Assembly: GCA_001768235.1 (NCBI GenBank)
Contig: MENK01000001.1
Coordinates: 146,267-210,266 of the forward strand
Source of the DNA: Bacteroidetes bacterium GWB2_32_14
Lineage (GTDB): Bacteria; Bacteroidota; Bacteroidia; Bacteroidales; UBA12077
DNA length: 64,000 nucleotides
Reading direction: 5' to 3'
The notes beneath the pieces are model-generated. The model did no database searches and had not been told where the DNA came from. It was given only the letters and a program-made list of their open reading frames with translations. A program made the position numbers and the translations under genes. Below are positions 1 through 64,000 of the stretch, piece by piece. Every line of letters starts with the position of its first letter. The stretch's first letter is position 1.

Positions 1-56
1 CTCAAATCGGTTTTGCCAATACCGGTAGGGCCTATAATTACAATTAATTTTTTCAT
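1..56 (-). CDS. miaA: tRNA dimethylallyltransferase MiaA, 5' end only
   Basis: Only the first 18 or so codons lie in the window; the gene continues past base 1. The visible N-terminus is hydrophobic and runs into a P-loop, GPTGIGKTDL, which is the typical opening of MiaA. MiaA adds a dimethylallyl group to A37 of tRNAs that read UNN codons. An in-frame ATG three codons upstream (ending at 64) is an alternative start, but MKKL directly before the hydrophobic strand fits the family better. Other P-loop kinases could look similar over so few residues, so this is a probable call. Confidence 0.7.
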   Translation of the reverse strand, partial: MKKLIVIIGPTGIGKTDL

Positions 57-68
57 TAAATGCATTAA

Positions 69-1115
69 TTATAAATTAAGCAAGAACTCAACAATATCTA
101 CATTGTCGGCATAATCCCATAATTCGGGTTGTTGTGCTTTCCCAAAAGGAATGGCATTTTTTATTTGATTCGATTCAGAAACAATGCATTGTATTTGATT
201 TTTATTTAATTGAATAAATTCATTTACATGATTTAAATTTTTATAGTACTCAAAGTAAATAACCCCGATAGGTGAAGCCATTTGAATATCTTCCTTTAAT
301 AAAATAAAACCATTGTCTAGATGACTAATTTGGTTCATTAAGAAAACCGACCTGTTGTAATCGTAGTTATTGGCATATTTGTTATGATTATACAAGTGCT
401 GATAATGCTTTATGTTTTCGAAAAATAAATCGAACGGGTAACCTTCAGGTACAAATAGTTTGGAAACATTTCTGCAACCTAAGCCAAAATATTGAAAAAT
501 GTCATCAGCCAGAAATTTCAGTTGGTTGTTGTTTTCATTCCCTGTTAATACAGCTGTTGAGTTCCTGTTTCTTCGGATAATATGTGGATATTTTCCAAAA
601 TAATACTCGAAATAACGCGAAGTATTATTACTTCCTGTAGCAATTATGGCGTCAAAATTTTTTAATTGGTTCTCTTCGAAGAATATCAATTTCCCGAACT
701 CTTTATTGTCATTTTTCAGAAAATCGGATATAAATTGCATTAAACGGTTGTCTTTTGATGATAATTTAGCAATAAAAATATTCCCGCTGATTAAAACAGA
801 AATTAAATCGTGAAACCCGACTAAAGGTAAGTTGCCGGCAGTAACAACTCCAATTTTTTTGGAATTTGTTTTTTTAGCTAATTCAGGATAAGCAGAAAGC
901 CATTTTTTTATGTTTTTATCTGTTAATGAATTGCCTATAGCAGATATGGCCTGGCGAATATTTTGTTCGGTAAACCAGGGATTATAAATATGATCATTTT
1001 GAACAATATGTGTAAGCTTTTCTGAAAATGGAGAATCGGTAATTTTATTTTCGGAAAAATCTCTTAAAAACTTACCCAGTCGTGCAAAGGATTCTATTCG
1101 TTCGGTTAATTCCAT
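69..1115 (-). CDS. LuxC-type acyl-CoA reductase
   Basis: This 348-residue protein resembles the acyl-CoA reductase family named after LuxC, an aldehyde-dehydrogenase-fold enzyme that reduces acyl-CoA or acyl-thioester to aldehyde with NADPH. The GLGCRNVSKL segment places the expected catalytic cysteine at residue 214, and a nucleotide-binding stretch (VVTAGNLPLVGFHDL) sits near residue 90. It is shorter than LuxC itself (about 480 residues) but close to the form common in Bacteroidota. The gene ends 4-12 bases before the miaA start, so the two may be co-transcribed. The substrate cannot be told from sequence, and no luciferase or fatty-acid reductase partner gene is present. Confidence 0.8.
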   Translation of the reverse strand: MELTERIESFARLGKFLRDFSENKITDSPFSEKLTHIVQNDHIYNPWFTEQNIRQAISAIGNSLTDKNIKKWLSAYPELAKKTNSKKIGVVTAGNLPLVGFHDLISVLISGNIFIAKLSSKDNRLMQFISDFLKNDNKEFGKLIFFEENQLKNFDAIIATGSNNTSRYFEYYFGKYPHIIRRNRNSTAVLTGNENNNQLKFLADDIFQYFGLGCRNVSKLFVPEGYPFDLFFENIKHYQHLYNHNKYANNYDYNRSVFLMNQISHLDNGFILLKEDIQMASPIGVIYFEYYKNLNHVNEFIQLNKNQIQCIVSESNQIKNAIPFGKAQQPELWDYADNVDIVEFLLNL

Positions 1116-1149
1116 AAAGAATAATTATTCACTTTATAAAATAAAAAAA

Positions 1150-1173
1150 TGGATGACTTATAATAGCCATCCA
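1150..1173 (-). terminator. rho-independent terminator
   Basis: Read on the minus strand, TGGATG and CATCCA form a six-base-pair stem around a 12-nt loop, followed by a run of seven T. It lies just downstream of the CCC-type membrane protein gene and separates it from the acyl-CoA reductase gene. Confidence 0.6.
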
Positions 1174-1204
1174 AAGGTATATAAATTTTAATAAAAAGCT
1201 TATC

Positions 1205-1564
1205 TTATAATGATTCCCATGGGAATTGAGTAAACAAAGCACTTAGTGCAACACCAACAACAAGTACGTAAATAATTACAATTACCAGGTATAAAGCAGA
1301 TAAAACTGTTCCGATAATTGCACAAACCCTGCCCGCGTTTAAATTTTTGTAAGAACTCAGAGTATAAGCATCGGGATTTTCGCTGTAAGCAATTTTTGCT
1401 TTTGATGATAATACTAACGCAATAATACCCATTGCAAGAGCAAAAAGCCCATAACACCAGCATAATGCAATAGATAAAATTCCAAGAACTAAAACTGCTG
1501 TTGAGTTAGGTAATGTTTGCTGAATTCCCGTGTTCATTTGTTGACTTCCAGAAGTATTTTCCAT
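1205..1564 (-). CDS. small CCC-motif/DUF4190-like membrane protein
   Basis: This 119-residue protein has a short polar, Gln/Asn-rich N-terminus (residues 1-22) and then two hydrophobic segments, about 23-52 and 77-112, split by a polar loop of some 24 residues. The first segment carries CWCYG, matching the cysteine-rich turn of the family annotated in Bacteroidota as CCC-motif membrane proteins, related to DUF4190. The function of the family is unknown. The next gene upstream encodes a DUF2752 protein, and such pairs are common in Bacteroidota. The two genes are 11 bases apart and are probably one transcript. Confidence 0.7.
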   Translation of the reverse strand: MENTSGSQQMNTGIQQTLPNSTAVLVLGILSIALCWCYGLFALAMGIIALVLSSKAKIAYSENPDAYTLSSYKNLNAGRVCAIIGTVLSALYLVIVIIYVLVVGVALSALFTQFPWESL

Positions 1565-1575
1565 ACGATTTGATA

Positions 1576-1878
1576 TTAATGGGTTAATAATTTATAAATA
1601 TAGTTTAAAACAACGATTGATGCATTAAAAATAAATAAATATTTTAATGCTGTAGCCCCGTTTTTAAATTTAAAAATTAAGTGTAATGCTAAAAGGATAA
1701 TCAATATTAGTGTGGGTATTAGGGCAGGATATAAGATAATGCTTTCCCCGAAATTCCCTTTAAGTAACTCGATAAATGAACGCTGCATTCCGCATCCGGG
1801 GCATTCAATTCCTAGATATTTCCTGTAAAAGCAACTTTGCTGATGTGTTTCAAGCCAATGAATTATATTGTCACGCAT
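1576..1878 (-). CDS. DUF2752 membrane protein
   Basis: This 100-residue protein has the DUF2752 signature CPGCGMQRS near residues 26-34, followed by two transmembrane helices (about 48-68 and 76-96). The Cys-x2-Cys motif could bind a metal or act in redox chemistry, but no function has been established. Upstream on the minus strand, TACTTTTG (1911-1918) fits the Bacteroidota -7 box, so this gene probably starts a two-gene transcript with the CCC-type protein. Confidence 0.8.
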   Translation of the reverse strand: MRDNIIHWLETHQQSCFYRKYLGIECPGCGMQRSFIELLKGNFGESIILYPALIPTLILIILLALHLIFKFKNGATALKYLFIFNASIVVLNYIYKLLTH

Positions 1879-1992
1879 TCCCGGGCAAATTAATTACCTG
1901 CAAAAGTAATATTTTTTAAAATATAACCCGGGGAGAGTTAATTTAGATTTTTGGGTAGAATGAAGCCATATCTTATTATTATTTAACATGTG

Positions 1993-2829
1993 TTATTCTT
2001 TTGAAAATAAAATAGATACATAATCTACAACTTCGCTCGAAGGAATTATTTCGCCGGAATGCCCAATTCGTAAAATATCAACCAGGGGTTTTTCTGTAAC
2101 TAATTTTGAATATTCTATTAATGTCATTATGGGCCCATAGCCACAAACCGAAATATCTTTTTCACGAACTACCTGCTCAATGGCCGATGAGTTTTGAGCC
2201 AGAATCTGTTCAATTACATATAAATCCTGTTTTTTTCCTTGTTCTGGTGTTAGAAAATGTGAAAAATCGGATGATGCAATGATTAAAATTTTTCTGCCCA
2301 AATCAGTCATCGTTTTTACGATCTTCGCGGCTAATAGCTTTGCATTTTTCTGGCTCTGGTTCGACATGGTTATGGGTACAATTTTGAATGGATAATCCAG
2401 GAATAGTTGTAGCAATGGAATCATTACCTCACCTGAATGCTCATATTTTTGTTCAATGTCTGATACAGAAATACTAAGCTTATTCCCAAATTCTATGTCT
2501 AATTCAACTTGCCCGAGTGGTGTTTCCCAAATATCATGAGAGTCGAATGCTGTTTCGTGCCCTAATCCGGAATGATTCGGATTTATAATTACTATTGTAT
2601 CAAAAACCTGTTTCGATTGTTTTAAAATTTCGAAAAAATGAACAGCCTGGTATGCAGAAAACATATATCCTGCATGAGGAACAACTCCTCCAAGTATTTT
2701 TTTCTTGGTATGTTCGATGTGAATTTTGGGGAATTCTTTTTTCAGAATGGACGAAACCTGTTTTTTCAAGCTTTCTGCATCATCCGGATAAAATTTGCCT
2801 GCAACAACCGGCCTTCTGATTTTTACCAT
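1993..2829 (-). CDS. amrB: AmmeMemoRadiSam system protein B (MEMO1 family)
   Basis: This 278-residue protein belongs to the MEMO1 family, which shares a fold with class III extradiol dioxygenases. The conserved positions are visible: PHAGY with His52, NPNHSGLGH with His86 and His91, ASSDFSH, and SVCGYGP with the conserved cysteine. Human MEMO1 uses equivalent His/His/Cys residues to bind a metal. It lies five bases after the radical SAM gene and closes a four-gene operon with AMMECR1 and acylphosphatase genes. The biochemical role of the system is not established. The identity is firm and the function open. Confidence 0.92.
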   Translation of the reverse strand: MVKIRRPVVAGKFYPDDAESLKKQVSSILKKEFPKIHIEHTKKKILGGVVPHAGYMFSAYQAVHFFEILKQSKQVFDTIVIINPNHSGLGHETAFDSHDIWETPLGQVELDIEFGNKLSISVSDIEQKYEHSGEVMIPLLQLFLDYPFKIVPITMSNQSQKNAKLLAAKIVKTMTDLGRKILIIASSDFSHFLTPEQGKKQDLYVIEQILAQNSSAIEQVVREKDISVCGYGPIMTLIEYSKLVTEKPLVDILRIGHSGEIIPSSEVVDYVSILFSKE

Positions 2830-2834
2830 GATTT

Positions 2835-3848
2835 TTATTTGAAGTAATTAAAAATTTTTTGATTGCATTTTCGACAATTCCCATCTTTACCAATTCCCAA
2901 AATACTGGTTAAATAACCACTACGCTTAATTAATAACACATTGCACGAACTGCAATAGGTATTATTTCCTTCAGGTAATAATACATTCCCAAGATAAACA
3001 TAATCCAGGTATTTTTTTGCAATTTCATTTAACTCAACCATTTTATCTATTGAGGTAGATTCAGTTTCCATTTTGTAAGCAGGGTGGTATCGCGAAATAT
3101 GTAAAACTGTATTTTTCCCAAGCTCATTTGAAATCCATGAGCACATCTGTTCAAATTCTTTTGGATTATCATTTAGAGTTGGTATAACCAGATTCGTAAT
3201 TTCAAGATGTTTCCCTGCTTTTATAATGCTTTTGAGGGTTTCTTTTACAGGTTCGAGTGTTGATTTTGTATATTTCTTAAAAAAATCAATATTGAATGAT
3301 TTTAAATCAACGCTGTAAGCATCTATGTAAGAATGTAATTCGGTTAATGGATATGGATTGATATACCCATTTGTAACCATTACATTTTTTAAACCTGCAG
3401 ATTTTATAAGTTTGGCTGTTTCGAGCATGAACTCAAAAAAAACTGTAGGTTCATTGTAGGTATAAGCAAGCCCGATATTATTTTTTCCTGATAAAGCTAA
3501 TTCTAAAATCTGTTGAGAAGAATAATTACCATGTTCTTCACTATATTTATCAGCTGCAACCTGCGAAATTTGCCAGTTTTGGCAAAACTGGCATTGCAGG
3601 TTACACCCCAGGCTCCCCATGGATAAGATTACTTTTCCCGGGTAAAAATGATAAAGTGGTTTTTTTTCAATGGGGTCGAAGCCTATGGATGAAACTACAC
3701 CATAGTTTTCAGAAAATAAAGTCCCCCCTTTATTTATTCTGACTTTACAAATACCTGCATTCTCAGGAGAAATTGTACACATGTGAGGGCATAGTTCGCA
3801 TTGTACATTATTGTTTGCTGATTTTTTATAATACAGTGATTCCATCAT
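2835..3848 (-). CDS. amrS: AmmeMemoRadiSam system radical SAM enzyme
   Basis: This 337-residue radical SAM protein has the C-x3-C-x2-C cluster motif at Cys82, Cys86 and Cys89 (GCNLQCQFCQNW). It is related to pyruvate-formate-lyase-activating enzymes. An N-terminal cysteine cluster (CELCPHMC...GIC, residues 17-34) and a C-terminal pair of CxxC motifs (about 297-300 and 326-329) suggest a further metal site. The gene overlaps the acylphosphatase stop by four bases (ATGA), a sign of translational coupling. A second in-frame ATG follows at once, so the start is uncertain by one codon. The substrate is unknown. Family membership is strongly supported by the AMMECR1 and MEMO neighbours. Confidence 0.93.
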   Translation of the reverse strand: MMESLYYKKSANNNVQCELCPHMCTISPENAGICKVRINKGGTLFSENYGVVSSIGFDPIEKKPLYHFYPGKVILSMGSLGCNLQCQFCQNWQISQVAADKYSEEHGNYSSQQILELALSGKNNIGLAYTYNEPTVFFEFMLETAKLIKSAGLKNVMVTNGYINPYPLTELHSYIDAYSVDLKSFNIDFFKKYTKSTLEPVKETLKSIIKAGKHLEITNLVIPTLNDNPKEFEQMCSWISNELGKNTVLHISRYHPAYKMETESTSIDKMVELNEIAKKYLDYVYLGNVLLPEGNNTYCSSCNVLLIKRSGYLTSILGIGKDGNCRKCNQKIFNYFK

Positions 3849-4114
3849 TTTATTTCAAAGCTAACGAAGTTCGATAATGGAATGTTTTCAAGATATAAAT
3901 CATTAACCTGTGCCCACGATGGCCCCATTCTGCACCATTCTGTAAAATGATCCAGAATTTCCGGTTCGCCTTCAATTTCAATATAAACAGAACCATCCGT
4001 TTTGTTTCGGATAAATCCTTTTAATCCCAGTTCGTTTGCTTTTTTTAAAGCGCTGTATCTAAATCCAACACCTTGAACTTTACCGGAAACAATTATCATT
4101 ACTGCTTTTTTCAT
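3845..4114 (-). CDS. acyP: acylphosphatase
   Basis: This 89-residue protein has the full acylphosphatase signature: GKVQGVGFRY with the phosphate-binding Arg19, and GFIRNKTDGSV with the catalytic Asn37. These enzymes hydrolyse carboxyl-phosphate mixed anhydrides such as acetyl phosphate or carbamoyl phosphate. The unusual point is the setting: the gene is embedded between AMMECR1 (9-bp gap) and the radical SAM gene (4-bp overlap). The same acylphosphatase fold also occurs as a domain in HypF. The operon position suggests a role in the AmmeMemoRadiSam pathway, perhaps removing an acyl-phosphate intermediate, but that is inference. Confidence 0.93.
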   Translation of the reverse strand: MKKAVMIIVSGKVQGVGFRYSALKKANELGLKGFIRNKTDGSVYIEIEGEPEILDHFTEWCRMGPSWAQVNDLYLENIPLSNFVSFEIK

Positions 4115-4123
4115 ATCAATTAG

Positions 4124-4654
4124 TTAATCGTACCGGGTTACTTTAAAACTAAAAACTTCAAGCTCCGGAGCATCTTTTTCTTTTATCCCGGCTTGTTTTT
4201 TAGCAATCTCTATTTGTTTCTCAACAGTTTTTATGTTTTTTAAGTTGGGTAAAACGAAACCAACTTTTCCCTTTTCATTTTTAATCACGATACCATGTTT
4301 TAATGGTTTTATTTCATTTAAGTCTTGAATCCTTTGTGGTTCGGAAAGTATGTCAACATATACTTTTATTTCATTTAATGTATTTTTTGTAATGTGTTTG
4401 TTTTTTTTATCATTTAATAAATGGATAGTGTTTGAAACAATTTCTTCATATAAAGTTTTGTTTTCTGGGTAAACATTACCAAAACTTGCCAATAAATTAT
4501 CTTGTAAATCAACAACCGATATTACACAAGCCAGGTTTAGTTTTAAATCGGGAGTTATTTTATCATCATCCATTTTTCTTATTTGGCCGGTAGTTTTATA
4601 AAACAATATTAATTCGAATGCAATTTTTGCATAAGATGTTTTTGGTGTGTACAT
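4124..4654 (-). CDS. amrA: AmmeMemoRadiSam system protein A (AMMECR1 domain), divergent
   Basis: This 176-residue protein aligns by eye with the AMMECR1 domain: an N-terminal helix, a central sheet, the segment LKPLKHGIVI and a following VGFVLP that match the family's HG(I/V) and G-LLLP signatures, and a C-terminal ELEVFSFKV strand. The near-invariant RGCIG hexapeptide region is not conserved; at residues 55-60 the sequence reads LASFGN. It is the first gene of the operon, so it probably carries the promoter. Structure is likely kept, but the putative active or binding loop has changed. Confidence 0.8.
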   Translation of the reverse strand: MYTPKTSYAKIAFELILFYKTTGQIRKMDDDKITPDLKLNLACVISVVDLQDNLLASFGNVYPENKTLYEEIVSNTIHLLNDKKNKHITKNTLNEIKVYVDILSEPQRIQDLNEIKPLKHGIVIKNEKGKVGFVLPNLKNIKTVEKQIEIAKKQAGIKEKDAPELEVFSFKVTRYD

Positions 4655-4919
4655 GAGAAATGGTTTTATGTAATATGTATTTCGTTAAGTGATATGGAAA
4701 TAACAGTCCATAGGGTAAGAGATAGAAAGGATATTTAGTTTGTAACAACAAAATGGTTTAATATTTAAATATTTCAGTAAATAGTAAATTTACAAATTTC
4801 ATTTTATAACTTCAATCTTAAATTTATATATTTCAGTAAAAAGGGAAGTAATAAAAAAGGTGATTCAAAATAGTTTATTTTTGTTAAGTATTATTATTTT
4901 TGATTTATAAGAACAGGTT

Positions 4920-6164
4920 ATGTTTTCAGCAGGATTATTTTTTGAAAATTTACGTATATCAATAAAATCAATTCGTTCGAACTTATTACGAACCATACTT
5001 ACTGTATTTATTATTGCTTTTGGAATAATGGCGCTCGTGGGTATATTAACCGCGATAGAATCAATAAAAAGCTCTATCAGCAATCAGTTTACAAGTATGG
5101 GAGCTAATACATTCTCGATAGTTAATCGCGATAACAGGGTTCGTATTGGAGGCGATTCAAGGCCTAATCGTTATAGAAGCATAGAATTCAGGGAAGCCAT
5201 GTCTTTTAAAGAAGATTTTAATTTCCCTGCTGTAGTTTCTATTTCAACATTTGCTTCAGAATTAGCCACTGTAAAATATAAGTCGGAAAAAACAAATCCA
5301 AATATTACTGTTATAGGTTCTGACGAAAACTACATGTTAACATCAGGTAGTGAAATTGATAAAGGAAGAAACTTTTCAATTAACGAGATTACATCTAACG
5401 CGCATGTTGCAATTATTGGGCCCGAACTGGTCAAAGATGTTTTTGCAAAAAATGAAGATCCTTTAGAAAAAATAATAAGTATTGGATCGGGAAAGTATAA
5501 GGTTATTGGTGTACTAAAAGCGAAAGGATCGAGCTTCGGTTCAGCCGGTGATGATGTTTGTATTTTACCTATTACCAATGTGCGCCAGTATTTTTCGCGT
5601 CCAAACATGAATTTCCGGATATCTGTTTTACCGCAATCACCTACCCTGTTAAAAGCAGGTGTAAACGAAGCCGAAGGAATTTTCAGGGTTATTCGCAAAT
5701 TACGCAGCTTCGAAGAGAGTAATTTTTCTGTTGAAACCAGTGATAATCTTGCAAATCTCCTGATTAAAAATATACGTTATGTAACCCTTGCAGCTACAAT
5801 AATTGGAATTATTACTCTTTTTGGCGCTGCTATTGGCCTGATGAATATTATGCTTGTATCCGTTACTGAACGTACACGCGAAATAGGTATAAGGAAAGCA
5901 ATTGGAGCAAAATCATCTTTAATCAGGCGCCAGTTCCTTTACGAATCGGTCTTGATTGGACAACTTGGAGGTTTTTTTGGAATTATTTTAGGAATTTTAA
6001 TTGGAAATTTAGTATCTTTATTAACTGGTGGTGTATTTATTATACCATGGTTGTGGATAATTGGCGGCGTTGTTTTATGCTTTTTTGTCGGCCTTTTTTC
6101 AGGATTAATACCCGCGATTAAAGCTTCAAAACTCGATCCGATTATTTCTCTCAGATATGAATAA
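4920..6164 (+). CDS. MacB/FtsX-family ABC transporter permease, no ATPase partner
   Basis: This 414-residue permease has the MacB arrangement: one N-terminal transmembrane helix (about 21-46), a periplasmic MacB_PCD domain of about 230 residues, then three helices (about 283-310, 335-360, 372-395) with the FtsX signature around GLMNIMLVSVTERTREIGIRKAIGA. It ends with the typical ASKLDPIISLRYE tail. MacB-type systems use a separate or fused ATPase to drive mechanotransmission across the envelope; no ATPase gene is adjacent, so the partner must lie elsewhere. Substrate unknown. Two TATTTTTG stretches at 4876-4883 and 4895-4902 could serve as -7 boxes. Confidence 0.88.
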   Translation: MFSAGLFFENLRISIKSIRSNLLRTILTVFIIAFGIMALVGILTAIESIKSSISNQFTSMGANTFSIVNRDNRVRIGGDSRPNRYRSIEFREAMSFKEDFNFPAVVSISTFASELATVKYKSEKTNPNITVIGSDENYMLTSGSEIDKGRNFSINEITSNAHVAIIGPELVKDVFAKNEDPLEKIISIGSGKYKVIGVLKAKGSSFGSAGDDVCILPITNVRQYFSRPNMNFRISVLPQSPTLLKAGVNEAEGIFRVIRKLRSFEESNFSVETSDNLANLLIKNIRYVTLAATIIGIITLFGAAIGLMNIMLVSVTERTREIGIRKAIGAKSSLIRRQFLYESVLIGQLGGFFGIILGILIGNLVSLLTGGVFIIPWLWIIGGVVLCFFVGLFSGLIPAIKASKLDPIISLRYE

Positions 6165-6196
6165 GTTGTTTCAGTTTTTTTTTATATATTAGCCCT

Positions 6197-6577
6197 ATGA
6201 TAAAAGACTTCGTTTTAGAAAAAACTGTTAAAACCCCTTACGTTAATTGCGACAGTAAGTCTGGCGTTATAAAAATTATTGGACGTTCGATTCCTGAAAA
6301 CCCTGAAGAGTTTTATCTTTCAATTTTTGACTGGATTGATAAATATTTTGAAAATCCTCAAAAAGAAACTACGGTTAATGTTCAGCTTGAGTATATTAAT
6401 AGTGGTTCGTCGAAATTTATCATGGAATTATTCCAACGGCTTCAGGATTATCACGATAAAGGTTTTTTATCAAAAATTAATTGGTATTACGAAGAAGACG
6501 ATGAAGCTGTTCTGGAATTAGGTAAGCATTATCAATCGATGATTAATATCCCGTTTAAGCTTATAGAGATTTATTAG
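6197..6577 (+). CDS. SiaC-like regulatory phosphoprotein (DUF1987)
   Basis: This 126-residue protein matches DUF1987, the family of Pseudomonas SiaC. SiaC is a STAS-like phosphoprotein that is phosphorylated on a residue in a YxNSxSSK-type motif and controls the diguanylate cyclase SiaD. The motif is visible as LEYINSGSSKFIMEL near residues 63-77. The usual partners (SiaB-like kinase, PP2C phosphatase SiaA, GGDEF protein) are not adjacent; in Bacteroidota this protein often stands alone or near other regulators. The gene lies 32 bases after the permease gene and a terminator follows it, so the pair may be co-transcribed. The regulated target is unknown. Confidence 0.8.
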   Translation: MIKDFVLEKTVKTPYVNCDSKSGVIKIIGRSIPENPEEFYLSIFDWIDKYFENPQKETTVNVQLEYINSGSSKFIMELFQRLQDYHDKGFLSKINWYYEEDDEAVLELGKHYQSMINIPFKLIEIY

Positions 6578-6594
6578 AAATTTTTATATAAATA

Positions 6595-6628
6595 AAAAAC
6601 CCTAAATTCTGATTTTAGGGTTTTTTTG
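6595..6628. terminator. bidirectional terminator between SiaC-like gene and gap
   Basis: CCCTAAA (6600-6606) pairs with TTTAGGG (6614-6620), with an A run before and seven T after, so it can end transcription from both converging genes. Confidence 0.8.
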
Positions 6629-6639
6629 TTTTATACAGA

Positions 6640-7698
<1,059 letters not shown>

Positions 7699-7779
7699 TC
7701 ATAAATTCTTCAAGTAATTAAGCTGAATTACTCTATATGTTTTATAACTTGTACTTACCAGGGTTATTTTATCTTTAAA

Positions 7780-8589
7780 TTACATCCAGTTAAGCAAGTT
7801 GATTTTTTTCTTATGTCGCCTAAGATAGTCGGGAGAGATTTGCTGGGCATTTGTAATTTTACCTATCCGGTAACAAACAAATAATGTGAAGAAATATTGT
7901 TGATTATCGTCAACAGCCATAATATCGAGATTTTTTAAATAAGCCTGTAATAAAATACCTGCTTCAATAGCGTGGACAGTAGTTTCTTTTTGACTAAACT
8001 CAAAATTAAAACCTGTTTTAAAAAATAAGCCTGGAATAAGTTTAATTTCATCAAATCCTTTAAAGAATGATGATTTCCCATTAATATCATCCGATGTATG
8101 TATTGTCGGGTTAAATTTTTCTTCTTTTATTGTATAAGTACTGTCGTTTAACCGGTAAAGTATTTCGTAATAAATAGGTTTCTGTATAACAACGGATGGG
8201 CCAACAGAATAGAAATAACGAACAGCTACTGCTCCTGCGTCTGGTTTCCTGAATAATTCGTTTTGTTTTCCGTACCCGAAACGTAAATCAAAGATGTTGT
8301 TTTGCTTTCCAAAAACAAACGATTCTGAAGAAAAAATTGATGAATTCGATGAGGATATTTCTTTAGAATGTTTTATAATTGAGAAATCCAGTTCGTAAAT
8401 TCGTTTTTCAAAAACATTTATTCGGCTGCCATACCTGTAACCCAATCCCCATCCATTCGAATTTAAATTTAGGGCTATTGTTTTTTCGTTTCGGTAAAAG
8501 ATTTTTGGCATATCTTCAGGCAAATTCTGAGATAATCCAAATAGCGATTGAATAAAAAAAAGTACAAAAAAAAATGTAAATTTTTGCAT
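7780..8589 (-). CDS. predicted outer-membrane beta-barrel protein, unknown function
   Basis: This 269-residue protein starts with a clear signal peptide (hydrophobic residues 4-18, likely cleaved near GLSQ). The rest alternates short amphipathic strands with aromatic residues (LDFSIIKHS, FDLRFGYGK, VAVRYFYSVGPSV, FFTLFVCYRIG), as expected for a small outer-membrane barrel. I do not recognise a named family. The last residues, RRHKKKINLLNWM, are unusually basic for a barrel C-terminus. A single-gene unit between gap and a small lipoprotein gene. Confidence 0.6.
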   Translation of the reverse strand: MQKFTFFFVLFFIQSLFGLSQNLPEDMPKIFYRNEKTIALNLNSNGWGLGYRYGSRINVFEKRIYELDFSIIKHSKEISSSNSSIFSSESFVFGKQNNIFDLRFGYGKQNELFRKPDAGAVAVRYFYSVGPSVVIQKPIYYEILYRLNDSTYTIKEEKFNPTIHTSDDINGKSSFFKGFDEIKLIPGLFFKTGFNFEFSQKETTVHAIEAGILLQAYLKNLDIMAVDDNQQYFFTLFVCYRIGKITNAQQISPDYLRRHKKKINLLNWM

Positions 8590-8683
8590 AAAATAAAATC
8601 CGTCTCAAATGTAAAGTTAATTCATTTGAGACAGATAAATGTAAGTACCCGGATTATAAATATTTTAAAAACAGGAGTATTTA

Positions 8684-8806
8684 CTAAACATTACTGGTTT
8701 GTTCGGTTTTTGCCTGGCTATAAGCCGGACAATCTTTAGTTTTACATGAACTCATTACCGATAATACAAATAATGCCAACAACATTGCAATTGCTATTCT
8801 TTTCAT
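8684..8806 (-). CDS. tiny lipoprotein (40 residues)
   Basis: The reading frame is open further upstream (to 8893), but the first 29 codons of that frame look non-coding. The methionine at 8806 begins a textbook lipoprotein signal: MKRIAIAMLLALFVLSVMSSC with the lipobox cysteine at residue 21. Only about 20 residues (KTKDCPAYSQAKTEQTSNV) would remain after processing. Small lipoproteins with a single conserved CPAYS-like segment occur in Bacteroidota. Function unknown; it could be a surface peptide or a membrane anchor. Confidence 0.55.
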   Translation of the reverse strand: MKRIAIAMLLALFVLSVMSSCKTKDCPAYSQAKTEQTSNV

Positions 8807-9186
8807 ATTTAACAAATTAAGATGATTATTTATTCTCATTTTCATTCTTGATCCATTCTCAAAGCTACTAAAAAAACAATTATTGGAAAACAATATTTAA
8901 ATTTATTTAAAATATGAATTGTTTTATTTTAATTGTTCAATCACTTTATCTATACATTAATTGGAATTGTTTGTTTCCAAAATTTGACGAACTTTAGTTT
9001 TGTTTACATAAAAACAGGATTTGCTTAGTTCAAGTTTCAAATTTTAACTAAAGATAATATATTAAGTTGCTAAAATCAATTTTCAAATTATTAAAGCTTA
9101 TTAATTATGAATGAAGTGAGAATACAAATGAAAATGCACCTTCTGGTACAATTTACCAAAAGGTGCAAATACATGTATATTTTAAA
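8807..9186. other. intergenic region, AT-rich
   Basis: About 380 bases between the small lipoprotein gene and the end of the propeller gene. Apart from the terminator at 9135-9167 I see no open reading frame with gene-like features and no recognisable RNA. Confidence 0.5.
9135..9167 (-). terminator. terminator of the beta-propeller gene
   Basis: On the minus strand, TGCACCTTTTGGTA pairs with TACCAGAAGGTGCA (14 pairs including one G-T) around a 5-nt loop, followed by a T-rich tail. It lies 20 bases beyond the stop codon. Confidence 0.75.
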
Positions 9187-12100
9187 CTAATTTAAAACAG
9201 GCAACCTTCCCGGGGTATAAGGTGCTTTTGCTTGTTCCAGTTTTGTTTCAAGATTTTTTATGTCAACTAACGCAATTTTTTCGAGTTGTTTAACCAGTGA
9301 AGGGAGTTCTTCGTTAATTATTTCATAGGCTTTTTTACTTGTATTTGTAATTGCTGATGTTGTATTTATTTGTGCTTCGATAATATAATACAGTCTTTGA
9401 CTTAAAGGTACCTGCTGAGGCGGGATTTCCTCGTCGCTTGCTTTTGCTGATAAACCTTCAAAATTGAATAGTATATTGTTAAGTTCTTTTTCAATCTTAA
9501 CAGCTTCGCTCATTAAGTCGTTGCCTGCTTCAGGAGTATTTACAATAGCCTGTTTCAGGTAGGCCATTTTTTCTATTAATTCTTTGTTAAAATCAATAGT
9601 TCCTGCCATAACTCTTGTTGTTTCGGCTACTTTTCTCTGGAATTCAACCATTTCTTTTCTGTCAGGGGCAGGTAAAGATGTGTTGTTTATTGATTTTGCT
9701 TCAAACTCTTTAGCAGGAACCAATTCTTTAAATTCACCCTTTGAATACATGCCTAATGAAACATTGTATTTCCCGGGCATTACCATCCAAAAGCCTCTGT
9801 CCTCTTTTATAGGATTGAATTTTTTATCATTTAATTGAAGGGTAAAAGTATTGGAATATTGTAAATCCCAGGTTATTCGATTAACTCCTTTTGATGCTGA
9901 TTTTGTAAGTTTTCGAATAACATTGCCCTGCTCATCTGTAATTGTAAAAATTAAATAGGGTGCAATTTCTTTAGCTTCGTCTTCTAATTCTTTCCACGTG
10001 GGTTGCGGAATAGGTTTCCCTTCTTTAAAAAGTTCTTTTTCCTTTTCCTGTCGCACCTCTTTTTGAGTTTTGGGAACATCTTTCAGGTAATAAGTAAATG
10101 TTGCCCCGTATGGAGGGTTTTCTCCAAGATATTCAGTAGCTCCCTGCCCGTATTTATTGCTTTTTTGGATATACATCAATGCATCTTTTATCGGGAAAAT
10201 AGATGCTTCTTTTTCGTTTAGCGAAGGATTAATTTCTCTCAATGGAGAGTAATCATCAAGTATATAAAATCCTCGTCCGAATGTTGCAATTACAAGGTCT
10301 GTTTCGCGTTGTTGAATAGTCATATCTTTAACCGCGTTAGCAGGTAACCCGTTTTTAAGCTGAACCCAGTTATTTCCTCCATTATACGAATAATAAGCCC
10401 CAAATTCAGTTCCGGCAAAGAGTAAATCTTTATCAATAAAATCCTGTTCCAAAGTATGAACAGTACCATTCTCGGGTAATCCTTTAGTTATTGAAATCCA
10501 TGTTTTACCTTTATCGGAGCTTTTTAAAATGTAAGGTTTGAAATCGTCGCGCAAGATATTGTCGAACGAAGCATAAACTACATTTTCGTCGAATCGGGAA
10601 GCGTAAATATCGCTAACATACGTGTTTGCAGGAATACCCGGGAATGAGCTGATTTTACGCCAGTTTTTTCCGCCATCTTCGGTAACTGAAATAACTCCAT
10701 CATCAGTGCCTGCATAAATTAATCCTTCTTTAGCCGGTGATTCGTCAAGCGAAATAATGATACCGTAAAGTGATGTTGAAACATCTTTGGCAACAGCATC
10801 AATACTCCAGAATTTGCCCATGACGGGCCAGGTGTTCCTGTCTATATTTGCAGTTAGGTCGTCGCTTATTTTTTGCCAGGTGTTGCCTCTGTCATCACTT
10901 TTAAAAACAACATTCGCGGCCATATATAACCTCGTGTTTTTATGAGGGCTAATAATGAAAGGGGTATTCCAGTTCCATTTATAGGTTAATTCTCCTTTTT
11001 CGGGTGTAGGCTTAATATAAACTGTTTCATGGCTTTTTTTATCGAAACGATAAACATTACCATATTGGTATTCAGAATAAACAATATTAGGATCAAGCGG
11101 GTCGATACGTGTCCAGAAACCATCACCACCAATAGTAACAATCCATTCACCTTTAGTAACTCCATCGGAGCTGAAATTTCTTGATGGCCCCCCGAAACTG
11201 TTGTTATCCTGTGTTCCGCCAAAAACATTGTAAAATGGTGTTTCATTATCTAAAGCAACTCTGTAAAATTGAGTTACAGGCAAATTCTGAACATGCATGT
11301 AGTTTTTACCATTATCGTAAGTAATGTATATACCGCCATCGCCACCAATCATAAAATTATTTGTATTCGATGGGTTAATCCATAAGGCGTGATCATCAAC
11401 ATGTCTTTTATCTAAACCAAGGCTCTGCCATGTTTTACCGGCATCGAGAGTTACTCGTGATACTGTTTCAACAGAGAAAACTTTATCAACATTCACGGGG
11501 TCGCAGTAAATTTCATTATAATACTGGCCACTCGATGAGTAATCGCTCATTTTCTGCCACGATTCGCCACGGTCTGTAGATCTGAAAAATCCGCCTGCAG
11601 AGTTTGCAGCTTCAATAATTGCATAAACTATATCAGGATTTACCGGCGAAACAGCTATACCAATACCACCCATATCTTCTTTAGGTAGTCCGGACTCAAG
11701 TTTTCTCCATGTTTTACCGGCATCAGTAGATTTATGAATAGCCGATTCAGGGCCTCCGCCAATTTTAGTATGAACATGTCGTCGTCGTTGTTCTGATGTT
11801 GCATATAAAATATCAGGATTTCGTGGATCAAACACGATATTGTTGATCCCTGTATTTTCGCTAATGTTAAGTACTTTAGTCCATGTATTGCCTCCATCGG
11901 TAGTTTTATAAAGGCCCCTTTCGCCACCAGTTCCCCAGGCTGAACCCTCGGCTGCAACATAAACCACATCGGAGTTTCGTGGATCAATTGCTATCATACC
12001 TATTTGGCGTGATTCTTTTAAACCCATGTTTTTCCATGATTTGCCACCATCAACGGTTTTATAAACACCATTTCCATAACCCAATGCTCTTTGATGATTA

Positions 12101-12486
12101 TTTTCGCCTGTACCGGCCCAAACAATATTCGGGTTATTAGAATCCATTGCCAGACAACCAATTGAGTATGTCCCATAATCGTCGAATATAGGTTCAAAGG
12201 TAATCCCGTTATTTGTTGTTTTCCAGATATGCCCGGAAGCAACTGCAACATAATATTCAAATGGATTGCCAGGATTTACAGCAAAATCGGCAATTCTTCC
12301 CGATGTAAAAGCAGGGCCTATATTTCGGAATTTTAAACCGCTTAATAGTTCTGATTTAATAACTGGTTCTTCTTTTTTTGGTTCATCTTTTGCAAAAAGA
12401 GCAGTACACGCAAAAATAAAAACCATAAATAAAACGATTGAAAATTTTGAATATAAGTTCAATCTTCTTTGGTAATTCCATTTCAT
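9187..12486 (-). CDS. secreted BNR/sortilin-type beta-propeller protein
   Basis: This 1099-residue protein has a hydrophobic signal segment at about residues 15-32 (either cleaved after LFA or lipidated at the cysteine of FIFACT). At least eight BNR/Asp-box repeats follow between residues 70 and 730: the pattern S/T-x-D-x-G-x-T-W recurs as KTVDGGKSW, KTTDGGNTW, KSTDAGKTW, RSTDRGESW, KSDDRGNTW, VTEDGGKNW and KSSDKGKTW. This matches the VPS10/sortilin-like propeller proteins, often labelled glycosyl hydrolase without evidence. A helical C-terminal region follows (about 880-1080). No type IX CTD is visible, so it probably stays in the periplasm or outer membrane. Substrate unknown. Confidence 0.85.
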   Translation of the reverse strand: MKWNYQRRLNLYSKFSIVLFMVFIFACTALFAKDEPKKEEPVIKSELLSGLKFRNIGPAFTSGRIADFAVNPGNPFEYYVAVASGHIWKTTNNGITFEPIFDDYGTYSIGCLAMDSNNPNIVWAGTGENNHQRALGYGNGVYKTVDGGKSWKNMGLKESRQIGMIAIDPRNSDVVYVAAEGSAWGTGGERGLYKTTDGGNTWTKVLNISENTGINNIVFDPRNPDILYATSEQRRRHVHTKIGGGPESAIHKSTDAGKTWRKLESGLPKEDMGGIGIAVSPVNPDIVYAIIEAANSAGGFFRSTDRGESWQKMSDYSSSGQYYNEIYCDPVNVDKVFSVETVSRVTLDAGKTWQSLGLDKRHVDDHALWINPSNTNNFMIGGDGGIYITYDNGKNYMHVQNLPVTQFYRVALDNETPFYNVFGGTQDNNSFGGPSRNFSSDGVTKGEWIVTIGGDGFWTRIDPLDPNIVYSEYQYGNVYRFDKKSHETVYIKPTPEKGELTYKWNWNTPFIISPHKNTRLYMAANVVFKSDDRGNTWQKISDDLTANIDRNTWPVMGKFWSIDAVAKDVSTSLYGIIISLDESPAKEGLIYAGTDDGVISVTEDGGKNWRKISSFPGIPANTYVSDIYASRFDENVVYASFDNILRDDFKPYILKSSDKGKTWISITKGLPENGTVHTLEQDFIDKDLLFAGTEFGAYYSYNGGNNWVQLKNGLPANAVKDMTIQQRETDLVIATFGRGFYILDDYSPLREINPSLNEKEASIFPIKDALMYIQKSNKYGQGATEYLGENPPYGATFTYYLKDVPKTQKEVRQEKEKELFKEGKPIPQPTWKELEDEAKEIAPYLIFTITDEQGNVIRKLTKSASKGVNRITWDLQYSNTFTLQLNDKKFNPIKEDRGFWMVMPGKYNVSLGMYSKGEFKELVPAKEFEAKSINNTSLPAPDRKEMVEFQRKVAETTRVMAGTIDFNKELIEKMAYLKQAIVNTPEAGNDLMSEAVKIEKELNNILFNFEGLSAKASDEEIPPQQVPLSQRLYYIIEAQINTTSAITNTSKKAYEIINEELPSLVKQLEKIALVDIKNLETKLEQAKAPYTPGRLPVLN

Positions 12487-12524
12487 ATAAATTATTTTTA
12501 GTTAAAAATTTTAGGAGCTGGTAA

Positions 12525-12532
12525 CAAATTTA
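12525..12532 (-). promoter_or_regulatory. -7 box of the beta-propeller gene
   Basis: On the minus strand this reads TAAATTTG, an exact TAnnTTTG box, with a TTGA (one mismatch to TTTG) 19 nt upstream. It lies about 40 bases before the start codon. Confidence 0.5.
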
Positions 12533-12620
12533 AAACATAGAATTTTAAACTTCAATTTTTAAAATTCTATAACAGCACTTTGACTGAATAATTAGTGATA
12601 AGTTTAAAAAAAATAAAAAA

Positions 12621-12644
12621 ATCCTTTAGTTGCTACTAAAGGAT
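12621..12644 (-). terminator. terminator downstream of def
   Basis: ATCCTTTAGT and ACTAAAGGAT form a perfect ten-base-pair stem with a TGCT loop. On the minus strand it is followed by a T-rich run, so it ends the ruvX-def transcript. Confidence 0.85.
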
Positions 12645-12667
12645 TTTTATGTAATTCTAATGATGTT

Positions 12668-13222
12668 TTATTTTGGCAGCCTGTATTTATAATCAACAGA
12701 GAATTTGCCTTTAGAAATTGAAGCTAATTTCCCCTTTAAAAGTCTTTTTGTTAACGGACTTACTTTATCGGTATATAAGATACCATCGGTATGATCGTAT
12801 TCGTGTTGAATAACCCTGGCAGCTACTCCTTCGTACCATTCATCATGATGATTAAAATTTTCGTCATAATATTCAATTCTTATTTTAGATGGCCTGCTAA
12901 CTTCTTCTCTTAAATTGGGGATACTTAAACATCCTTCAGCCAGCGAGACGGTTTCGATTGATTTATCAATAATCTTGGCATTAATAAAGACTTTTTTAAA
13001 GTTTTTCAGTGAAGGTTCATCTTCTTCAAGAGGTTCTCCATCAATTACAAAAAGACGAATAGATTTACCAACCTGGGGGGCTGCTAAACCCAAACCATCT
13101 GACTGATACATGGTTTCCCACATATCTTTTATAAATTCATTTAAACCCGGATAATCTTTATCAATTTCTTGTGCCACTTTTCTTAATATTGGCGATCCGT
13201 AAATAACAATTGGATAAATCAT
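12668..13222 (-). CDS. def: peptide deformylase
   Basis: This 184-residue protein removes the formyl group from the N-terminal methionine of nascent proteins. All three family motifs are present: GLGLAAPQVG (residues 43-52), EGCLSIP with metal-ligand Cys98, and the HExxH site QHEYDH with His140, Glu141 and His144. It starts two bases after the ruvX stop, so the two genes are surely co-transcribed. This pairing of Holliday-junction resolvase-like YqgF with peptide deformylase is frequent in Bacteroidota. Confidence 0.96.
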   Translation of the reverse strand: MIYPIVIYGSPILRKVAQEIDKDYPGLNEFIKDMWETMYQSDGLGLAAPQVGKSIRLFVIDGEPLEEDEPSLKNFKKVFINAKIIDKSIETVSLAEGCLSIPNLREEVSRPSKIRIEYYDENFNHHDEWYEGVAARVIQHEYDHTDGILYTDKVSPLTKRLLKGKLASISKGKFSVDYKYRLPK

Positions 13223-13224
13223 TT

Positions 13225-13644
13225 TTATTTTAAATTTTTTCGTTGTAAATAAGATTGCAAAATTATTGTTGCACTAATTTTATCAATCAATTCTTTATTT
13301 TGCCTGTCTTTCTTTTTTAATCCCGCATCAATAACTGTTTGTTGTGCCATTTTCGATGTGAATCGTTCATCAACCAATTCAACAGGTATCTCGGGATATG
13401 TTTGAACCAGTTTTTTAACAAACGGGTTTACAAATTTAACAGCCTGGGATGGCTGATTGTTCATTTGCATTGGGTATCCAACCAATATTTTTTCAACTTT
13501 TTCTGCGCGTAAATAATTGGATAAATAATCCCAGATATCTTTTACATGAACAGTGTCTAATGAGTTGGCAATAATTTGAAGCGGGTCTGTAACTGCTAAG
13601 CCCACTCTTTTCTGTCCATAATCAATTGCTAAAACCCTGCCCAA
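13225..13644 (-). CDS. ruvX: YqgF/RuvX, putative pre-16S rRNA nuclease
   Basis: This 139-residue RNase-H-fold protein belongs to the YqgF family, now linked mainly to 16S rRNA 5'-end maturation, though also named Holliday junction resolvase-like. The opening VLAIDYGQKRVGLAVTD carries the first catalytic Asp; VGYPMQMN and ELVDERFTSKMA carry further family motifs. It is the first gene of a ruvX-def pair, with a TACCTTTG -7 box (minus strand, 13668-13675) upstream. Length is normal. Confidence 0.94.
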   Translation of the reverse strand: MGRVLAIDYGQKRVGLAVTDPLQIIANSLDTVHVKDIWDYLSNYLRAEKVEKILVGYPMQMNNQPSQAVKFVNPFVKKLVQTYPEIPVELVDERFTSKMAQQTVIDAGLKKKDRQNKELIDKISATIILQSYLQRKNLK

Positions 13645-13667
13645 AATAGTAAGTTTTAATTAAGTGG

Positions 13668-13675
13668 CAAAGGTA
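13668..13675 (-). promoter_or_regulatory. -7 box of ruvX-def
   Basis: On the minus strand this reads TACCTTTG, an exact TAnnTTTG match 24 bases before the ruvX start. The -33 position is AT-rich without a clear TTTG. Confidence 0.5.
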
Positions 13676-13920
13676 ATTATTTTTATAAAATCATTTTAGC
13701 CCATTAAAGGATAATCTTTATTTATAATTTGATTCATTTTTAATAACTTGCATAATTGTCCTGTTTTTTTGAAAGTATGTATTGTTATTCATCTGTTTGG
13801 AAATTTAAAATGAAATGATTTTTTAATATTTTTTACCGGAGTTAGGCTGTATAACATAATTGAATGATTATATTTTAATTATTTTTGAACCTTCTTTTTA
13901 CAATAAAAATTGAAAATAGT

Positions 13921-15663
13921 ATGGCAAAAGAAATAAAATTTAGTTTAGTATATCGCGATATGTGGCAATCTTCAGGGAAATACGTTCCCCGGGTTGATCA
14001 GCTTAAAGAGATTGCACCTGTTATTATTGATATGGGCTGTTTTTCCAGGATTGAAACTAACGGGGGAGCCTTTGAACAAGTAAATCTTTTATATGGTGAA
14101 AACCCGAATACGGCCGTTCGTGAATGGACAAAACCTTTTAACGATGCAGGAATTCAAACCCACATGCTCGAAAGAGCGTTGAACGGAATACGTATGTATC
14201 CTGTTCCGGCTGATGTCCGCCGGTTGATGTATAAAGTAAAAAAAGCACAGGGAGTTGACATTGCCCGTTCTTTTTGTGGATTAAACGATCACCGGAATCT
14301 CGAGTTGTCGATTAAATATGCTAAGGAGGCAGGAATGATTTCACAGGCTACACTGAGTATAACTCATTCGGCCATTCATACTGTTGAATACTACATGGGT
14401 GTTGTTGATAAGGCTGTTGAATACGGAACAGATGAAATCTGTTTAAAAGATATGGCTGGTGTTGGGCGCCCTGCAACATTGGGAAGACTTGTGACTGAAA
14501 TAAAAAAGAAATACCCACATTTAATTGTTCAATATCACGGACATTCCGGACCCGGGTTTTCTGTTGCATCAACCTTAGAGTGTGCACGTGCCGGTGCCGA
14601 TTATATTGATGTAGCTATGGAGCCACTTTCCTGGGGAATGGTTCATCCCGATGTTATTACTATTCAGGAAATGCTTAAAGACGCAGGTTTTAAAGTGCCA
14701 GAAATAAACATGAAAGCTTACATGAAAGCCCGTGCACTAACCCAGGATTTTATGGATGATTTTTTGGGTTATTTTATTGATCCCAAGAACCGATACACAT
14801 CATCATTGCTGGTACAATCGGGTTTACCCGGCGGAATGATGGGTAGCATGATGGCTGACCTGAAAGGTGTTCACAGGGGAGTAAATCAGATGATTGAATC
14901 ACAAGGTAAAAAGGCCTTAACAGAAGATGATTTATTGGTAAAATTATTCGATGAGGTAATTGATATCTGGCCAAGATTGGGGAACCCTCCACTTGTTACC
15001 CCCTTTAGCCAGTACGTGAAAAATATTGCATTAATCAATGTAATGCAGGAAATTCAGGGAAAAGGAAAATTTGAGATGATAGACAACAATTCGTGGGATA
15101 TGATTCTGGGTAAAGCTGGTAAATTGCCTGGTACATTAGACCCCGAGATTGTTAAACTGGCAGAGAAACTGGGTAAAGAGTTTTATACAGGTGTTCCTCA
15201 AGATGCTTACCCTGATGAGCTGGATAAATTCAGGAAAGAAATGATTGAAAATGGATGGGACCCTGGACAGGACGACGAAGAACTGTTTGAGTTTGCCATG
15301 CACGATCGCCAGTATCGTGATTATAAATCAGGGCTTGCTAAAAAACGTTTCCAGGAAGAACTGCAAAAAGTAAAAGGTGATTCGAAAACGACTCCGGGAA
15401 AACCTGCTAAAAAGGTCGAAGCGGGTAAAAAAGATATTGTTGCTCCATACATGGGTAAGATTTTTTATAATTTAAATTATTTTATTGAAGAAAAAGCCAT
15501 TGAATTGGGCAATATGGTGAAGAAAGGAGAACGTATTTGTTATATTGAAAGTAATTATACCTATGATGAAATTATTTCAGAATTTGATGGCGAAGTAGAT
15601 GAAATCTTCTTTAATCATGGTGACAATGTTTCAAAAGGCGATATAATAGTGAGATTAAAATAG
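13921..15663 (+). CDS. pyruvate carboxylase B/oxaloacetate decarboxylase-alpha-like protein lacking the biotin lysine
   Basis: This 580-residue protein has the layout of pyruvate carboxylase subunit B: a TIM-barrel carboxyltransferase domain (about 5-265), the conserved carboxylase domain (about 280-470), a Lys/Pro linker (about 475-500) and a C-terminal biotinyl/lipoyl-like domain. The metal site looks intact: Asp13 in YRDMWQS, Lys176 in CLKDMAG (the carbamylated lysine in the family) and His206/His208 in QYHGHSG. In the C-terminal domain the family's EAMKM is replaced by ESNYT, so the biotin-accepting lysine is Tyr546. The frame is open 12 codons further upstream, but MAKEIKFSLVYRD is the natural N-terminus. 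It is a lone gene, with a terminator after it. Confidence 0.85.
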   Translation: MAKEIKFSLVYRDMWQSSGKYVPRVDQLKEIAPVIIDMGCFSRIETNGGAFEQVNLLYGENPNTAVREWTKPFNDAGIQTHMLERALNGIRMYPVPADVRRLMYKVKKAQGVDIARSFCGLNDHRNLELSIKYAKEAGMISQATLSITHSAIHTVEYYMGVVDKAVEYGTDEICLKDMAGVGRPATLGRLVTEIKKKYPHLIVQYHGHSGPGFSVASTLECARAGADYIDVAMEPLSWGMVHPDVITIQEMLKDAGFKVPEINMKAYMKARALTQDFMDDFLGYFIDPKNRYTSSLLVQSGLPGGMMGSMMADLKGVHRGVNQMIESQGKKALTEDDLLVKLFDEVIDIWPRLGNPPLVTPFSQYVKNIALINVMQEIQGKGKFEMIDNNSWDMILGKAGKLPGTLDPEIVKLAEKLGKEFYTGVPQDAYPDELDKFRKEMIENGWDPGQDDEELFEFAMHDRQYRDYKSGLAKKRFQEELQKVKGDSKTTPGKPAKKVEAGKKDIVAPYMGKIFYNLNYFIEEKAIELGNMVKKGERICYIESNYTYDEIISEFDGEVDEIFFNHGDNVSKGDIIVRLK

Positions 15664-15672
15664 AGAAAAAAG

Positions 15673-15698
15673 AAAAGCGCTCAGAAACGGGCGCTTTT
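15673..15698. terminator. bidirectional terminator
   Basis: AAAAGCGC and GCGCTTTT form an eight-base-pair stem with a 10-nt loop between two converging genes. Confidence 0.75.
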
Positions 15699-15751
15699 AC
15701 TTTTAAAAATAATTAACTTCAAATTTCAATTTAAAAAGAATAAAAACAAAA

Positions 15752-16765
15752 TTATACCTGGTATTTTCTTAAAATCTGATCTGAGCTGTTTAAAAGAATA
15801 TCAACATATTGAGATCTTTTGTAAACATATGGATCGTTGGTGTTTTTTCTCGACAGCTTGCCTCTGAAATCATTAATAGAAGTATATTCTTTTTTATCCA
15901 TCCACGATTGAATGTCGTTCAGGATTTTGGTTATTTGCCCAAATTTATTTTTATATAGCGTGCTAACAACCTGAACTGTTGTAGCCCCGGCAAGAAGCAT
16001 TTTTATGGCATCATCGCCATCGAAAATACCTGAAGCACTCGAAATGTCTGCTTTTATATTCCCATACAATAATCCTGCATATCGTAAAGAATTTCGGTAA
16101 TCGCCTTTATTGCTCAGGTTAAATGGGAAAATATGTTTCTCCGAGTCGATGTCGATTTCGGGCTCGAAAAACCTGTTAAATAAAACCAAACCATCAATAT
16201 TGAGTTTATCAATCTCCGAAATGAAGTTTAAAGGATTGCTGTATGCATTACTTAATTTAACCGCTACAGGTATTTTCAACGCTTTCTTAATTGCTTTAAC
16301 TACTTCGAGCTGGTTATGTTCGTATTCGCTTCCTTTTAACTCAAAATTCTTAGGAATGGTATATAAATTTATTTCCAGTGCATCAACACCTGTTTCTTCA
16401 ATCAATTTGGCATATTCAATCCATGATTCAATATAAATTGCGTTTAAACTTGCAATGATTGGAACAGATGAGCTTCTTTTTATTTTTTTGAGTTGAACGA
16501 GATATTCTTTAGGGCCGGCATGTTCAATGTTTGGAAAAAGGCGAACCATTTCAGCATGCCTGTCATCATACAAATGCATATCGTCATCCATTTGAGCAGA
16601 CTCCAGGTTAATTTGTTCCTCAAACAGCGACTTATATACAATGGCACCTATCCCGGCATCTTCCATTGCCTTAACATTGTCTATATGTAATGCAAGATTT
16701 GACGATCCCGCGATGACAGGATTTTTTAGTTTTAATCCCATGTAGGTTGTTGATAAATCTGCCAT
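15752..16765 (-). CDS. dihydroorotate dehydrogenase-like flavoprotein
   Basis: This 337-residue protein has the FMN-binding TIM-barrel pattern of class 1 dihydroorotate dehydrogenases: an N-terminal MGLKLKNPVIAGSSN, a central PVAVKLS strand, and a C-terminal SASGIFDGDDAIKMLLAGATTVQVVS phosphate-binding region (about 242-267). The catalytic loop does not carry the N-x-S-C/S-P-N base; it reads EINLYTIPKNFE, so it is unlikely to oxidise dihydroorotate. Proteins annotated as dihydroorotate dehydrogenase-like occur widely in Bacteroidota, often away from pyrimidine genes as here. Redox substrate unknown. Confidence 0.82.
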   Translation of the reverse strand: MADLSTTYMGLKLKNPVIAGSSNLALHIDNVKAMEDAGIGAIVYKSLFEEQINLESAQMDDDMHLYDDRHAEMVRLFPNIEHAGPKEYLVQLKKIKRSSSVPIIASLNAIYIESWIEYAKLIEETGVDALEINLYTIPKNFELKGSEYEHNQLEVVKAIKKALKIPVAVKLSNAYSNPLNFISEIDKLNIDGLVLFNRFFEPEIDIDSEKHIFPFNLSNKGDYRNSLRYAGLLYGNIKADISSASGIFDGDDAIKMLLAGATTVQVVSTLYKNKFGQITKILNDIQSWMDKKEYTSINDFRGKLSRKNTNDPYVYKRSQYVDILLNSSDQILRKYQV

Positions 16766-16945
16766 ATTATTCAGGTTTTAAAGTTGGTTTCTTAATCTAA
16801 AACAACATTCTTTTAAATTAGTTCACAGGTTGTTTAATTTTTTTGTCGAATAACTATTCAATATTTAAACAGGGGGAAAGAAGGTAAAAAGGTATAATGG
16901 AAAAAATGACTTTTCTGTATCTTTTATCTTGTATCCCAGCCTTCG

Positions 16946-16966
16946 TGAATCCTGAATCCTGAATCC
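16946..16966. repeat. three tandem TGAATCC heptamers
   Basis: TGAATCC occurs three times in direct succession, followed by a degenerate fourth unit, TGAAAAC. It lies about 90 bases upstream of the nitroreductase start. The reading frame across it on the minus strand does not look like a gene. Confidence 0.8.
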
Positions 16967-17056
16967 TGAAAACCTGATATCTGTCACATGCTGATAATTC
17001 TTTTTTTGTAAGTTTGCAACTACAAATAAATATCAAAATTTAAATTACGATTCATT

Positions 17057-17803
17057 ATGCTAAACACGATATTCAACCACAAATCGATACGTAAATTCAA
17101 AAACATTTCCATATCAGAAAACGATTTGCATGAAATTCTGGAAGCGGGAACACGGGCTTCAACAACAGGAAATATGCAGATATATTCTATAATTGTTACC
17201 CGCGACGAGGAGATGAAGAAAAAATTGGCTCCAACCCATTTTAACCAGCCAATGGCTACTCAGGCACCTGTGTTATTAACATTTTGTGCCGATATCAACC
17301 GGTTTAACAAATGGTGTAAATCCCGTAATGCCGAGCCGGGTTATGATAATTTTCTTTGGTTTACCAATGCTGTTATTGATGCAATGCTTGTTGCCCAGAA
17401 CTGCTGCATTGCGGCCGAGGATAAAGGACTGGGAATATGTTATCTAGGAACAACCACTTATACTGCCGATAAAATAATAGAAATATTGAATTTACCTAAA
17501 GGAGTAGTTCCAATTACGACTGTTGTTATGGGTTATCCCGATGAAAACCCGGGGTTAACCGATCGCTTACTTCTCGAAGGAGTTGTACATTACGAAACCT
17601 ATAAAGATTATTCTCCCGAAGATATTGACCGCATTTATGCAGAAAAAGAAGCGCTCGATTCTACCCAAAAACTATTAATCGAAAATAATAAAGAATCATT
17701 GGCTCAGGTATTTACAGATAATCGGTACAAAAAAGCAGATAACCTGCATTTTTCAAAAGTATTTTTTAAAGTATTGCAAGAGCAGGGATTTTTTAATCAG
17801 TAA
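17057..17803 (+). CDS. nitroreductase-family NAD(P)H flavin oxidoreductase
   Basis: This 248-residue protein fits the NfsA/FRP-type nitroreductases, FMN enzymes that reduce nitro compounds, quinones or flavins with NAD(P)H. The N-terminal HKSIRKF (FMN phosphate contact) and STTGNMQ (residues about 36-42) are typical, as is the AEDKGLGICYLG segment near residue 122 and the VPITTVVMGYPDE segment near 160. A TAAGTTTG -7-like box lies about 45 bases upstream. The physiological substrate cannot be told. Lone gene, followed closely by the Omp85-family gene. Confidence 0.88.
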   Translation: MLNTIFNHKSIRKFKNISISENDLHEILEAGTRASTTGNMQIYSIIVTRDEEMKKKLAPTHFNQPMATQAPVLLTFCADINRFNKWCKSRNAEPGYDNFLWFTNAVIDAMLVAQNCCIAAEDKGLGICYLGTTTYTADKIIEILNLPKGVVPITTVVMGYPDENPGLTDRLLLEGVVHYETYKDYSPEDIDRIYAEKEALDSTQKLLIENNKESLAQVFTDNRYKKADNLHFSKVFFKVLQEQGFFNQ

Positions 17804-17885
17804 GCTGATAAGAACTAAAGCCGGAGGTTGGCGGCTAAAAGCTATTCTTATTTACAATATTTCATAAATTTATCTGTTAACTCAT

Positions 17886-17893
17886 TATATTTG
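17886..17893 (+). promoter_or_regulatory. -7 box of the Omp85-family gene
   Basis: TATATTTG is an exact TAnnTTTG match. It lies inside the longest open frame of the downstream gene and 19 bases before an in-frame TTG, which argues that translation starts at that TTG (17912) and not at 17828. Confidence 0.5.
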
Positions 17894-17911
17894 TTTTCAG
17901 ATAACTCTTGC

Positions 17912-19693
17912 TTGAAACATTCATTTTACATAGTATTTCTTCTTGTCTTTTTTTTGTGCAATCAGTTGATTTTTGCTCAGGAAAAGCAATTCGTATTAGA
18001 TATTACTACCGTTACTCAATCTAATACAGAATCTGAAACTTTAATAAAAAAGTATTCTGCTTTTCAGGGTGACAGTACCCAGGTTTTAAATCGGTTAACT
18101 GAATTGATTTCTGATTTTCAAAATAACGGGTATATTTCTGCAAGTATCGATTCTGTCCTTTTTGATTCAACGTTTGTAAATGTTCAGGTATTTACAGGTA
18201 AACACTATTCATGGGGTAAATTAAATATCGCGGGAATAGAACCTGATTTGGTTCACAGTTTAAAAATTAATCCCGGTAATTTTCAGAACCAGCCAATCCG
18301 TTTAAACGAGGTAAACCAGATGAAAGAGAAAATTATTTCTTATTACGAGAACAAAGGTTTCCCTTTTATAAAGGTGTTAATAAATTCAACGCTGGTTAAC
18401 GATAGTACGTTTGCGGCTAAACTGGATATTGACAAGGGGAAACATTATTTAATTGATACCATTTTAATAAAAGGTGATACCAAGTTTTCAAGAAATTATT
18501 TATATCATTCATTAGATATAAAACCCGGCGATGAATTTTCGCAGAAGAAAATATCGACGATTGAAACAAAATTCAAAGATATTTCATTTATAAGCCAGGT
18601 AAAACCTGCCGAACTAGAATTCAGAGATTCAGGAGTGGATTTATATTTTTATTTAAAGAATAAAAAAGCAAACCAGTTTAACGGAATTATAGGGTTTTTG
18701 CCAAACTCAGGAGGTTCCACGAATAATAGCTCTGGTAAACTATTAATTACAGGCGAGTTGAACCTGTATTTAATCAATTCGTTCAGAAAAGGAGAGGAGT
18801 TTGCAATAAATTGGGAAAAAACAGAAACATCAACCCAGAAATTAAGTGTCGGGTTTAAATACCCTTACTTGTTTAAACTACCTGTTGGTATTGATACAGA
18901 TTTTGAGTTGTATAAGAAAGACTCCACCTTTCTTTCGTTAAACTGGAATACAGGAATTCTTTTTATTCTATCACCAAATAACTACGCGAAAGTGTATTAT
19001 AAATACAAAAGCTCGACATTGCTTGGCGATAAATTGCAACAAGTATCAACCAATATGGCCGATGTTGAATCGAATACGTATGGTGTTTCTTTGTTCTACA
19101 GGCAACTCGATAATAAATTGAATCCTCGTCGCGGGGTTGATTTTACTATTTTTGGCGGTATTGGAACAAAATTAATTCAGAATTATAATTCTATGCCTGA
19201 TTCAGTAAATTTTTCCATTGACAATAATTTACTTGAGTCTGAAGCAGGATTAAATGTTGATATTTATTTTCCAATCTATAAAAATTTTGTTTTTCACTTT
19301 GGAAATGTAAGCCGATACCTTAATCAATATGCCGATAGCGATAAGGAAGCCTTTGTTTTTGAAAATGAAATGTATCGTTTTGGCGGGGCTAAAACACTTC
19401 GCGGATTCGATGAAAATGCTTTTGTTGCTTCAATCTATTCTGTTCAGAATGTGGAAATACGATACTTATTTGAAGAGAATTCAGCTTTTTATTTATTTTG
19501 GAATGGAGCTTATTATTACAAAAAATTAATTGAGAAAACCATTGAAGATTTTCCCCAGGGGTTTGGAGCAGGAATAAATTTTGAAACCAAGGCAGGTATT
19601 TTTTCTTTAAGTTATGCTTTAGGCCAACAGTTCGATAATCCTGTTGAAATAAAGGCCGCTAAAATCCACTTTGGATATATTAGTAGGTTTTAA
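17912..19693 (+). CDS. Omp85/BamA-family outer-membrane protein
   Basis: About 593 residues: an N-terminal signal peptide (KHSFYIVFLLVFFLCNQLIFAQ), POTRA-like repeats to about residue 265, then a beta-barrel of about 320 residues ending in a phenylalanine (IHFGYISRF), the usual BAM recognition tail. The barrel contains the conserved motif RFGGAKTLRGFDENAF, equivalent to VRGF/Y of Omp85 proteins. Few POTRA domains and the modest length argue against the main BamA. The frame is open back to a TTG at 17828, but no ATG exists before the signal peptide; the TTG at 17912 directly precedes it and follows a promoter box. Role: outer-membrane assembly or secretion, client unknown. Confidence 0.8.
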   Translation: MKHSFYIVFLLVFFLCNQLIFAQEKQFVLDITTVTQSNTESETLIKKYSAFQGDSTQVLNRLTELISDFQNNGYISASIDSVLFDSTFVNVQVFTGKHYSWGKLNIAGIEPDLVHSLKINPGNFQNQPIRLNEVNQMKEKIISYYENKGFPFIKVLINSTLVNDSTFAAKLDIDKGKHYLIDTILIKGDTKFSRNYLYHSLDIKPGDEFSQKKISTIETKFKDISFISQVKPAELEFRDSGVDLYFYLKNKKANQFNGIIGFLPNSGGSTNNSSGKLLITGELNLYLINSFRKGEEFAINWEKTETSTQKLSVGFKYPYLFKLPVGIDTDFELYKKDSTFLSLNWNTGILFILSPNNYAKVYYKYKSSTLLGDKLQQVSTNMADVESNTYGVSLFYRQLDNKLNPRRGVDFTIFGGIGTKLIQNYNSMPDSVNFSIDNNLLESEAGLNVDIYFPIYKNFVFHFGNVSRYLNQYADSDKEAFVFENEMYRFGGAKTLRGFDENAFVASIYSVQNVEIRYLFEENSAFYLFWNGAYYYKKLIEKTIEDFPQGFGAGINFETKAGIFSLSYALGQQFDNPVEIKAAKIHFGYISRF

Positions 19694-19779
19694 AAAAATG
19701 TAGTTGACAGATTTTATTTTAAAAAATGGAAAAAGTTTTTTAAATTAATAAATAAATAGATTAACCACTTATACCGCTT

Positions 19780-20652
19780 GTTAGCGTTTCGGTTTTATAA
19801 TTTATCTGTCAATTCTTGAAACATTTGTTTTGCTTTGTTCTTTTTAATTTCGGGAGATTCTTTTTGTAGATATTCAAGTCCTACGAATGAATTACCTTGT
19901 TTTCTATTTTGTCTTGGTTCAATACTTTCTATAAGAATCGCCTCCAAAATATCACCTAAATTTTGAATTGTAAATTCTTTAAACTTAACATTTAAATTAA
20001 GTTTTGCGTCTTCGGTTACTGGATAAAAGCCAAACCAACTAAATCTATCCCAACGTCCAGCAAGTCTGTCTGTTGTATGGTCTTTTAGTCTTTTCCCAAG
20101 TGGTTGTTCAATTGCTTGTCCAACATAAATTGTTTCTCTACTGTCGTGCAATAAATAAATACCGATTTGGTCTTTAAAGTTTACTTCTGTTGCTCCGATT
20201 TGTTGAATACCAAGCAAGTCAGGTCTTGATGATTTCCAATCAACAAGATTTCTGTTCCAATAAATTCCGAAAGCATTGATGATTTTGTGATTGTCTTTCG
20301 TTACAATTTTGTCATCTACAATTTCGGGTTCGCTATCATCATTTGCATTCTCGTCTGTTTGAATCAAAAACTTGCGTAAAATGTAATAGCCTTTGTCTGT
20401 TTTTGCAAAAATTGAATTTTCTTTCTTTGTGTTAATATCGGTTGTCAAGTTTGCACTTACAGTGTCCTGCGGAGTTGCTCCTAATGATTTTCTGTAACCT
20501 CTTTCGGCAATTAGTTCGGCAATTTCAGTATAATGAAGTTGCTTTTTCTCTTCGTTTAATACTTTTTCAATTGCTTCTTTCCATTTTAATTCTGCCATAT
20601 TTTCTATATGTTATTTTTATTCGTAATGTGTCTTTTTAAACTGAACGCTAAC
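19780..20652. mobile_element. possible single-gene cassette bounded by inverted repeats
   Basis: The left edge reads GTTAGCGTTTCGGTTT (19780-19795) and abuts the stop codon of the nuclease gene. The right edge, AAACTGAACGCTAAC (20638-20652), is its inverted copy with one gap and one mismatch. The two copies enclose exactly one gene, a HARE-HTH/GIY-YIG protein. No transposase or integrase is inside. Movement of this unit is inferred, not shown. Confidence 0.45.
19795..20598 (-). CDS. HARE-HTH domain plus GIY-YIG nuclease
   Basis: This 267-residue protein has two readable domains. Residues 4-75 match the HARE-HTH winged helix (WKEAIEKVLNEEKKQLHYTEI at the start; ATPQDTVSANLTTDI in the middle; DKGYYILR at the end), a domain found in restriction enzymes and chromatin proteins. 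Residues about 142-240 match a GIY-YIG endonuclease: IGIYLLH, IYVGQA, catalytic Arg in LGKRLKDH, and the metal-binding Glu in DILEAILIESIEP. No methylase or other restriction partner is adjacent. Likely a DNA-targeting nuclease, perhaps of a defence or mobile unit. Strong domain call, open function. Confidence 0.85.
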   Translation of the reverse strand: MAELKWKEAIEKVLNEEKKQLHYTEIAELIAERGYRKSLGATPQDTVSANLTTDINTKKENSIFAKTDKGYYILRKFLIQTDENANDDSEPEIVDDKIVTKDNHKIINAFGIYWNRNLVDWKSSRPDLLGIQQIGATEVNFKDQIGIYLLHDSRETIYVGQAIEQPLGKRLKDHTTDRLAGRWDRFSWFGFYPVTEDAKLNLNVKFKEFTIQNLGDILEAILIESIEPRQNRKQGNSFVGLEYLQKESPEIKKNKAKQMFQELTDKL

Positions 20653-20674
20653 TTATACTACTTATAACTCATAA

Positions 20675-21433
20675 CTATTCAGTAACTTTATACAACGAGT
20701 TTGCCTGTGCCGTGGCAGTTATAATCATATCGTTAATACAAACATGCTCGGGGCGTGTTAAAACATATAAAATTGCATCGGCAATATCTTCGCCGATTAA
20801 CGGATTAAATCCTTTATATACTTTTTCGGCCCGTTCTTTGTCGCCTTTAAATCTCACTAACGAAAATTCGGTTTCAACCATTCCCGGGTTTATAGCTGTT
20901 ACTTTAATCTTATGTTTCAGCATATCAATGCGCATTCCTTTTGTTATTGCATCTACAGCGTGTTTTGTGCCACAATAAACATTCCCGAATTCATACACTT
21001 CTTTTCCGGCTGTAGAACCAATATTTATGATATGTCCATGATTTTTTTCAACCATTATCGCGGAAACTTTTTTTGTCATGTACAATAATCCTTTTACATT
21101 GGTATCAATCATCCGCTCCCAATCGTCAACAGTTCCGTCGTGGAGATGCTCTAATCCAACTGCAAGCCCTGCATTGTTTACCAATACATCAATGTCTTTC
21201 CAGTCTTTAGGTAAAGCATCTATTGCCTTAAAAACCTGTTCTTTATCTCTTACATCGAAATGCAAAATATGAACTCTCCCGGATGGTTTTTCTTTAATCT
21301 CTTTTTTAAGTTCATCGAGCAGTTCAATTCTGCGGCCGGTAATAATTATATCAAAATTATTTTGTGCAAGCTTTAAAGCTGTTGCTCTTCCTATTCCTGA
21401 TGTTGCCCCGGTTATTAATGCTATTCGGTTCAT
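20675..21433 (-). CDS. short-chain dehydrogenase/reductase (YdfG-like)
   Basis: This 252-residue classical SDR has the cofactor motif GATSGIGRATA (residues 8-18), an Arg-rich segment after the second strand (TGRRIELL) favouring NADP, NNAG (about 87-90), and the catalytic YCGTK (Tyr and Lys near residues 154-158). The closest named relatives by general appearance are the NADP-dependent 3-hydroxy acid dehydrogenases such as YdfG. Lone gene. Substrate not determinable from sequence. Confidence 0.88.
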   Translation of the reverse strand: MNRIALITGATSGIGRATALKLAQNNFDIIITGRRIELLDELKKEIKEKPSGRVHILHFDVRDKEQVFKAIDALPKDWKDIDVLVNNAGLAVGLEHLHDGTVDDWERMIDTNVKGLLYMTKKVSAIMVEKNHGHIINIGSTAGKEVYEFGNVYCGTKHAVDAITKGMRIDMLKHKIKVTAINPGMVETEFSLVRFKGDKERAEKVYKGFNPLIGEDIADAILYVLTRPEHVCINDMIITATAQANSLYKVTE

Positions 21434-21635
21434 TTTTTTTATTTTAGATATTTCAAACTTTATTTGTTTTTAAGTGTTTTTCAAACCATAAAAATAATAA
21501 AATTAAGAAAACAAAATATTTATTATTTATCTGGATTCAATAAAAGGATTATTATTACTCATGTTCATGATATAATTTCATTGTTAAAAGAGTTAAAAAA
21601 AACAGAATAAATGCTGTTATGATTTTTTTGTTCTT

Positions 21636-21643
21636 TATATTTG
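21636..21643 (+). promoter_or_regulatory. -7 box of purL
   Basis: TATATTTG, an exact TAnnTTTG match about 40 bases before the purL start. No clear -33 TTTG at 20 nt. Confidence 0.45.
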
Positions 21644-21684
21644 TTGAGTCTTTAACCCCTAATAATTAATAAAAGTTTTTAGCA

Positions 21685-23907
21685 ATGGAAGTTACAGTAA
21701 AAACAGCTGAACAATTGGGATTATTGCCCGAAGAATTTAATAAAATTAAAGAAATTTTGGGTCGTACGCCAAACTTTACAGAACTAAGTGTTTACTCTGT
21801 AATGTGGTCGGAACATGCATCGTATAAAAACTCGATAAAATGGTTAAAGACTTTACCTCGCCAGGGAAAACAATTATTGGCTGAACCGGGAAAAGAAAAT
21901 GCAGGTTTGGTTGATATAGGCGATGGATTAGCGTGTGCATTTAAAATAGAATCGCACAATCACCCATCTGCAGTTGAACCATACCAGGGAGCTGCAACCG
22001 GGGTAGGAGGTATAAATCGTGATATTTTTACAATGGGTGCCCGGCCTGTAGCTCAGCTTAACTCGTTGCGCTTTGGCGATTTAAATTTACAACGTACAAA
22101 ATGGCATTTGAAAGGAGTTGTTAAAGGTATTGGCGATTATGGAAATGCATTTGGAATACCTGTTCTGGGTGGCGAAGTATATTTTGATAAATGTTACAAT
22201 ACAAATCCATTGGTAAATGCAATGTCTGTTGGAATCATGAAAAAAGATGAAATGATTTCGGCAATAGCTAAAGGTGTTGGAAACCCTGTTTATATTGTTG
22301 GTTCATCTACCGGGAAAGATGGTATTCATGGCGCAACGTTTGCATCGGCCGATTTAAACGAGAATTCTGCCGATGATTTGCCATCGGTTCAGGTTGGGGA
22401 CCCGTTTATGGAGAAATTATTGCTCGAAGCTACTTTAGAATTAAATAAAACAGGTGCTGTTGTTGGTATGCAGGATATGGGTGCCGCGGGTATTATTTGC
22501 TCAACGTCCGAAATGTCGGAAAAAGGAAACCATGGAATGAAGGTTTATCTCGATAAAGTACCATTACGCCAACAGGAAATGCATCCCTGGGAAATACTTT
22601 TATCCGAATCGCAGGAACGAATGCTGGTTGTTGTTCACAAAGGGAAAGAAAAAATTGTTGAACAGATATTCGATAAGTGGGATTTGCATTGTGCTATCAT
22701 AGGAGAAGTTATTAAGGAAGACAAGCTTTATTTTTACATGCACGATGAGTTGGTTGCCGAAGTACCTGCATCTACACTTGTTCTGGGTGGTGGCGCCCCG
22801 GTTTATGAGAGAGAATACAAAGAACCGGCTTATTTTAAAGAACTTCAGAAATTTAAAATTGATCAGGTTAAAGAACCCGCAAACTATAAAGAAACAGCCC
22901 TGAAATTACTTCAAAGTCCAAATATTGCTTCCAAAAAGTGGGTTGTTGAACAATACGATACCATGGTTGGTACAGGTAATATGAGTACCAATTTCCCATC
23001 AGATGCAGGCTTGTATAACATTAAAGGAACCGATAAAGCTATTGCAATGACTGTTGATTGCAATTCACGTTATGTAAAAGCCGATCCTGAAAAAGGTACA
23101 TCAATTGCTGTTTCAGAAGCAGCAAGAAATATTGTTTGCTCAGGTGGTGTTCCTTTGGCAATTACCAATTGCCTGAACTTTGGAAATCCTTATAGCCCCG
23201 AAGTATATTGGCAGTTTGTACACGCGATTAAAGGAATGAGTCATGCCTGTAAAAAATTCAATACCCCTGTTACTGGCGGAAACGTGAGTTTTTATAATCA
23301 AATGTCGATAGGTGGTAAAGTTGAGCCTGTTTACCCGACTCCTACAATTGGAATGATTGGTATTGTTGAAAATAAGAACGACCAGATGACCATTGCATTT
23401 AAAAATAAAGGAGATATGATTTATCTTATCGGTAAATCCCGCGACGATATTAATTCCTCGGAATATTTAAATTATATTCATAATATAGATCAATCTCCGG
23501 CTCCTTATTTTGATTTGGATGAGGAATTCGAAGTACAGGAAGCTATTAAGGGATTAATTAAAAAGAACCTGGTTCTTTCCGCCCACGATGTTTCAGATGG
23601 AGGATTATTTACAACTCTTGTAGAGTCGGCTATAATTCGTGGTTTTGGTTTCGATGTTACTACAGATGCAGAGGTAAGACAAGATGCATTCTTGTTTGGC
23701 GAAGCTCAAAGCCGTGTTGTTGTTACCGTTTCTCCTTCAAATGAAGATCATTTTATCGATTTCATGATTGAACAAAAAGTTCCGTTTTCTGCTTTAGGCC
23801 ATGTAACTAAAACAGAACTTAGAATAGATGATAATTCGTATGGATTTATTGCCGATATTAAAAAACTGTACGATAATGCACTTGAAAGTTATTTAAAACA
23901 AGATTAA
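21685..23907 (+). CDS. purL: phosphoribosylformylglycinamidine synthase subunit PurL (small form)
   Basis: This 740-residue protein is the ATP-dependent FGAM synthetase of purine synthesis. The active-site signatures are present: MWSEHASYKNS near residues 41-51, ESHNHPSAVEPYQGAATGVG (about 92-111), and the second AIRS-like half with CSGGVPLAITNCLNFGNP (about 485-502). It is the Bacillus-type small PurL, which needs separate PurS and PurQ; they are not adjacent. Many Bacteroides relatives use the long fused enzyme of about 1230 residues, so this form is mildly informative about the lineage. It is followed by menG after ten bases. Confidence 0.95.
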   Translation: MEVTVKTAEQLGLLPEEFNKIKEILGRTPNFTELSVYSVMWSEHASYKNSIKWLKTLPRQGKQLLAEPGKENAGLVDIGDGLACAFKIESHNHPSAVEPYQGAATGVGGINRDIFTMGARPVAQLNSLRFGDLNLQRTKWHLKGVVKGIGDYGNAFGIPVLGGEVYFDKCYNTNPLVNAMSVGIMKKDEMISAIAKGVGNPVYIVGSSTGKDGIHGATFASADLNENSADDLPSVQVGDPFMEKLLLEATLELNKTGAVVGMQDMGAAGIICSTSEMSEKGNHGMKVYLDKVPLRQQEMHPWEILLSESQERMLVVVHKGKEKIVEQIFDKWDLHCAIIGEVIKEDKLYFYMHDELVAEVPASTLVLGGGAPVYEREYKEPAYFKELQKFKIDQVKEPANYKETALKLLQSPNIASKKWVVEQYDTMVGTGNMSTNFPSDAGLYNIKGTDKAIAMTVDCNSRYVKADPEKGTSIAVSEAARNIVCSGGVPLAITNCLNFGNPYSPEVYWQFVHAIKGMSHACKKFNTPVTGGNVSFYNQMSIGGKVEPVYPTPTIGMIGIVENKNDQMTIAFKNKGDMIYLIGKSRDDINSSEYLNYIHNIDQSPAPYFDLDEEFEVQEAIKGLIKKNLVLSAHDVSDGGLFTTLVESAIIRGFGFDVTTDAEVRQDAFLFGEAQSRVVVTVSPSNEDHFIDFMIEQKVPFSALGHVTKTELRIDDNSYGFIADIKKLYDNALESYLKQD

Positions 23908-23917
23908 TAAAAAATCA

Positions 23918-24646
23918 GTGCTGATACCATATAAAAACCAAGCGAATGGGAAAAAAGAGCAGGTTGCTCAAATGTTCAATAATATAGCATACAGATATGA
24001 TTTTTTAAATCATTTCCTTTCACTGGGTATCGATACTATTTGGCGGCGAAAAGCTATTAATTGCCTGAAAGATATTAATCCAAGGCGCATTCTCGATGTT
24101 GCATCAGGTACTGCTGACCTGGCTATTGAAGCACTTCGATTAAATCCCGACGAGATTATCGGGATTGATATTTCTGAAGAAATGTTAAGTATTGGGCAAA
24201 AGAAAATTGAACGCAAAGGATTACAACGTAAAATAACTCTTCAAAAAGGGGATTCAGAAAATCTCCAGTTTAATGACGATTCTTTCGATGCAATTACAGT
24301 TGCTTTTGGGGTTCGCAATTTCGAGAACCTGGAAAAAGGATTGTCCGAAATATTCAGGATTCTTAAACCTAATGGACGGCTGGTAATTCTTGAGTTTTCG
24401 AAACCACGAAAATTCCCGGTAAAACAGATTTATAATTTTTATTTTAAACAAATATTACCGTTTGTCGGGAAATTAATTTCAAAAGATAAATCGGCATATT
24501 CTTATTTACCTGAATCTGTTGATCTGTTTCCTGAAAATCAAAAGTTTATTTCTATATTGGAAAAATGCGGATTTGTAAATTGTATAAACAGGCAATTGAC
24601 TTTTGGTGTTGCTTCAATTTATACTGGTGAAAAAAATAAAAGATAA
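23918..24646 (+). CDS. menG: demethylmenaquinone methyltransferase MenG/UbiE
   Basis: This 242-residue SAM methyltransferase performs the last step of menaquinone synthesis. Motif I is DVASGTADLAIEA (about 49-61), followed by the acidic IGIDIS strand end, and the family motif GVRNFENLEKGL lies near residue 131. The N-terminal MFNNIAYRYDFLNHFLSLGID segment is diagnostic of UbiE/MenG. The start is GTG at 23918; no in-frame ATG precedes MFNNI at a suitable position. The neighbour order menG-porT-trmH-type is seen in other Bacteroidota. Confidence 0.93.
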   Translation: MLIPYKNQANGKKEQVAQMFNNIAYRYDFLNHFLSLGIDTIWRRKAINCLKDINPRRILDVASGTADLAIEALRLNPDEIIGIDISEEMLSIGQKKIERKGLQRKITLQKGDSENLQFNDDSFDAITVAFGVRNFENLEKGLSEIFRILKPNGRLVILEFSKPRKFPVKQIYNFYFKQILPFVGKLISKDKSAYSYLPESVDLFPENQKFISILEKCGFVNCINRQLTFGVASIYTGEKNKR

Positions 24647-24665
24647 TCATTTTCAATAAGAATAC

Positions 24666-24673
24666 TATATTTG
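24666..24673 (+). promoter_or_regulatory. -7 box of porT
   Basis: TATATTTG, exact TAnnTTTG match, 36 bases before the GTG start; it suggests porT has its own promoter in addition to read-through from menG. Confidence 0.5.
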
Positions 24674-24709
24674 TAAATAGTACGTTTTTAAGAATCAAAC
24701 TATTAAAAA

Positions 24710-25417
24710 GTGAAAAGAACTCTGATATTTCTTATTTCTGCTTTATCCTTTCATTTGGCATTGGCTCAAAAAGAATTAATTGTAAATTACCAGGAAGTTG
24801 ATCATAAAGTAATCCATTTTGGATTTACAGTCGGGTTTAATACAATGGATTTCGAGTTAATTCCAACGATGGTTTCGTCCGGGGCAGATACACTTATTCC
24901 TGAAATCAATAACCTTTCGCCCGGCTTTCACGTGGCTGTGGTTTCGAGTTTACGGTTAGGCGATAATTTAGATTTTCGTTTCTTGCCGGGTATTTCTCTT
25001 GGCCAGCGTAATATCCTGTTTTATAATAAAAATAATAATACAATTGAAAGGGAAATGAATATTGAATCTACATTTATAGATTTACCTTTTTTAATTAAAT
25101 ATAAAGCCGACAGGATAAAGAATTACAGGCCCTATATAATTGGCGGAGTTAATATTCGGAACGATATGGCCCGAAATAAAGAATTTAACGAAGATGAGGG
25201 TATATATATTAAATTAAAGCCTTTTGATATTTACTACGAAATTGGTTTCGGGCTCGATTTTTATCTTGCTTATTTTAAACTTTCAACCGAAATAAAATAT
25301 TCAATTGGAACCAGGAATGTTGTTTCACCTGATGCTTCACAGGATTATCCTCAGTATGCAAATGCTGTTGATGAGTTAAATTCGCGTATGTTTATGTTTT
25401 CACTTCACTTTGAATAG
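24710..25417 (+). CDS. porT: PorT-like outer-membrane protein (type IX secretion)
   Basis: This 235-residue protein has a signal peptide (MKRTLIFLISALSFHLALAQ, GTG start) and a small beta-barrel pattern with VIHFGFTVGFNTMDFEL at the start of the mature part and MFMFSLHFE at the end. PorT/SprT is an essential type IX secretion protein of Bacteroidota. Size, fold and its place between menG and a TrmH-type methyltransferase, as I recall for porT/sprT in other genomes, support the call over a generic PorT-family barrel. The stop overlaps the converging methyltransferase gene by 13 bases. Confidence 0.75.
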   Translation: MKRTLIFLISALSFHLALAQKELIVNYQEVDHKVIHFGFTVGFNTMDFELIPTMVSSGADTLIPEINNLSPGFHVAVVSSLRLGDNLDFRFLPGISLGQRNILFYNKNNNTIEREMNIESTFIDLPFLIKYKADRIKNYRPYIIGGVNIRNDMARNKEFNEDEGIYIKLKPFDIYYEIGFGLDFYLAYFKLSTEIKYSIGTRNVVSPDASQDYPQYANAVDELNSRMFMFSLHFE

Positions 25418-26187
25418 AATGTTTTTCGCCTGAACTCGGAACAAACTATTCCTGCTGCAATAGAAATATTTAACGATTCCGATGTTGCTTTTCCATCCGA
25501 GAAATTAGGGATATATAGCTTTTTATTAACCAAAGGCTTTATATTGTCTGAAATACCATGCGATTCACTTCCCAGGATTATAAATCCTCTTTCAGTTAAA
25601 TTTTCGGTATAAATATTTTCTCCTTCGAGGAAAGTTCCATATACCGGGAATCCATTTTTTTTATTGTATGTATCGATTAATTCTTCAAAACCTGTATAAT
25701 GTACTTTTACTCTGCATATTGCTCCCATTGTCGATTGAACAACTTTTGGATTATATAAATCGACACTTTCAGGAGTACAGAAAATATTTTCAATACCAAA
25801 CCAATCAGCAATACGAATAATTGTTCCCAGGTTCCCGGGATCGCTTATATTGTCTAAGAGAATACTTAATTTAGAATCAATGTTTTCTTTTTTATAATCA
25901 TGTACTGGTTGTTCAGCTAATACAAATACTTTATTGGGTGTTGTTAATGAACTTATTGATTGCAACTCCTTTTCTGATATTTCGTCAATTTCAAATTTCT
26001 GCCCATGCAGTTTTTTCGAATGTTCGTCGAGCCAGATTTTAGTTGCAAAAAGTTGGGTAATTTGAATACTCGAATTCAGTAGTTCGTCAGCTAATTTTTC
26101 ACCTTCGGCAAAAAAAATCCGTTGAATTTCACGGTATTTCTTTTTTTTTAAGGAATTAATGAATTTAATTTTATTTTTGCTAATCAT
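25405..26187 (-). CDS. TrmH/SpoU-family RNA 2'-O-methyltransferase
   Basis: This 260-residue protein has the SPOUT signatures: LLDNISDPGNLGTIIRIADWFG (motif 1, near 105-126), FIILGSESHGI (motif 2, near 207-217) and LYIPNFSDGKATSESLNISIAAGI-like motif 3 near 225-248. Such enzymes methylate the 2'-OH of ribose in tRNA or 23S rRNA using SAM. The exact target cannot be read. The 3' end overlaps porT by 13 bases in convergent orientation, and the start lies four bases from the divergent tamL start. Confidence 0.92.
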   Translation of the reverse strand: MISKNKIKFINSLKKKKYREIQRIFFAEGEKLADELLNSSIQITQLFATKIWLDEHSKKLHGQKFEIDEISEKELQSISSLTTPNKVFVLAEQPVHDYKKENIDSKLSILLDNISDPGNLGTIIRIADWFGIENIFCTPESVDLYNPKVVQSTMGAICRVKVHYTGFEELIDTYNKKNGFPVYGTFLEGENIYTENLTERGFIILGSESHGISDNIKPLVNKKLYIPNFSDGKATSESLNISIAAGIVCSEFRRKTFYSK

Positions 26188-26191
26188 TGAA

Positions 26192-28570
26192 ATGAATTTT
26201 TTCGATACTGTTGTAAAGATAAATAAAATTAAAGCCTTGAAAAGTACCCGATTTACAAATTATTTTTCCCGGTATTGTTCTTTATCAATTTATTTATTGA
26301 TTTTTACATTATTATTTTCGTGCAGTCCTGCCAGGCATGTACCCGAAGACAAGTATTTACTTGATAAATCAAAAATCAGAATTTCAAAATCCGACTTAAA
26401 AAAAGACGAATTAAAAATTTATATCAGGCAAAAACCAAATAAAAGAATTTTAGGATTACGGTTTCATCTTTGGTTATACAACATGTCAAACCCCAAAAAA
26501 GAAAAGGGAGTAAGCAATTGGTTACGCAGAATTGGTGAAGAACCTGTACTTTTCGATGAGTATCTTACTGAAAAATCAAATACCCAGCTAAATGCATTTT
26601 TAAATACAAAAGGTTATTATAACTCTACAGTTAAAGATTCAGTTATTTTTAACCGTAAAAAAGCTAAAGTATATTATTATATAAAACCTAATCAACCGTA
26701 CAAAATAAAAAGTCTTAATTATTTAATTGAAGACGAAGGAATTAAGCCGATCGTGATGACTGATACACCAAATTCACTAATTAAAATCGGGGATAATTTC
26801 GATAGAGACATGTTGCAAGATGAACGTAAAAGAATAGAAACACTATTAAAACAAAAAGGATATTTTAATTTTGATAAACAATATGTTTATTTTCAGGCAG
26901 ACAGTTCGTCACAGAACCTTACAGTTGATATTACGCTTGTTGTAAAACAATTTCAGCAAAAAGATACTTCAGAATTAAATAAAACATCGAATCATAAAAA
27001 ATATTATATTAATAATGTTTATGTATATACAAATTTCGATCCGCGTAAGTCATTAATATACAAGCAGGATTATTTTAACAGTTTCGATACCACCTATTCG
27101 AATGGAATTTATTTTATAAAACAAGCAGGCGAAAGATCAAGCAATAAAGTAATTTTTCAATCCAATTTTTTAAAAGAAGTTAGTTTATATAGTTTAGATA
27201 ATTCAAATAGCACTTTTCAACACCTCAATTCATTGAGATTATATAAACTTATTAATATTCAATTTAAAGAACTTTTTCCTTTAGCAAATGATAGTTTGGA
27301 TGTTGGGTATCTTGATTGTACTATTCAATTAACCAGGTTTAATCTCCAATCATATACAGTTGAGTTTCAGGGTACAAACTCTTCGGGTAATTTGGGGGTA
27401 GGAGGGAATTTACTTTATCAGAATAAAAGTTTTTTTGGCGGGGCCGAAATTGTTGATTTCAAGCTGAATGGCTCAGTAGAAACTTTAAACGAGCAAATCC
27501 AGAGAATAAACAATACTATTGAATTGGGGGGTGATATCACGGTGAGTATTCCCAAATTTATTCTTCCTGTATTCCGCGCCGAAGAGTTTAGTAAAAAATA
27601 TAAGCCCAAAACCCATATTTCTATTGGATATAATTACCAGGACAGGCCAGATTACAGGCGTACAATAGCTAATATAGCCTATGGGTATTCGTGGGATGGC
27701 AATAAATACAATAAACATATACTTCGGTTAATCGAACTAAATGCTGTTAAATTGCCTTATGTAACACAAGATTTTAAAGAATATATTGAAAAAACCCTGC
27801 TTTCATCAAGTTATGAAAATCACTTGGTTTCAGTAACAAATTATAGTTTTATTTTTAATAACCAGGATATTAAGAAAAATAAGGATTTTTATTATTTCAG
27901 GCTAAACTCAGAATTATCCGGGAATATACTTTCTGCAATAAGTGAAATTTCAAATTCAAAAACAAATAACGGTAGTTACGAGATATTTGGTTTACCTTAT
28001 TCCCAGTTTGTTAAATTGGATTTTGATTTTCGTTACTACCAGATTCTGAATGAAACAAATAATTTCGTGTACCGTATTTTTGTAGGTGCCGGAATGCCAT
28101 ATGGAAACTCATCTGCAATACCTTTCGAAAAAAAATATTTCTCTGGTGGGGCAAATAGTATCAGGGCATGGAGTGTACGTTCTCTTGGCCCTGGTTCATA
28201 TACCGGTGATACTATTTCTGACTATCCAAATCAAACGGCTGATATTAAACTTGAAGCAAATTTTGAATATCGGTTTAAATTGTTTTGGGTTCTCGAGGGA
28301 GCTTTATTTCTCGATGCAGGAAATATCTGGTCGATAAAAGAAGATAACCGCGAAGGGGCTTTCTTTAATAAAAACGAATTTTATAAAGAAATTGCAATTG
28401 GTTCCGGTTTAGGTTTTCGTTTCGATCTTTCATTTGTTATTCTTCGTTGTGATATAGGTATTAAATTAAGAGATCCTTCTCTCCCGTCAGATCAACGTTG
28501 GATTGTCGGAAACCGTGAGTTTGTGCGAAACGATCTTTCATTTAATATTGGTATCGGATATCCATTCTAG
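26192..28570 (+). CDS. tamL: TamL-like lipoprotein, BamA/TamA family
   Basis: About 792 residues. A hydrophobic stretch ends in a lipobox cysteine (IYLLIFTLLFSC, near residue 44), then POTRA-like domains to about residue 370, and a barrel with the conserved SGGANSIRAWSVRSLGPG and a C-terminal strand ending IGIGYPF. A lipidated TamA homologue is the mark of Bacteroidota TamL, which works with TamB in outer-membrane biogenesis. No tamB is adjacent. The frame is open upstream to 26159, but that ATG would overlap the divergent methyltransferase gene; 26192 does not. An in-frame TTG nearer the signal is also possible. Confidence 0.82.
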   Translation: MNFFDTVVKINKIKALKSTRFTNYFSRYCSLSIYLLIFTLLFSCSPARHVPEDKYLLDKSKIRISKSDLKKDELKIYIRQKPNKRILGLRFHLWLYNMSNPKKEKGVSNWLRRIGEEPVLFDEYLTEKSNTQLNAFLNTKGYYNSTVKDSVIFNRKKAKVYYYIKPNQPYKIKSLNYLIEDEGIKPIVMTDTPNSLIKIGDNFDRDMLQDERKRIETLLKQKGYFNFDKQYVYFQADSSSQNLTVDITLVVKQFQQKDTSELNKTSNHKKYYINNVYVYTNFDPRKSLIYKQDYFNSFDTTYSNGIYFIKQAGERSSNKVIFQSNFLKEVSLYSLDNSNSTFQHLNSLRLYKLINIQFKELFPLANDSLDVGYLDCTIQLTRFNLQSYTVEFQGTNSSGNLGVGGNLLYQNKSFFGGAEIVDFKLNGSVETLNEQIQRINNTIELGGDITVSIPKFILPVFRAEEFSKKYKPKTHISIGYNYQDRPDYRRTIANIAYGYSWDGNKYNKHILRLIELNAVKLPYVTQDFKEYIEKTLLSSSYENHLVSVTNYSFIFNNQDIKKNKDFYYFRLNSELSGNILSAISEISNSKTNNGSYEIFGLPYSQFVKLDFDFRYYQILNETNNFVYRIFVGAGMPYGNSSAIPFEKKYFSGGANSIRAWSVRSLGPGSYTGDTISDYPNQTADIKLEANFEYRFKLFWVLEGALFLDAGNIWSIKEDNREGAFFNKNEFYKEIAIGSGLGFRFDLSFVILRCDIGIKLRDPSLPSDQRWIVGNREFVRNDLSFNIGIGYPF

Positions 28571-28599
28571 GTTTTATTAGAAATCTTCCATATACTCAA

Positions 28600-28631
28600 T
28601 TTCAAAAAGTGCTTTTTATTTTATAAATTTG
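28600..28631 (+). promoter_or_regulatory. promoter of class I aldolase gene
   Basis: -33 TTTC (28600-28603, one mismatch), 20-nt spacer, exact -7 TAAATTTG (28624-28631), about 35 bases before the start codon. Confidence 0.6.
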
Positions 28632-28666
28632 TAAAAAGAGTATTAAACACATAAATATTAAAGGTT

Positions 28667-29725
28667 ATGACTTATAACAAGATTGTTGAATTACTGGGAA
28701 AAGATGCAGATTATCTGCTGAAACATAAATGCCAGACCGTTGATAAGAGTCAGTTACATTTACCAGGGCCTGATTTTATCGACAGGGTTGTATATCACTC
28801 AAACCGAACTCCACGGGTATTAAATAACCTGGAACAAATGTTAAATCATGGACGGTTAGCTGGTACCGGTTACCTGTCAATATTGCCTGTTGATCAGGGA
28901 ATTGAACATACTGCAGGTGCGTCTTTTGCTCCAAATCCGGCATACTTTGATCCCGAAAACATTGTAAAACTTGCAATCGAAGGTGGTTGTAATGCTGTTG
29001 CTTCTACATTTGGAGTTTTAGCCTCTGTTTCCAGGAAATATGCCCACAAGATTCCATTTATGGTTAAAATAAATCATAATGAATTAATGACTTATCCAAA
29101 TAAATATGATCAGATTTTATTTGGTACAGTAGAAGAAGCATGGAATCTGGGTGCAAAAGCTATTGGTGCAACAATTTATTTTGGCTCAGACGAGTCAAAT
29201 CGTCAGATTTTAGAAGTTTCTGAAGCTTTCGAACGGGCACACGAGCTTGGAATGGTTACTGTTTTATGGTGCTATACCCGAAACGATGCATTTAAAAAAG
29301 ATGGTGTCGATTATCATACTGCATCAGATTTATCAAGCCAGGCAAATCACCTTGGCGTTACAATTCAGGCTGATATTATCAAACAAAAGCTTCCAACAAA
29401 TAATGGAGGTTTTAAAGCGATTCATTTTGCAAAAACAAATGAAAAGGTTTATACCCAACTAACAACAGATCACCCGATAGATTTAACCAGGTACCAGGTT
29501 ATTAATAACTATATGGGACGCTCGGGCCTTATTAATTCTGGGGGCGAATCAAAAGGTGCGTCTGATTTAGCCGATGCAGTTGCTACAGCAGTTATTAATA
29601 AACGAGCAGGAGGGATGGGCCTAATTTCCGGACGTAAAGCGTTCCAACGCCCAATGAAAGATGGTGTTGAATTATTAAATGCCATACAGGATGTCTATCT
29701 TGCTAAAGAAATTGATATAGCATAA
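28667..29725 (+). CDS. fbaB: class I fructose-bisphosphate aldolase (FbaB/DhnA type)
   Basis: This 352-residue protein matches the DhnA-type class I aldolases, Schiff-base enzymes that cleave fructose 1,6-bisphosphate in glycolysis and run in reverse in gluconeogenesis. [12 protein letters not shown] (near residues 75-86), [11 protein letters not shown] (near 128) and the phosphate-binding region [14 protein letters not shown] and [15 protein letters not shown] (C-terminal) are visible. It sits alone between a good promoter and a strong terminator. Full length. Confidence 0.93.
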
Positions 29726-29745
29726 ATTTTTAAACTAAATGTTTA

Positions 29746-29769
29746 ACAGGGCTTTTGCCCTGTTTTTTG
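29746..29769 (+). terminator. terminator of fbaB
   Basis: ACAGGGC and GCCCTGT form a seven-base-pair stem with a TTTT loop, followed by six T. Confidence 0.9.
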
Positions 29770-29843
29770 TTTCTTCTGCTTCTTAACTCCTTGATTTAGG
29801 ATTAAATATGATATTAATATTAAAAAAATTAATCTCTTTATAA

Positions 29844-30758
29844 ATGCTAAGTCGTAGATATAAAGAATATTTCTCTTTTACACGAAAAGAACGTAGGGGA
29901 ATTATTATCCTTGTTACCATTGTACTAATAATCGTAATTACCCGGTATTTTCTTCTAAATCAATCAAAAACTGAATTAAATCTTGAAAATACAGATTTCG
30001 CGGCAAAAGTGAAATCGTTCGAAGAATCCTTGGTTTTAAAAGACGTAACACCAAAATACAAAGATTTTGAAAATCCAGGAGAACAAGCATGGAAAGTACC
30101 CGAGAAATTTTTCAATTTTGATCCGAATACTACTACAGATGAAGAATTTATTTCCTTAGGGTTTAGTCAGAATCAAGTGAAAACAATTTTAAATTACAGA
30201 AGCAGGGGCGGAAGATTCTATAAAAACAGTGATTTATTAAAGATTTATGGAATTCCACAGGAACAATACAATATTCTGGAGAAATATATTGCAATAAACA
30301 ATAATCAAAAAAATGAAAAATACAATTCCGCTCAATATAAAAACGAAATGCAATTTCAAATTAAAAATATTGAAATAAACTCAGCATCCGATTCTGAATT
30401 AGTGTTTCTGAAAGGTATAGGTAAAACTTATGCAAATAAAATCTCCAAATACAGGAATCGTTTGGGTGGTTTTGTTAAAAAAGAACAATTGATGGAGATA
30501 ACCGGAATGGATACTGCACGGTATAATCAGTTTATTAATCAAATAACTATTGATACATCATTAATTGTAAAGTTGAAAATTAATACAGTTGAATATAAAG
30601 AACTAATTAAACACCCCTATTTAAATAAATACCAGGTTCAGGCAATATTAAAATACAGGGAGTTAAATGGCAACTTTAATTTTACTGATGAATTAGTTGA
30701 AAACAATTTGATTCCGATTGATGTTTATTTAAAAATAAAACCCTATTTAGAATTATAA
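29844..30758 (+). CDS. membrane-anchored helix-hairpin-helix protein
   Basis: This 304-residue protein has a basic N-terminus (SRRYKEYFSFTRKERRG), one transmembrane helix (about 20-36), and three helix-hairpin-helix-like units: near 90-145 (LGFSQNQVKTILNYRSRGGRF), 170-232 (INSASDSELVFLKGIGKTYANKI, typical ComEA HhH) and 240-300 (LIKHPYLNKYQVQAILKYRE). ComEA proteins of this fold bind DNA during uptake, but the N-terminal FTRKERRGI anchor form is common in Bacteroidota and of unknown role. No competence genes are nearby. Confidence 0.82.
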   Translation: MLSRRYKEYFSFTRKERRGIIILVTIVLIIVITRYFLLNQSKTELNLENTDFAAKVKSFEESLVLKDVTPKYKDFENPGEQAWKVPEKFFNFDPNTTTDEEFISLGFSQNQVKTILNYRSRGGRFYKNSDLLKIYGIPQEQYNILEKYIAINNNQKNEKYNSAQYKNEMQFQIKNIEINSASDSELVFLKGIGKTYANKISKYRNRLGGFVKKEQLMEITGMDTARYNQFINQITIDTSLIVKLKINTVEYKELIKHPYLNKYQVQAILKYRELNGNFNFTDELVENNLIPIDVYLKIKPYLEL

Positions 30759-30895
30759 TAAATATGTTTAAATATTTTTGACATTAGCTAAATTAAAGTG
30801 TATATTTATTTAGTACAAAAAAAACAATAAATCTGAATCGTAATATTCTCATTCTCAACATCAAGTAAAATAATATAAAATTTTTATTGATATTT

Positions 30896-30927
30896 TTTGA
30901 AAAGTGTGTTTTAAATTAATATTTTTG
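30896..30927 (+). promoter_or_regulatory. promoter of rpsU
   Basis: -33 TTTG (30896-30899), 20-nt spacer, -7 TATTTTTG (30920-30927). Both boxes are exact and the start codon is 23 bases downstream: one of the best Bacteroidota promoters in the window. Confidence 0.75.
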
Positions 30928-30950
30928 CGACTCTTAAAATTAAATTAAAT

Positions 30951-31142
30951 ATGATAGTAGTACCGTTAAAAGAAGGCGAAAACATCGAAAGAGCTTTAAA
31001 AAAGTTTAAAAGAAAATTTGAAAAAACTGGTGTTGTTAAGGAATTAAGAGAAAGACAAGCTTTTTCTAAACCATCCGTTCGAAAAAGAGAGCTTTTAAAG
31101 AAAGCAATCTATATTCAACAAATGCAACAAAAAGAAGAATAG
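30951..31142 (+). CDS. rpsU: 30S ribosomal protein bS21
   Basis: This 63-residue, very basic protein begins MIVVPLKEGENIERALKKFKR and has the bS21 pattern throughout, ending in a lysine-rich tail. bS21 sits near the anti-Shine-Dalgarno end of 16S rRNA; in Bacteroidota it helps occlude that sequence, which fits the scarcity of ribosome binding sites in this window. It is followed by the recombinase gene. Confidence 0.97.
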   Translation: MIVVPLKEGENIERALKKFKRKFEKTGVVKELRERQAFSKPSVRKRELLKKAIYIQQMQQKEE

Positions 31143-31212
31143 TAAATATAGGGTGAGTACTTTATATCCTTTCCCGGATATTTAATTACTTTTAATTTCA
31201 AAATTACCCTAT

Positions 31213-32097
31213 ATGTATAAAGAACTTTTTCTAAAATATTTACAATTCGAAAAGCGATTTTCGATAAACACTGTAAAATCATACAACAATGATTTAAACC
31301 AATTTACAGAGTTTATCGAAAATTCTTTTAATGTATTTAAACCAGAAGATTCTGATGAGAAAATGATCAGGTCTTGGATTGTAAGTCTAATGGAAAAAGA
31401 TTTTTCATCATTATCTGTAAATCGAAAAATTTCTACATTAAAAACTTTTTATAAGTTTTTACTTCGTGAAGGATATATCCAGATAAATCCTATGGATAAA
31501 GTTGTTTCTCCAAAAATCACGAAAAAAATCCCACTGTTCGTCGAGGAAAAGCAAATTGCCATTCTATTAGACGATTTTTCATTTGGCAATGATTTTTCAA
31601 GTATAAGAAACCGGACAATTATCGAAATGTTTTACAATACAGGGATAAGGTTATCTGAACTTATCGGAATTAAAAACAATGATGTTGATTTATATAACAA
31701 TACTATAAAAGTTCTTGGAAAACGCCAGAAAGAAAGAATAATTCCAATTCATTCTTCTTTTGCAAAATCGCTTAAACAATATATTGAATTTAAAAATAAA
31801 GAATTTAATGTATTTGAAAATGAGTTTTTCTTTATCACAGATAAAGGAACCCAATTATATGAAAAATTTGTATACCGGGTTGTAAATAAATACTTAAAAA
31901 TAGTAACTACTATTGAGAAAAAAAGTCCTCATATTTTAAGGCATACATTTGCAACTCACATGTTAAATCATGGAGCAAATTTAAATGCAATAAAAGAACT
32001 GCTTGGACATGCAAGTCTTTCAGCAACTCAGGTATATACGCACAATACGTTTGAAAAATTAAAAACTATTTATAAACAAGCTCACCCACGAGCATAA
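31213..32097 (+). CDS. xerC: XerC/XerD-type tyrosine recombinase
   Basis: This 294-residue protein has an N-terminal SAM-like core-binding domain (1-90) and a catalytic domain with the full set of residues: Arg in NTGIRLSELI (near 147), Lys in VLGKRQKER, His-x-x-Arg in HILRHTFATH (near 240), His in LLGHASLSATQVYTH and the nucleophile Tyr in that last motif. Xer recombinases resolve chromosome dimers at dif. The rpsU-xerC-hpf order is a normal chromosomal arrangement in Bacteroidota, so this is not a phage integrase. XerC versus XerD cannot be told with certainty. Confidence 0.88.
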   Translation: MYKELFLKYLQFEKRFSINTVKSYNNDLNQFTEFIENSFNVFKPEDSDEKMIRSWIVSLMEKDFSSLSVNRKISTLKTFYKFLLREGYIQINPMDKVVSPKITKKIPLFVEEKQIAILLDDFSFGNDFSSIRNRTIIEMFYNTGIRLSELIGIKNNDVDLYNNTIKVLGKRQKERIIPIHSSFAKSLKQYIEFKNKEFNVFENEFFFITDKGTQLYEKFVYRVVNKYLKIVTTIEKKSPHILRHTFATHMLNHGANLNAIKELLGHASLSATQVYTHNTFEKLKTIYKQAHPRA

Positions 32098-32114
32098 ATA
32101 ATGGAGGAATTACC

Positions 32115-32414
32115 ATGGACATTAAAATTCATTCAGTTCATTTTGATGCTGACAAAAAATTAGTAGATTTTGTAAATAATAAAGTTAAAAAATTTGTTCA
32201 GGTTTATGATAACATTATCGAGGCTGAAGTTTTCTTACGTCTTGAAAAAGATCAAAGTGCAGAAAATAAAATTACCGAAATAAAACTACGTATTCCGGGT
32301 AATGATTTATTTGCAAAAAAGAAAACAAAATCGTTTGAAGAATCTACTGATAATGCGATAGATGCACTAATACGCCAATTAAAAAAATCGAAAGAGAAGC
32401 AACGAGGGATGTAA
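32115..32414 (+). CDS. hpf: ribosome hibernation-promoting factor (short form)
   Basis: This 99-residue protein is a short HPF/RaiA: MDIKIHSVHFDADKKLVDFV at the N-terminus, a basic middle helix and the AIDALIRQLKKSKEK C-terminus. It binds in the tRNA channel of the 30S subunit and inactivates ribosomes in stationary phase. An unusually good ribosome binding site for this genome (GGAGG, 10 bases upstream) fixes the start. It follows the recombinase gene by 17 bases. Confidence 0.92.
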   Translation: MDIKIHSVHFDADKKLVDFVNNKVKKFVQVYDNIIEAEVFLRLEKDQSAENKITEIKLRIPGNDLFAKKKTKSFEESTDNAIDALIRQLKKSKEKQRGM

Positions 32415-32447
32415 TATAAAAAAAAACGTAAAATTCATTTGATTTTA

Positions 32448-32478
32448 TTTGTGTTATAAATAAAAATTTATACATTTG
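32448..32478 (+). promoter_or_regulatory. promoter of the tRNA-tuf operon
   Basis: -33 TTTG (32448-32451), 19-nt spacer, -7 TACATTTG (32471-32478), both exact. The first tRNA starts 46 bases downstream. Confidence 0.75.
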
Positions 32479-32523
32479 CAAACCGATTTTGGAAGTATTT
32501 TCCAAAATCGGCGTTCTTTTATT

Positions 32524-32597
32524 GCCGATGTAGCTCAGTTGGCCAGAGCAGCTGATTTGTAATCAGCTGGTCGGGGGTTCGAATCCCTCCATCGGCT
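32524..32597 (+). tRNA. tRNA-Thr (TGT)
   Basis: The acceptor stem GCCGATG pairs with CATCGGC; the anticodon loop TTTGTAA gives TGT. D-loop TAGCTCAGTTGG and T-loop GGTTCGAAT are standard. CCA is not encoded. Confidence 0.97.
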
Positions 32598-32613
32598 CGG
32601 AAATGTTATTGTT

Positions 32614-32699
32614 GGGGAGATACCTAAGTGGCCAACAGGGGCAGACTGTAAATCTGCTGGCGTACGCCTTCGTAGGTTCGAATCCTGCTCTCCCCACCA
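32614..32699 (+). tRNA. tRNA-Tyr (GTA)
   Basis: Acceptor GGGGAGA pairs with TCTCCCC, the anticodon loop CTGTAAA gives GTA, and there is the long variable arm of a class II tRNA. It is the only tRNA here whose 3' CCA is encoded (32697-32699). Confidence 0.97.
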
Positions 32700-32706
32700 A
32701 CATTTT

Positions 32707-32779
32707 GCGGGAGTAGCTCAGTTGGTAGAGCATTAGCCTTCCAAGCTAAGGGTCGCGGATTCGAGTTCCGTCTCCCGCT
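32707..32779 (+). tRNA. tRNA-Gly (TCC)
   Basis: Acceptor GCGGGAG pairs with CTCCCGC; the anticodon loop CTTCCAA gives TCC. No CCA encoded. Confidence 0.97.
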
Positions 32780-32788
32780 CTAATCCCT

Positions 32789-32860
32789 GCCGATGTAGCT
32801 CAGGGGTAGAGCACTTCCTTGGTAAGGAAGGGGTCATGGGTTCAATTCCCATCATTGGCT
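32789..32860 (+). tRNA. tRNA-Thr (GGT)
   Basis: Acceptor GCCGATG pairs with CATTGGC (one G-T pair); the anticodon loop TTGGTAA gives GGT. Second threonine tRNA in the same cluster. Confidence 0.97.
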
Positions 32861-32926
32861 CAAATTTGAATGTTTTTAAAAGTGAATGTTATTATAAATT
32901 ATCTAATTATCTAATATTTTGGAGTT

Positions 32927-34114
32927 ATGGCTAAAGAAAAATTTGACAGGTCCAAACCACACGTAAACATTGGTACTATTGGACACGTAGACCATGGCAA
33001 AACTACTCTTACAGCTGCCATTACTATGGTTTTAGCTAAGAAAGGTTTGTCAGAAGTAAGAAGTTTTGATTCTATTGATAATGCCCCTGAAGAAAAAGAA
33101 AGAGGTATCACAATCAATACTGCACACATTGAATATCAAACAGCAAACAGACACTATGCTCACGTTGACTGTCCTGGACACGCTGACTATGTTAAAAACA
33201 TGGTTACTGGTGCTGCTCAGATGGACGGTGCTATCATAGTAGTTGCTGCTACTGATGGCCCTATGCCACAAACACGCGAACACATCCTTTTAGCTCGTCA
33301 GGTAAACGTTCCCAGACTTGTTGTGTTCTTAAATAAAGTGGATATGGTTGACGATCCAGAACTTATCGAATTAGTCGAAATGGAAGTTCGTGAATTATTA
33401 AGTTTTTACAAATTTGACGGCGATAATGCTCCTGTTATTAAAGGTTCTGCTTTAGGTGCACTTAACGGTGAAGCTAAATGGGAAGACAAAGTAATGGAGT
33501 TAATGGACGCTGTTGATACTTATATTGAATTGCCTCCACGTGAACGTGAAAAACCATTCTTAATGCCTGTTGAAGATGTATTCTCAATTACCGGCCGTGG
33601 TACTGTTGCTACTGGTAGAATTGAAACAGGTGTTGTAAATACTGGCGACGAAGTTCAAATTATCGGTCTTGGTGCTGATAAAAAGAAATCAGTTTGTACA
33701 GGAGTTGAAATGTTCCGTAAAATCCTCGATACAGGTGAAGCTGGTGATAACGTGGGCCTTTTATTAAGAGGTGTTGATAAAGACGAAATCAGAAGAGGTA
33801 TGGTTATTTGTAAACCAAATTCAATTACTCCTCATACAAAATTTAAAGCTGAAGTTTATATTTTGAAAAAAGAAGAAGGTGGACGTCATACCCCATTCCA
33901 TAATAAATATCGTCCTCAGTTTTATATCAGAACTCTTGATGTAACAGGTGAAATTATGTTGCCAGAAGGAACTGAAATGGTTATGCCTGGTGATAACTTA
34001 ACTATTATTGTTGAGCTAATTACTCCTGTTGCTGTTAACCAGGGATTACGTTTTGCTATCCGCGAAGGTGGTAGAACAGTTGGTGCTGGTCAGGTTACAG
34101 AAATTGTTGAATAA
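32927..34114 (+). CDS. tuf: elongation factor Tu
   Basis: This 395-residue GTPase delivers aminoacyl-tRNA to the ribosome. The G motifs are all present: [10 protein letters not shown] (residues 18-27), [12 protein letters not shown] (about 80-91), NKVDMVDD (about 135-142) and GSALGAL (about 173-179); domains 2 and 3 follow. It lies directly after four tRNA genes and before tRNA-Trp, the usual tRNA-tuf-tRNA-secE order. Antisense open frames over this gene are shadows. Confidence 0.99.
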
Positions 34115-34123
34115 ATCAGTATA

Positions 34124-34156
34124 AATAAAGATTCGTGAAATATTCGAATCTTTATT
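34124..34156 (+). terminator. strong hairpin between tuf and tRNA-Trp
   Basis: AATAAAGATTCG and CGAATCTTTATT form a perfect 12-base-pair stem with a 9-nt loop. No T run follows, so it may act as an RNase processing or 3'-end-protecting element as much as a terminator. Confidence 0.65.
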
Positions 34157-34160
34157 AAAC

Positions 34161-34233
34161 ACGGGTGTAGCTCAGCTGGTAGAGCAGTGGTCTCCAAAAC
34201 CAAAGGTCGTGAGTTCGATCCTTACCACCCGTG
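34161..34233 (+). tRNA. tRNA-Trp (CCA)
   Basis: Acceptor ACGGGTG pairs with CACCCGT, and the anticodon loop CTCCAAA gives CCA. It sits between the tuf hairpin and secE. Confidence 0.97.
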
Positions 34234-34251
34234 CAAATTTTATTAAAGAAC

Positions 34252-34443
34252 ATGAAACTTAAAATCTATTTTCAAGAAGCATTTAACGAACTTATACATA
34301 AAGTTTCCTGGCCTACATGGTCAGAATTGCAGAATAGCGCAATTGTTGTTATGATTGCTTCCTTAATCATCGCATTAATTATTTTTGTGATGGATATTAG
34401 TTTTCAAAATTTAATGGACATAATTTACAGTTTATTCTATTAA
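34252..34443 (+). CDS. secE: preprotein translocase subunit SecE
   Basis: This 63-residue protein has the short bacterial SecE form: an amphipathic N-terminal helix with the conserved [10 protein letters not shown] and a single transmembrane helix (about 30-50). It stabilises SecY in the translocon. The frame is open back into the tRNA-Trp gene, but the ATG at 34252 gives the normal N-terminus [11 protein letters not shown]. It is followed by nusG after 13 bases. Confidence 0.95.
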
Positions 34444-34456
34444 TCTAAGAAGAAAC

Positions 34457-35002
34457 ATGGCTGAAGTTGAAAAGAAGTGGTATGTTCTCCGGGCTATTGG
34501 TGGAAAAGAAAAAAAGGTGAAAGAGTATATCGAGAGCGAAATAGCCAGACTTAAATTACAAGATTATGTTTCTCAGGTATTAATTCCAACTGAAAAAGTG
34601 TACCAAATCAGAAATGGGAAAAAAATTAGCAAAGAAAGAAGTTTTTTCCCTGGTTACGTTCTGATAGAAGCCGCTTTAGTTGGAGAAATTCCACATATCC
34701 TGAAAAATATTACCAATGTAATTGGCTTCCTTGAGTCGGAAGGTGACAACCCAACTCCTTTGCGTCAGTCTGAAGTAAATCGTATATTAGGTAAAGTTGA
34801 TGAACTAGCAGAAAGCGACGAAGAATTGAATGTTCCTTTTTTTGTTGGAGAAACTGTAAAAGTTATAGATGGTCCGTTTAATAGTTTCAATGGTGTTATT
34901 GAAGAAGTTAACGATGAAAAGAAAAAATTAAAAGTAATGGTTAAAATCTTTGGTAGAAAAACACCACTGGAATTAAGTTTTATGCAAGTCGAAAAAGAGT
35001 AA
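34457..35002 (+). CDS. nusG: transcription antitermination factor NusG
   Basis: This 181-residue protein has the NGN domain ([20 protein letters not shown] at residues 5-24; [10 protein letters not shown] near 63-72) and the C-terminal KOW domain ([20 protein letters not shown] near 129-148). It binds RNA polymerase and links transcription to translation or Rho. It is the general NusG, not the specialised UpxY type, as its place in the secE-nusG-rplK string shows. Confidence 0.97.
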
Positions 35003-35025
35003 ATTTTTAAGAACAAATTTAGATT

Positions 35026-35469
35026 ATGGCAAAAGAAATTGCTGGTTTAATTAAATTGCAAATAAAAGGTGGTGCTGCAAACCCATCTCCACCAGTAGGT
35101 CCTGCATTAGGTTCCAAAGGTGTAAATATAATGGAGTTTTGCAAGCAGTTTAATGCAAGAACACAGGATAAAGCCGGTAAGGTTATACCTGTGGTTATTA
35201 CTGTTTATAGCGACAAATCTTTCGATTTTGTAACTAAAACTCCTCCTGTAGCTGTTCAACTACTTGAAGTATCCAAATTAAAATCAGGATCTGCTGAACC
35301 CAATAGAAATAAAGTAGCTTCTATTACATGGGATCAGGTACGTGCAATTGCAGAAGATAAGATGGCTGATTTGAATGCTTTTACAATTGATTCAGCTATG
35401 AAGATGGTAGCCGGAACCGCCAGAAGTATGGGTATCACTGTAAAAGGTGATTTTCCGGGTAATAAATAA
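35026..35469 (+). CDS. rplK: 50S ribosomal protein uL11
   Basis: This 147-residue protein has the uL11 N-terminal domain ([20 protein letters not shown]) and the rRNA-binding C-terminal domain with [10 protein letters not shown] near the end. It forms the GTPase-associated centre with 23S rRNA. It is the first gene of the rplKAJL set, 24 bases after nusG. Confidence 0.98.
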
Positions 35470-35492
35470 TATCTAATATTTCGAAAGAAGTT

Positions 35493-36182
35493 ATGACAAA
35501 ACTTACTAAAAATAGAAAGATTGCCATCCAAAAGATCGATATTGGTAAACAATATACTATTGAAGAAGCATCAAACCTGGTAAAAGAAATTACTACCACT
35601 AAATTTGATGCATCAGTGGATCTTGATGTGCGATTAGGAGTTGACCCTAGAAAATCTAACCAAATGGTTCGTGGTGTTGTTACATTACCTCATGGTACTG
35701 GTAAAACAGCAAGAGTTTTAGTTCTTTGTACTCCTGATAAGGAAGAAGAAGCTAAAGCGGCAGGAGCCGATTATGTTGGTTTAGATGACTACATTGAAAA
35801 AATAAAAGGTGGATGGACAGATGTTGATGTAATTATCACGATGCCTCCAGTTATGGCAAAAGTTGGTGCTTTAGGTCGAATTTTAGGCCCTCGCGGTTTA
35901 ATGCCAAATCCAAAAACAGGTACTGTTACAATGGAAGTTGGTAAAGCTGTTGAAGAAGTTAAAAAAGGAAAAATAGATTTCAAAGTTGATAAATTTGGGA
36001 TTATCCATTCAGCTATTGGAAAAGTTTCTTTCGAACCTAAAAAATTGGTTGACAATGTAAGAGAATTTATTGCTATGGTTAATAAACTTAAACCATCTGC
36101 AGCAAAAGGAACTTATATACAGAGTGTTTACCTTTCTAGCACAATGAGTCCAGGAATTAAAATAGATACTAAATCTATTTAA
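35493..36182 (+). CDS. rplA: 50S ribosomal protein uL1
   Basis: This 229-residue protein shows the uL1 signatures [18 protein letters not shown] (about 44-61) and the [19 protein letters not shown] segment (about 128-146). It forms the mobile L1 stalk at the E site and represses its own mRNA in many bacteria. It follows rplK after 23 bases in the usual order. Confidence 0.98.
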
Positions 36183-36218
36183 ATTCTAATTTGACATTAA
36201 AGAGTAAAAAATTTTATT

Positions 36219-36740
36219 ATGAAACGCGAAGAGAAAGATATAATTGTAAACAATCTTGTTGATCAATTAAAAAACGCAACACATTTTTATCTTGCTGATG
36301 CCAGTGAACTAAATGCAGAAAGTACCAGTTTGCTTCGTAGAAAATGTTTCGAAAACAACATTCAAATGTTGGTTGTTAAAAACACACTTCTAAAAAGAGC
36401 ACTACAAAAAACAGATTACCAGGTAGAAGAACTTTACCCTGTATTAGAAGGGCCTACTGCAATAATGTTTACTGAAACTGGAAATGCTCCGGCAAAACTG
36501 ATCAAAGAGTTCCGAAAAAAATTCCCAAAACCTATTTTAAAAGGAGCTTATGTTGAAGAATCAGTATATGTTGGCGATGATCAGTTAGAAGCATTAGTAA
36601 ATGTGAAATCTAAAGAAGAATTACTGGGCGAACTTATTGGATTATTACAATCACCAATAAAAACAGTAATTTCACAGCTTAAAACAGGAAATAACATCCT
36701 AGCAGGTGTTCTTGAAACACTATCAGATAAAAAAGAATAA
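36219..36740 (+). CDS. rplJ: 50S ribosomal protein uL10
   Basis: This 173-residue protein is the stalk base that carries bL12 dimers on its C-terminal helix. The N-terminal half has the YLADASELNAESTSLLRRKCFE region and LVVKNTLLKRAL (about 51-62). The gap to rplA is only 36 bases, too short for a long L10-binding leader like that of E. coli. Confidence 0.97.
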   Translation: MKREEKDIIVNNLVDQLKNATHFYLADASELNAESTSLLRRKCFENNIQMLVVKNTLLKRALQKTDYQVEELYPVLEGPTAIMFTETGNAPAKLIKEFRKKFPKPILKGAYVEESVYVGDDQLEALVNVKSKEELLGELIGLLQSPIKTVISQLKTGNNILAGVLETLSDKKE

Positions 36741-36776
36741 GGAAAATAAGTAATTAAATTTTAAAAATAAGTAAAA

Positions 36777-37151
36777 ATGGCAGATTTAAAAGCGTTTGCA
36801 GAACAGTTGGTTAACTTAACTGTAAAAGAAGTAAATGAATTAGCAAACATATTAAAAGAAGAATATGGTATAGAACCTGCAGCTGCAGCAGTAGCTGTAG
36901 CAGGACCTGCAGCCGGTGGCGAAGCAGCAGCAGCTGAAAAAACCCAATTTGATGTTGTCTTAAAAGCAGCAGGTGGCGCTAAATTACAAATTGTAAAATT
37001 AGTAAAAGAATTAACTGGTTTAGGACTTAAAGAAGCTAAAGAACTAGTTGATGCTGCACCTAAAGCGGTTAAAGAAGGTATCTCTAAACAAGAAGCTGAA
37101 TCACTTAAACAACAATTAGAAGAAGCAGGAGCAGAAGTTGAACTTAAATAG
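36777..37151 (+). CDS. rplL: 50S ribosomal protein bL12
   Basis: This 124-residue protein has the bL12 layout: an N-terminal dimerisation domain ([22 protein letters not shown]), an Ala/Gly-rich hinge (about 36-55) and the C-terminal factor-binding domain with [20 protein letters not shown] and [21 protein letters not shown]. It recruits translation GTPases. An attenuator-like hairpin follows before rpoB. Confidence 0.98.
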
Positions 37152-37175
37152 GGTTAACCTAACATACTAACTTTC

Positions 37176-37215
37176 AGGGTTTAGAGTCCTTTTGTTTAGG
37201 ATTCTAAGCCTTTTT
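37176..37215 (+). terminator. attenuator-like hairpin between rplL and rpoB
   Basis: AGGGTTTAGAGTCC pairs imperfectly with GGATTCTAAGCCT, with T-rich sequence after. A partial terminator here would let ribosomal proteins be made in excess over RNA polymerase, as is known for the E. coli rplL-rpoB gap. Function here is inferred. Confidence 0.6.
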
Positions 37216-37254
37216 ATTATTTTTTTGTTTGAGTTCAATTAATTCATTACGTAA

Positions 37255-40200
37255 ATGTCTTCAAATATTACCAATAAACGAATTAGTTTCGCATCAACTA
37301 AAAATAAGCTGGAATATCCTGATTTTCTTGAAATTCAATTAAAATCATTTAAAGAGTTCTTTCAGCTTAATTCTATTCCTGAAGAAAGAAAAAAAGAAGG
37401 CTTATACCAGGTCTTTAGCGAAAACTTTCCAATCACTGATACCAGGAATAACTTTGTACTTGAATTTTTAGATTATTATATCGATCCACCCAGGTATTCT
37501 ATTGAAGAATGTATTGAACGTGGATTAACTTTTAGCGTTCCGTTAAAAGCAAAACTTAAATTGTATTGCACCGATCCTGAACATGAGGATTTCGATACAG
37601 TTATTCAGGATGTATATCTTGGAACAGTTCCATACATGACCGAAAGAGGTACTTTCGTTATAAATGGCGCGGAGCGTGTTATTGTATCTCAATTACACCG
37701 TTCTCCTGGTGTATTTTTTGGTCAAAGCTTACATGCAAATGGAACAAAACTCTACTCGGCTAGAATTATTCCATTCCGTGGCTCATGGATCGAGTTTGCT
37801 ACCGACATCAATAATGTGATGTATGCTTATATCGACCGTAAAAAGAAATTACCTGTAACTACTCTTTTAAGAGCTATTGGTTACGAGAGTGATAAAGAAA
37901 TTCTTGAAATCTTTAACCTCGCTGACGAGGTGAAAGTTTCAAAATCCGGATTAAAAAAATATGTTGGACGAAAACTTGCAGCCCGTGTTTTAAAATCATG
38001 GGTTGAAGATTTTGTTGATGAAGATACCGGTGAAGTTGTTTCTATTGAACGTAATGAAGTTATTATCGACAGAGAAACAGTTATTGAAAATGAACATGTT
38101 GATCAGATTGTTGATTCTGGTGCAAAAACAATATTGGTTCATAAAGAAGATCAGAGCATAACCGATTTTGCAATTATTTACAATACCTTGCAGAAAGATC
38201 CCTGTAACTCGGAAAAAGAAGCTGTATTGCATATTTACAGACAACTTCGAAATTCTGAACCACCAGATGAAGCAACTGCCCGTGATGTAATCGATAAGCT
38301 TTTCTTCTCCGATAAACGATACGATCTTGGTGATGTTGGACGTTACAGGTTAAATAAAAAACTTAACCTTGAAACACCGGTAGAGACCAAAGTCCTGACA
38401 AATGCAGATATAATTCAAATTATTAAATATCTTATTGAATTAATAAATTCAAAAACAGATGTTGATGATATTGACCATTTAAGCAATCGTAGGGTACGAA
38501 CTGTTGGCGAACAATTATCAAATCAATTTGGAGTTGGTTTAGCTCGTATGGCAAGAACTATTCGTGAGCGAATGAATGTTCGCGATAACGAGGTATTTAC
38601 TCCAATCGATTTAATTAATTCAAAAACATTGTCATCTGTAATAAACTCTTTCTTTGGAACGAACCAGTTATCACAATTTATGGATCAAACGAACCCGCTG
38701 GGTGAAATGACTCATAAACGACGTATGTCGGCTTTAGGCCCTGGTGGATTATCGAGAGAAAGAGCCGGTTTCGAAGTACGTGACGTGCATTATACCCATT
38801 ACGGAAGATTATGCCCTATTGAAACTCCTGAAGGCCCAAACATCGGTCTTATTTCATCTTTATGCGTTTATGCAAAAATTAATGATTTAGGATTTATTGA
38901 AACTCCTTACAGAAAAGTTACTGAAGGCAAAGTTGATTTAAGTGACGAAGGAGTGATATTTTTAAGTGCCGAAGAAGAAGAAGGTGTAACAATTGCCCAG
39001 GCGAATGCTCCAATTAGTGATGAAGGCAAGTTTATAAACCCCAGGATTAAATCACGTTTTGAAGCAGATTACCCATTGGCAACTCCGGAAGAAGTTAAGC
39101 TTATGGATGTTGCTCCAAACCAGATTGCTTCTATCGCAGCATCACTTATTCCATTTTTGGAGCATGATGATGCAAACCGTGCCCTCATGGGTTCGAATAT
39201 GACGCGTCAGGCCGTTCCTTTATTAGTGCCCGAAGCTCCAATAGTTGGTACTGGTTTGGAAGAATACGTGGTTAGCGATTCAAGAGTACAAATTGTAGCT
39301 GAAGGAAACGGTATAGTTGAATATGTTGATGCCGAAGAAATTATTATTCGTTACGAAAGAACAGAGGAAGAACGTTTTATCAGCTTCGATGATGATACTA
39401 TTCGATATAAATTGCTTAAATTCTCTAAAACAAATCAGAACACCTGTATCAATTTAAAACCAATTGTTCGTAAAGGGCAAAAAGTTACCAAAGGCCAGAT
39501 TTTAACCGATGGATATGGTACTGATAAAGGAGAATTAGCTTTAGGACGAAATTTAAAAGTCGCATTTATGCCTTGGAAAGGGTATAATTTCGAAGATGCT
39601 ATTGTAATTTCAGAAAATGTTGTTAAAAACGATGTTTTCACTTCAATTCATATTGATGAGTATGTCCTTGAAGTTCGTGATACCAAACGAGGCCTTGAAG
39701 AACTAACAGCAGATATTCCTAATGTTAGCGAAGAAGCAACCAAAGATCTTGACGAGAATGGTTTAATTCGAATAGGTGCTCATGTTAAACCAGGTGATAT
39801 TCTTATTGGTAAAATTACTCCTAAAGGAGAATCTGACCCCTCACCTGAAGAAAAATTATTACGAGCAATATTTGGTGATAAAGCCGGCGATGTTAAAGAT
39901 GCTTCTTTAAAAGCTTCTCCTTCATTAAGTGGCGTTGTTATCGATAAAAAATTATTCTCGAGAGCAATAAAAGATAAAAAATCGAAAAATACCGATAAAG
40001 GTGAACTCGATGCTGTTGAAAAAGAGTTTAACCTGAAAGTTGAACAATTAACAAACAAGCTTATTGACAAGTTGTCAATTCTTATTAATGGTAAGACCTC
40101 ACAAGGTGTTAAAGATTATTATAATGCCGATGTAGTTGCAAAAGGTGTAAAATTCACAACAAAGATTTTACAGGAAATTGATTACATGAATATCAATCCG

Positions 40201-41067
40201 TATAAATGGACTACCGATAAAGATAAAAATGACATTATCAGAGGCTTAATACATAATTATATTGTAAAATATAAAACTCTTGACTCTCAGGTTAAGCGTA
40301 AAAAATACAATATTACTATTGGTGACGAGCTTCCAACAGGAATTATTCAAATGGCAAAAGTTTATATTGCTAAAAAGAGAAAAGTTACTGTTGGTGATAA
40401 AATGGCAGGAAGACACGGGAATAAAGGTATAGTTGCCAGAATAGTTCGTGTTGAAGATATGCCTTTCTTAGAAGATGGAACTCCGGTTGATATAGTTCTT
40501 AATCCTCTTGGCGTACCTTCTCGTATGAACCTTGGACAGATTTATGAATCTGTTTTAGCCTGGGCAGGTAAAAAGTTAGGAGTTAAATTTGCAACCCCGA
40601 TTTTCGATGGTGCAACCCTTGATCAGATTACCGAATACACGACAAAAGCCGGATTACCCGCGTATGGCAGAACACAACTTTATGATGGCGGAACAGGTGA
40701 GAAGTTCGACCAACCAGCTACAGTAGGACTAATTTACATGTTAAAATTAGGTCACATGGTTGAAGATAAAATGCACGCCCGTTCAATTGGCCCATATTCA
40801 TTAATTACTCAGCAACCACTTGGAGGTAAAGCTCAATTTGGTGGTCAGCGTTTTGGTGAAATGGAAGTGTGGGCTCTTGAAGCATTTGGTGCATCAAATA
40901 TTTTACAGGAAATTCTTACTGTAAAATCAGATGACGTTAATGGTAGAGCCCGTGCTTACGAAGCCATTGTTAAAGGAGAACCCATGCCACAACCTGGTAT
41001 TCCTGAATCGTTGAACGTATTGTTACACGAACTTCGCGGATTAGGGTTAAGTGTTAACCTTGACTAA
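37255..41067 (+). CDS. rpoB: RNA polymerase beta subunit
   Basis: This 1270-residue protein is full-length RpoB for Bacteroidota. Recognisable regions: the fork loop and rifampicin-binding cluster [40 protein letters not shown] (residues about 465-504), the switch and active-site region near [15 protein letters not shown], and the C-terminal clamp anchor with [21 protein letters not shown]. The rif cluster has the wild-type Ser-Gln-Phe, Asp, His and Ser residues, so no common rifampicin-resistance change is seen. Confidence 0.99.
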
Positions 41068-41080
41068 ATTCTTATAAAGC

Positions 41081-41106
41081 AGAATGCTGGACAAATCTGG
41101 CATTCT
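41081..41106 (+). terminator. hairpin between rpoB and rpoC
   Basis: AGAATGC and GCATTCT form a seven-base-pair stem with a 12-nt loop, then TTATG and a T run. It may slow polymerase or act as a processing site, since rpoC must still be read through. Confidence 0.5.
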
Positions 41107-41145
41107 TTATGTTTTTTTATATTTAATACATTTAATACTCATTAT

Positions 41146-44100
41146 ATGTCATTCAGAAGAGATAATAAGGTAAAGAGTAATTTTACAAAAATCTCTATTG
41201 GTTTGGCTTCACCCGAAGAAGTTCTTGAACGCTCGAGTGGAGAAGTTTTAAAACCAGAGACAATCAATTACAGGACTTATAAGCCTGAACGTGATGGATT
41301 ATTTTGCGAACGTATTTTTGGTCCGGTAAAAGACTACGAATGCCATTGTGGTAAATACAAACGAATCAGATATAAAGGTATAGTTTGCGATCGTTGTGGT
41401 GTTGAAGTAACTGAGAAAAAAGTTCGCCGCGAAAGAATGGGACACATTTCCCTTGTTGTACCCGTGGCTCACATTTGGTACTTTAAATCACTTCCTAACA
41501 AAATAGGTTACTTATTAGGCTTACCAACAAAAAAACTGGATTCAATAATATATTATGAAAGATATGTCGTTATCAATCCGGGTATAAAAGCATCTGATGG
41601 GGTTAATTATCTTGATTTCTTAACAGAAGAAGAATATCTTGATATTCTTGAAACTTTACCTAAAGAGAATCAATATTTAGATGATTCCGATCCAAACAAA
41701 TTTATAGCTGATATGGGTGCAGATGCACTTTATAAATTGCTTGAGCGACTTGATTTGGACGAATTATCATACTCGTTACGACACAAAGCAAATACCGAAA
41801 CATCGCAACAACGTAAAAACGAAGCATTAAAACGATTAAACGTGGTTGAAGCTTTTCGCGCATCCAAAGGAATAAATCGTCCGGAATGGATGGTTGTTAA
41901 AGTGGTTCCTGTAATTCCCCCTGAATTACGTCCTTTAGTTCCTCTTGATGGTGGCCGGTTTGCTACATCAGATTTAAATGATTTATACAGACGTGTTATT
42001 ATCAGAAACAACCGTTTGAAAAGATTAATCGAAATTAAAGCTCCTGAAGTTATTCTTCGTAACGAAAAACGTATGCTTCAGGAAGCTGTTGATTCATTAT
42101 TCGATAATTCAAGAAAATCAAATGCTGTAAAGACAGATTCAAACAGGGCTCTCAAATCATTAAGCGATAGTTTAAAAGGTAAACAAGGACGATTCCGTCA
42201 GAACTTACTTGGTAAACGTGTCGATTATTCTGCCCGTTCTGTTATTGTTGTTGGCCCTGAATTGCGTTTACACGAATGTGGTTTACCAAAAGATATGGCT
42301 GCTGAGCTTTACAAACCTTTTATTATTAGAAAACTTATTGAAAGAGGTATTGTTAAAACTGTAAAATCTGCCAAGAAAATTGTTGATCGTAAAGATCCTG
42401 TTGTTTGGGATATCTTGGAGAATGTTTTAAGAGGACACCCGGTATTACTTAACCGTGCACCTACTTTGCACCGTTTAGGTATCCAGGCTTTTCAGCCCAA
42501 ATTAATTGAAGGTAAAGCAATTCAATTACACCCGTTAGTTTGTACTGCATTCAACGCCGACTTTGATGGTGACCAGATGGCTGTTCACTTACCTCTTGGT
42601 AATGCTGCTGTTTTGGAAGCTCAAATGTTAATGCTTGCATCGCATAATATTCTTAACCCTGCAAATGGTGCCCCAATTACCGTTCCTTCTCAGGACATGG
42701 TTTTAGGATTATATTATATTACTAAGCAACGTCCCGGAGTTAAAGGCGAAGGTTTATCTTTTTATTCGCCCCAGGAAGTAATTATTGCTTATAACGAAGG
42801 CGCAGTTGCTCTTCATGCAAATATAAAAGTTAAAGTTGATGATTTTGTTGATGGAGAACCCGTTCGCAGAACAATTGAAACAACTGTTGGCAGAGTTCTC
42901 TTCAATCAGTTTGTTCCTAAACCTGTTGGTTACATCAACGAACTTTTAACTAAAAAATCATTAAGAGATATTATCAGCAATGTACTTAAAAAAACAGGTA
43001 CAGACCTTACTGCCAGATTCCTTGATGATATTAAAGACCTTGGATACAAGATGGCATTCAGGGGTGGTCTATCTTTCAATCTTGATGATGTAATTATACC
43101 GAAAGAAAAAGATGAATTGGTTGATGATGGTTATAAACAAGTTGAAGAAGTTTTAAGTAACTACAACATGGGTTTTATAACCAATAACGAACGGTATAAT
43201 CAAATAATTGATATCTGGACACACATTAATGCTAAGCTTACACAAACATTAATGAAAAAGCTCTCTACCGATAACCAGGGATTTAACTCGGTTTACATGA
43301 TGTTAGATTCTGGGGCAAGGGGATCTAAAGAACAGATTCGTCAGCTTTCAGGTATGAGAGGTTTAATGGCAAAACCACAAAAATCAGGAAATACAGGTTC
43401 CGAAATTATTGAGAACCCTATTCTTTCTAACTTTAAAGAAGGTTTGTCAGTACTTGAATATTTTATATCAACACACGGTGCTCGTAAAGGTTTGGCCGAT
43501 ACAGCCTTAAAAACTGCCGATGCCGGTTATCTTACACGACGTTTGGTTGACGTTTCTCAGGATGTAATCATTACCGAGGAAGACTGTGGTACTCTTCGTG
43601 GTTTGGTTGCAACTGCAATTAAAAAGAACGAAGAAATTGTTGAAACATTATACGAAAGAATTTTAGGCAGAACAACAGTTCATAATGTTTACCATCCTCT
43701 TACAGGAAATATGATTATTGGTGCCGGAGAGCAAATTACAGAAGAAGTTGCAAGAAATATTGAAGCATCACCAATAGAACAAGTAGAAATACGTTCAGTA
43801 TTAACTTGTGAATCGAAAAACGGAGTTTGTGCAAAATGTTATGGACGCAACCTGTCAACGGGTAAAATGGTTCAAAAAGGAGAAGCTGTTGGAGTTATTG
43901 CAGCTCAATCAATTGGAGAACCTGGTACTCAGTTAACATTACGTACATTCCACGTTGGGGGTACAGCATCGAATATTGCAGCTGATTCTTCAGTTATTGC
44001 CAAATATGATGGAATAATTGAAATTGAAGAACTACGTGTTGTTGAAAAAGTTGATGACAGCGGTTCTAAAGTTAATATCGTGATTGGCCGTTTGGCTGAA

Positions 44101-45405
44101 ATGCGTATTATCGATAAAAATACAGGTATTGTACTATCAACATATAACATTCCTTATGGTTCTAAACTTTTTATTAAAAACGGAAGTGAAGTTAAAAAAG
44201 GAACTTTAATTTGTGAGTGGGATCCATACAATGCTGTTATTATTTCTGAAGCAAACGGAAAACTTGAGTTCGATAGTGTCATTGAAGGTGTTACTTTTAA
44301 AGAAGAGTCTGACGAACAAACAGGATTTCGCGAAAAAGTAATTATTGAATCACGCGATAAAAAGAAAAATCCGGGATTACGTTTACTTGGAAAAAATGGC
44401 GAGGAAATAAAAATGTATAATTTACCTGTTGGTGCTCACATGAACATCGAAGATGGACAAATGGTTAAAGCAGGTGAAATTATTGCAAAGATTCCTCGTG
44501 CTGTTGGTAAATCTGGTGATATTACCGGTGGTTTACCTCGTGTTACCGAGTTATTCGAAGCCAGAAATCCTTCAAATCCCGCTGTTGTTTCTGAAATCGA
44601 TGGTGAAGTTGCTTTTGGAAAAATTAAACGGGGCAACAGGGAGATTATTGTTACTTCAAAAGCAGGCGAAATAAAGAAATACCTGGTTCCACTTTCAAAA
44701 CAAATTCTTGTTCAGGAAAACGACTATGTTAAGGCTGGTATTCCATTATCTGATGGAGCTATTACCCCATCTGATATTTTGGCAATTAAAGGCCCTACAA
44801 AAGTTCAGGAATATATAGTTGACGAAGTTCAGGAGGTTTATCGCTTACAGGGTGTGAAAATTAATGATAAACACTTTGAAGTTATCGTTCGCCAAATGAT
44901 GCGTAAAGTAGAAATCGAAGATCAGGGTGATACTAAATTCCTTGAACGTCAGGTTGTTGATAAATGGGAGTTTATGGATGAGAACGACTGGATTTACGAT
45001 AAAAAAGTTATTATTGATGCCGGCGATTCACAAATTTTCAGAGCAGGACAAATTGTTACTGCCCGTAAATTAAGAGATGAAAACTCAATGTTAAAACGTA
45101 AAGACCTTAAATTGGTTGAAGCTCGCGATGCAGTTCCTGCAACATCAAGTCAGGTATTGCAAGGTATCACAAGAGCTGCACTTCAAACGAAGAGCTTTAT
45201 GTCTGCTGCTTCGTTCCAGGAAACAACTAAAGTTTTGAATGAAGCTGCTATTCATGGAAAAATTGATTATCTCGAAGGTCTGAAAGAAAATGTAATCGTT
45301 GGCCATAAAATACCTGCTGGTACTGGCCTTCGTGAATACGAGAAAATTATAGTAGGTTCACAAGAAGAGTATGAAAATATGGTAACTTCTAAAAAACGTG
45401 ATTAA
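41146..45405 (+). CDS. rpoC: RNA polymerase beta' subunit
   Basis: This 1419-residue protein has the N-terminal zinc finger [19 protein letters not shown] (about 66-84), the catalytic [12 protein letters not shown] that binds Mg2+ (about 468-479), the bridge-helix region [24 protein letters not shown] (about 770-795), and the second zinc site with [16 protein letters not shown] (about 887-902). A lineage insertion lies in the C-terminal third. It is separated from rpoB by 78 bases including a hairpin. Confidence 0.99.
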
Positions 45406-45424
45406 CTTTTGAAAATAAAAAATC

Positions 45425-45745
45425 ATGGAAAACGATAAAAAACCAAAAGGGCAGATAAATATTGATTTAAAAGAAGATATTGCTCAAGGTATTTATTCGA
45501 ACCTGGCAATTATTACACATTCAAGTGCAGAGTTTGTTCTGGATTTCATCAGGGTAATGCCTGGTGTCCCTAAAGCGGAAGTAAAATCCAGGATTATTCT
45601 TACTCCTGAGCATGCAAAACGCTTTATGGGTGCACTAAAAGATAATATTGCCAAATACGAAAGTATGCACGGTACAATAAAGAAAACCGACGACGGGGGC
45701 CCGATTATGCCAATGAATTTTGGCGGGCCAACTGCCCAGGCATAA
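45425..45745 (+). CDS. DUF3467 protein
   Basis: This 106-residue protein matches DUF3467. The core reads INIDLKEDIAQGIYSNLAIITHSSAEFVLDF, and RIILTPEHAKRFMGALKDNI follows. The tail is Gly/Pro-rich (PIMPMNFGGP). The gene follows rpoC by 19 bases and ends in a strong terminator, so it closes the operon; this position after rpoC is conserved across Bacteroidota. The function is unknown, though the location suggests a link to RNA polymerase or ribosomes. Confidence 0.85.
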   Translation: MENDKKPKGQINIDLKEDIAQGIYSNLAIITHSSAEFVLDFIRVMPGVPKAEVKSRIILTPEHAKRFMGALKDNIAKYESMHGTIKKTDDGGPIMPMNFGGPTAQA

Positions 45746-45759
45746 AATAATTTTATATT

Positions 45760-45793
45760 AAAAAGGGTGAATCGTACGATTCACCCTTTTTTT
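45760..45793 (+). terminator. terminator of the rpoBC operon
   Basis: GGGTGAATCGTACGATTCACCC is a perfect palindrome, flanked by A and T runs. It ends the long transcript and could also serve the converging transporter gene. Confidence 0.95.
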
Positions 45794-45823
45794 GTTCAAA
45801 ACTCCGGCCGCTTTGAAATAGAA

Positions 45824-47083
45824 TTAAACTATAAAAATTTTCCAGATAATATAATAAACACTAAACCCTGTTAAAAGTATTAATCCAACCCACGATAAAA
45901 CTTTTAACCATAATTTGGGCTGATGTTCTTTTGGAACATTTGATCCGGTTATTACTTTATAATTCATATAACCTAAAACAGGAGCAGTAAGAAACGATAA
46001 TGTTGTTGCTAAGTCAACCAAAAAACTCATTCCTTTTAAAAAGAAAGCAATAATCAAAAGAGTTCCGGTTAATAAAATACCAAGCCATAGCCACGATAGC
46101 CAATTCCACCTGTCGGAATTATTCTTTTTTAGTTTTGGAAATACCAGTTCGGTAGCAGGTTTTAATACTCTTGGATATGCATCTAAACAGGTTAATGCTG
46201 TACTCGACATGGTTGTTAAAGCAGCGATAGCAATTAGTGGGTATGCCCATGAACCCATGTTTGAAGTAAATAATCGCATTAATTGACCGGAAAATACCGT
46301 TCCGTTTTCTGAAAATGATTCGCCGGTACCATACATTACTAAAGCTCCAAGTGCTACAAAACCGATTGAAAGTACTGCTGTACCAATATATCCTACATTA
46401 AAGTCGAAAAGCGATTCTTTAACTGATGGAATATGTTTACCTGCTTTGCTTTTTGCAATCGACCAGAATGAGTGCCACACAGAAATATCAATAGCCGATG
46501 GCATCCAGCCTGCAATAGCTATTAATAGGGCAATGTCAGTAAACCCCCAGTTAAAATGTCTTGCGAATTCCGGGTTTGGATGAAATCCCTTTGTTGATGC
46601 AAATATTACAGCTACAATTGTTGATGTTGCTAGCAGAATTATAATTACTTTCATTACTTTATCTAATACCGAATACTTCCCAAAAGCCACGATTGCTGAA
46701 CCAATCCCCAGAATCAGAACTGTCCAGTAAAATGTTGACATCACATCATGAAATACAAATGAAAATATTCCTGCTGTAACTACTGTTATTGCAGCTTGTA
46801 ATGTAAACATGGTTGCAATTGTTAAAAACAAATATACTATAAGAGCCCATTTTCCTAAACGCTTATAACCATCGAGCAAACTCTCCCCGGTTGATGTGGC
46901 ATATCTGGGGCCAAACTCAAAGAATGGATATTTAAACAAATTAATCAGCAGAATAATTCCAACTAACTGAAAACCATAAATTGCTCCGGCACGTGTCGAT
47001 TGTACCAAATGCGATACTCCTATAGCTGCTCCGGCCCATAAAAGGCCTGGACCTAAAGATTTTATCAGATTTTTTGAATTCAT
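45824..47083 (-). CDS. Nramp-related transporter with altered metal site
   Basis: This 419-residue protein has about 11 hydrophobic segments and an Nramp-like opening GPGLLWAGAAIGVSHLVQSTR. In canonical Nramp metal transporters helix 1 carries DPGN, whose Asp and Asn bind Mn2+ or Fe2+; here the aligned residues are GVSH. Helix 6 keeps the metal-binding Met but not the His of MPH; it reads GWMPSAIDIS. The fold is clear, but the substrate may not be Mn2+ or Fe2+. A CAAATTTA (TAAATTTG on the minus strand, 47104-47111) upstream box fits a -7 element. Lone gene. Confidence 0.82.
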   Translation of the reverse strand: MNSKNLIKSLGPGLLWAGAAIGVSHLVQSTRAGAIYGFQLVGIILLINLFKYPFFEFGPRYATSTGESLLDGYKRLGKWALIVYLFLTIATMFTLQAAITVVTAGIFSFVFHDVMSTFYWTVLILGIGSAIVAFGKYSVLDKVMKVIIILLATSTIVAVIFASTKGFHPNPEFARHFNWGFTDIALLIAIAGWMPSAIDISVWHSFWSIAKSKAGKHIPSVKESLFDFNVGYIGTAVLSIGFVALGALVMYGTGESFSENGTVFSGQLMRLFTSNMGSWAYPLIAIAALTTMSSTALTCLDAYPRVLKPATELVFPKLKKNNSDRWNWLSWLWLGILLTGTLLIIAFFLKGMSFLVDLATTLSFLTAPVLGYMNYKVITGSNVPKEHQPKLWLKVLSWVGLILLTGFSVYYIIWKIFIV

Positions 47084-47432
47084 TTGTAAATAATTTTGAA
47101 AAACAAATTTAATAAATAGAGCGCGACAGATTCATTTTAAACATGTATTTAGTTTTTAACTTGAAATTAACAGGGAAACAAATTCATATTCATACTGATT
47201 TAATCGGTTGATTTTGCTTTGTCTATCCATAAGTTGAAGATATTTGGTTTGTTAAACACTTATTTTTATATTTGCCAACCTAAACGATTTAAGGTTTTTT
47301 TGAACTTATTTTTAATATTGTCCTGTTTGGTAATTAAAATGCATAATTACAGGTTGGTATAAATAAAAAATAAACTTTGAATTAATATAAAAAGAAAGAA
47401 TAATTTAATTATTAACTTAAATAAAAAAGTAA
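47084..47432. other. divergent intergenic region
   Basis: About 350 AT-rich bases between the Nramp-related gene and etfB. It holds a -7 box for the transporter (minus, 47104-47111) and the etfB promoter (47243-47274). The etfB leader would be about 150 nt. I see no riboswitch or open frame that I can support. Confidence 0.5.
47243..47274 (+). promoter_or_regulatory. promoter of the etf operon
   Basis: -33 TTTG (47243-47246), 20-nt spacer, -7 TATATTTG (47267-47274), both exact. Confidence 0.7.
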
Positions 47433-48182
47433 ATGAAAATTCTGATTTGCTTAAGCAATGTTCCAGACACTACTACAAAAGCTAAATTTGTGAATGATAA
47501 TAAAGCTTTTGACACAGCAGGAGTACAATGGATTATTAATCCCTGGGATGAACTTGCATTAACCCGTGCTTTAGAATTGAAAGCGAATGCAGCTAATAAT
47601 ATTGAAAAAGTTACTGTAATTACAGTTGGTAAAGTTGATGCTGAACCTACCATTAGAAAAGCTCTTGCAATAGGTGCTGATGATGCTGTTCGAATTGACG
47701 CCGAACCAAAAGATGCATACTTTGTAGCTGCACAGATTGCCGAATATGTTAAAACAAATCCTTTCGATATTATTGTTAATGGTATAGAATCGAGTGATTA
47801 TAATGGTTCTGCAGTTGGCGGAATGGTAGCAGAATTTTTAAATATCCCATCTGTTTCTGCGGTTTCAACATTAGAAATAGCAAATGGCGAAGTTAAAATT
47901 ACACGCGATATTGATGGTGGTAAAGAAGTAATCAAATCTCAATTACCTGTATTGGTTGTTGTTCAGAAAGGTATTGCAAAAGAACCTATGATTGCTGCTA
48001 TGCGTGGTATTATGATGGCAAAAACAAAACCCCTTGCTGTTGTTGCTCCTCAGGCAATTGATGCTTTAACCGAGATTGTAAGTTTTGAATTGCCAAAACC
48101 AAAACCTCCTTGCAAAATGATTGATCCTGAGAATGTAAAAGAGTTAGTTCATCTTTTGCAAAACGAAGCTAAAGTAATTTAG
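47433..48182 (+). CDS. etfB: electron transfer flavoprotein beta subunit
   Basis: This 249-residue protein opens with MKILICLSNVPDTTTKAKF and contains the ETF-beta signature region VAEFLNIPSVSAVSTLEIANG (about 132-152). EtfAB takes electrons from acyl-CoA dehydrogenases; the small subunit holds AMP or, in bifurcating forms, a second FAD. With EtfA, a membrane Fe-S protein, a CCG subunit and an acyl-CoA dehydrogenase it forms one operon for fatty-acid oxidation. Bifurcating or not cannot be decided here. Confidence 0.94.
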   Translation: MKILICLSNVPDTTTKAKFVNDNKAFDTAGVQWIINPWDELALTRALELKANAANNIEKVTVITVGKVDAEPTIRKALAIGADDAVRIDAEPKDAYFVAAQIAEYVKTNPFDIIVNGIESSDYNGSAVGGMVAEFLNIPSVSAVSTLEIANGEVKITRDIDGGKEVIKSQLPVLVVVQKGIAKEPMIAAMRGIMMAKTKPLAVVAPQAIDALTEIVSFELPKPKPPCKMIDPENVKELVHLLQNEAKVI

Positions 48183-48232
48183 TTAACGAATCATTAATAT
48201 TAACCAAAGTTCGAATTTAATAAATAAAATAT

Positions 48233-49192
48233 ATGTCAGTATTAGTATTTACAGAAAACTGGGATGGCAAATTCAAGAAACAATCGTTTGAATTGGTTTC
48301 TTATGCAGGTAAAATTGCAGAAATGCTAAAAACCCAAACTGTAGCTCTATCAATAGGGAATGTACAGGAAGATGAATTAAAAAAGTTAGCTAATTACTCA
48401 ACAGATAAAATTATTACTGTTACCAACGACAAATTAAAAAACCTCGATAACCAGGCTTATACTTCTGTTATTGCCCAGGTAGCTGAAAAAGTTGGTGCTA
48501 AAGTAGTAATCATTGCAAACAACAACACGGGTAAAGCTATTGCTCCCCGATTGTCAGTTAGGCTTAAAGCCGGATTAGGTTCTGCAGTATCAAAATTGCC
48601 AATCAGTGTTGAACCATTTGTAATTTACAAAAAAGCTTTATCTGGTAAAGCTTTTGCAAATGTTGTAATTAAATCGGATGTTAAAATCATTACATTATCA
48701 CAAAATTCATTCGAGTTTGCCGAAAATCCTAAACCTGCTGCAATAGAAGCGTTCGAACCTGTATTGAGTGGTGATATAAAAACCAATGTAACTGATGTTC
48801 AGAAACAAACGGGTAAACTTATTTTAACCGATGCGGAAATTGTTGTTTCTGGTGGTCGTGGTATGAAATCACCCGACAATTGGGGCCCAATTGAAGAATT
48901 AGCACAATTGCTTGGCGCAGCTACTGCCTGCTCCAGACCTGTATCTGACGAAGGATGGAGAACACACGAAGAACATACAGGACAAACAGGTAAAATTATT
49001 GCTCCTAATCTTTATATTGCTGCCGGTATTTCTGGTGCAATTCAGCACCTGGCCGGTATCAGCTCATCAAAATGTATTGTTGCAATTAATACCGATAAAG
49101 ATGCTCCGATATTCGAAGCAGCAAACTATGGAATAGTTGGTGATGCAGCAAAAGTGCTTCCAGCATTGATTCAAGCTGTAAAAGAAAAATAA
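48233..49192 (+). CDS. etfA: electron transfer flavoprotein alpha subunit
   Basis: This 319-residue protein has the FAD-binding C-terminal domain: VVSGGRGMKSPDNW (about 205-218), GATACSRPVSDEGW (about 228-241), and the signature LYIAAGISGAIQHLAGISSS (about 260-279) with NTDKDAPIFEAANYGIVGD near the end. It pairs with the etfB product 50 bases upstream. Confidence 0.95.
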   Translation: MSVLVFTENWDGKFKKQSFELVSYAGKIAEMLKTQTVALSIGNVQEDELKKLANYSTDKIITVTNDKLKNLDNQAYTSVIAQVAEKVGAKVVIIANNNTGKAIAPRLSVRLKAGLGSAVSKLPISVEPFVIYKKALSGKAFANVVIKSDVKIITLSQNSFEFAENPKPAAIEAFEPVLSGDIKTNVTDVQKQTGKLILTDAEIVVSGGRGMKSPDNWGPIEELAQLLGAATACSRPVSDEGWRTHEEHTGQTGKIIAPNLYIAAGISGAIQHLAGISSSKCIVAINTDKDAPIFEAANYGIVGDAAKVLPALIQAVKEK

Positions 49193-49289
49193 TTTTTAAT
49201 TTTACTCAGAATAGAACTCAAAGACAAAAGCGTATTAACAAATATCTTTTGTCTTTGTTCATTTTATACCACGAATTAAGTTCTGATAA

Positions 49290-49322
49290 TTTGTGTTTTA
49301 TAACGATTAATTTTTATTTTTG
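49290..49322 (+). promoter_or_regulatory. internal promoter before the membrane Fe-S gene
   Basis: -33 TTTG (49290-49293), 21-nt spacer, -7 TATTTTTG (49315-49322), 44 bases before the start of the membrane Fe-S gene. Confidence 0.6.
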
Positions 49323-49366
49323 GCACTTAATTCCAAAAAGAGTATTACTTTTTAAAATAGAAAACA

Positions 49367-50689
49367 ATGATTAGTACTATCGTTTTTATTCTAATGTTGG
49401 CTGTAGCAATAGCCTTTTTTACCCGCAATGTTCGTAAAATCTCACGAAATATTAAATTAGGCAAAGATATTAACCGAAAAGATAATCCGGTAAAAAGATG
49501 GTGGCTTGTTTTTAAAGTAGCCATTTTCCAGTCGAAAATGATGGGCTTGCCTATTGCCGGAATTCTTCACGTTTTTGTTTATGCAGGTTTTATCCTTGTA
49601 AATATTGAAATGCTCGAAGTTATGGTTGATGGTATTACCGGATCACATCGTGCATTTTCATTTTTGGGAAAATTCTATCCTGTTATAATAAGTGCAACAG
49701 AGTTCTTTGCATTACTTGTGATTATTGGATGTGTTGTTTTCCTTTTCAGAAGAAATGTAATTCGCTTGCCACGTTTTTGGAAACCTGAGATGACATCATG
49801 GCCTCGCCTTGACGCCAATATTATTCTTTTAACTGAAGTTGTTTTAATGACTTCTGTTTTCTTCTTGAATGCATCGGATTACATATTACAAACAAGAGAA
49901 TTCGGACATTATGAGCAGGTAGGTTCCTTCTTTTTAAGCTCATTCTTTGTGCCATTAATCCAGAATCTTCCTTCTGAAACATTGGTTCTTATTGATCGCT
50001 CTTGTTGGTGGTTACATATTGCAGGGATCATGCTTTTCTTAAACTATATTCCTTATTCAAAACATTTTCACGTGTTTGTTTCGTTTCCAAACGTGTATTT
50101 CTCGAAACTTGAACCCGCTGGTAAAATTGCCAATATGCCTTCAATAACCAGGGAGATTAAAAGTATGCTCGGTAAACCTGTTGACCCTGAAGAAAATGTC
50201 GATATGGCTGCAATGTCTTTTGGAGCACAGGACATTAAGGATTTAACATGGAAAAATCTTATGGACGCATATTCATGTACTGAGTGTGGTCGTTGTACAC
50301 GTGTTTGCCCTGCAAATATAACTGGCAAAAAACTTTCACCACGGAAACTGATGATGGATGCCCGCGATCGTCTCGAATTAACTGGTAAAAATATTGATAA
50401 AAAAGGGGTTGATTATAAAGATGATAAGTCACTTTTTGATTTCATCTCGGCAGAAGAATTATGGGCTTGTACAACATGTAATGCTTGTACTAATGAATGC
50501 CCCGTTAATATTGATCAGGTTTCTTTAGTTATTGAAATGCGCCGATACCTTGTTATGGAAAAAGCTGCTGCTCCTGGCGAGTTAAATGCAATTTTCAGCA
50601 ATATTGAAAATAATGGAGCTCCATGGCAATTTTCTCAACAAGATCGCTTGTTATGGGCCAATGAACTTTATATCAACGAAAAAGCATAG
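49367..50689 (+). CDS. ETF:membrane Fe-S oxidoreductase, membrane and dicluster part
   Basis: This 440-residue protein has five to six transmembrane helices in the first 230 residues (a NarI-like cytochrome-b-type domain with several His) and then two [4Fe-4S] motifs, CTECGRCTRVCPAN (about 304-317) and CTTCNACTNECPVN (about 367-380). It matches the N-terminal two-thirds of ETF:menaquinone-type membrane oxidoreductases that carry electrons from EtfAB to the quinone pool. The CCG catalytic part is encoded by the next gene and not fused. A REP-like palindrome lies between the two genes. Confidence 0.85.
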   Translation: MISTIVFILMLAVAIAFFTRNVRKISRNIKLGKDINRKDNPVKRWWLVFKVAIFQSKMMGLPIAGILHVFVYAGFILVNIEMLEVMVDGITGSHRAFSFLGKFYPVIISATEFFALLVIIGCVVFLFRRNVIRLPRFWKPEMTSWPRLDANIILLTEVVLMTSVFFLNASDYILQTREFGHYEQVGSFFLSSFFVPLIQNLPSETLVLIDRSCWWLHIAGIMLFLNYIPYSKHFHVFVSFPNVYFSKLEPAGKIANMPSITREIKSMLGKPVDPEENVDMAAMSFGAQDIKDLTWKNLMDAYSCTECGRCTRVCPANITGKKLSPRKLMMDARDRLELTGKNIDKKGVDYKDDKSLFDFISAEELWACTTCNACTNECPVNIDQVSLVIEMRRYLVMEKAAAPGELNAIFSNIENNGAPWQFSQQDRLLWANELYINEKA

Positions 50690-50734
50690 ATTGAATTAGA
50701 TGGTTTGGAGTTTAAACAACTTTGAACCTTTAAC

Positions 50735-50752
50735 CTGCCTGCCGACAGGCAG
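50735..50752. repeat. REP-like palindrome
   Basis: CTGCCTG-CCGA-CAGGCAG is a perfect seven-base-pair stem. It is flanked by AT words of the type TTTGAACCTTTAA and TTTTAACTTTAAAC. It lies between two genes of the etf operon. Similar palindromes are common between genes of Bacteroidota, but no second copy is in this window. Confidence 0.6.
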
Positions 50753-50777
50753 ACTTTTAACTTTAAACTTATAAAAA

Positions 50778-51575
50778 ATGGCTGAAAAACGTAAAATCGA
50801 AGTCCCTGTAATGGCTGACCTTTTTGCAAAAGGCGAAAAACCTGAATATTTACTTTGGGTGGGTAGCGCAGGTGCTTTCGACGACAGATACAAAAAAGTG
50901 ATTAGAGCTTTTGTTAAGATTCTTACTCATTTAAATGTTAGCTATGCTGTTCTTGGAGTTGAAGAGTCATCAAGTGGAGACGTGGCTCGCAGAGCAGGAA
51001 ATGAGATGCTGTATCAAATGCAAACGCTTACAAATATTGATATATTAAAAATGTATGAGGTGAAAAAAATCATTACTTGCGATCCTCATGTTTACAATAC
51101 ATTTAAAAACGAATACCCCGATTTTGACGGAAACTTTGAAGTAATACATCATACTCAGTTTTTACAGAAAATGATTGCTGAAGGTAAGCTCAAAATCGAA
51201 AGCAGCTTATTAAAAGATAAAACAATAACTTATCACGATCCATGCTACTTGGGAAGAGCAAATGGTGAATACAATGCTCCACGCGAAGTACTGGATTCAA
51301 TTCCATCAACATTAAAAGAGATGAAACGAAACAGAAGTCAGGCTTTATGCTGTGGTGCAGGAGGCGGACAAATGTTTAAAGAAGCCGAAAAAGGTGAGAA
51401 AGAAGTATTCATGGAACGCACCGAAGATGTACTGGAAACAGGAGCCAATATTATTGTTACAGCTTGCCCTTATTGTATGGTGATGATGACTGATGGACTT
51501 AAATACAAGAACAAAGAAACAGAAATAAAAAATTACGATATTGCTGAATTAATTGAACAATCACTTGAATTATAA
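50778..51575 (+). CDS. CCG-domain Fe-S oxidoreductase subunit
   Basis: This 265-residue protein has one complete cysteine-rich CCG motif: HDPCYLGR (about 155-162), LCCGAGGGQMF (about 194-204) and TACPYCMVMM (about 233-242). An N-terminal half-motif is degenerate (GSAGAFDDR where CCG would begin). CCG subunits of the HdrB/GlpC type bind a noncubane [4Fe-4S] cluster. It follows the membrane Fe-S gene and precedes the acyl-CoA dehydrogenase, and together they look like a split version of a fused ETF oxidoreductase. Confidence 0.86.
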   Translation: MAEKRKIEVPVMADLFAKGEKPEYLLWVGSAGAFDDRYKKVIRAFVKILTHLNVSYAVLGVEESSSGDVARRAGNEMLYQMQTLTNIDILKMYEVKKIITCDPHVYNTFKNEYPDFDGNFEVIHHTQFLQKMIAEGKLKIESSLLKDKTITYHDPCYLGRANGEYNAPREVLDSIPSTLKEMKRNRSQALCCGAGGGQMFKEAEKGEKEVFMERTEDVLETGANIIVTACPYCMVMMTDGLKYKNKETEIKNYDIAELIEQSLEL

Positions 51576-51592
51576 ATTAATCAAATTATAAA

Positions 51593-53377
51593 ATGGAAAA
51601 ACAATTAACCATTAAAGGTGGCGAATTTCTTTTGAAACAAACAAAACCAAACGAAATTTTTATCCCCGAAGAGTTTAACGAAGAGCAGAAAATGATTGCG
51701 CAAACCTGCGAAGATTTTCTTGAAACTGAGGTTTTCCCTAATCTTGAAAGAATTGATCATCAGGAAGAAGGATTAATGGCCAGTATAGTTAAAAAAGCAG
51801 GCGAACTTGGTTTATTAGGTGTTTCTATCCAGGAAGAATACCAGGGTTTCGGACAATCATTTGTTACATCAATGCTTGCAAGCGAAAAAATGGGCGCAGG
51901 ACATTCATTTGCAGTAGCTTATTCTGCACATACAGGCATCGGTTCGCTTCCAATTGCGTATTACGGAACGCATGAACAAAAAATGAAATATTTAACCAAA
52001 CTGGCTACCGGTGAATATGCCGGAGCGTATTGTTTGACTGAACCAGGAGCCGGATCGGATGCTAACTCTGGTAAAACAAAAGCAGTTCTTTCTCCTGATG
52101 GCAAACACTATATCCTGAACGGACAAAAAATGTGGATCACCAATGGTGGTTTTGCTGATATTCAAACTGTTTTTGCAAAAATAGATAACGACCGTGTTTA
52201 TAGTGCTTTTATTGTTGAAAGAGCTTGGGATGGTGTTGTTTTAAATCCCGAAGAAAAGAAAATGGGTATTAAAGGATCATCTACACGCCAGATTTTCTAC
52301 AACGATGTGAAAGTTCCTGTTGAGAATTTATTAGGTAAACGAGGCGAAGGATTTAGAATTGCTTTGAATATTCTTCACATGGGACGTATTAAATTAGGTG
52401 GAAATGTCCTCGGTGCTGCAAAACGTGCTATTTCTCAATCGGTGAATTATACCAACGAACGTAAACAGTTTGGCACATTAATCTCTAATTTCGGATCAAT
52501 TAAGCATAAATTAGCCGAGCAGGTTATTAAAACATTTACTACAGAATCTGCTGTTTATCGCGTTAGTAAGGATATCGACATTGCTATTGATATGTACAAA
52601 GCAATGGAAGGATGCGATTATGGCAGAGCGATTATGGATGCATTCGGTCAATATGGCTCAGAAGCTGCTATTATGAAAGTGTTTGGTTCTGAAGCTTTAG
52701 ACTATGTTGTTGATGAAGGCGTTCAGGTAATGGGTGGTATGGGATTTTCAGCCGAAATGCCTGCCGACAGATCGTACAGAGATTCACGTATTAATCGTAT
52801 TTTCGAGGGTACTAACGAAATAAATCGTTTGCTTGTTACCGATACTATTATTAAACGCGGGCAGAAAGGCGAAATTAAATTATTCGAAAAAGCTAAAGAA
52901 GTTGTTGCTGGTTTGGATAATTTAAAAAATACGTATGCTCCTAAAGGATATTTCGAAGACAAAGCATTCTTCGTTGAAAACTTTAAAAACATAGCTCTCA
53001 TGCTGATGGAAGCTGCAGTCAATAAGTTCGAACGTACATTGGTTAACGAACAGGAAGTAATGAATAGTATTGCAGATATTTTAATGAATACTTATGTTGC
53101 CGAATCAACCATGCTGCGTGTTCAGAAACTGGAGTCAGGTCAAACACCTGACTGTATGAGCTTGTATCGCGATATTCTTGATGTATATGTATTCGAAACA
53201 TCATTATTGATTTACAAACATGCAATGGATGCTATTTACTCGATTGATGACAATGCAATGACAAGTAAATTAATAAAAGGAGTAGAGATTTATACTAAAT
53301 TACCTGGTGTTAATACAAAAGATGCTCGTAGAAGAATAGCAAATAAATTAATCGAAGAAAATAAATATTGTTTCTAA
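51593..53377 (+). CDS. acyl-CoA dehydrogenase (VLCAD-like)
   Basis: This 594-residue flavoprotein has the acyl-CoA dehydrogenase core (EEFNEEQKMIAQTCEDFL; GAYCLTEPGAGSDANSGKTKA near 140-160; the catalytic Glu in RIFEGTNEINRL near 402-413) plus an extra helical C-terminal domain of about 170 residues as in VLCAD/ACAD9. It oxidises acyl-CoA to enoyl-CoA and passes electrons to EtfAB. It closes the etf operon, ending in a strong terminator. Chain-length preference is unknown. Confidence 0.93.
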   Translation: MEKQLTIKGGEFLLKQTKPNEIFIPEEFNEEQKMIAQTCEDFLETEVFPNLERIDHQEEGLMASIVKKAGELGLLGVSIQEEYQGFGQSFVTSMLASEKMGAGHSFAVAYSAHTGIGSLPIAYYGTHEQKMKYLTKLATGEYAGAYCLTEPGAGSDANSGKTKAVLSPDGKHYILNGQKMWITNGGFADIQTVFAKIDNDRVYSAFIVERAWDGVVLNPEEKKMGIKGSSTRQIFYNDVKVPVENLLGKRGEGFRIALNILHMGRIKLGGNVLGAAKRAISQSVNYTNERKQFGTLISNFGSIKHKLAEQVIKTFTTESAVYRVSKDIDIAIDMYKAMEGCDYGRAIMDAFGQYGSEAAIMKVFGSEALDYVVDEGVQVMGGMGFSAEMPADRSYRDSRINRIFEGTNEINRLLVTDTIIKRGQKGEIKLFEKAKEVVAGLDNLKNTYAPKGYFEDKAFFVENFKNIALMLMEAAVNKFERTLVNEQEVMNSIADILMNTYVAESTMLRVQKLESGQTPDCMSLYRDILDVYVFETSLLIYKHAMDAIYSIDDNAMTSKLIKGVEIYTKLPGVNTKDARRRIANKLIEENKYCF

Positions 53378-53397
53378 TATTTTAGATTAAAAGTATA

Positions 53398-53428
53398 AGC
53401 CCCGTTTCGAAAGATTCGGGGCTTTTTT
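53398..53428 (+). terminator. terminator of the etf operon
   Basis: AGCCCCG and CGGGGCT form a seven-base-pair stem with a 12-nt loop followed by T6. Confidence 0.92.
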
Positions 53429-53484
53429 GATTTTGAAAGCTAAAGTTTTTCATTTAAATTTACGCGTCTTTAAAGCAATTAAAA

Positions 53485-54276
53485 ATGAGTAAAAACAATA
53501 GTTTCGGCAATGGAATTGCAATACTTGGATCAGGAAATGTTGCTACTCATTTGGCAAAGGCATTATTTAATTCTGGTTATAAAATCAAAACGATTTATAG
53601 CAGAACCTTGGAGTCAGCAAAAGAATTAGCTTTAAATGTAAAATCTGATTTTACGAATAACCTAGTACAGGTTCCTGATGATGCCGATTTATATGTCCTT
53701 GCATTAAAAGATGAGATTCTTGAATACATAGTCCAGCATTTAAAAGTCAGGCATGGAATTGTAGTCCATACTGCCGGAAGTATTTCAATAGAGATATTTG
53801 AGAATACATTTAATAATTTTGGAGTTTTTTATCCATTACAGACCTTCACAAAAGGCCGTAATATTGATTTCTCAAATGTCCCATTATGCATTGAAGCGAA
53901 TAACGAACAAACAAAGAATAAACTTTTTGAACTTGCACGAAGCCTCACAAATCAGGCAGACTTTATAGATTCAGAAAAAAGAAAAAAAATTCATTTAGCA
54001 GCTGTTTTTGCATGCAATTTTTCAAATCACATGTATTCTGTTGCTTTACATTTGTTAAGTGAGCAGGATGTTGATTTTAAAAAACTTGAACCATTAATTA
54101 AAGAAACTGTAAATAAAGCAATAAATTTAAGCCCCGATAAAGCACAAACAGGCCCCGCATTGCGAAATGATAAAAAAGTAATTGATGAACATATTGAAAT
54201 GCTTAATAATTATCCCGAATTTCAAAAAATATATAAACTCATCAGCGAGAGCATCTATAAAATAAATAAAAAATAG
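53485..54276 (+). CDS. DUF2520 Rossmann-fold protein
   Basis: This 263-residue protein starts with a dinucleotide-binding motif, GIAILGSGNVATHLAKAL (about 10-27), and has the DUF2520 C-terminal region (SEKRKKIHLAAVFACNFSNHMY near 165-186; QTGPALRNDKKVIDEH near 228-243). It resembles F420-dependent or NADP oxidoreductase folds, without known activity. It starts the string DUF2520, HAD phosphatase, UbiA, Maf, S46 that is conserved in many Bacteroidales, with gaps of 2 to 18 bases. Confidence 0.88.
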   Translation: MSKNNSFGNGIAILGSGNVATHLAKALFNSGYKIKTIYSRTLESAKELALNVKSDFTNNLVQVPDDADLYVLALKDEILEYIVQHLKVRHGIVVHTAGSISIEIFENTFNNFGVFYPLQTFTKGRNIDFSNVPLCIEANNEQTKNKLFELARSLTNQADFIDSEKRKKIHLAAVFACNFSNHMYSVALHLLSEQDVDFKKLEPLIKETVNKAINLSPDKAQTGPALRNDKKVIDEHIEMLNNYPEFQKIYKLISESIYKINKK

Positions 54277-54287
54277 AATATGAATAT

Positions 54288-54794
54288 ATGGCAAACTATA
54301 AAGAAAAACTGAAAAATATAAAAGCATTTATTTTTGATGTAGATGGTGTATTTACCGATGGTAAAATATATTTAGAACCGGGAGGCGAATTTGTTCGTGC
54401 TGTCGATATGAAAGATGGATATGCTGTAAACTATGCAATAAAACAGGGTTATATTATTGGAATAATTTCCGGCGGAAACTCTGAAGCTGTTCGCAAACGG
54501 TTTCAATTTCTCAAGATCACCGATATTTACATGAATTCGAAAGATAAAAAGTCAGATTTTGAAGATTTTTACTTTAAATACAACTTAAAACCAGAAGAGA
54601 TACTTTACATGGGCGACGATATTCCTGATTACGAAGTAATGAAACTTGCAGGTTTATCTACTTGTCCGGCTGATGCAGTAGAAGAAATTAAGTCAATCGC
54701 TCATTATATTTCTACTTTCCCTGGCGGACAGGGATGTGTACGCGATGTCATTGAACAAGTATTGAAGTTACAGGGTAAATGGGTAAAATATTAA
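54288..54794 (+). CDS. KdsC-like HAD phosphatase
   Basis: This 168-residue HAD-superfamily protein has motif I FIFDVDGVFTDG (about 14-25), Ser in motif II (IISGGNSE) and motif IV GDDIPDYEVM (about 104-113). It lacks a cap domain, as in KdsC, which removes phosphate from Kdo-8-phosphate as a tetramer. The neighbours (UbiA, Maf) are not lipopolysaccharide genes, so the substrate may differ. It follows DUF2520 by 11 bases. Confidence 0.85.
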   Translation: MANYKEKLKNIKAFIFDVDGVFTDGKIYLEPGGEFVRAVDMKDGYAVNYAIKQGYIIGIISGGNSEAVRKRFQFLKITDIYMNSKDKKSDFEDFYFKYNLKPEEILYMGDDIPDYEVMKLAGLSTCPADAVEEIKSIAHYISTFPGGQGCVRDVIEQVLKLQGKWVKY

Positions 54795-54812
54795 AAACCA
54801 TTACATAAAATC

Positions 54813-55769
54813 ATGATTTACTTCTTGCAGCTGATTCGTTATAAAAACTTATTAATTATTGTATTAACACAATATTTAATGCGTTGGTGTGTCATTAGGC
54901 CAATTTTAAGCGTATATGATTTTGAACTCCGGTTTTCCGAAATAAATTTCTTCTTTCTTGTTTTTTCTACTGTTTTAATTACTGCTGCAGGATATGTTAT
55001 TAACGATTATTTTGATACAAAAACAGATTTACTAAACAGGCCGGAGAAAGTATTGATTGATAAAAGCATCCATCGCAGAACTGCCATTCTTATTCATGTA
55101 GTTTTAAATACATTGGGAATTGGCCTGGGTGCTTATATATCATTTTATATTGGTATTCCAATTTTATCACTTGTATTTGTTTTTATAACCGGAATTCTCT
55201 GGTTTTATTCTACAACCTATAAACGCCAGTTCCTTATAGGAAATATTATTGTAGCAATATTAACTGCTCTCGTACCGCTTATGGTTATTTTGTTCGAGAT
55301 TCCTTTACTAAATAAAACCTATGGGTCACTAATGATAGAGATGAGATTAGACTTTAATCTTATCGTGATTTGGGTTTCTGCATTTGCTTTTTATGCTTTT
55401 CTCCTCACATTAATCCGCGAAATTATTAAAGATGTTGAAGATTTTGAAGGCGATAATGCCTATGGAAGACAAACTTTACCAATAGCTTTAGGTGTTCTCA
55501 ATACAAAGATTATTCTTGTTTCATTAATTCTGCTTGTACTTTTTTCGTTGGTTTTTGCTTACATTCGTTTCTTAACCGATAATATTACTCTCATTTATTT
55601 TGTAGTTTTTTTATTATTTCCACTGTTGGTATTGTTCTATAAAATAATTATTGCCGATAATAAAAAGGATTATCATTTTGCAAGCAGCCTTTCAAAAATT
55701 ATTATGCTGGCTGGAATAATGTATGCTTTGGTTGTCAACTATATTATTAACCAGAATATTAGCTTGTAG
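54813..55769 (+). CDS. UbiA-family prenyltransferase
   Basis: This 318-residue protein has about eight transmembrane helices and both Asp-rich UbiA motifs: NDYFDTKTD (about 64-72) and DVEDFEGDNAYGRQTLP (about 207-223). It transfers a prenyl chain to a polar acceptor in the membrane. In Bacteroidales such genes are often annotated geranylgeranylglycerol-phosphate geranylgeranyltransferase; the acceptor here is not determinable. The next gene starts two bases after its stop. Confidence 0.88.
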   Translation: MIYFLQLIRYKNLLIIVLTQYLMRWCVIRPILSVYDFELRFSEINFFFLVFSTVLITAAGYVINDYFDTKTDLLNRPEKVLIDKSIHRRTAILIHVVLNTLGIGLGAYISFYIGIPILSLVFVFITGILWFYSTTYKRQFLIGNIIVAILTALVPLMVILFEIPLLNKTYGSLMIEMRLDFNLIVIWVSAFAFYAFLLTLIREIIKDVEDFEGDNAYGRQTLPIALGVLNTKIILVSLILLVLFSLVFAYIRFLTDNITLIYFVVFLLFPLLVLFYKIIIADNKKDYHFASSLSKIIMLAGIMYALVVNYIINQNISL

Positions 55770-55771
55770 TT

Positions 55772-56365
55772 ATGTTTATTCCGAATATAGACAAATTCAG
55801 GATCATCCTGGCATCTCAGTCGCCACGAAGGCAACAATTATTAAACGATGCAGGCATTACATTCGATGTTGTAATAAACTCTTCTGGCGATGAGAATTAT
55901 CCCAAACAACTTGTTAAGGAACAAATAGCTGTTTTTCTGGCAAAATATAAGGCTAAATCATTTAATGGCGATTTAAAAGAAAATGAAATATTAATTACTG
56001 CCGATACAATAGTTTGGCTTAAAAATGAAGCACTTAATAAGCCGGTGGATTTTAACGATGCCGTTTCAATTCTTCAAAAATTAAGTGGAAACTGCCATCA
56101 GGTATATACAGGAGTTTGTATAAAATCTATCGATAAAGAAGTTGTATTTTCTGCCGGCACTGATGTTTATTTTAAAAAATTATCGCTTGAAGAAATAACC
56201 TATTATGTCGAAAATTATAAACCGTACGATAAAGCTGGTGCTTATGGTATTCAGGAATGGATAGGTTATATTGCAATTGAAAAAATTAATGGTTCATTTT
56301 TTAATGTCATGGGTTTACCTATTCAAAAGTTATATCACGAACTCGATAAATTTATAAATACCTAA
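55772..56365 (+). CDS. maf: Maf-like nucleotide pyrophosphatase
   Basis: This 197-residue protein has the Maf opening RIILASQSPRRQQLL (about 10-24) and TADTIVW (about 71-77), with LSGNCHQVYTGVC and the conserved KAGAYGIQEW later. Maf proteins hydrolyse dTTP, UTP or modified nucleotides and so keep them out of DNA and RNA. The SPRR and YGIQ features favour the dTTP/UTP type. It precedes the S46 peptidase by 10 bases. Confidence 0.92.
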   Translation: MFIPNIDKFRIILASQSPRRQQLLNDAGITFDVVINSSGDENYPKQLVKEQIAVFLAKYKAKSFNGDLKENEILITADTIVWLKNEALNKPVDFNDAVSILQKLSGNCHQVYTGVCIKSIDKEVVFSAGTDVYFKKLSLEEITYYVENYKPYDKAGAYGIQEWIGYIAIEKINGSFFNVMGLPIQKLYHELDKFINT

Positions 56366-56375
56366 ATCGTATAAA

Positions 56376-58523
56376 ATGAAAAAGATATTCTTGGTATTGT
56401 TTTCTATGATAATTATTGGTATCACTAGTTTGTCTGCCGACGAAGGTATGTGGATTCCAATATTATTAGAAAAATACACCATTGCCGATATGCAGAAAAA
56501 AGGGTTTAAGTTAACAGCTGAAGATATTTATAGCATTAATAAAGCAAGCTTAAAAGATGCAATCGTAATTTTTGGGGGAGGATGTACAGGAGAATTAGTC
56601 TCCGACCAGGGACTTCTTTTAACGAATCATCATTGCGGATTTGGACAAATTCAAAGACACAGTAGCATAGAAAAGGATTACCTTAAAAATGGATTCTGGG
56701 CTATGTCGAAAGAAGAAGAATTACCGAACCCGGGCCTTACTGTAAAATTTCTTGTTCGTATCGAAGATGTTACATCATCAATTTTAAATGGAGTTGATAA
56801 TTCGATGTCACAAGAAGAAAAGAATAAAATAATTAATAAAAATATACAGTCTGTTGAAAGTAAGGCTATCGAAGGTTCAGACTATATAGCATCTGTACGG
56901 CCATTTTATTACGGAAATGAGTATTATTTATTTGTTTATGAAGAATTTAAAGATGTTCGACTTGTAGGAGCTCCTCCTTCATCAATTGGTAAATTTGGTG
57001 GAGATACCGATAACTGGATGTGGCCCCGCCATACAGGTGATTTTTCTGTATTCAGAATATATGCAGGTAAAAATAATAAGCCGGCCGATTATTCAACAGA
57101 GAACGTTCCGTATAAACCGAAAAAGTTTTTAAATGTATCAATAAAAGGAGTAAATGAAGATGATTTTACCTGGGTTTTAGGTTATCCCGGTTCAACAGAA
57201 GAATACTTAACATCACATGCCATGAAATTAATTTCAGAAACCAGGAATCCTCACAAAATAAAACTCAGAGACGAGAGATTACGAATTATGAATGCATACA
57301 TGGAAAATAATGATACCATACGGATTAAATATGCAAGTAAAAACTATGGAATAAGCAATTCCTGGAAAAAGTGGGATGGAGAAATTCGCGGATTGCAACG
57401 ATTAGATGCTATAAATAAAAAAATGCAACTTGAGAAAGAATTTGAAGCCTGGACAAAAACAAACACTCAATACGAAGGTTTAATCAATCAATTTGAAGAT
57501 AATTATAAAAACATTAACCCCTATGCTTTAGCCACCGATTATTGGAAAGAAGCTATTAATGGGATTGAAATTCTTGATTTTGTAGCAGATTTTGAAAAAC
57601 TGATTGAATTGTCTGAAAATAAGACTGATACAACAATGATTCTGGAGGAAAGGAATAAACTGATTATGATTTCATCTGGATTTTATAAAAATTATGACTC
57701 GCGCATTGATAATGATGTTTTTAAAGCCTTATTACCAATGTATTTTTCGGGTGTAAATAAAGATTTCTACCCGCCTGTTTATTCATTAATTCAATCAGAA
57801 TATAATGGAGATTTCGATAAATACATTGAAAAAGTATTACAGGAAACAATATTTAATAAACCAGAAAAACTATATAGTATTCTGTATAATTATACATCTC
57901 AGCGTGTTGGTGAGTTGAAAAATGATCCGGTTTATGCCCTTTATTCATCATTTCTTGATGTTTACAAAAACAAAGTTTCTGAAAAATATTTTGCAATTTC
58001 AGCAAAAAACGATAGTTTGTACAAAATCTACATGAATGGTTTGCGCGAAATACAACCACAAAAGAAATTTTATCCCGATGCAAATTTTACTATGCGTGTA
58101 GCATATGGAAAAGTAAAGGGATATTATCCAAGAGATGGCGTTAAATACCTTTATTATACAACTCTTGACGGAGTTATTGAAAAAGATAATCCGGCAATTT
58201 ATGATTACAATGTTCCCGATAAATTGAAAGATTTATATACAAAAAAAGATTTTGGAGTTTACGAAAAAGATGGTTCAGTACCAATTTGTTTTATTGCCAC
58301 GAATCATACCACGGGTGGAAATTCGGGTAGTCCGGTGCTTGATGCAGAAGGTAATTTAATAGGGCTAAATTTCGACAGGGCATGGGAGGGTATAGCTAGC
58401 GACATGATGTATGATCCCGATTATAGCAGGAATGTAACTCTTGATATTCGGTATGTACTTTTTATTATAGATAAATATGCCGGGGCAAAACATCTTATTA
58501 ATGAAATGAACCTGATTAAGTAA
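56376..58523 (+). CDS. S46 dipeptidyl-peptidase, DPP11-type
   Basis: This 715-residue secreted peptidase has a signal peptide (about 1-20) and the S46 catalytic residues: His85 in TNHHCGFG, Asp in the WPRHTGDFS region (near 222) and Ser650 in GGNSGSP. The residue 18 after the Ser is Arg668 (NFDRAWEG), equivalent to Arg673 of Porphyromonas DPP11, which selects Asp/Glu at P1; DPP7 has Gly there. It would release acidic dipeptides in the periplasm, feeding amino-acid use. Full length. Confidence 0.9.
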   Translation: MKKIFLVLFSMIIIGITSLSADEGMWIPILLEKYTIADMQKKGFKLTAEDIYSINKASLKDAIVIFGGGCTGELVSDQGLLLTNHHCGFGQIQRHSSIEKDYLKNGFWAMSKEEELPNPGLTVKFLVRIEDVTSSILNGVDNSMSQEEKNKIINKNIQSVESKAIEGSDYIASVRPFYYGNEYYLFVYEEFKDVRLVGAPPSSIGKFGGDTDNWMWPRHTGDFSVFRIYAGKNNKPADYSTENVPYKPKKFLNVSIKGVNEDDFTWVLGYPGSTEEYLTSHAMKLISETRNPHKIKLRDERLRIMNAYMENNDTIRIKYASKNYGISNSWKKWDGEIRGLQRLDAINKKMQLEKEFEAWTKTNTQYEGLINQFEDNYKNINPYALATDYWKEAINGIEILDFVADFEKLIELSENKTDTTMILEERNKLIMISSGFYKNYDSRIDNDVFKALLPMYFSGVNKDFYPPVYSLIQSEYNGDFDKYIEKVLQETIFNKPEKLYSILYNYTSQRVGELKNDPVYALYSSFLDVYKNKVSEKYFAISAKNDSLYKIYMNGLREIQPQKKFYPDANFTMRVAYGKVKGYYPRDGVKYLYYTTLDGVIEKDNPAIYDYNVPDKLKDLYTKKDFGVYEKDGSVPICFIATNHTTGGNSGSPVLDAEGNLIGLNFDRAWEGIASDMMYDPDYSRNVTLDIRYVLFIIDKYAGAKHLINEMNLIK

Positions 58524-58665
58524 TTCGAAAATCGAAAAATTGAAAATTGTTAATGTATTTTCTTTGTAGGTAGTATATACATTCTTTATTTTCCTACGCT
58601 TTAATGTGCAATGTATTGATATTATTTCACTATTGTTCGGTAAAATTGAAACCAATAAAGATGTC

Positions 58666-58801
58666 GCAACTATGTTGCTTCATAAATTTTATAATGTATT
58701 TATCTACAAATATATAGCAACTACGTTGCTAATATAAATACTGCGTAGCAGTAAAATCTTTGTAGAATTAAACAGTAAATAAAAATGAAGCCACTTAGTG
58801 G
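58666..58801. repeat. cluster of four miniature hairpins
   Basis: Four short palindromes occur in series: GCAAC-tat-GTTGC (58666-58678), AGCAAC-tac-GTTGCT (58716-58730), ACTGC-gta-GCAGT (58740-58752) and CCAC-tta-GTGG (58791-58801). CTACAAA (58704-58710) and TTTGTAG (58759-58765) form a larger inverted repeat around the middle two. It has the look of an intergenic repeat element, but only one copy is in the window. Confidence 0.6.
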
Positions 58802-59071
58802 TGAAATCTAAGAAAAGGCTTAATATTATTCATATTACAAGGTTTAGTAAAATTTTAATCGGACACCAATGATTATTTATATTAATAAGTATTTCTTTTT
58901 TAGATTAATTATAAATACTCATCCTGAGCATTGGAAATATACAATTATAATTTTTTTATATATAAGTAAATCAGTATATTGTATTTTAAATTATAGAACA
59001 AGTATGACTTTTATCATGAAATAATATAATAAATGTCATATTCTCGCTTATACAGTAGTTCTATATTTAGT

Positions 59072-59102
59072 TTTGAAAATCACATGAATATGTATAATTT
59101 AG
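59072..59102 (+). promoter_or_regulatory. hydC promoter
   Basis: -33 TTTG (59072-59075), 19-nt spacer, -7 TAATTTAG (59095-59102, one mismatch to TAnnTTTG). Transcription would start inside the first operator box. Confidence 0.45.
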
Positions 59103-59103
59103 G

Positions 59104-59136
59104 TGTTAGTAAAATAACACTGTTATAAAATTAACA
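59104..59136 (+). promoter_or_regulatory. tandem operator upstream of hydC
   Basis: Two 16-nt pseudo-palindromes, TGTTAGTAAAATAACA (59104-59119) and TGTTATAAAATTAACA (59121-59136), start 17 nt apart. They resemble Rex boxes (TGTTAA-N4-TTAACA) and overlap or follow the predicted start of transcription, which fits repression. A Crp/Fnr-type regulator is the alternative. Confidence 0.6.
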
Positions 59137-59157
59137 AATTAATAAAACGAGAAGAAA

Positions 59158-59625
59158 ATGCCAGAAATTAAAGAATTAGTTAAGCAATTGGCTGACAAGC
59201 ATGGAAGAAATAGAGAAAGTTTACTTCCGATTTTACAAGGCATCATATCCGAAGAGAGATACATTTCGGATTTTGCTATGACTGAAGTTGCAAGAGAATT
59301 AGATATGTCTGCAGCATTGGTGTACGGAACAGCTACTTTTTATTCTTTTCTAGATACAGAACCAAGAGGTAAGTATGTAATCCGCTTGTGCAGAACCATT
59401 ACCTGTGATATGAAAGGTAAAAAGCAAATCCTTAGAACAATTGAAGATTTATTAAAAATCGAAATTGGTGAAACTACAAAAGATAAGAAGTTTACATTAC
59501 TTGAAACAAATTGTCTTGGCTGGTGCCACAAAGGTCCTGCAATGCTTATTAATGATGATGCATACACTGAACTTACTCCTGAAAAAGTGAGCGAGATTAT
59601 CGGTGATTACATGAAAAACAGATAA
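59158..59625 (+). CDS. hydC: NADH-linked hydrogenase subunit HydC (NuoE-like)
   Basis: This 155-residue protein is a NuoE-like thioredoxin-fold [2Fe-2S] subunit with the ligands C-x4-C in CRTITC (about 80-85) and C-x3-C in TNCLGWC (about 120-126). An N-terminal helical part (ISEERYISDFAMTEVARELDMS) is also typical. Its neighbours, a NuoF-like and an [FeFe] hydrogenase subunit, identify it as HydC and not complex I. The operon spacing is 29 bases to hydB. Confidence 0.93.
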   Translation: MPEIKELVKQLADKHGRNRESLLPILQGIISEERYISDFAMTEVARELDMSAALVYGTATFYSFLDTEPRGKYVIRLCRTITCDMKGKKQILRTIEDLLKIEIGETTKDKKFTLLETNCLGWCHKGPAMLINDDAYTELTPEKVSEIIGDYMKNR

Positions 59626-59654
59626 TATTAAATCAATTAAAGGAGATTTTAATT

Positions 59655-60818
59655 ATGCCAGATAAACGACTAAAAAGAGTTGACCTTATATTCAGTGAAG
59701 ACTGTATATATAAAGATGTTCTTACTAAAGCTCTCAATAAATCTAAAGAAGATATTATTAAAGAAATTCTCGATTCAGGATTAAGAGGTAGAGGTGGAGC
59801 AGGATTCCCAACAGGAATGAAATGGAAATTTACATCAGAACAAACTGAATCTGAAAAATATGTAGTATGTAATGCCGATGAAGGCGAACCAGGAACATTT
59901 AAAGATCGCGAAATTCTGACCCGCGTACCTCATAAAGTTTTTGGTGGTATGGCTGTTTGCGGTAAAGCTATTGGTGCTAAACATGGATACGTTTATTTAC
60001 GTGGTGAATACCGTTTCTTAAAAGCAGATATAGAGAAAGCTCTTGACCAATTCCATAAAACACTTAAAGAAATTGGCTCTGATTTTCAGATTCATTTACT
60101 AATGGGTGCAGGAGCATATATTTGTGGCGAAGAAAGTGCACTGTTTGAATCAATGGAAGGACACCGTGGTGAACCACGTAACAAACCTCCATATCCAACA
60201 ATAGCAGGTTTCAGAAAAAAACCAACAGTTATCAATAATGTTGAAACATTGGTTTACGCTTTTATGATTTGCAATATTGGCTCTAAAAAATTCCACGATT
60301 TAGGTACTGCCGATTCAAGAGGATCTAAAGTATTCTCCGTTTCAGGTGATACCCCGATTCCAGGAATTTATGAATTGGAATTGGGAATGTCATTAGAAAC
60401 ATTCGTTGAAGAATTTGGTGATGGTGATACTAAAGCGGTTCAAGTTGGAGGTGCTTCAGGTTTCTGTGTTCCAAGAAAAAAATTCAAAGACACAATTATT
60501 GGTTTTGAAGGTGTTCCTACAGGTGGATCAATGATGCTTTTCAATAGTTCTCGTTCAATGTATAATGTATTGAAAAACTATGTTGAATTCTTTGAAGAAG
60601 AATCGTGCGGACAATGTACTCCTTGCCGTGTAGGTTGTCAACAACTTAAAAAAGGTATAGAAGCTGTTAAAAAAGGTGAAAAATCTGCAGCTTATTTAGA
60701 TTCTTTGCAAAAATTGGCCGATACAATGAAAATAACTGCAAAATGCGGGCTTGGCCAATCTGTTGCAAACTCATTCTCTTCTATTGTTGACAATTTTAAA
60801 GAAGAAATGATTTACTAA
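59655..60818 (+). CDS. hydB: NADH-linked hydrogenase subunit HydB (NuoF-like, short form)
   Basis: This 387-residue protein holds the NuoF core: NADH/FMN site GLRGRGGAGFPTGMKW (about 43-58), NADEGEPGTFKDRE (about 74-87), GAGAYICGEESAL and the [4Fe-4S] ligands ESCGQCTPCRVGC (about 315-327) with a fourth Cys near 360. HydB of bifurcating hydrogenases is usually about 600 residues, with an N-terminal [2Fe-2S] domain and a C-terminal two-cluster ferredoxin domain. Both are missing here with no sign of a break. The electron route may therefore differ. Confidence 0.93.
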   Translation: MPDKRLKRVDLIFSEDCIYKDVLTKALNKSKEDIIKEILDSGLRGRGGAGFPTGMKWKFTSEQTESEKYVVCNADEGEPGTFKDREILTRVPHKVFGGMAVCGKAIGAKHGYVYLRGEYRFLKADIEKALDQFHKTLKEIGSDFQIHLLMGAGAYICGEESALFESMEGHRGEPRNKPPYPTIAGFRKKPTVINNVETLVYAFMICNIGSKKFHDLGTADSRGSKVFSVSGDTPIPGIYELELGMSLETFVEEFGDGDTKAVQVGGASGFCVPRKKFKDTIIGFEGVPTGGSMMLFNSSRSMYNVLKNYVEFFEEESCGQCTPCRVGCQQLKKGIEAVKKGEKSAAYLDSLQKLADTMKITAKCGLGQSVANSFSSIVDNFKEEMIY

Positions 60819-60857
60819 TAAATTTTATCAATGTAAATATTAAATTGAAGATAAAAA

Positions 60858-62648
60858 ATGGCTAAAACAGTAAATTTAAAAATAGACGGCATCGATGTTA
60901 GCGTTGAACAAGGAACGACTGTTCTTGATGCTGCAAAAAAATTAAATATACATATTCCTACATTATGCTATCACGAAGATTTATGTGTTGCAGGAAATTG
61001 TAGAGTGTGTGTGGTTGAACAGGAAGGCGCAAAAAATTTAGTAGCATCTTGTGCTATGCCTGCTTCTGAAGGAATGATTATTCATACCAATACTCATAAA
61101 GTTAGAAATGCACGCAGACATGTTGTCGAATTGTTGCTTTCTGAACATAATGCTGATTGTACAAAATGTTATAAAAATACCAAATGCGAGTTGCAAAACC
61201 TTGCTAGTGAGATGGTTATTACTGAGCCTATGTTCATCGATTTGGTACCTTTTAAAGAGTATAAAATTGATAAACAATCACCATCAATTATAAAAGATGA
61301 CAGTAAATGTATTCGTTGTCAGCGTTGCGTAAGAACATGCCATGAATTACAGCATGTAAGTGCATTGGGTGTTGCTTACAAAGGCGATCATATGAAGATT
61401 TCTACTTTCTTCGAAAATCCAATGTATGATGTAGTATGTACAAACTGTGGTCAGTGCGTAAACCGTTGTCCTACAGGAGCATTGATTGAGAAAAATTACA
61501 TAGATCAGGTTTGGGATGCTATTTACGATCCAAATAAACATGTTATTGTTCAAACTGCTCCGGCTACTCGTATCGCATTAGGCGAAGATCTTGGCATGGA
61601 ACCAGGTAGCATTGTAACTGGTAAAATGGCTGCATCATTAAGACGCCTTGGCTTCGATTCAGTTCTTGATACTGACTTTACTGCTGACTTAACCATTATG
61701 GAAGAAGGTACTGAATTATTAACCAGACTTAAAAAAGCTTTGGTTGATAAAGATCAAAGCATTAAACTTCCTATGTTTACTTCTTGCTCACCAGGTTGGA
61801 TTAAGTTTATTGAGCATTTATATCCGGAATATCTCGATAATTTATCAACTTGTAAGTCACCTCAACAAATGTTCGGAGCACTTGCAAAAACATATTATGC
61901 ACAGAAGAAAGGTATTGATCCTGCAACAATTGTTAGTGTTTCAATTATGCCTTGTACAGCTAAGAAATTCGAAGCTGCACGTCCTGAAATGCGAGATAGT
62001 GGCTTCCAGGATGTTGATCTGGGTATTACTACTCGTGAACTTGCTGTAATGATTAAACAAGCTGGTATAGAATTCGAATCTTTATCTGATGAAAAATTTG
62101 ACAGTATAATGGGTGAATCAACTGGTGCTGCAGTTATTTTTGGAGCTACAGGTGGTGTTATGGAAGCAGCACTTCGTACAGCTTACGAACTGGTAACAGG
62201 TCGTGAAGTGCCATTTAAAAACCTGAATATTACTGCAGTACGCGGAATGGAAGGCGTTCGTGAAGCTTCTGTAAAGTTAGAAAATGTTTTACCTGCATGG
62301 AGTTTCCTTGAAGGTGTTGAGTTAAAAACTGCAGTAGCTCATGGTTTAACAAATGCACATCAAATAATGGAAGCAATTAAAAAAGGTGAAGCAAACTATC
62401 ACTTTGTGGAAGTTATGGGATGTCCAGGTGGATGTATTGGTGGCGGAGGCCAACCAATTCCTACTACTCCTGAAATTCGCAGAAAACGAGCCGAAGCAAT
62501 TTATCGCGAAGATGAAGGTATGAAAATACGTAAATCACACGAAAATCCCGAAGTAATTCAGATTTATAAAGAGTTCCTTGGCGAACCTCTTGGCCATAAA
62601 TCACACGAATTATTACATACACATTATCACCCTCGTAAAAGAGTATAA
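60858..62648 (+). CDS. hydA: [FeFe] hydrogenase catalytic subunit HydA
   Basis: This 596-residue protein carries, in order: a [2Fe-2S] domain (CYHEDLCVAGNCRVC near 37-51), a His-Cys [4Fe-4S] site (about 90-110), two [4Fe-4S] motifs (CIRCQRCVRTC near 152 and CTNCGQCVNRC near 195), and the H-cluster domain. The H-cluster ligands are Cys310 (TSCSPGW), Cys366 (MPCTAKK), Cys522 and Cys526 (MGCPGGCIGGGGQP). It catalyses reversible H2 oxidation. Maturation genes hydEFG are not in the window. Confidence 0.97.
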   Translation: MAKTVNLKIDGIDVSVEQGTTVLDAAKKLNIHIPTLCYHEDLCVAGNCRVCVVEQEGAKNLVASCAMPASEGMIIHTNTHKVRNARRHVVELLLSEHNADCTKCYKNTKCELQNLASEMVITEPMFIDLVPFKEYKIDKQSPSIIKDDSKCIRCQRCVRTCHELQHVSALGVAYKGDHMKISTFFENPMYDVVCTNCGQCVNRCPTGALIEKNYIDQVWDAIYDPNKHVIVQTAPATRIALGEDLGMEPGSIVTGKMAASLRRLGFDSVLDTDFTADLTIMEEGTELLTRLKKALVDKDQSIKLPMFTSCSPGWIKFIEHLYPEYLDNLSTCKSPQQMFGALAKTYYAQKKGIDPATIVSVSIMPCTAKKFEAARPEMRDSGFQDVDLGITTRELAVMIKQAGIEFESLSDEKFDSIMGESTGAAVIFGATGGVMEAALRTAYELVTGREVPFKNLNITAVRGMEGVREASVKLENVLPAWSFLEGVELKTAVAHGLTNAHQIMEAIKKGEANYHFVEVMGCPGGCIGGGGQPIPTTPEIRRKRAEAIYREDEGMKIRKSHENPEVIQIYKEFLGEPLGHKSHELLHTHYHPRKRV

Positions 62649-62666
62649 TTAAAAATGTTTTTTAAG

Positions 62667-62692
62667 AAAGGAGCTGTTTAGCTCCTTTTTTT
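62667..62692 (+). terminator. terminator of hydCBA
   Basis: AAAGGAGCT and AGCTCCTTT form a nine-base-pair stem with a GTTT loop followed by T4. Confidence 0.9.
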
Positions 62693-62703
62693 GTTTTATT
62701 ACC

Positions 62704-62881
62704 CGAAGTGTTTTTTCTTCATTGCATTTCGATTTCAACGAATCGTTCAAACTTTCTTTAAGTATAACAAATGCTGATGATAAACCGGTAAATACCCTAT
62801 ACTCTTTAGAGAAGCAAAATCAATGCTGCTCGACAAAATTGATCTTATTGAAGATACCATTTATATAAAAATAGTTTTTTA
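62704..62881 (+). pseudogene. possible decayed coding remnant
   Basis: Frame-wise reading gives a protein-like stretch (LHFDFNESFKLSLSITNADD, then KPVNTLYSLEKQN) that breaks with a shift of frame near 62820 and continues as MLLDKIDLIEDTIYIKIVF before a stop. The amino-acid mix is more protein-like than random AT-rich DNA. I do not recognise the family and there is no start, so this is a weak call. Confidence 0.3.
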
Positions 62882-63090
62882 ATGATCTGAGAAAGTGTAA
62901 ATGGGAAAACACCATTATTTATAATTTCCTGTACCCCAAATTTAAATACGTATTAATAATATAATTAAATTTTTAATGAGATTATTTCTAAATAACAAAA
63001 TAAGTTGTAAAACATATTTAGATTAATTGCTATTAAGTAACACATAATCAATGATATAGAAATTATTTTTTATTTAATTCAGAAATAAAG

Positions 63091-63123
63091 TGTGAAAAAA
63101 ATAACAGTGTGAAAAATGTAACA
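63091..63123 (+). promoter_or_regulatory. tandem operator upstream of the DRTGG gene
   Basis: Two 16-nt boxes, TGTGAAAAAAATAACA (63091-63106) and TGTGAAAAATGTAACA (63108-63123), start 17 nt apart, the same spacing as in the hydC promoter. The second overlaps the -33 position, which suggests repression. Confidence 0.6.
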
Positions 63124-63133
63124 AAAAAGTATT

Positions 63134-63141
63134 TATCTTTG
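63134..63141 (+). promoter_or_regulatory. -7 box of the DRTGG gene
   Basis: TATCTTTG, exact TAnnTTTG match, about 60 bases before the start codon. The -33 position reads TGTG/TGAA and lies in the second operator box. Confidence 0.6.
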
Positions 63142-63201
63142 CAGTGAAATATTATAATTGTCATTGGAATCTAGTTAAACACGATTAAATTTATTTCTGA
63201 A

Positions 63202-63546
63202 ATGAAAATTAGAGATGTTGTAGGAATAATTGAAGGTGATGTAGTTTGTGGCCATGAATTATTAGATAAAGAAATATTAAGAGGGTTTGCTTCAGATTTA
63301 ATGAGTGATGTTTTAACCCTCGATACGGATGATGTTCTTTTAATTACAGGACTTTCAAACACTCAATCAATTCGGACAGCCGAAATGTCTGATATCAATT
63401 GCATAATATTCGCCAGGAATAAAAAAGTGAACCAGGAAATGATAAATCTGGCAAAAGAATCAAATATTGTTTTAATAGAATGTGAAAGTTCTGTATTCAA
63501 AACTTCCGGGAAATTATATAACGCGGGAATAAAACCTATTTTTTAA
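63202..63546 (+). CDS. DRTGG-domain protein
   Basis: This 114-residue protein has the size and pattern of a stand-alone DRTGG domain (MKIRDVVGIIEGDVVCGHELLDKEI; LTLDTDDVLLITGLSNTQSIRTAEM). Such domains occur in front of phosphate acetyltransferase and in hydrogenase gene clusters. It is followed by an anti-sigma-type ATPase after four bases. Its role is unknown; control of hydrogenase expression or of a sensory hydrogenase is a reasonable inference. Confidence 0.8.
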   Translation: MKIRDVVGIIEGDVVCGHELLDKEILRGFASDLMSDVLTLDTDDVLLITGLSNTQSIRTAEMSDINCIIFARNKKVNQEMINLAKESNIVLIECESSVFKTSGKLYNAGIKPIF

Positions 63547-63550
63547 ACAA

Positions 63551-63970
63551 ATGTATTTTGAGTTCGACATAGAAGGTGGTGATTTCTCGAAAGCGGGTTA
63601 TGCATCTAGTCAGTTGAAGAAAATTTTGAAACAACTGGTTGGTGATCATAAAATTGTTAAACGAACGGTTGTTGCTCTTTATGAAGCAGAAGTGAATGTT
63701 GTTGCCCACGCATTTTCTGGGAAAGTTATAATCAATATTGATACTGATAAAATTGAAATTCAGGTAAATGATAAAGGCCCTGGAATTAGTGATATTCAGC
63801 TGGCAATGAAAGAAGGTTATTCTACAGCTTCGGAGAAAGTTAGAGAAATGGGTTTTGGTGCCGGTATGGGACTATCGAATATAAAAAATAACTCGGATGA
63901 GTTTTATTTATCAAGCGAAGTAGGGCTTGGAACGAAATTAACAATTATTGCTTATTTGGTAAAAGAATAA
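63551..63970 (+). CDS. anti-sigma-factor-type ATP-binding protein (RsbW-like)
   Basis: This 139-residue protein has a compact HATPase fold: N box YEAEVNVVAHAF (about 44-55), G1 box VNDKGPGI (about 73-80) and G2 box GFGAGMGLSNIK (about 101-112). RsbW/SpoIIAB-like proteins are serine kinases that bind sigma factors or anti-sigma antagonists. No sigma factor or STAS gene is adjacent. In other anaerobes such a gene sits next to DRTGG and hydrogenase genes, matching this context. Confidence 0.85.
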   Translation: MYFEFDIEGGDFSKAGYASSQLKKILKQLVGDHKIVKRTVVALYEAEVNVVAHAFSGKVIINIDTDKIEIQVNDKGPGISDIQLAMKEGYSTASEKVREMGFGAGMGLSNIKNNSDEFYLSSEVGLGTKLTIIAYLVKE

Positions 63971-63973
63971 ATC

Positions 63974-64000
63974 ATGGAGCAAAATGTTTTTCATCATGCA
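63974..64000 (+). CDS. start of a further gene, probably hydrogenase-related
   Basis: The ATG at 63974 opens MEQNVFHHA and the frame runs off the window. Three bases separate it from the ATPase gene, so it is in the same operon. In related clusters the next gene encodes a ferredoxin-type [FeFe]-hydrogenase-like protein, but nine residues cannot confirm this. Confidence 0.4.

Follow-up and report, generated by a model that had tools for sequence, protein, structure and literature searches.

The transcarboxylase of Propionibacterium freudenreichii is described, in an excerpt of PMC2909200, as a polycistron of four coding sequences, namely 18840 (1.3S), 18850 (small), 18860 (12S) and 18870 (5S). 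For X. ruminicola, the excerpted text of PMC11575231 states that propionate is formed via a Na+-pumping methylmalonyl-CoA decarboxylase 'rather than by transcarboxylase'; it also remarks on split mmd loci, with a 50-aa ORF located between mmdA and mmdC and with mmdB elsewhere. A survey of human gut genomes, in the portion available as an excerpt, found the two-subunit transcarboxylase confined to two actinobacterial genera and reported that alternative enzymes for the transcarboxylase step do not co-exist (PMC9403272). According to an excerpt of PMC3199775, divergent homologues similar to transcarboxylases were excluded from that study. No biotin-less OadA of Bacteroidales was found in the literature among open-licence papers, which is weak evidence of absence.

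The window analysed here is a stretch of 64,000 nucleotides from Bacteroidetes bacterium GWB2_32_14 (contig MENK01000001.1). ORF, Pfam and relatives identify on its forward strand, on which all features given below lie, an intact gene for a biotin-less carboxyltransferase (CT) of the OadA/PycB/5S type of 580 aa (13921-15663). In the ORF listing the frame can be extended upstream to a TTG at 13885, and relatives align from the ATG at 13921. Pfam analysis of the 580-aa protein showed HMGL-like, PYC_OADA and Biotin_lipoyl domains. The CT region comprises residues 1-480 (13921-15360; Pfam, AlphaFold2 and Foldseek), and alignment places in it the metal ligands Asp13 (13957-13959) and His206-Gly-His208 (14536-14544), as well as Lys176 (14446-14448), which aligns with the LKDMA lysine of 5S, carbamylated in that protein. 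Met240 (14638-14640) occupies the column that we presume to be that of Thr882 in the pyruvate carboxylase of R. etli. A fast-evolving linker with higher dN (residues 481-504, 15361-15432; dN and AlphaFold2) leads to a degenerate biotinyl domain (residues 505-580, 15433-15660; Pfam, conservation and AlphaFold2), of which residues 505-579 match Biotin_lipoyl (PF00364) at 33.0 bits against a cut-off of 22.1. At the column of the biotin lysine stands Tyr546 (TAT, 15556-15558), with ESNYTYDEI aligned to ESMKTYNAI of the biotin-bearing relatives named Type I below. AlphaFold2, run with 73 family sequences (mean pLDDT 85.5), models strands at 538-544 and 547-552 that are joined by a turn of residues 545-546, the spot that bears the lysine in biotin enzymes. 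The initial annotation had described a complete CT with its metal residues, a C-terminal biotinyl-like domain and the replacement of the biotin lysine by Tyr546, and all of this was borne out. The neighbouring genes, assigned by eye, are def- and yqgF-like; none of OadG, OadB and biotin carboxylase is encoded beside the gene. A terminator scan found none, and promoter-like sites numbered 10, against 7.7 (sd 2.9) in shuffles.

Each listed NCBIfam model of the OadA, PycB or pyruvate carboxylase families scores below its own cut-off, and the protein is therefore a divergent cousin of these enzymes. The top score among the matches listed (25 of 32 families) was that of PRK09282, 249.9 bits against a cut-off of 402. 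The best Foldseek match of the model was likewise a two-subunit pyruvate carboxylase (5ks8), from whose beta subunit the protein differs in lacking a biotin lysine and a biotin carboxylase neighbour. Like OadA, the alpha subunit of the Na+-translocating oxaloacetate decarboxylase (2nx9), it combines a CT with a C-terminal biotinyl domain (TMt 0.87 to the V. cholerae OadA); unlike OadA, it lacks the lysine, is not adjoined by OadG or OadB and reaches only 229.1 bits with TIGR01108 (family cut-off 756.5). With the 5S subunit of the Propionibacterium methylmalonyl-CoA carboxytransferase (1rqb, 1rqh, 1u5j, 1s3h) it shares the CT fold (TMt 0.83-0.85), the HMGL/PYC-type barrel, the Asp/Lys/His/His metal site, the lack of a biotin lysine of its own and a separate small carrier encoded in the genome; a similar four-part gene cluster occurs in genome G146 (see below). 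It differs from 5S in that identity is 25-27%, in that the 5S match stops at query residue 459 and a biotinyl-fold tail follows, and in belonging to a clade with OadA-like proteins of Bacteroidales. In the window genome itself, 12S and 1.3S subunits are not encoded with it. MmdA of the methylmalonyl-CoA decarboxylase MmdABCD is of the Carboxyl_trans type (PF01039), whereas the CT studied here is of the pyruvate type (PF00682/PF02436). The tail has the fold of biotin carrier domains (PF00364) but is missing the modifiable xMKx lysine at the hairpin tip. Compared alone by sequence, it best matches lipoyl domains of PDH E2 (7b9k, E 2.3e-6), followed by pyruvate carboxylases (1.3e-4), yet the lipoyl lysine (hairpin, DKA context) is likewise absent from it.

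Within the same taxonomic family the gene was identified in 18 of 25 genomes, that of the window included, with copies 82-95% identical within the genus and 76-79% in the next genus. All 17 other copies lack the lysine, which rules out a sequencing error at this codon; its absence across relatives, and the purifying selection on the tail reported below, rule out a single broken copy. Scanning of genome contigs showed 67 of the best 80 loci to be without an AMKM/SMKM motif and 13 to possess one. Among 109 aligned sequences of the lysine-less form (Type II, which includes the window protein), 106 have no lysine at the site, where Tyr (62) is commonest, followed by Thr (12), Trp (9), Asn and Phe (6 each), His, Arg and Lys (3 each), Leu (2) and Cys, Glu and Ala (1 each). 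An xMKx motif was found in none of the 109; six have a lysine somewhere in columns 543-549, none as xMKx. In L049, L056 and L079 a lysine has been regained at the aligned column itself, in the context IGKT. That homologues might mostly keep the lysine does not hold within this clade; two related sub-families, Types I and III, do keep it. The loss is a genuine, conserved feature, neither an error nor a lone broken copy.

To define these sub-families, 185 sequences were gathered, taking only the best match per locus from the retrieved loci, and 25 identical over the CT core were dropped; typing the remaining 160 by the motif within the last 100 residues gave 109 Type II, 25 Type III, 22 Type I and 4 outgroup sequences. 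Type I proteins (607-639 aa in 19 of 22; motifs EAMKTYN, ESMKTYN, EAMKVFN and similar) look like true pump OadA: OadB adjoins 20 of the 22 loci, and the ORF preceding one of the genes (L272) is OAD_gamma. Another Type I OadA, L297 of G113, has 706 aa and two tandem biotinyl domains, both with EAMKTFN. Type III proteins (about 720 aa) possess the same CT followed by an AMKM/SMKM carrier domain, which is preceded by what by eye resembles a BT domain. The 13 Type III loci from the best-80 scan are flanked by genes for an MccB-like CT (12), an enoyl-CoA hydratase (11), an acyl-CoA dehydrogenase (13) and an HMG-CoA-lyase-like protein (11); neighbour identities were verified at L042, where the MccB-like CT scores 710-715 bits against solved MCC beta chains. 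None of these 13 flanks contains a match to P0006, the biotin carboxylase of the window genome. The Type III loci L034, L037, L040, L042, L043, L045, L057, L058 and L067 look like candidates for an ATP-free methylcrotonyl-CoA transcarboxylase.

In a CT tree (quick search, SH-aLRT support only, midpoint-drawn), Types II and III group together with an SH-aLRT of 100, to the exclusion of Type I and the outgroup, and Type III is nested within Type II (starred branches). The four type labels require three changes on this tree, the minimum possible; branching among Type I is unsure because the outgroup branch is very long. The simplest history would be a single loss of the lysine from a biotin-bearing OadA of Na+-pump clusters, followed by the gain of a new carrier through fusion. 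The family was found in 68 of 198 genomes of the order Bacteroidales, with Type II in 33, Type I in 22 and Type III in 16; Types II and III occur together in 4 and Types I and II in 2, and three genomes (G126, G222 and G239) hold fragments only and were left untyped. Second copies of Type III in G093, G195 and G086 were typed by frame length. In a sample of the phylum 3 of 296 genomes were positive, the window's own among them, all of the same order.

The CT active site is retained throughout Type II. Lys176, His206 and His208 are present in 109 of 109 sequences and Asp13 in 108 (the exception, L079, is cut at its start); with Gln16 and Arg85, all six residues are conserved in at least 108. 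By a criterion of >90% consensus over 480 CT columns, Types II and III differ at a single column (310, L310M), and two columns (50 and 232) discriminate Type I from Types II and III. Given this near-identity to a biotin-bearing CT, the Type II CT should still be capable of biotin chemistry. The Met240 column is altered: Type II has Met in 68, Lys in 35 and Thr in 6, compared with Met in 24 of 25 Type III, Thr in 22 of 22 Type I and Ser in 4 of 4 outgroup sequences, and a phmmer alignment places Pro there in 5S. In pyruvate carboxylase Thr882 is essential, the T882A variant being inactive (excerpt of PMC5895798).

The degenerate tail is under purifying selection. Glycines 512, 530, 557 and 567 are retained in 97-99% of the 109 Type II sequences, and omega of the tail, computable for 8 of 12 pairs, ranges from 0 to 0.053 (dS is saturated in the window pairs), compared with 0.010-0.104 for the CT. 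Where both values exist (7 pairs), the tail has the lower one in 5. Within Type II the mean pairwise identity of the tail is 0.34 and that of the CT 0.74; within Type I the two values are 0.54 and 0.74. The low omega and kept glycines, set against the low identity across genera, therefore indicate that the fold is selected at short range, with drift of the hairpin tip and the surface between genera.

The initial annotation had also raised a second copy with EAMKM and free biotin carrier proteins. Neither another PYC_OADA protein nor a lysine-bearing second copy was found in the window genome; three free short EAMKM carriers were, namely P0003, P0007 and P0002. P0003 (contig C9) is of the MmdC type and belongs to a cluster of epimerase, mmdA, OadG, carrier and OadB adjoining citrate lyase genes. 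P0007 is the 177-aa carrier that, together with an acyl-CoA-type CT, adjoins P0006 on contig C33, the one clear biotin carboxylase found in the genome. P0002 (123 aa, contig C18) forms an orphan pair with the 12S-like CT P0004; this C18 pair (L110:7926-9856; carrier motif EAMKMKN) has no biotin carboxylase or OadB alongside. By manual count at an identity of at least 68%, 136 of the 198 genomes sampled in the order encode an orthologue of the C18-type CT; the share is 15 of 33 among genomes with Type II and 121 of 165 among the rest. Being common in the order and not enriched with the biotin-less gene, it is not an obligatory partner, and the C18 pair as sole specific partner was downgraded. 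The C18-pair carrier is also present in five of seven genomes of the same family without the window gene (G011, G016, G018, G019 and G024). Three of these (G011, G018 and G024) encode a PYC_OADA protein of another kind, some 650 aa long, whose EAMKLF tail was read in G011 and G024. Four loci of the same family (L173, L175, L176 and L180) encode a CT of the canonical OadA type, some 645 aa long and equipped with an EAMKLF carrier domain. The adjacent gene is AccA-like, as assigned by Pfam (ACCA) at L175 and L180 and by eye at L173 and L176, a pairing that suggests a variant of acetyl-CoA carboxylase fed by transcarboxylation. L335 (G245 C21) and L342 (G101 C27) each encode a free carrier some 250 aa long with tandem biotinyl domains, seen as two PF00364 matches in one frame; in L335 both have ESMKM.

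Each of the 26 genomes with the biotin-less gene that were scanned with PF00364 has a short, free, carrier-like ORF in a frame of 143-255 aa, the motif having been read in part of them. Six of the genomes (G065, G072, G117, G172, G178 and G228) possess one biotinyl/lipoyl ORF only (E<=1e-6), in each case within an mmdA cluster. In G146 the biotin-less gene itself is followed, after 74 bp, by mmdA (product 86% identical to the C9 MmdA), a 66-aa ORF resembling the tail of OadG (48% to OadG P0009) and a carrier of 143 aa with EAMKM; neither OadB nor biotin carboxylase is encoded in the next 4.6 kb. G072, G079, G183 and G228 contain mmdA, an ORF of 58-77 aa and a carrier, and OadB is absent from the 12-18 kb retrieved in each case (the G079 cluster being 2 kb from a contig end); three of these four genomes have an epimerase-like ORF of the glyoxalase family upstream. 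By BLAST the short ORF is OadG-like in three of the four, the exception being the 72-aa ORF of G072; Pfam gave no significant match for any short ORF in the five genomes. These clusters are similar to the mmdA-ORF-mmdC module of X. ruminicola. Among 112 biotin-less loci with full genes (a redundant set, median total flank 11 kb), other carboxylase parts were found in the flanks of three, all of mmd type: L261 is the full CT-MmdA-small ORF-carrier cluster of G146, seen at this one locus; at L097 (Dysgonomonas sp. PH5-45), an epimerase-like ORF lies with mmdA some 5 kb downstream; and L051 has OadG, a carrier and OadB about 5 kb off on the opposite strand.

Several functions could be proposed for such a protein. 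In a split pyruvate carboxylase it would be the CT subunit and make oxaloacetate at the expense of ATP, with the C33 biotin carboxylase charging a free carrier. The single clear biotin carboxylase with its adjacent 177-aa carrier, and the lack of any other PYC_OADA protein in the genome, agree with this, but that carboxylase already has an acyl-CoA-type CT adjoining, biotin carboxylase is found in the fetched flank of 0 of 112 biotin-less loci, and the sole carrier of each single-carrier genome lies in an mmdA cluster; we regard this function as rather unlikely. An oxaloacetate decarboxylase pump that shares the carrier, OadG and OadB of the methylmalonyl-CoA decarboxylase, acting for instance after citrate lyase, is unlikely. 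The adjoining OadB of the nearest biotin-bearing kin and the OAD_gamma ORF at L272 point towards it, as do the OadB-containing mmd cluster beside citrate lyase genes in the window genome and the arrangement at L051. Against this, L051 is the only one of the 112 loci with OadB in the flank, or with OadG and OadB within about 8 kb, and five biotin-less genomes have the mmdA-short ORF-carrier cluster without a nearby OadB, one of these clusters holding the CT gene.

The initial annotation had left a choice between biotin supplied by a separate carrier and a new use of the domain. A biotin-independent barrel of the HMGL type, that is, an aldolase or metal-dependent decarboxylase with the tail as mere scaffold, appears quite unlikely: the lysine is gone and the threonine column is Met or Lys in 103 of 109, but the same Met in the near-identical CT of Type III goes with a biotin motif, the metal and substrate residues are unchanged and G146 clusters the CT with a carrier. 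Of the new uses suggested, a tail that serves as scaffold agrees with biotin in trans, and a biotin-free reaction is hinted at solely by the changed threonine column. Decay to a non-functional gene, to which the lost cofactor site and the lower tail identity than in Type I might point, is highly improbable, being contradicted by the omega values of CT and tail (where computable), the kept fold glycines and the occurrence of the gene across the order.

The protein is probably a 5S-like pyruvate/oxaloacetate CT subunit of a split, ATP-independent methylmalonyl-CoA:pyruvate transcarboxylase that receives its biotin in trans. It is supported by the kept catalytic residues, the clade shared with the biotin-bearing Type III and its near-identical CT, 5S among the best folds, the carriers in 26 of 26 genomes, the six single-carrier mmdA genomes, the G146 cluster, the OadB-free mmdA clusters of four further genomes, the mmd-only flank parts and the tail omega. 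Counting against it are the altered Thr882 column, the full cluster at only 1 of 112 loci, the lack of mmd neighbours at the window gene, a C18 pair that does not track the gene, the contig end near the G079 cluster, the short ORFs lacking Pfam matches (and, in G072, resemblance to OadG) and the gut-genome survey as excerpted (PMC9403272). The Type II CT would descend from an alpha subunit of the OadA type that lost its biotin lysine. MmdA would charge the MmdC-type carrier P0003 with the carboxyl group of methylmalonyl-CoA, and a free carrier, most likely P0003, would supply biotin in trans to the CT; the 123-aa C18 carrier P0002 is a second candidate in the window genome. The proposed net reaction is methylmalonyl-CoA + pyruvate <-> propionyl-CoA + oxaloacetate, and the dead biotinyl domain may be retained as a structural (scaffold) or docking part. 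On the evidence, a 5S-like working of the protein is what is proposed, and formal 5S membership is not claimed.

More tentatively, the biotin-less CT of Bacteroidales might be an interchangeable plug-in that shares MmdA and MmdC with the Na+ pump, its dead domain serving as a docking or gating module; the carboxyl group of methylmalonyl-CoA could therefore be routed either to Na+ export (OadB) or to oxaloacetate (CT). As part of the same doubtful but possible scheme, the Type III CT, re-armed by fusion, would be the one-chain partner of MccB-like subunits in an ATP-free methylcrotonyl-CoA transcarboxylase in leucine-degradation-like clusters.

Annotated by best hit, proteins of this kind would be labelled OadA or subunit B of pyruvate carboxylase; both are biotin enzymes, and these proteins cannot be either on their own. 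The family also provides a case of a conserved pseudo-carrier domain in which the loss can be placed and a later re-fusion followed. Propionate formation in Bacteroidales is drawn with the Na+-pumping methylmalonyl-CoA decarboxylase; if the protein is indeed a 5S-like subunit, part of the order would also have an ATP-free transcarboxylase, and the carbon and energy accounting of these propionate producers would change.
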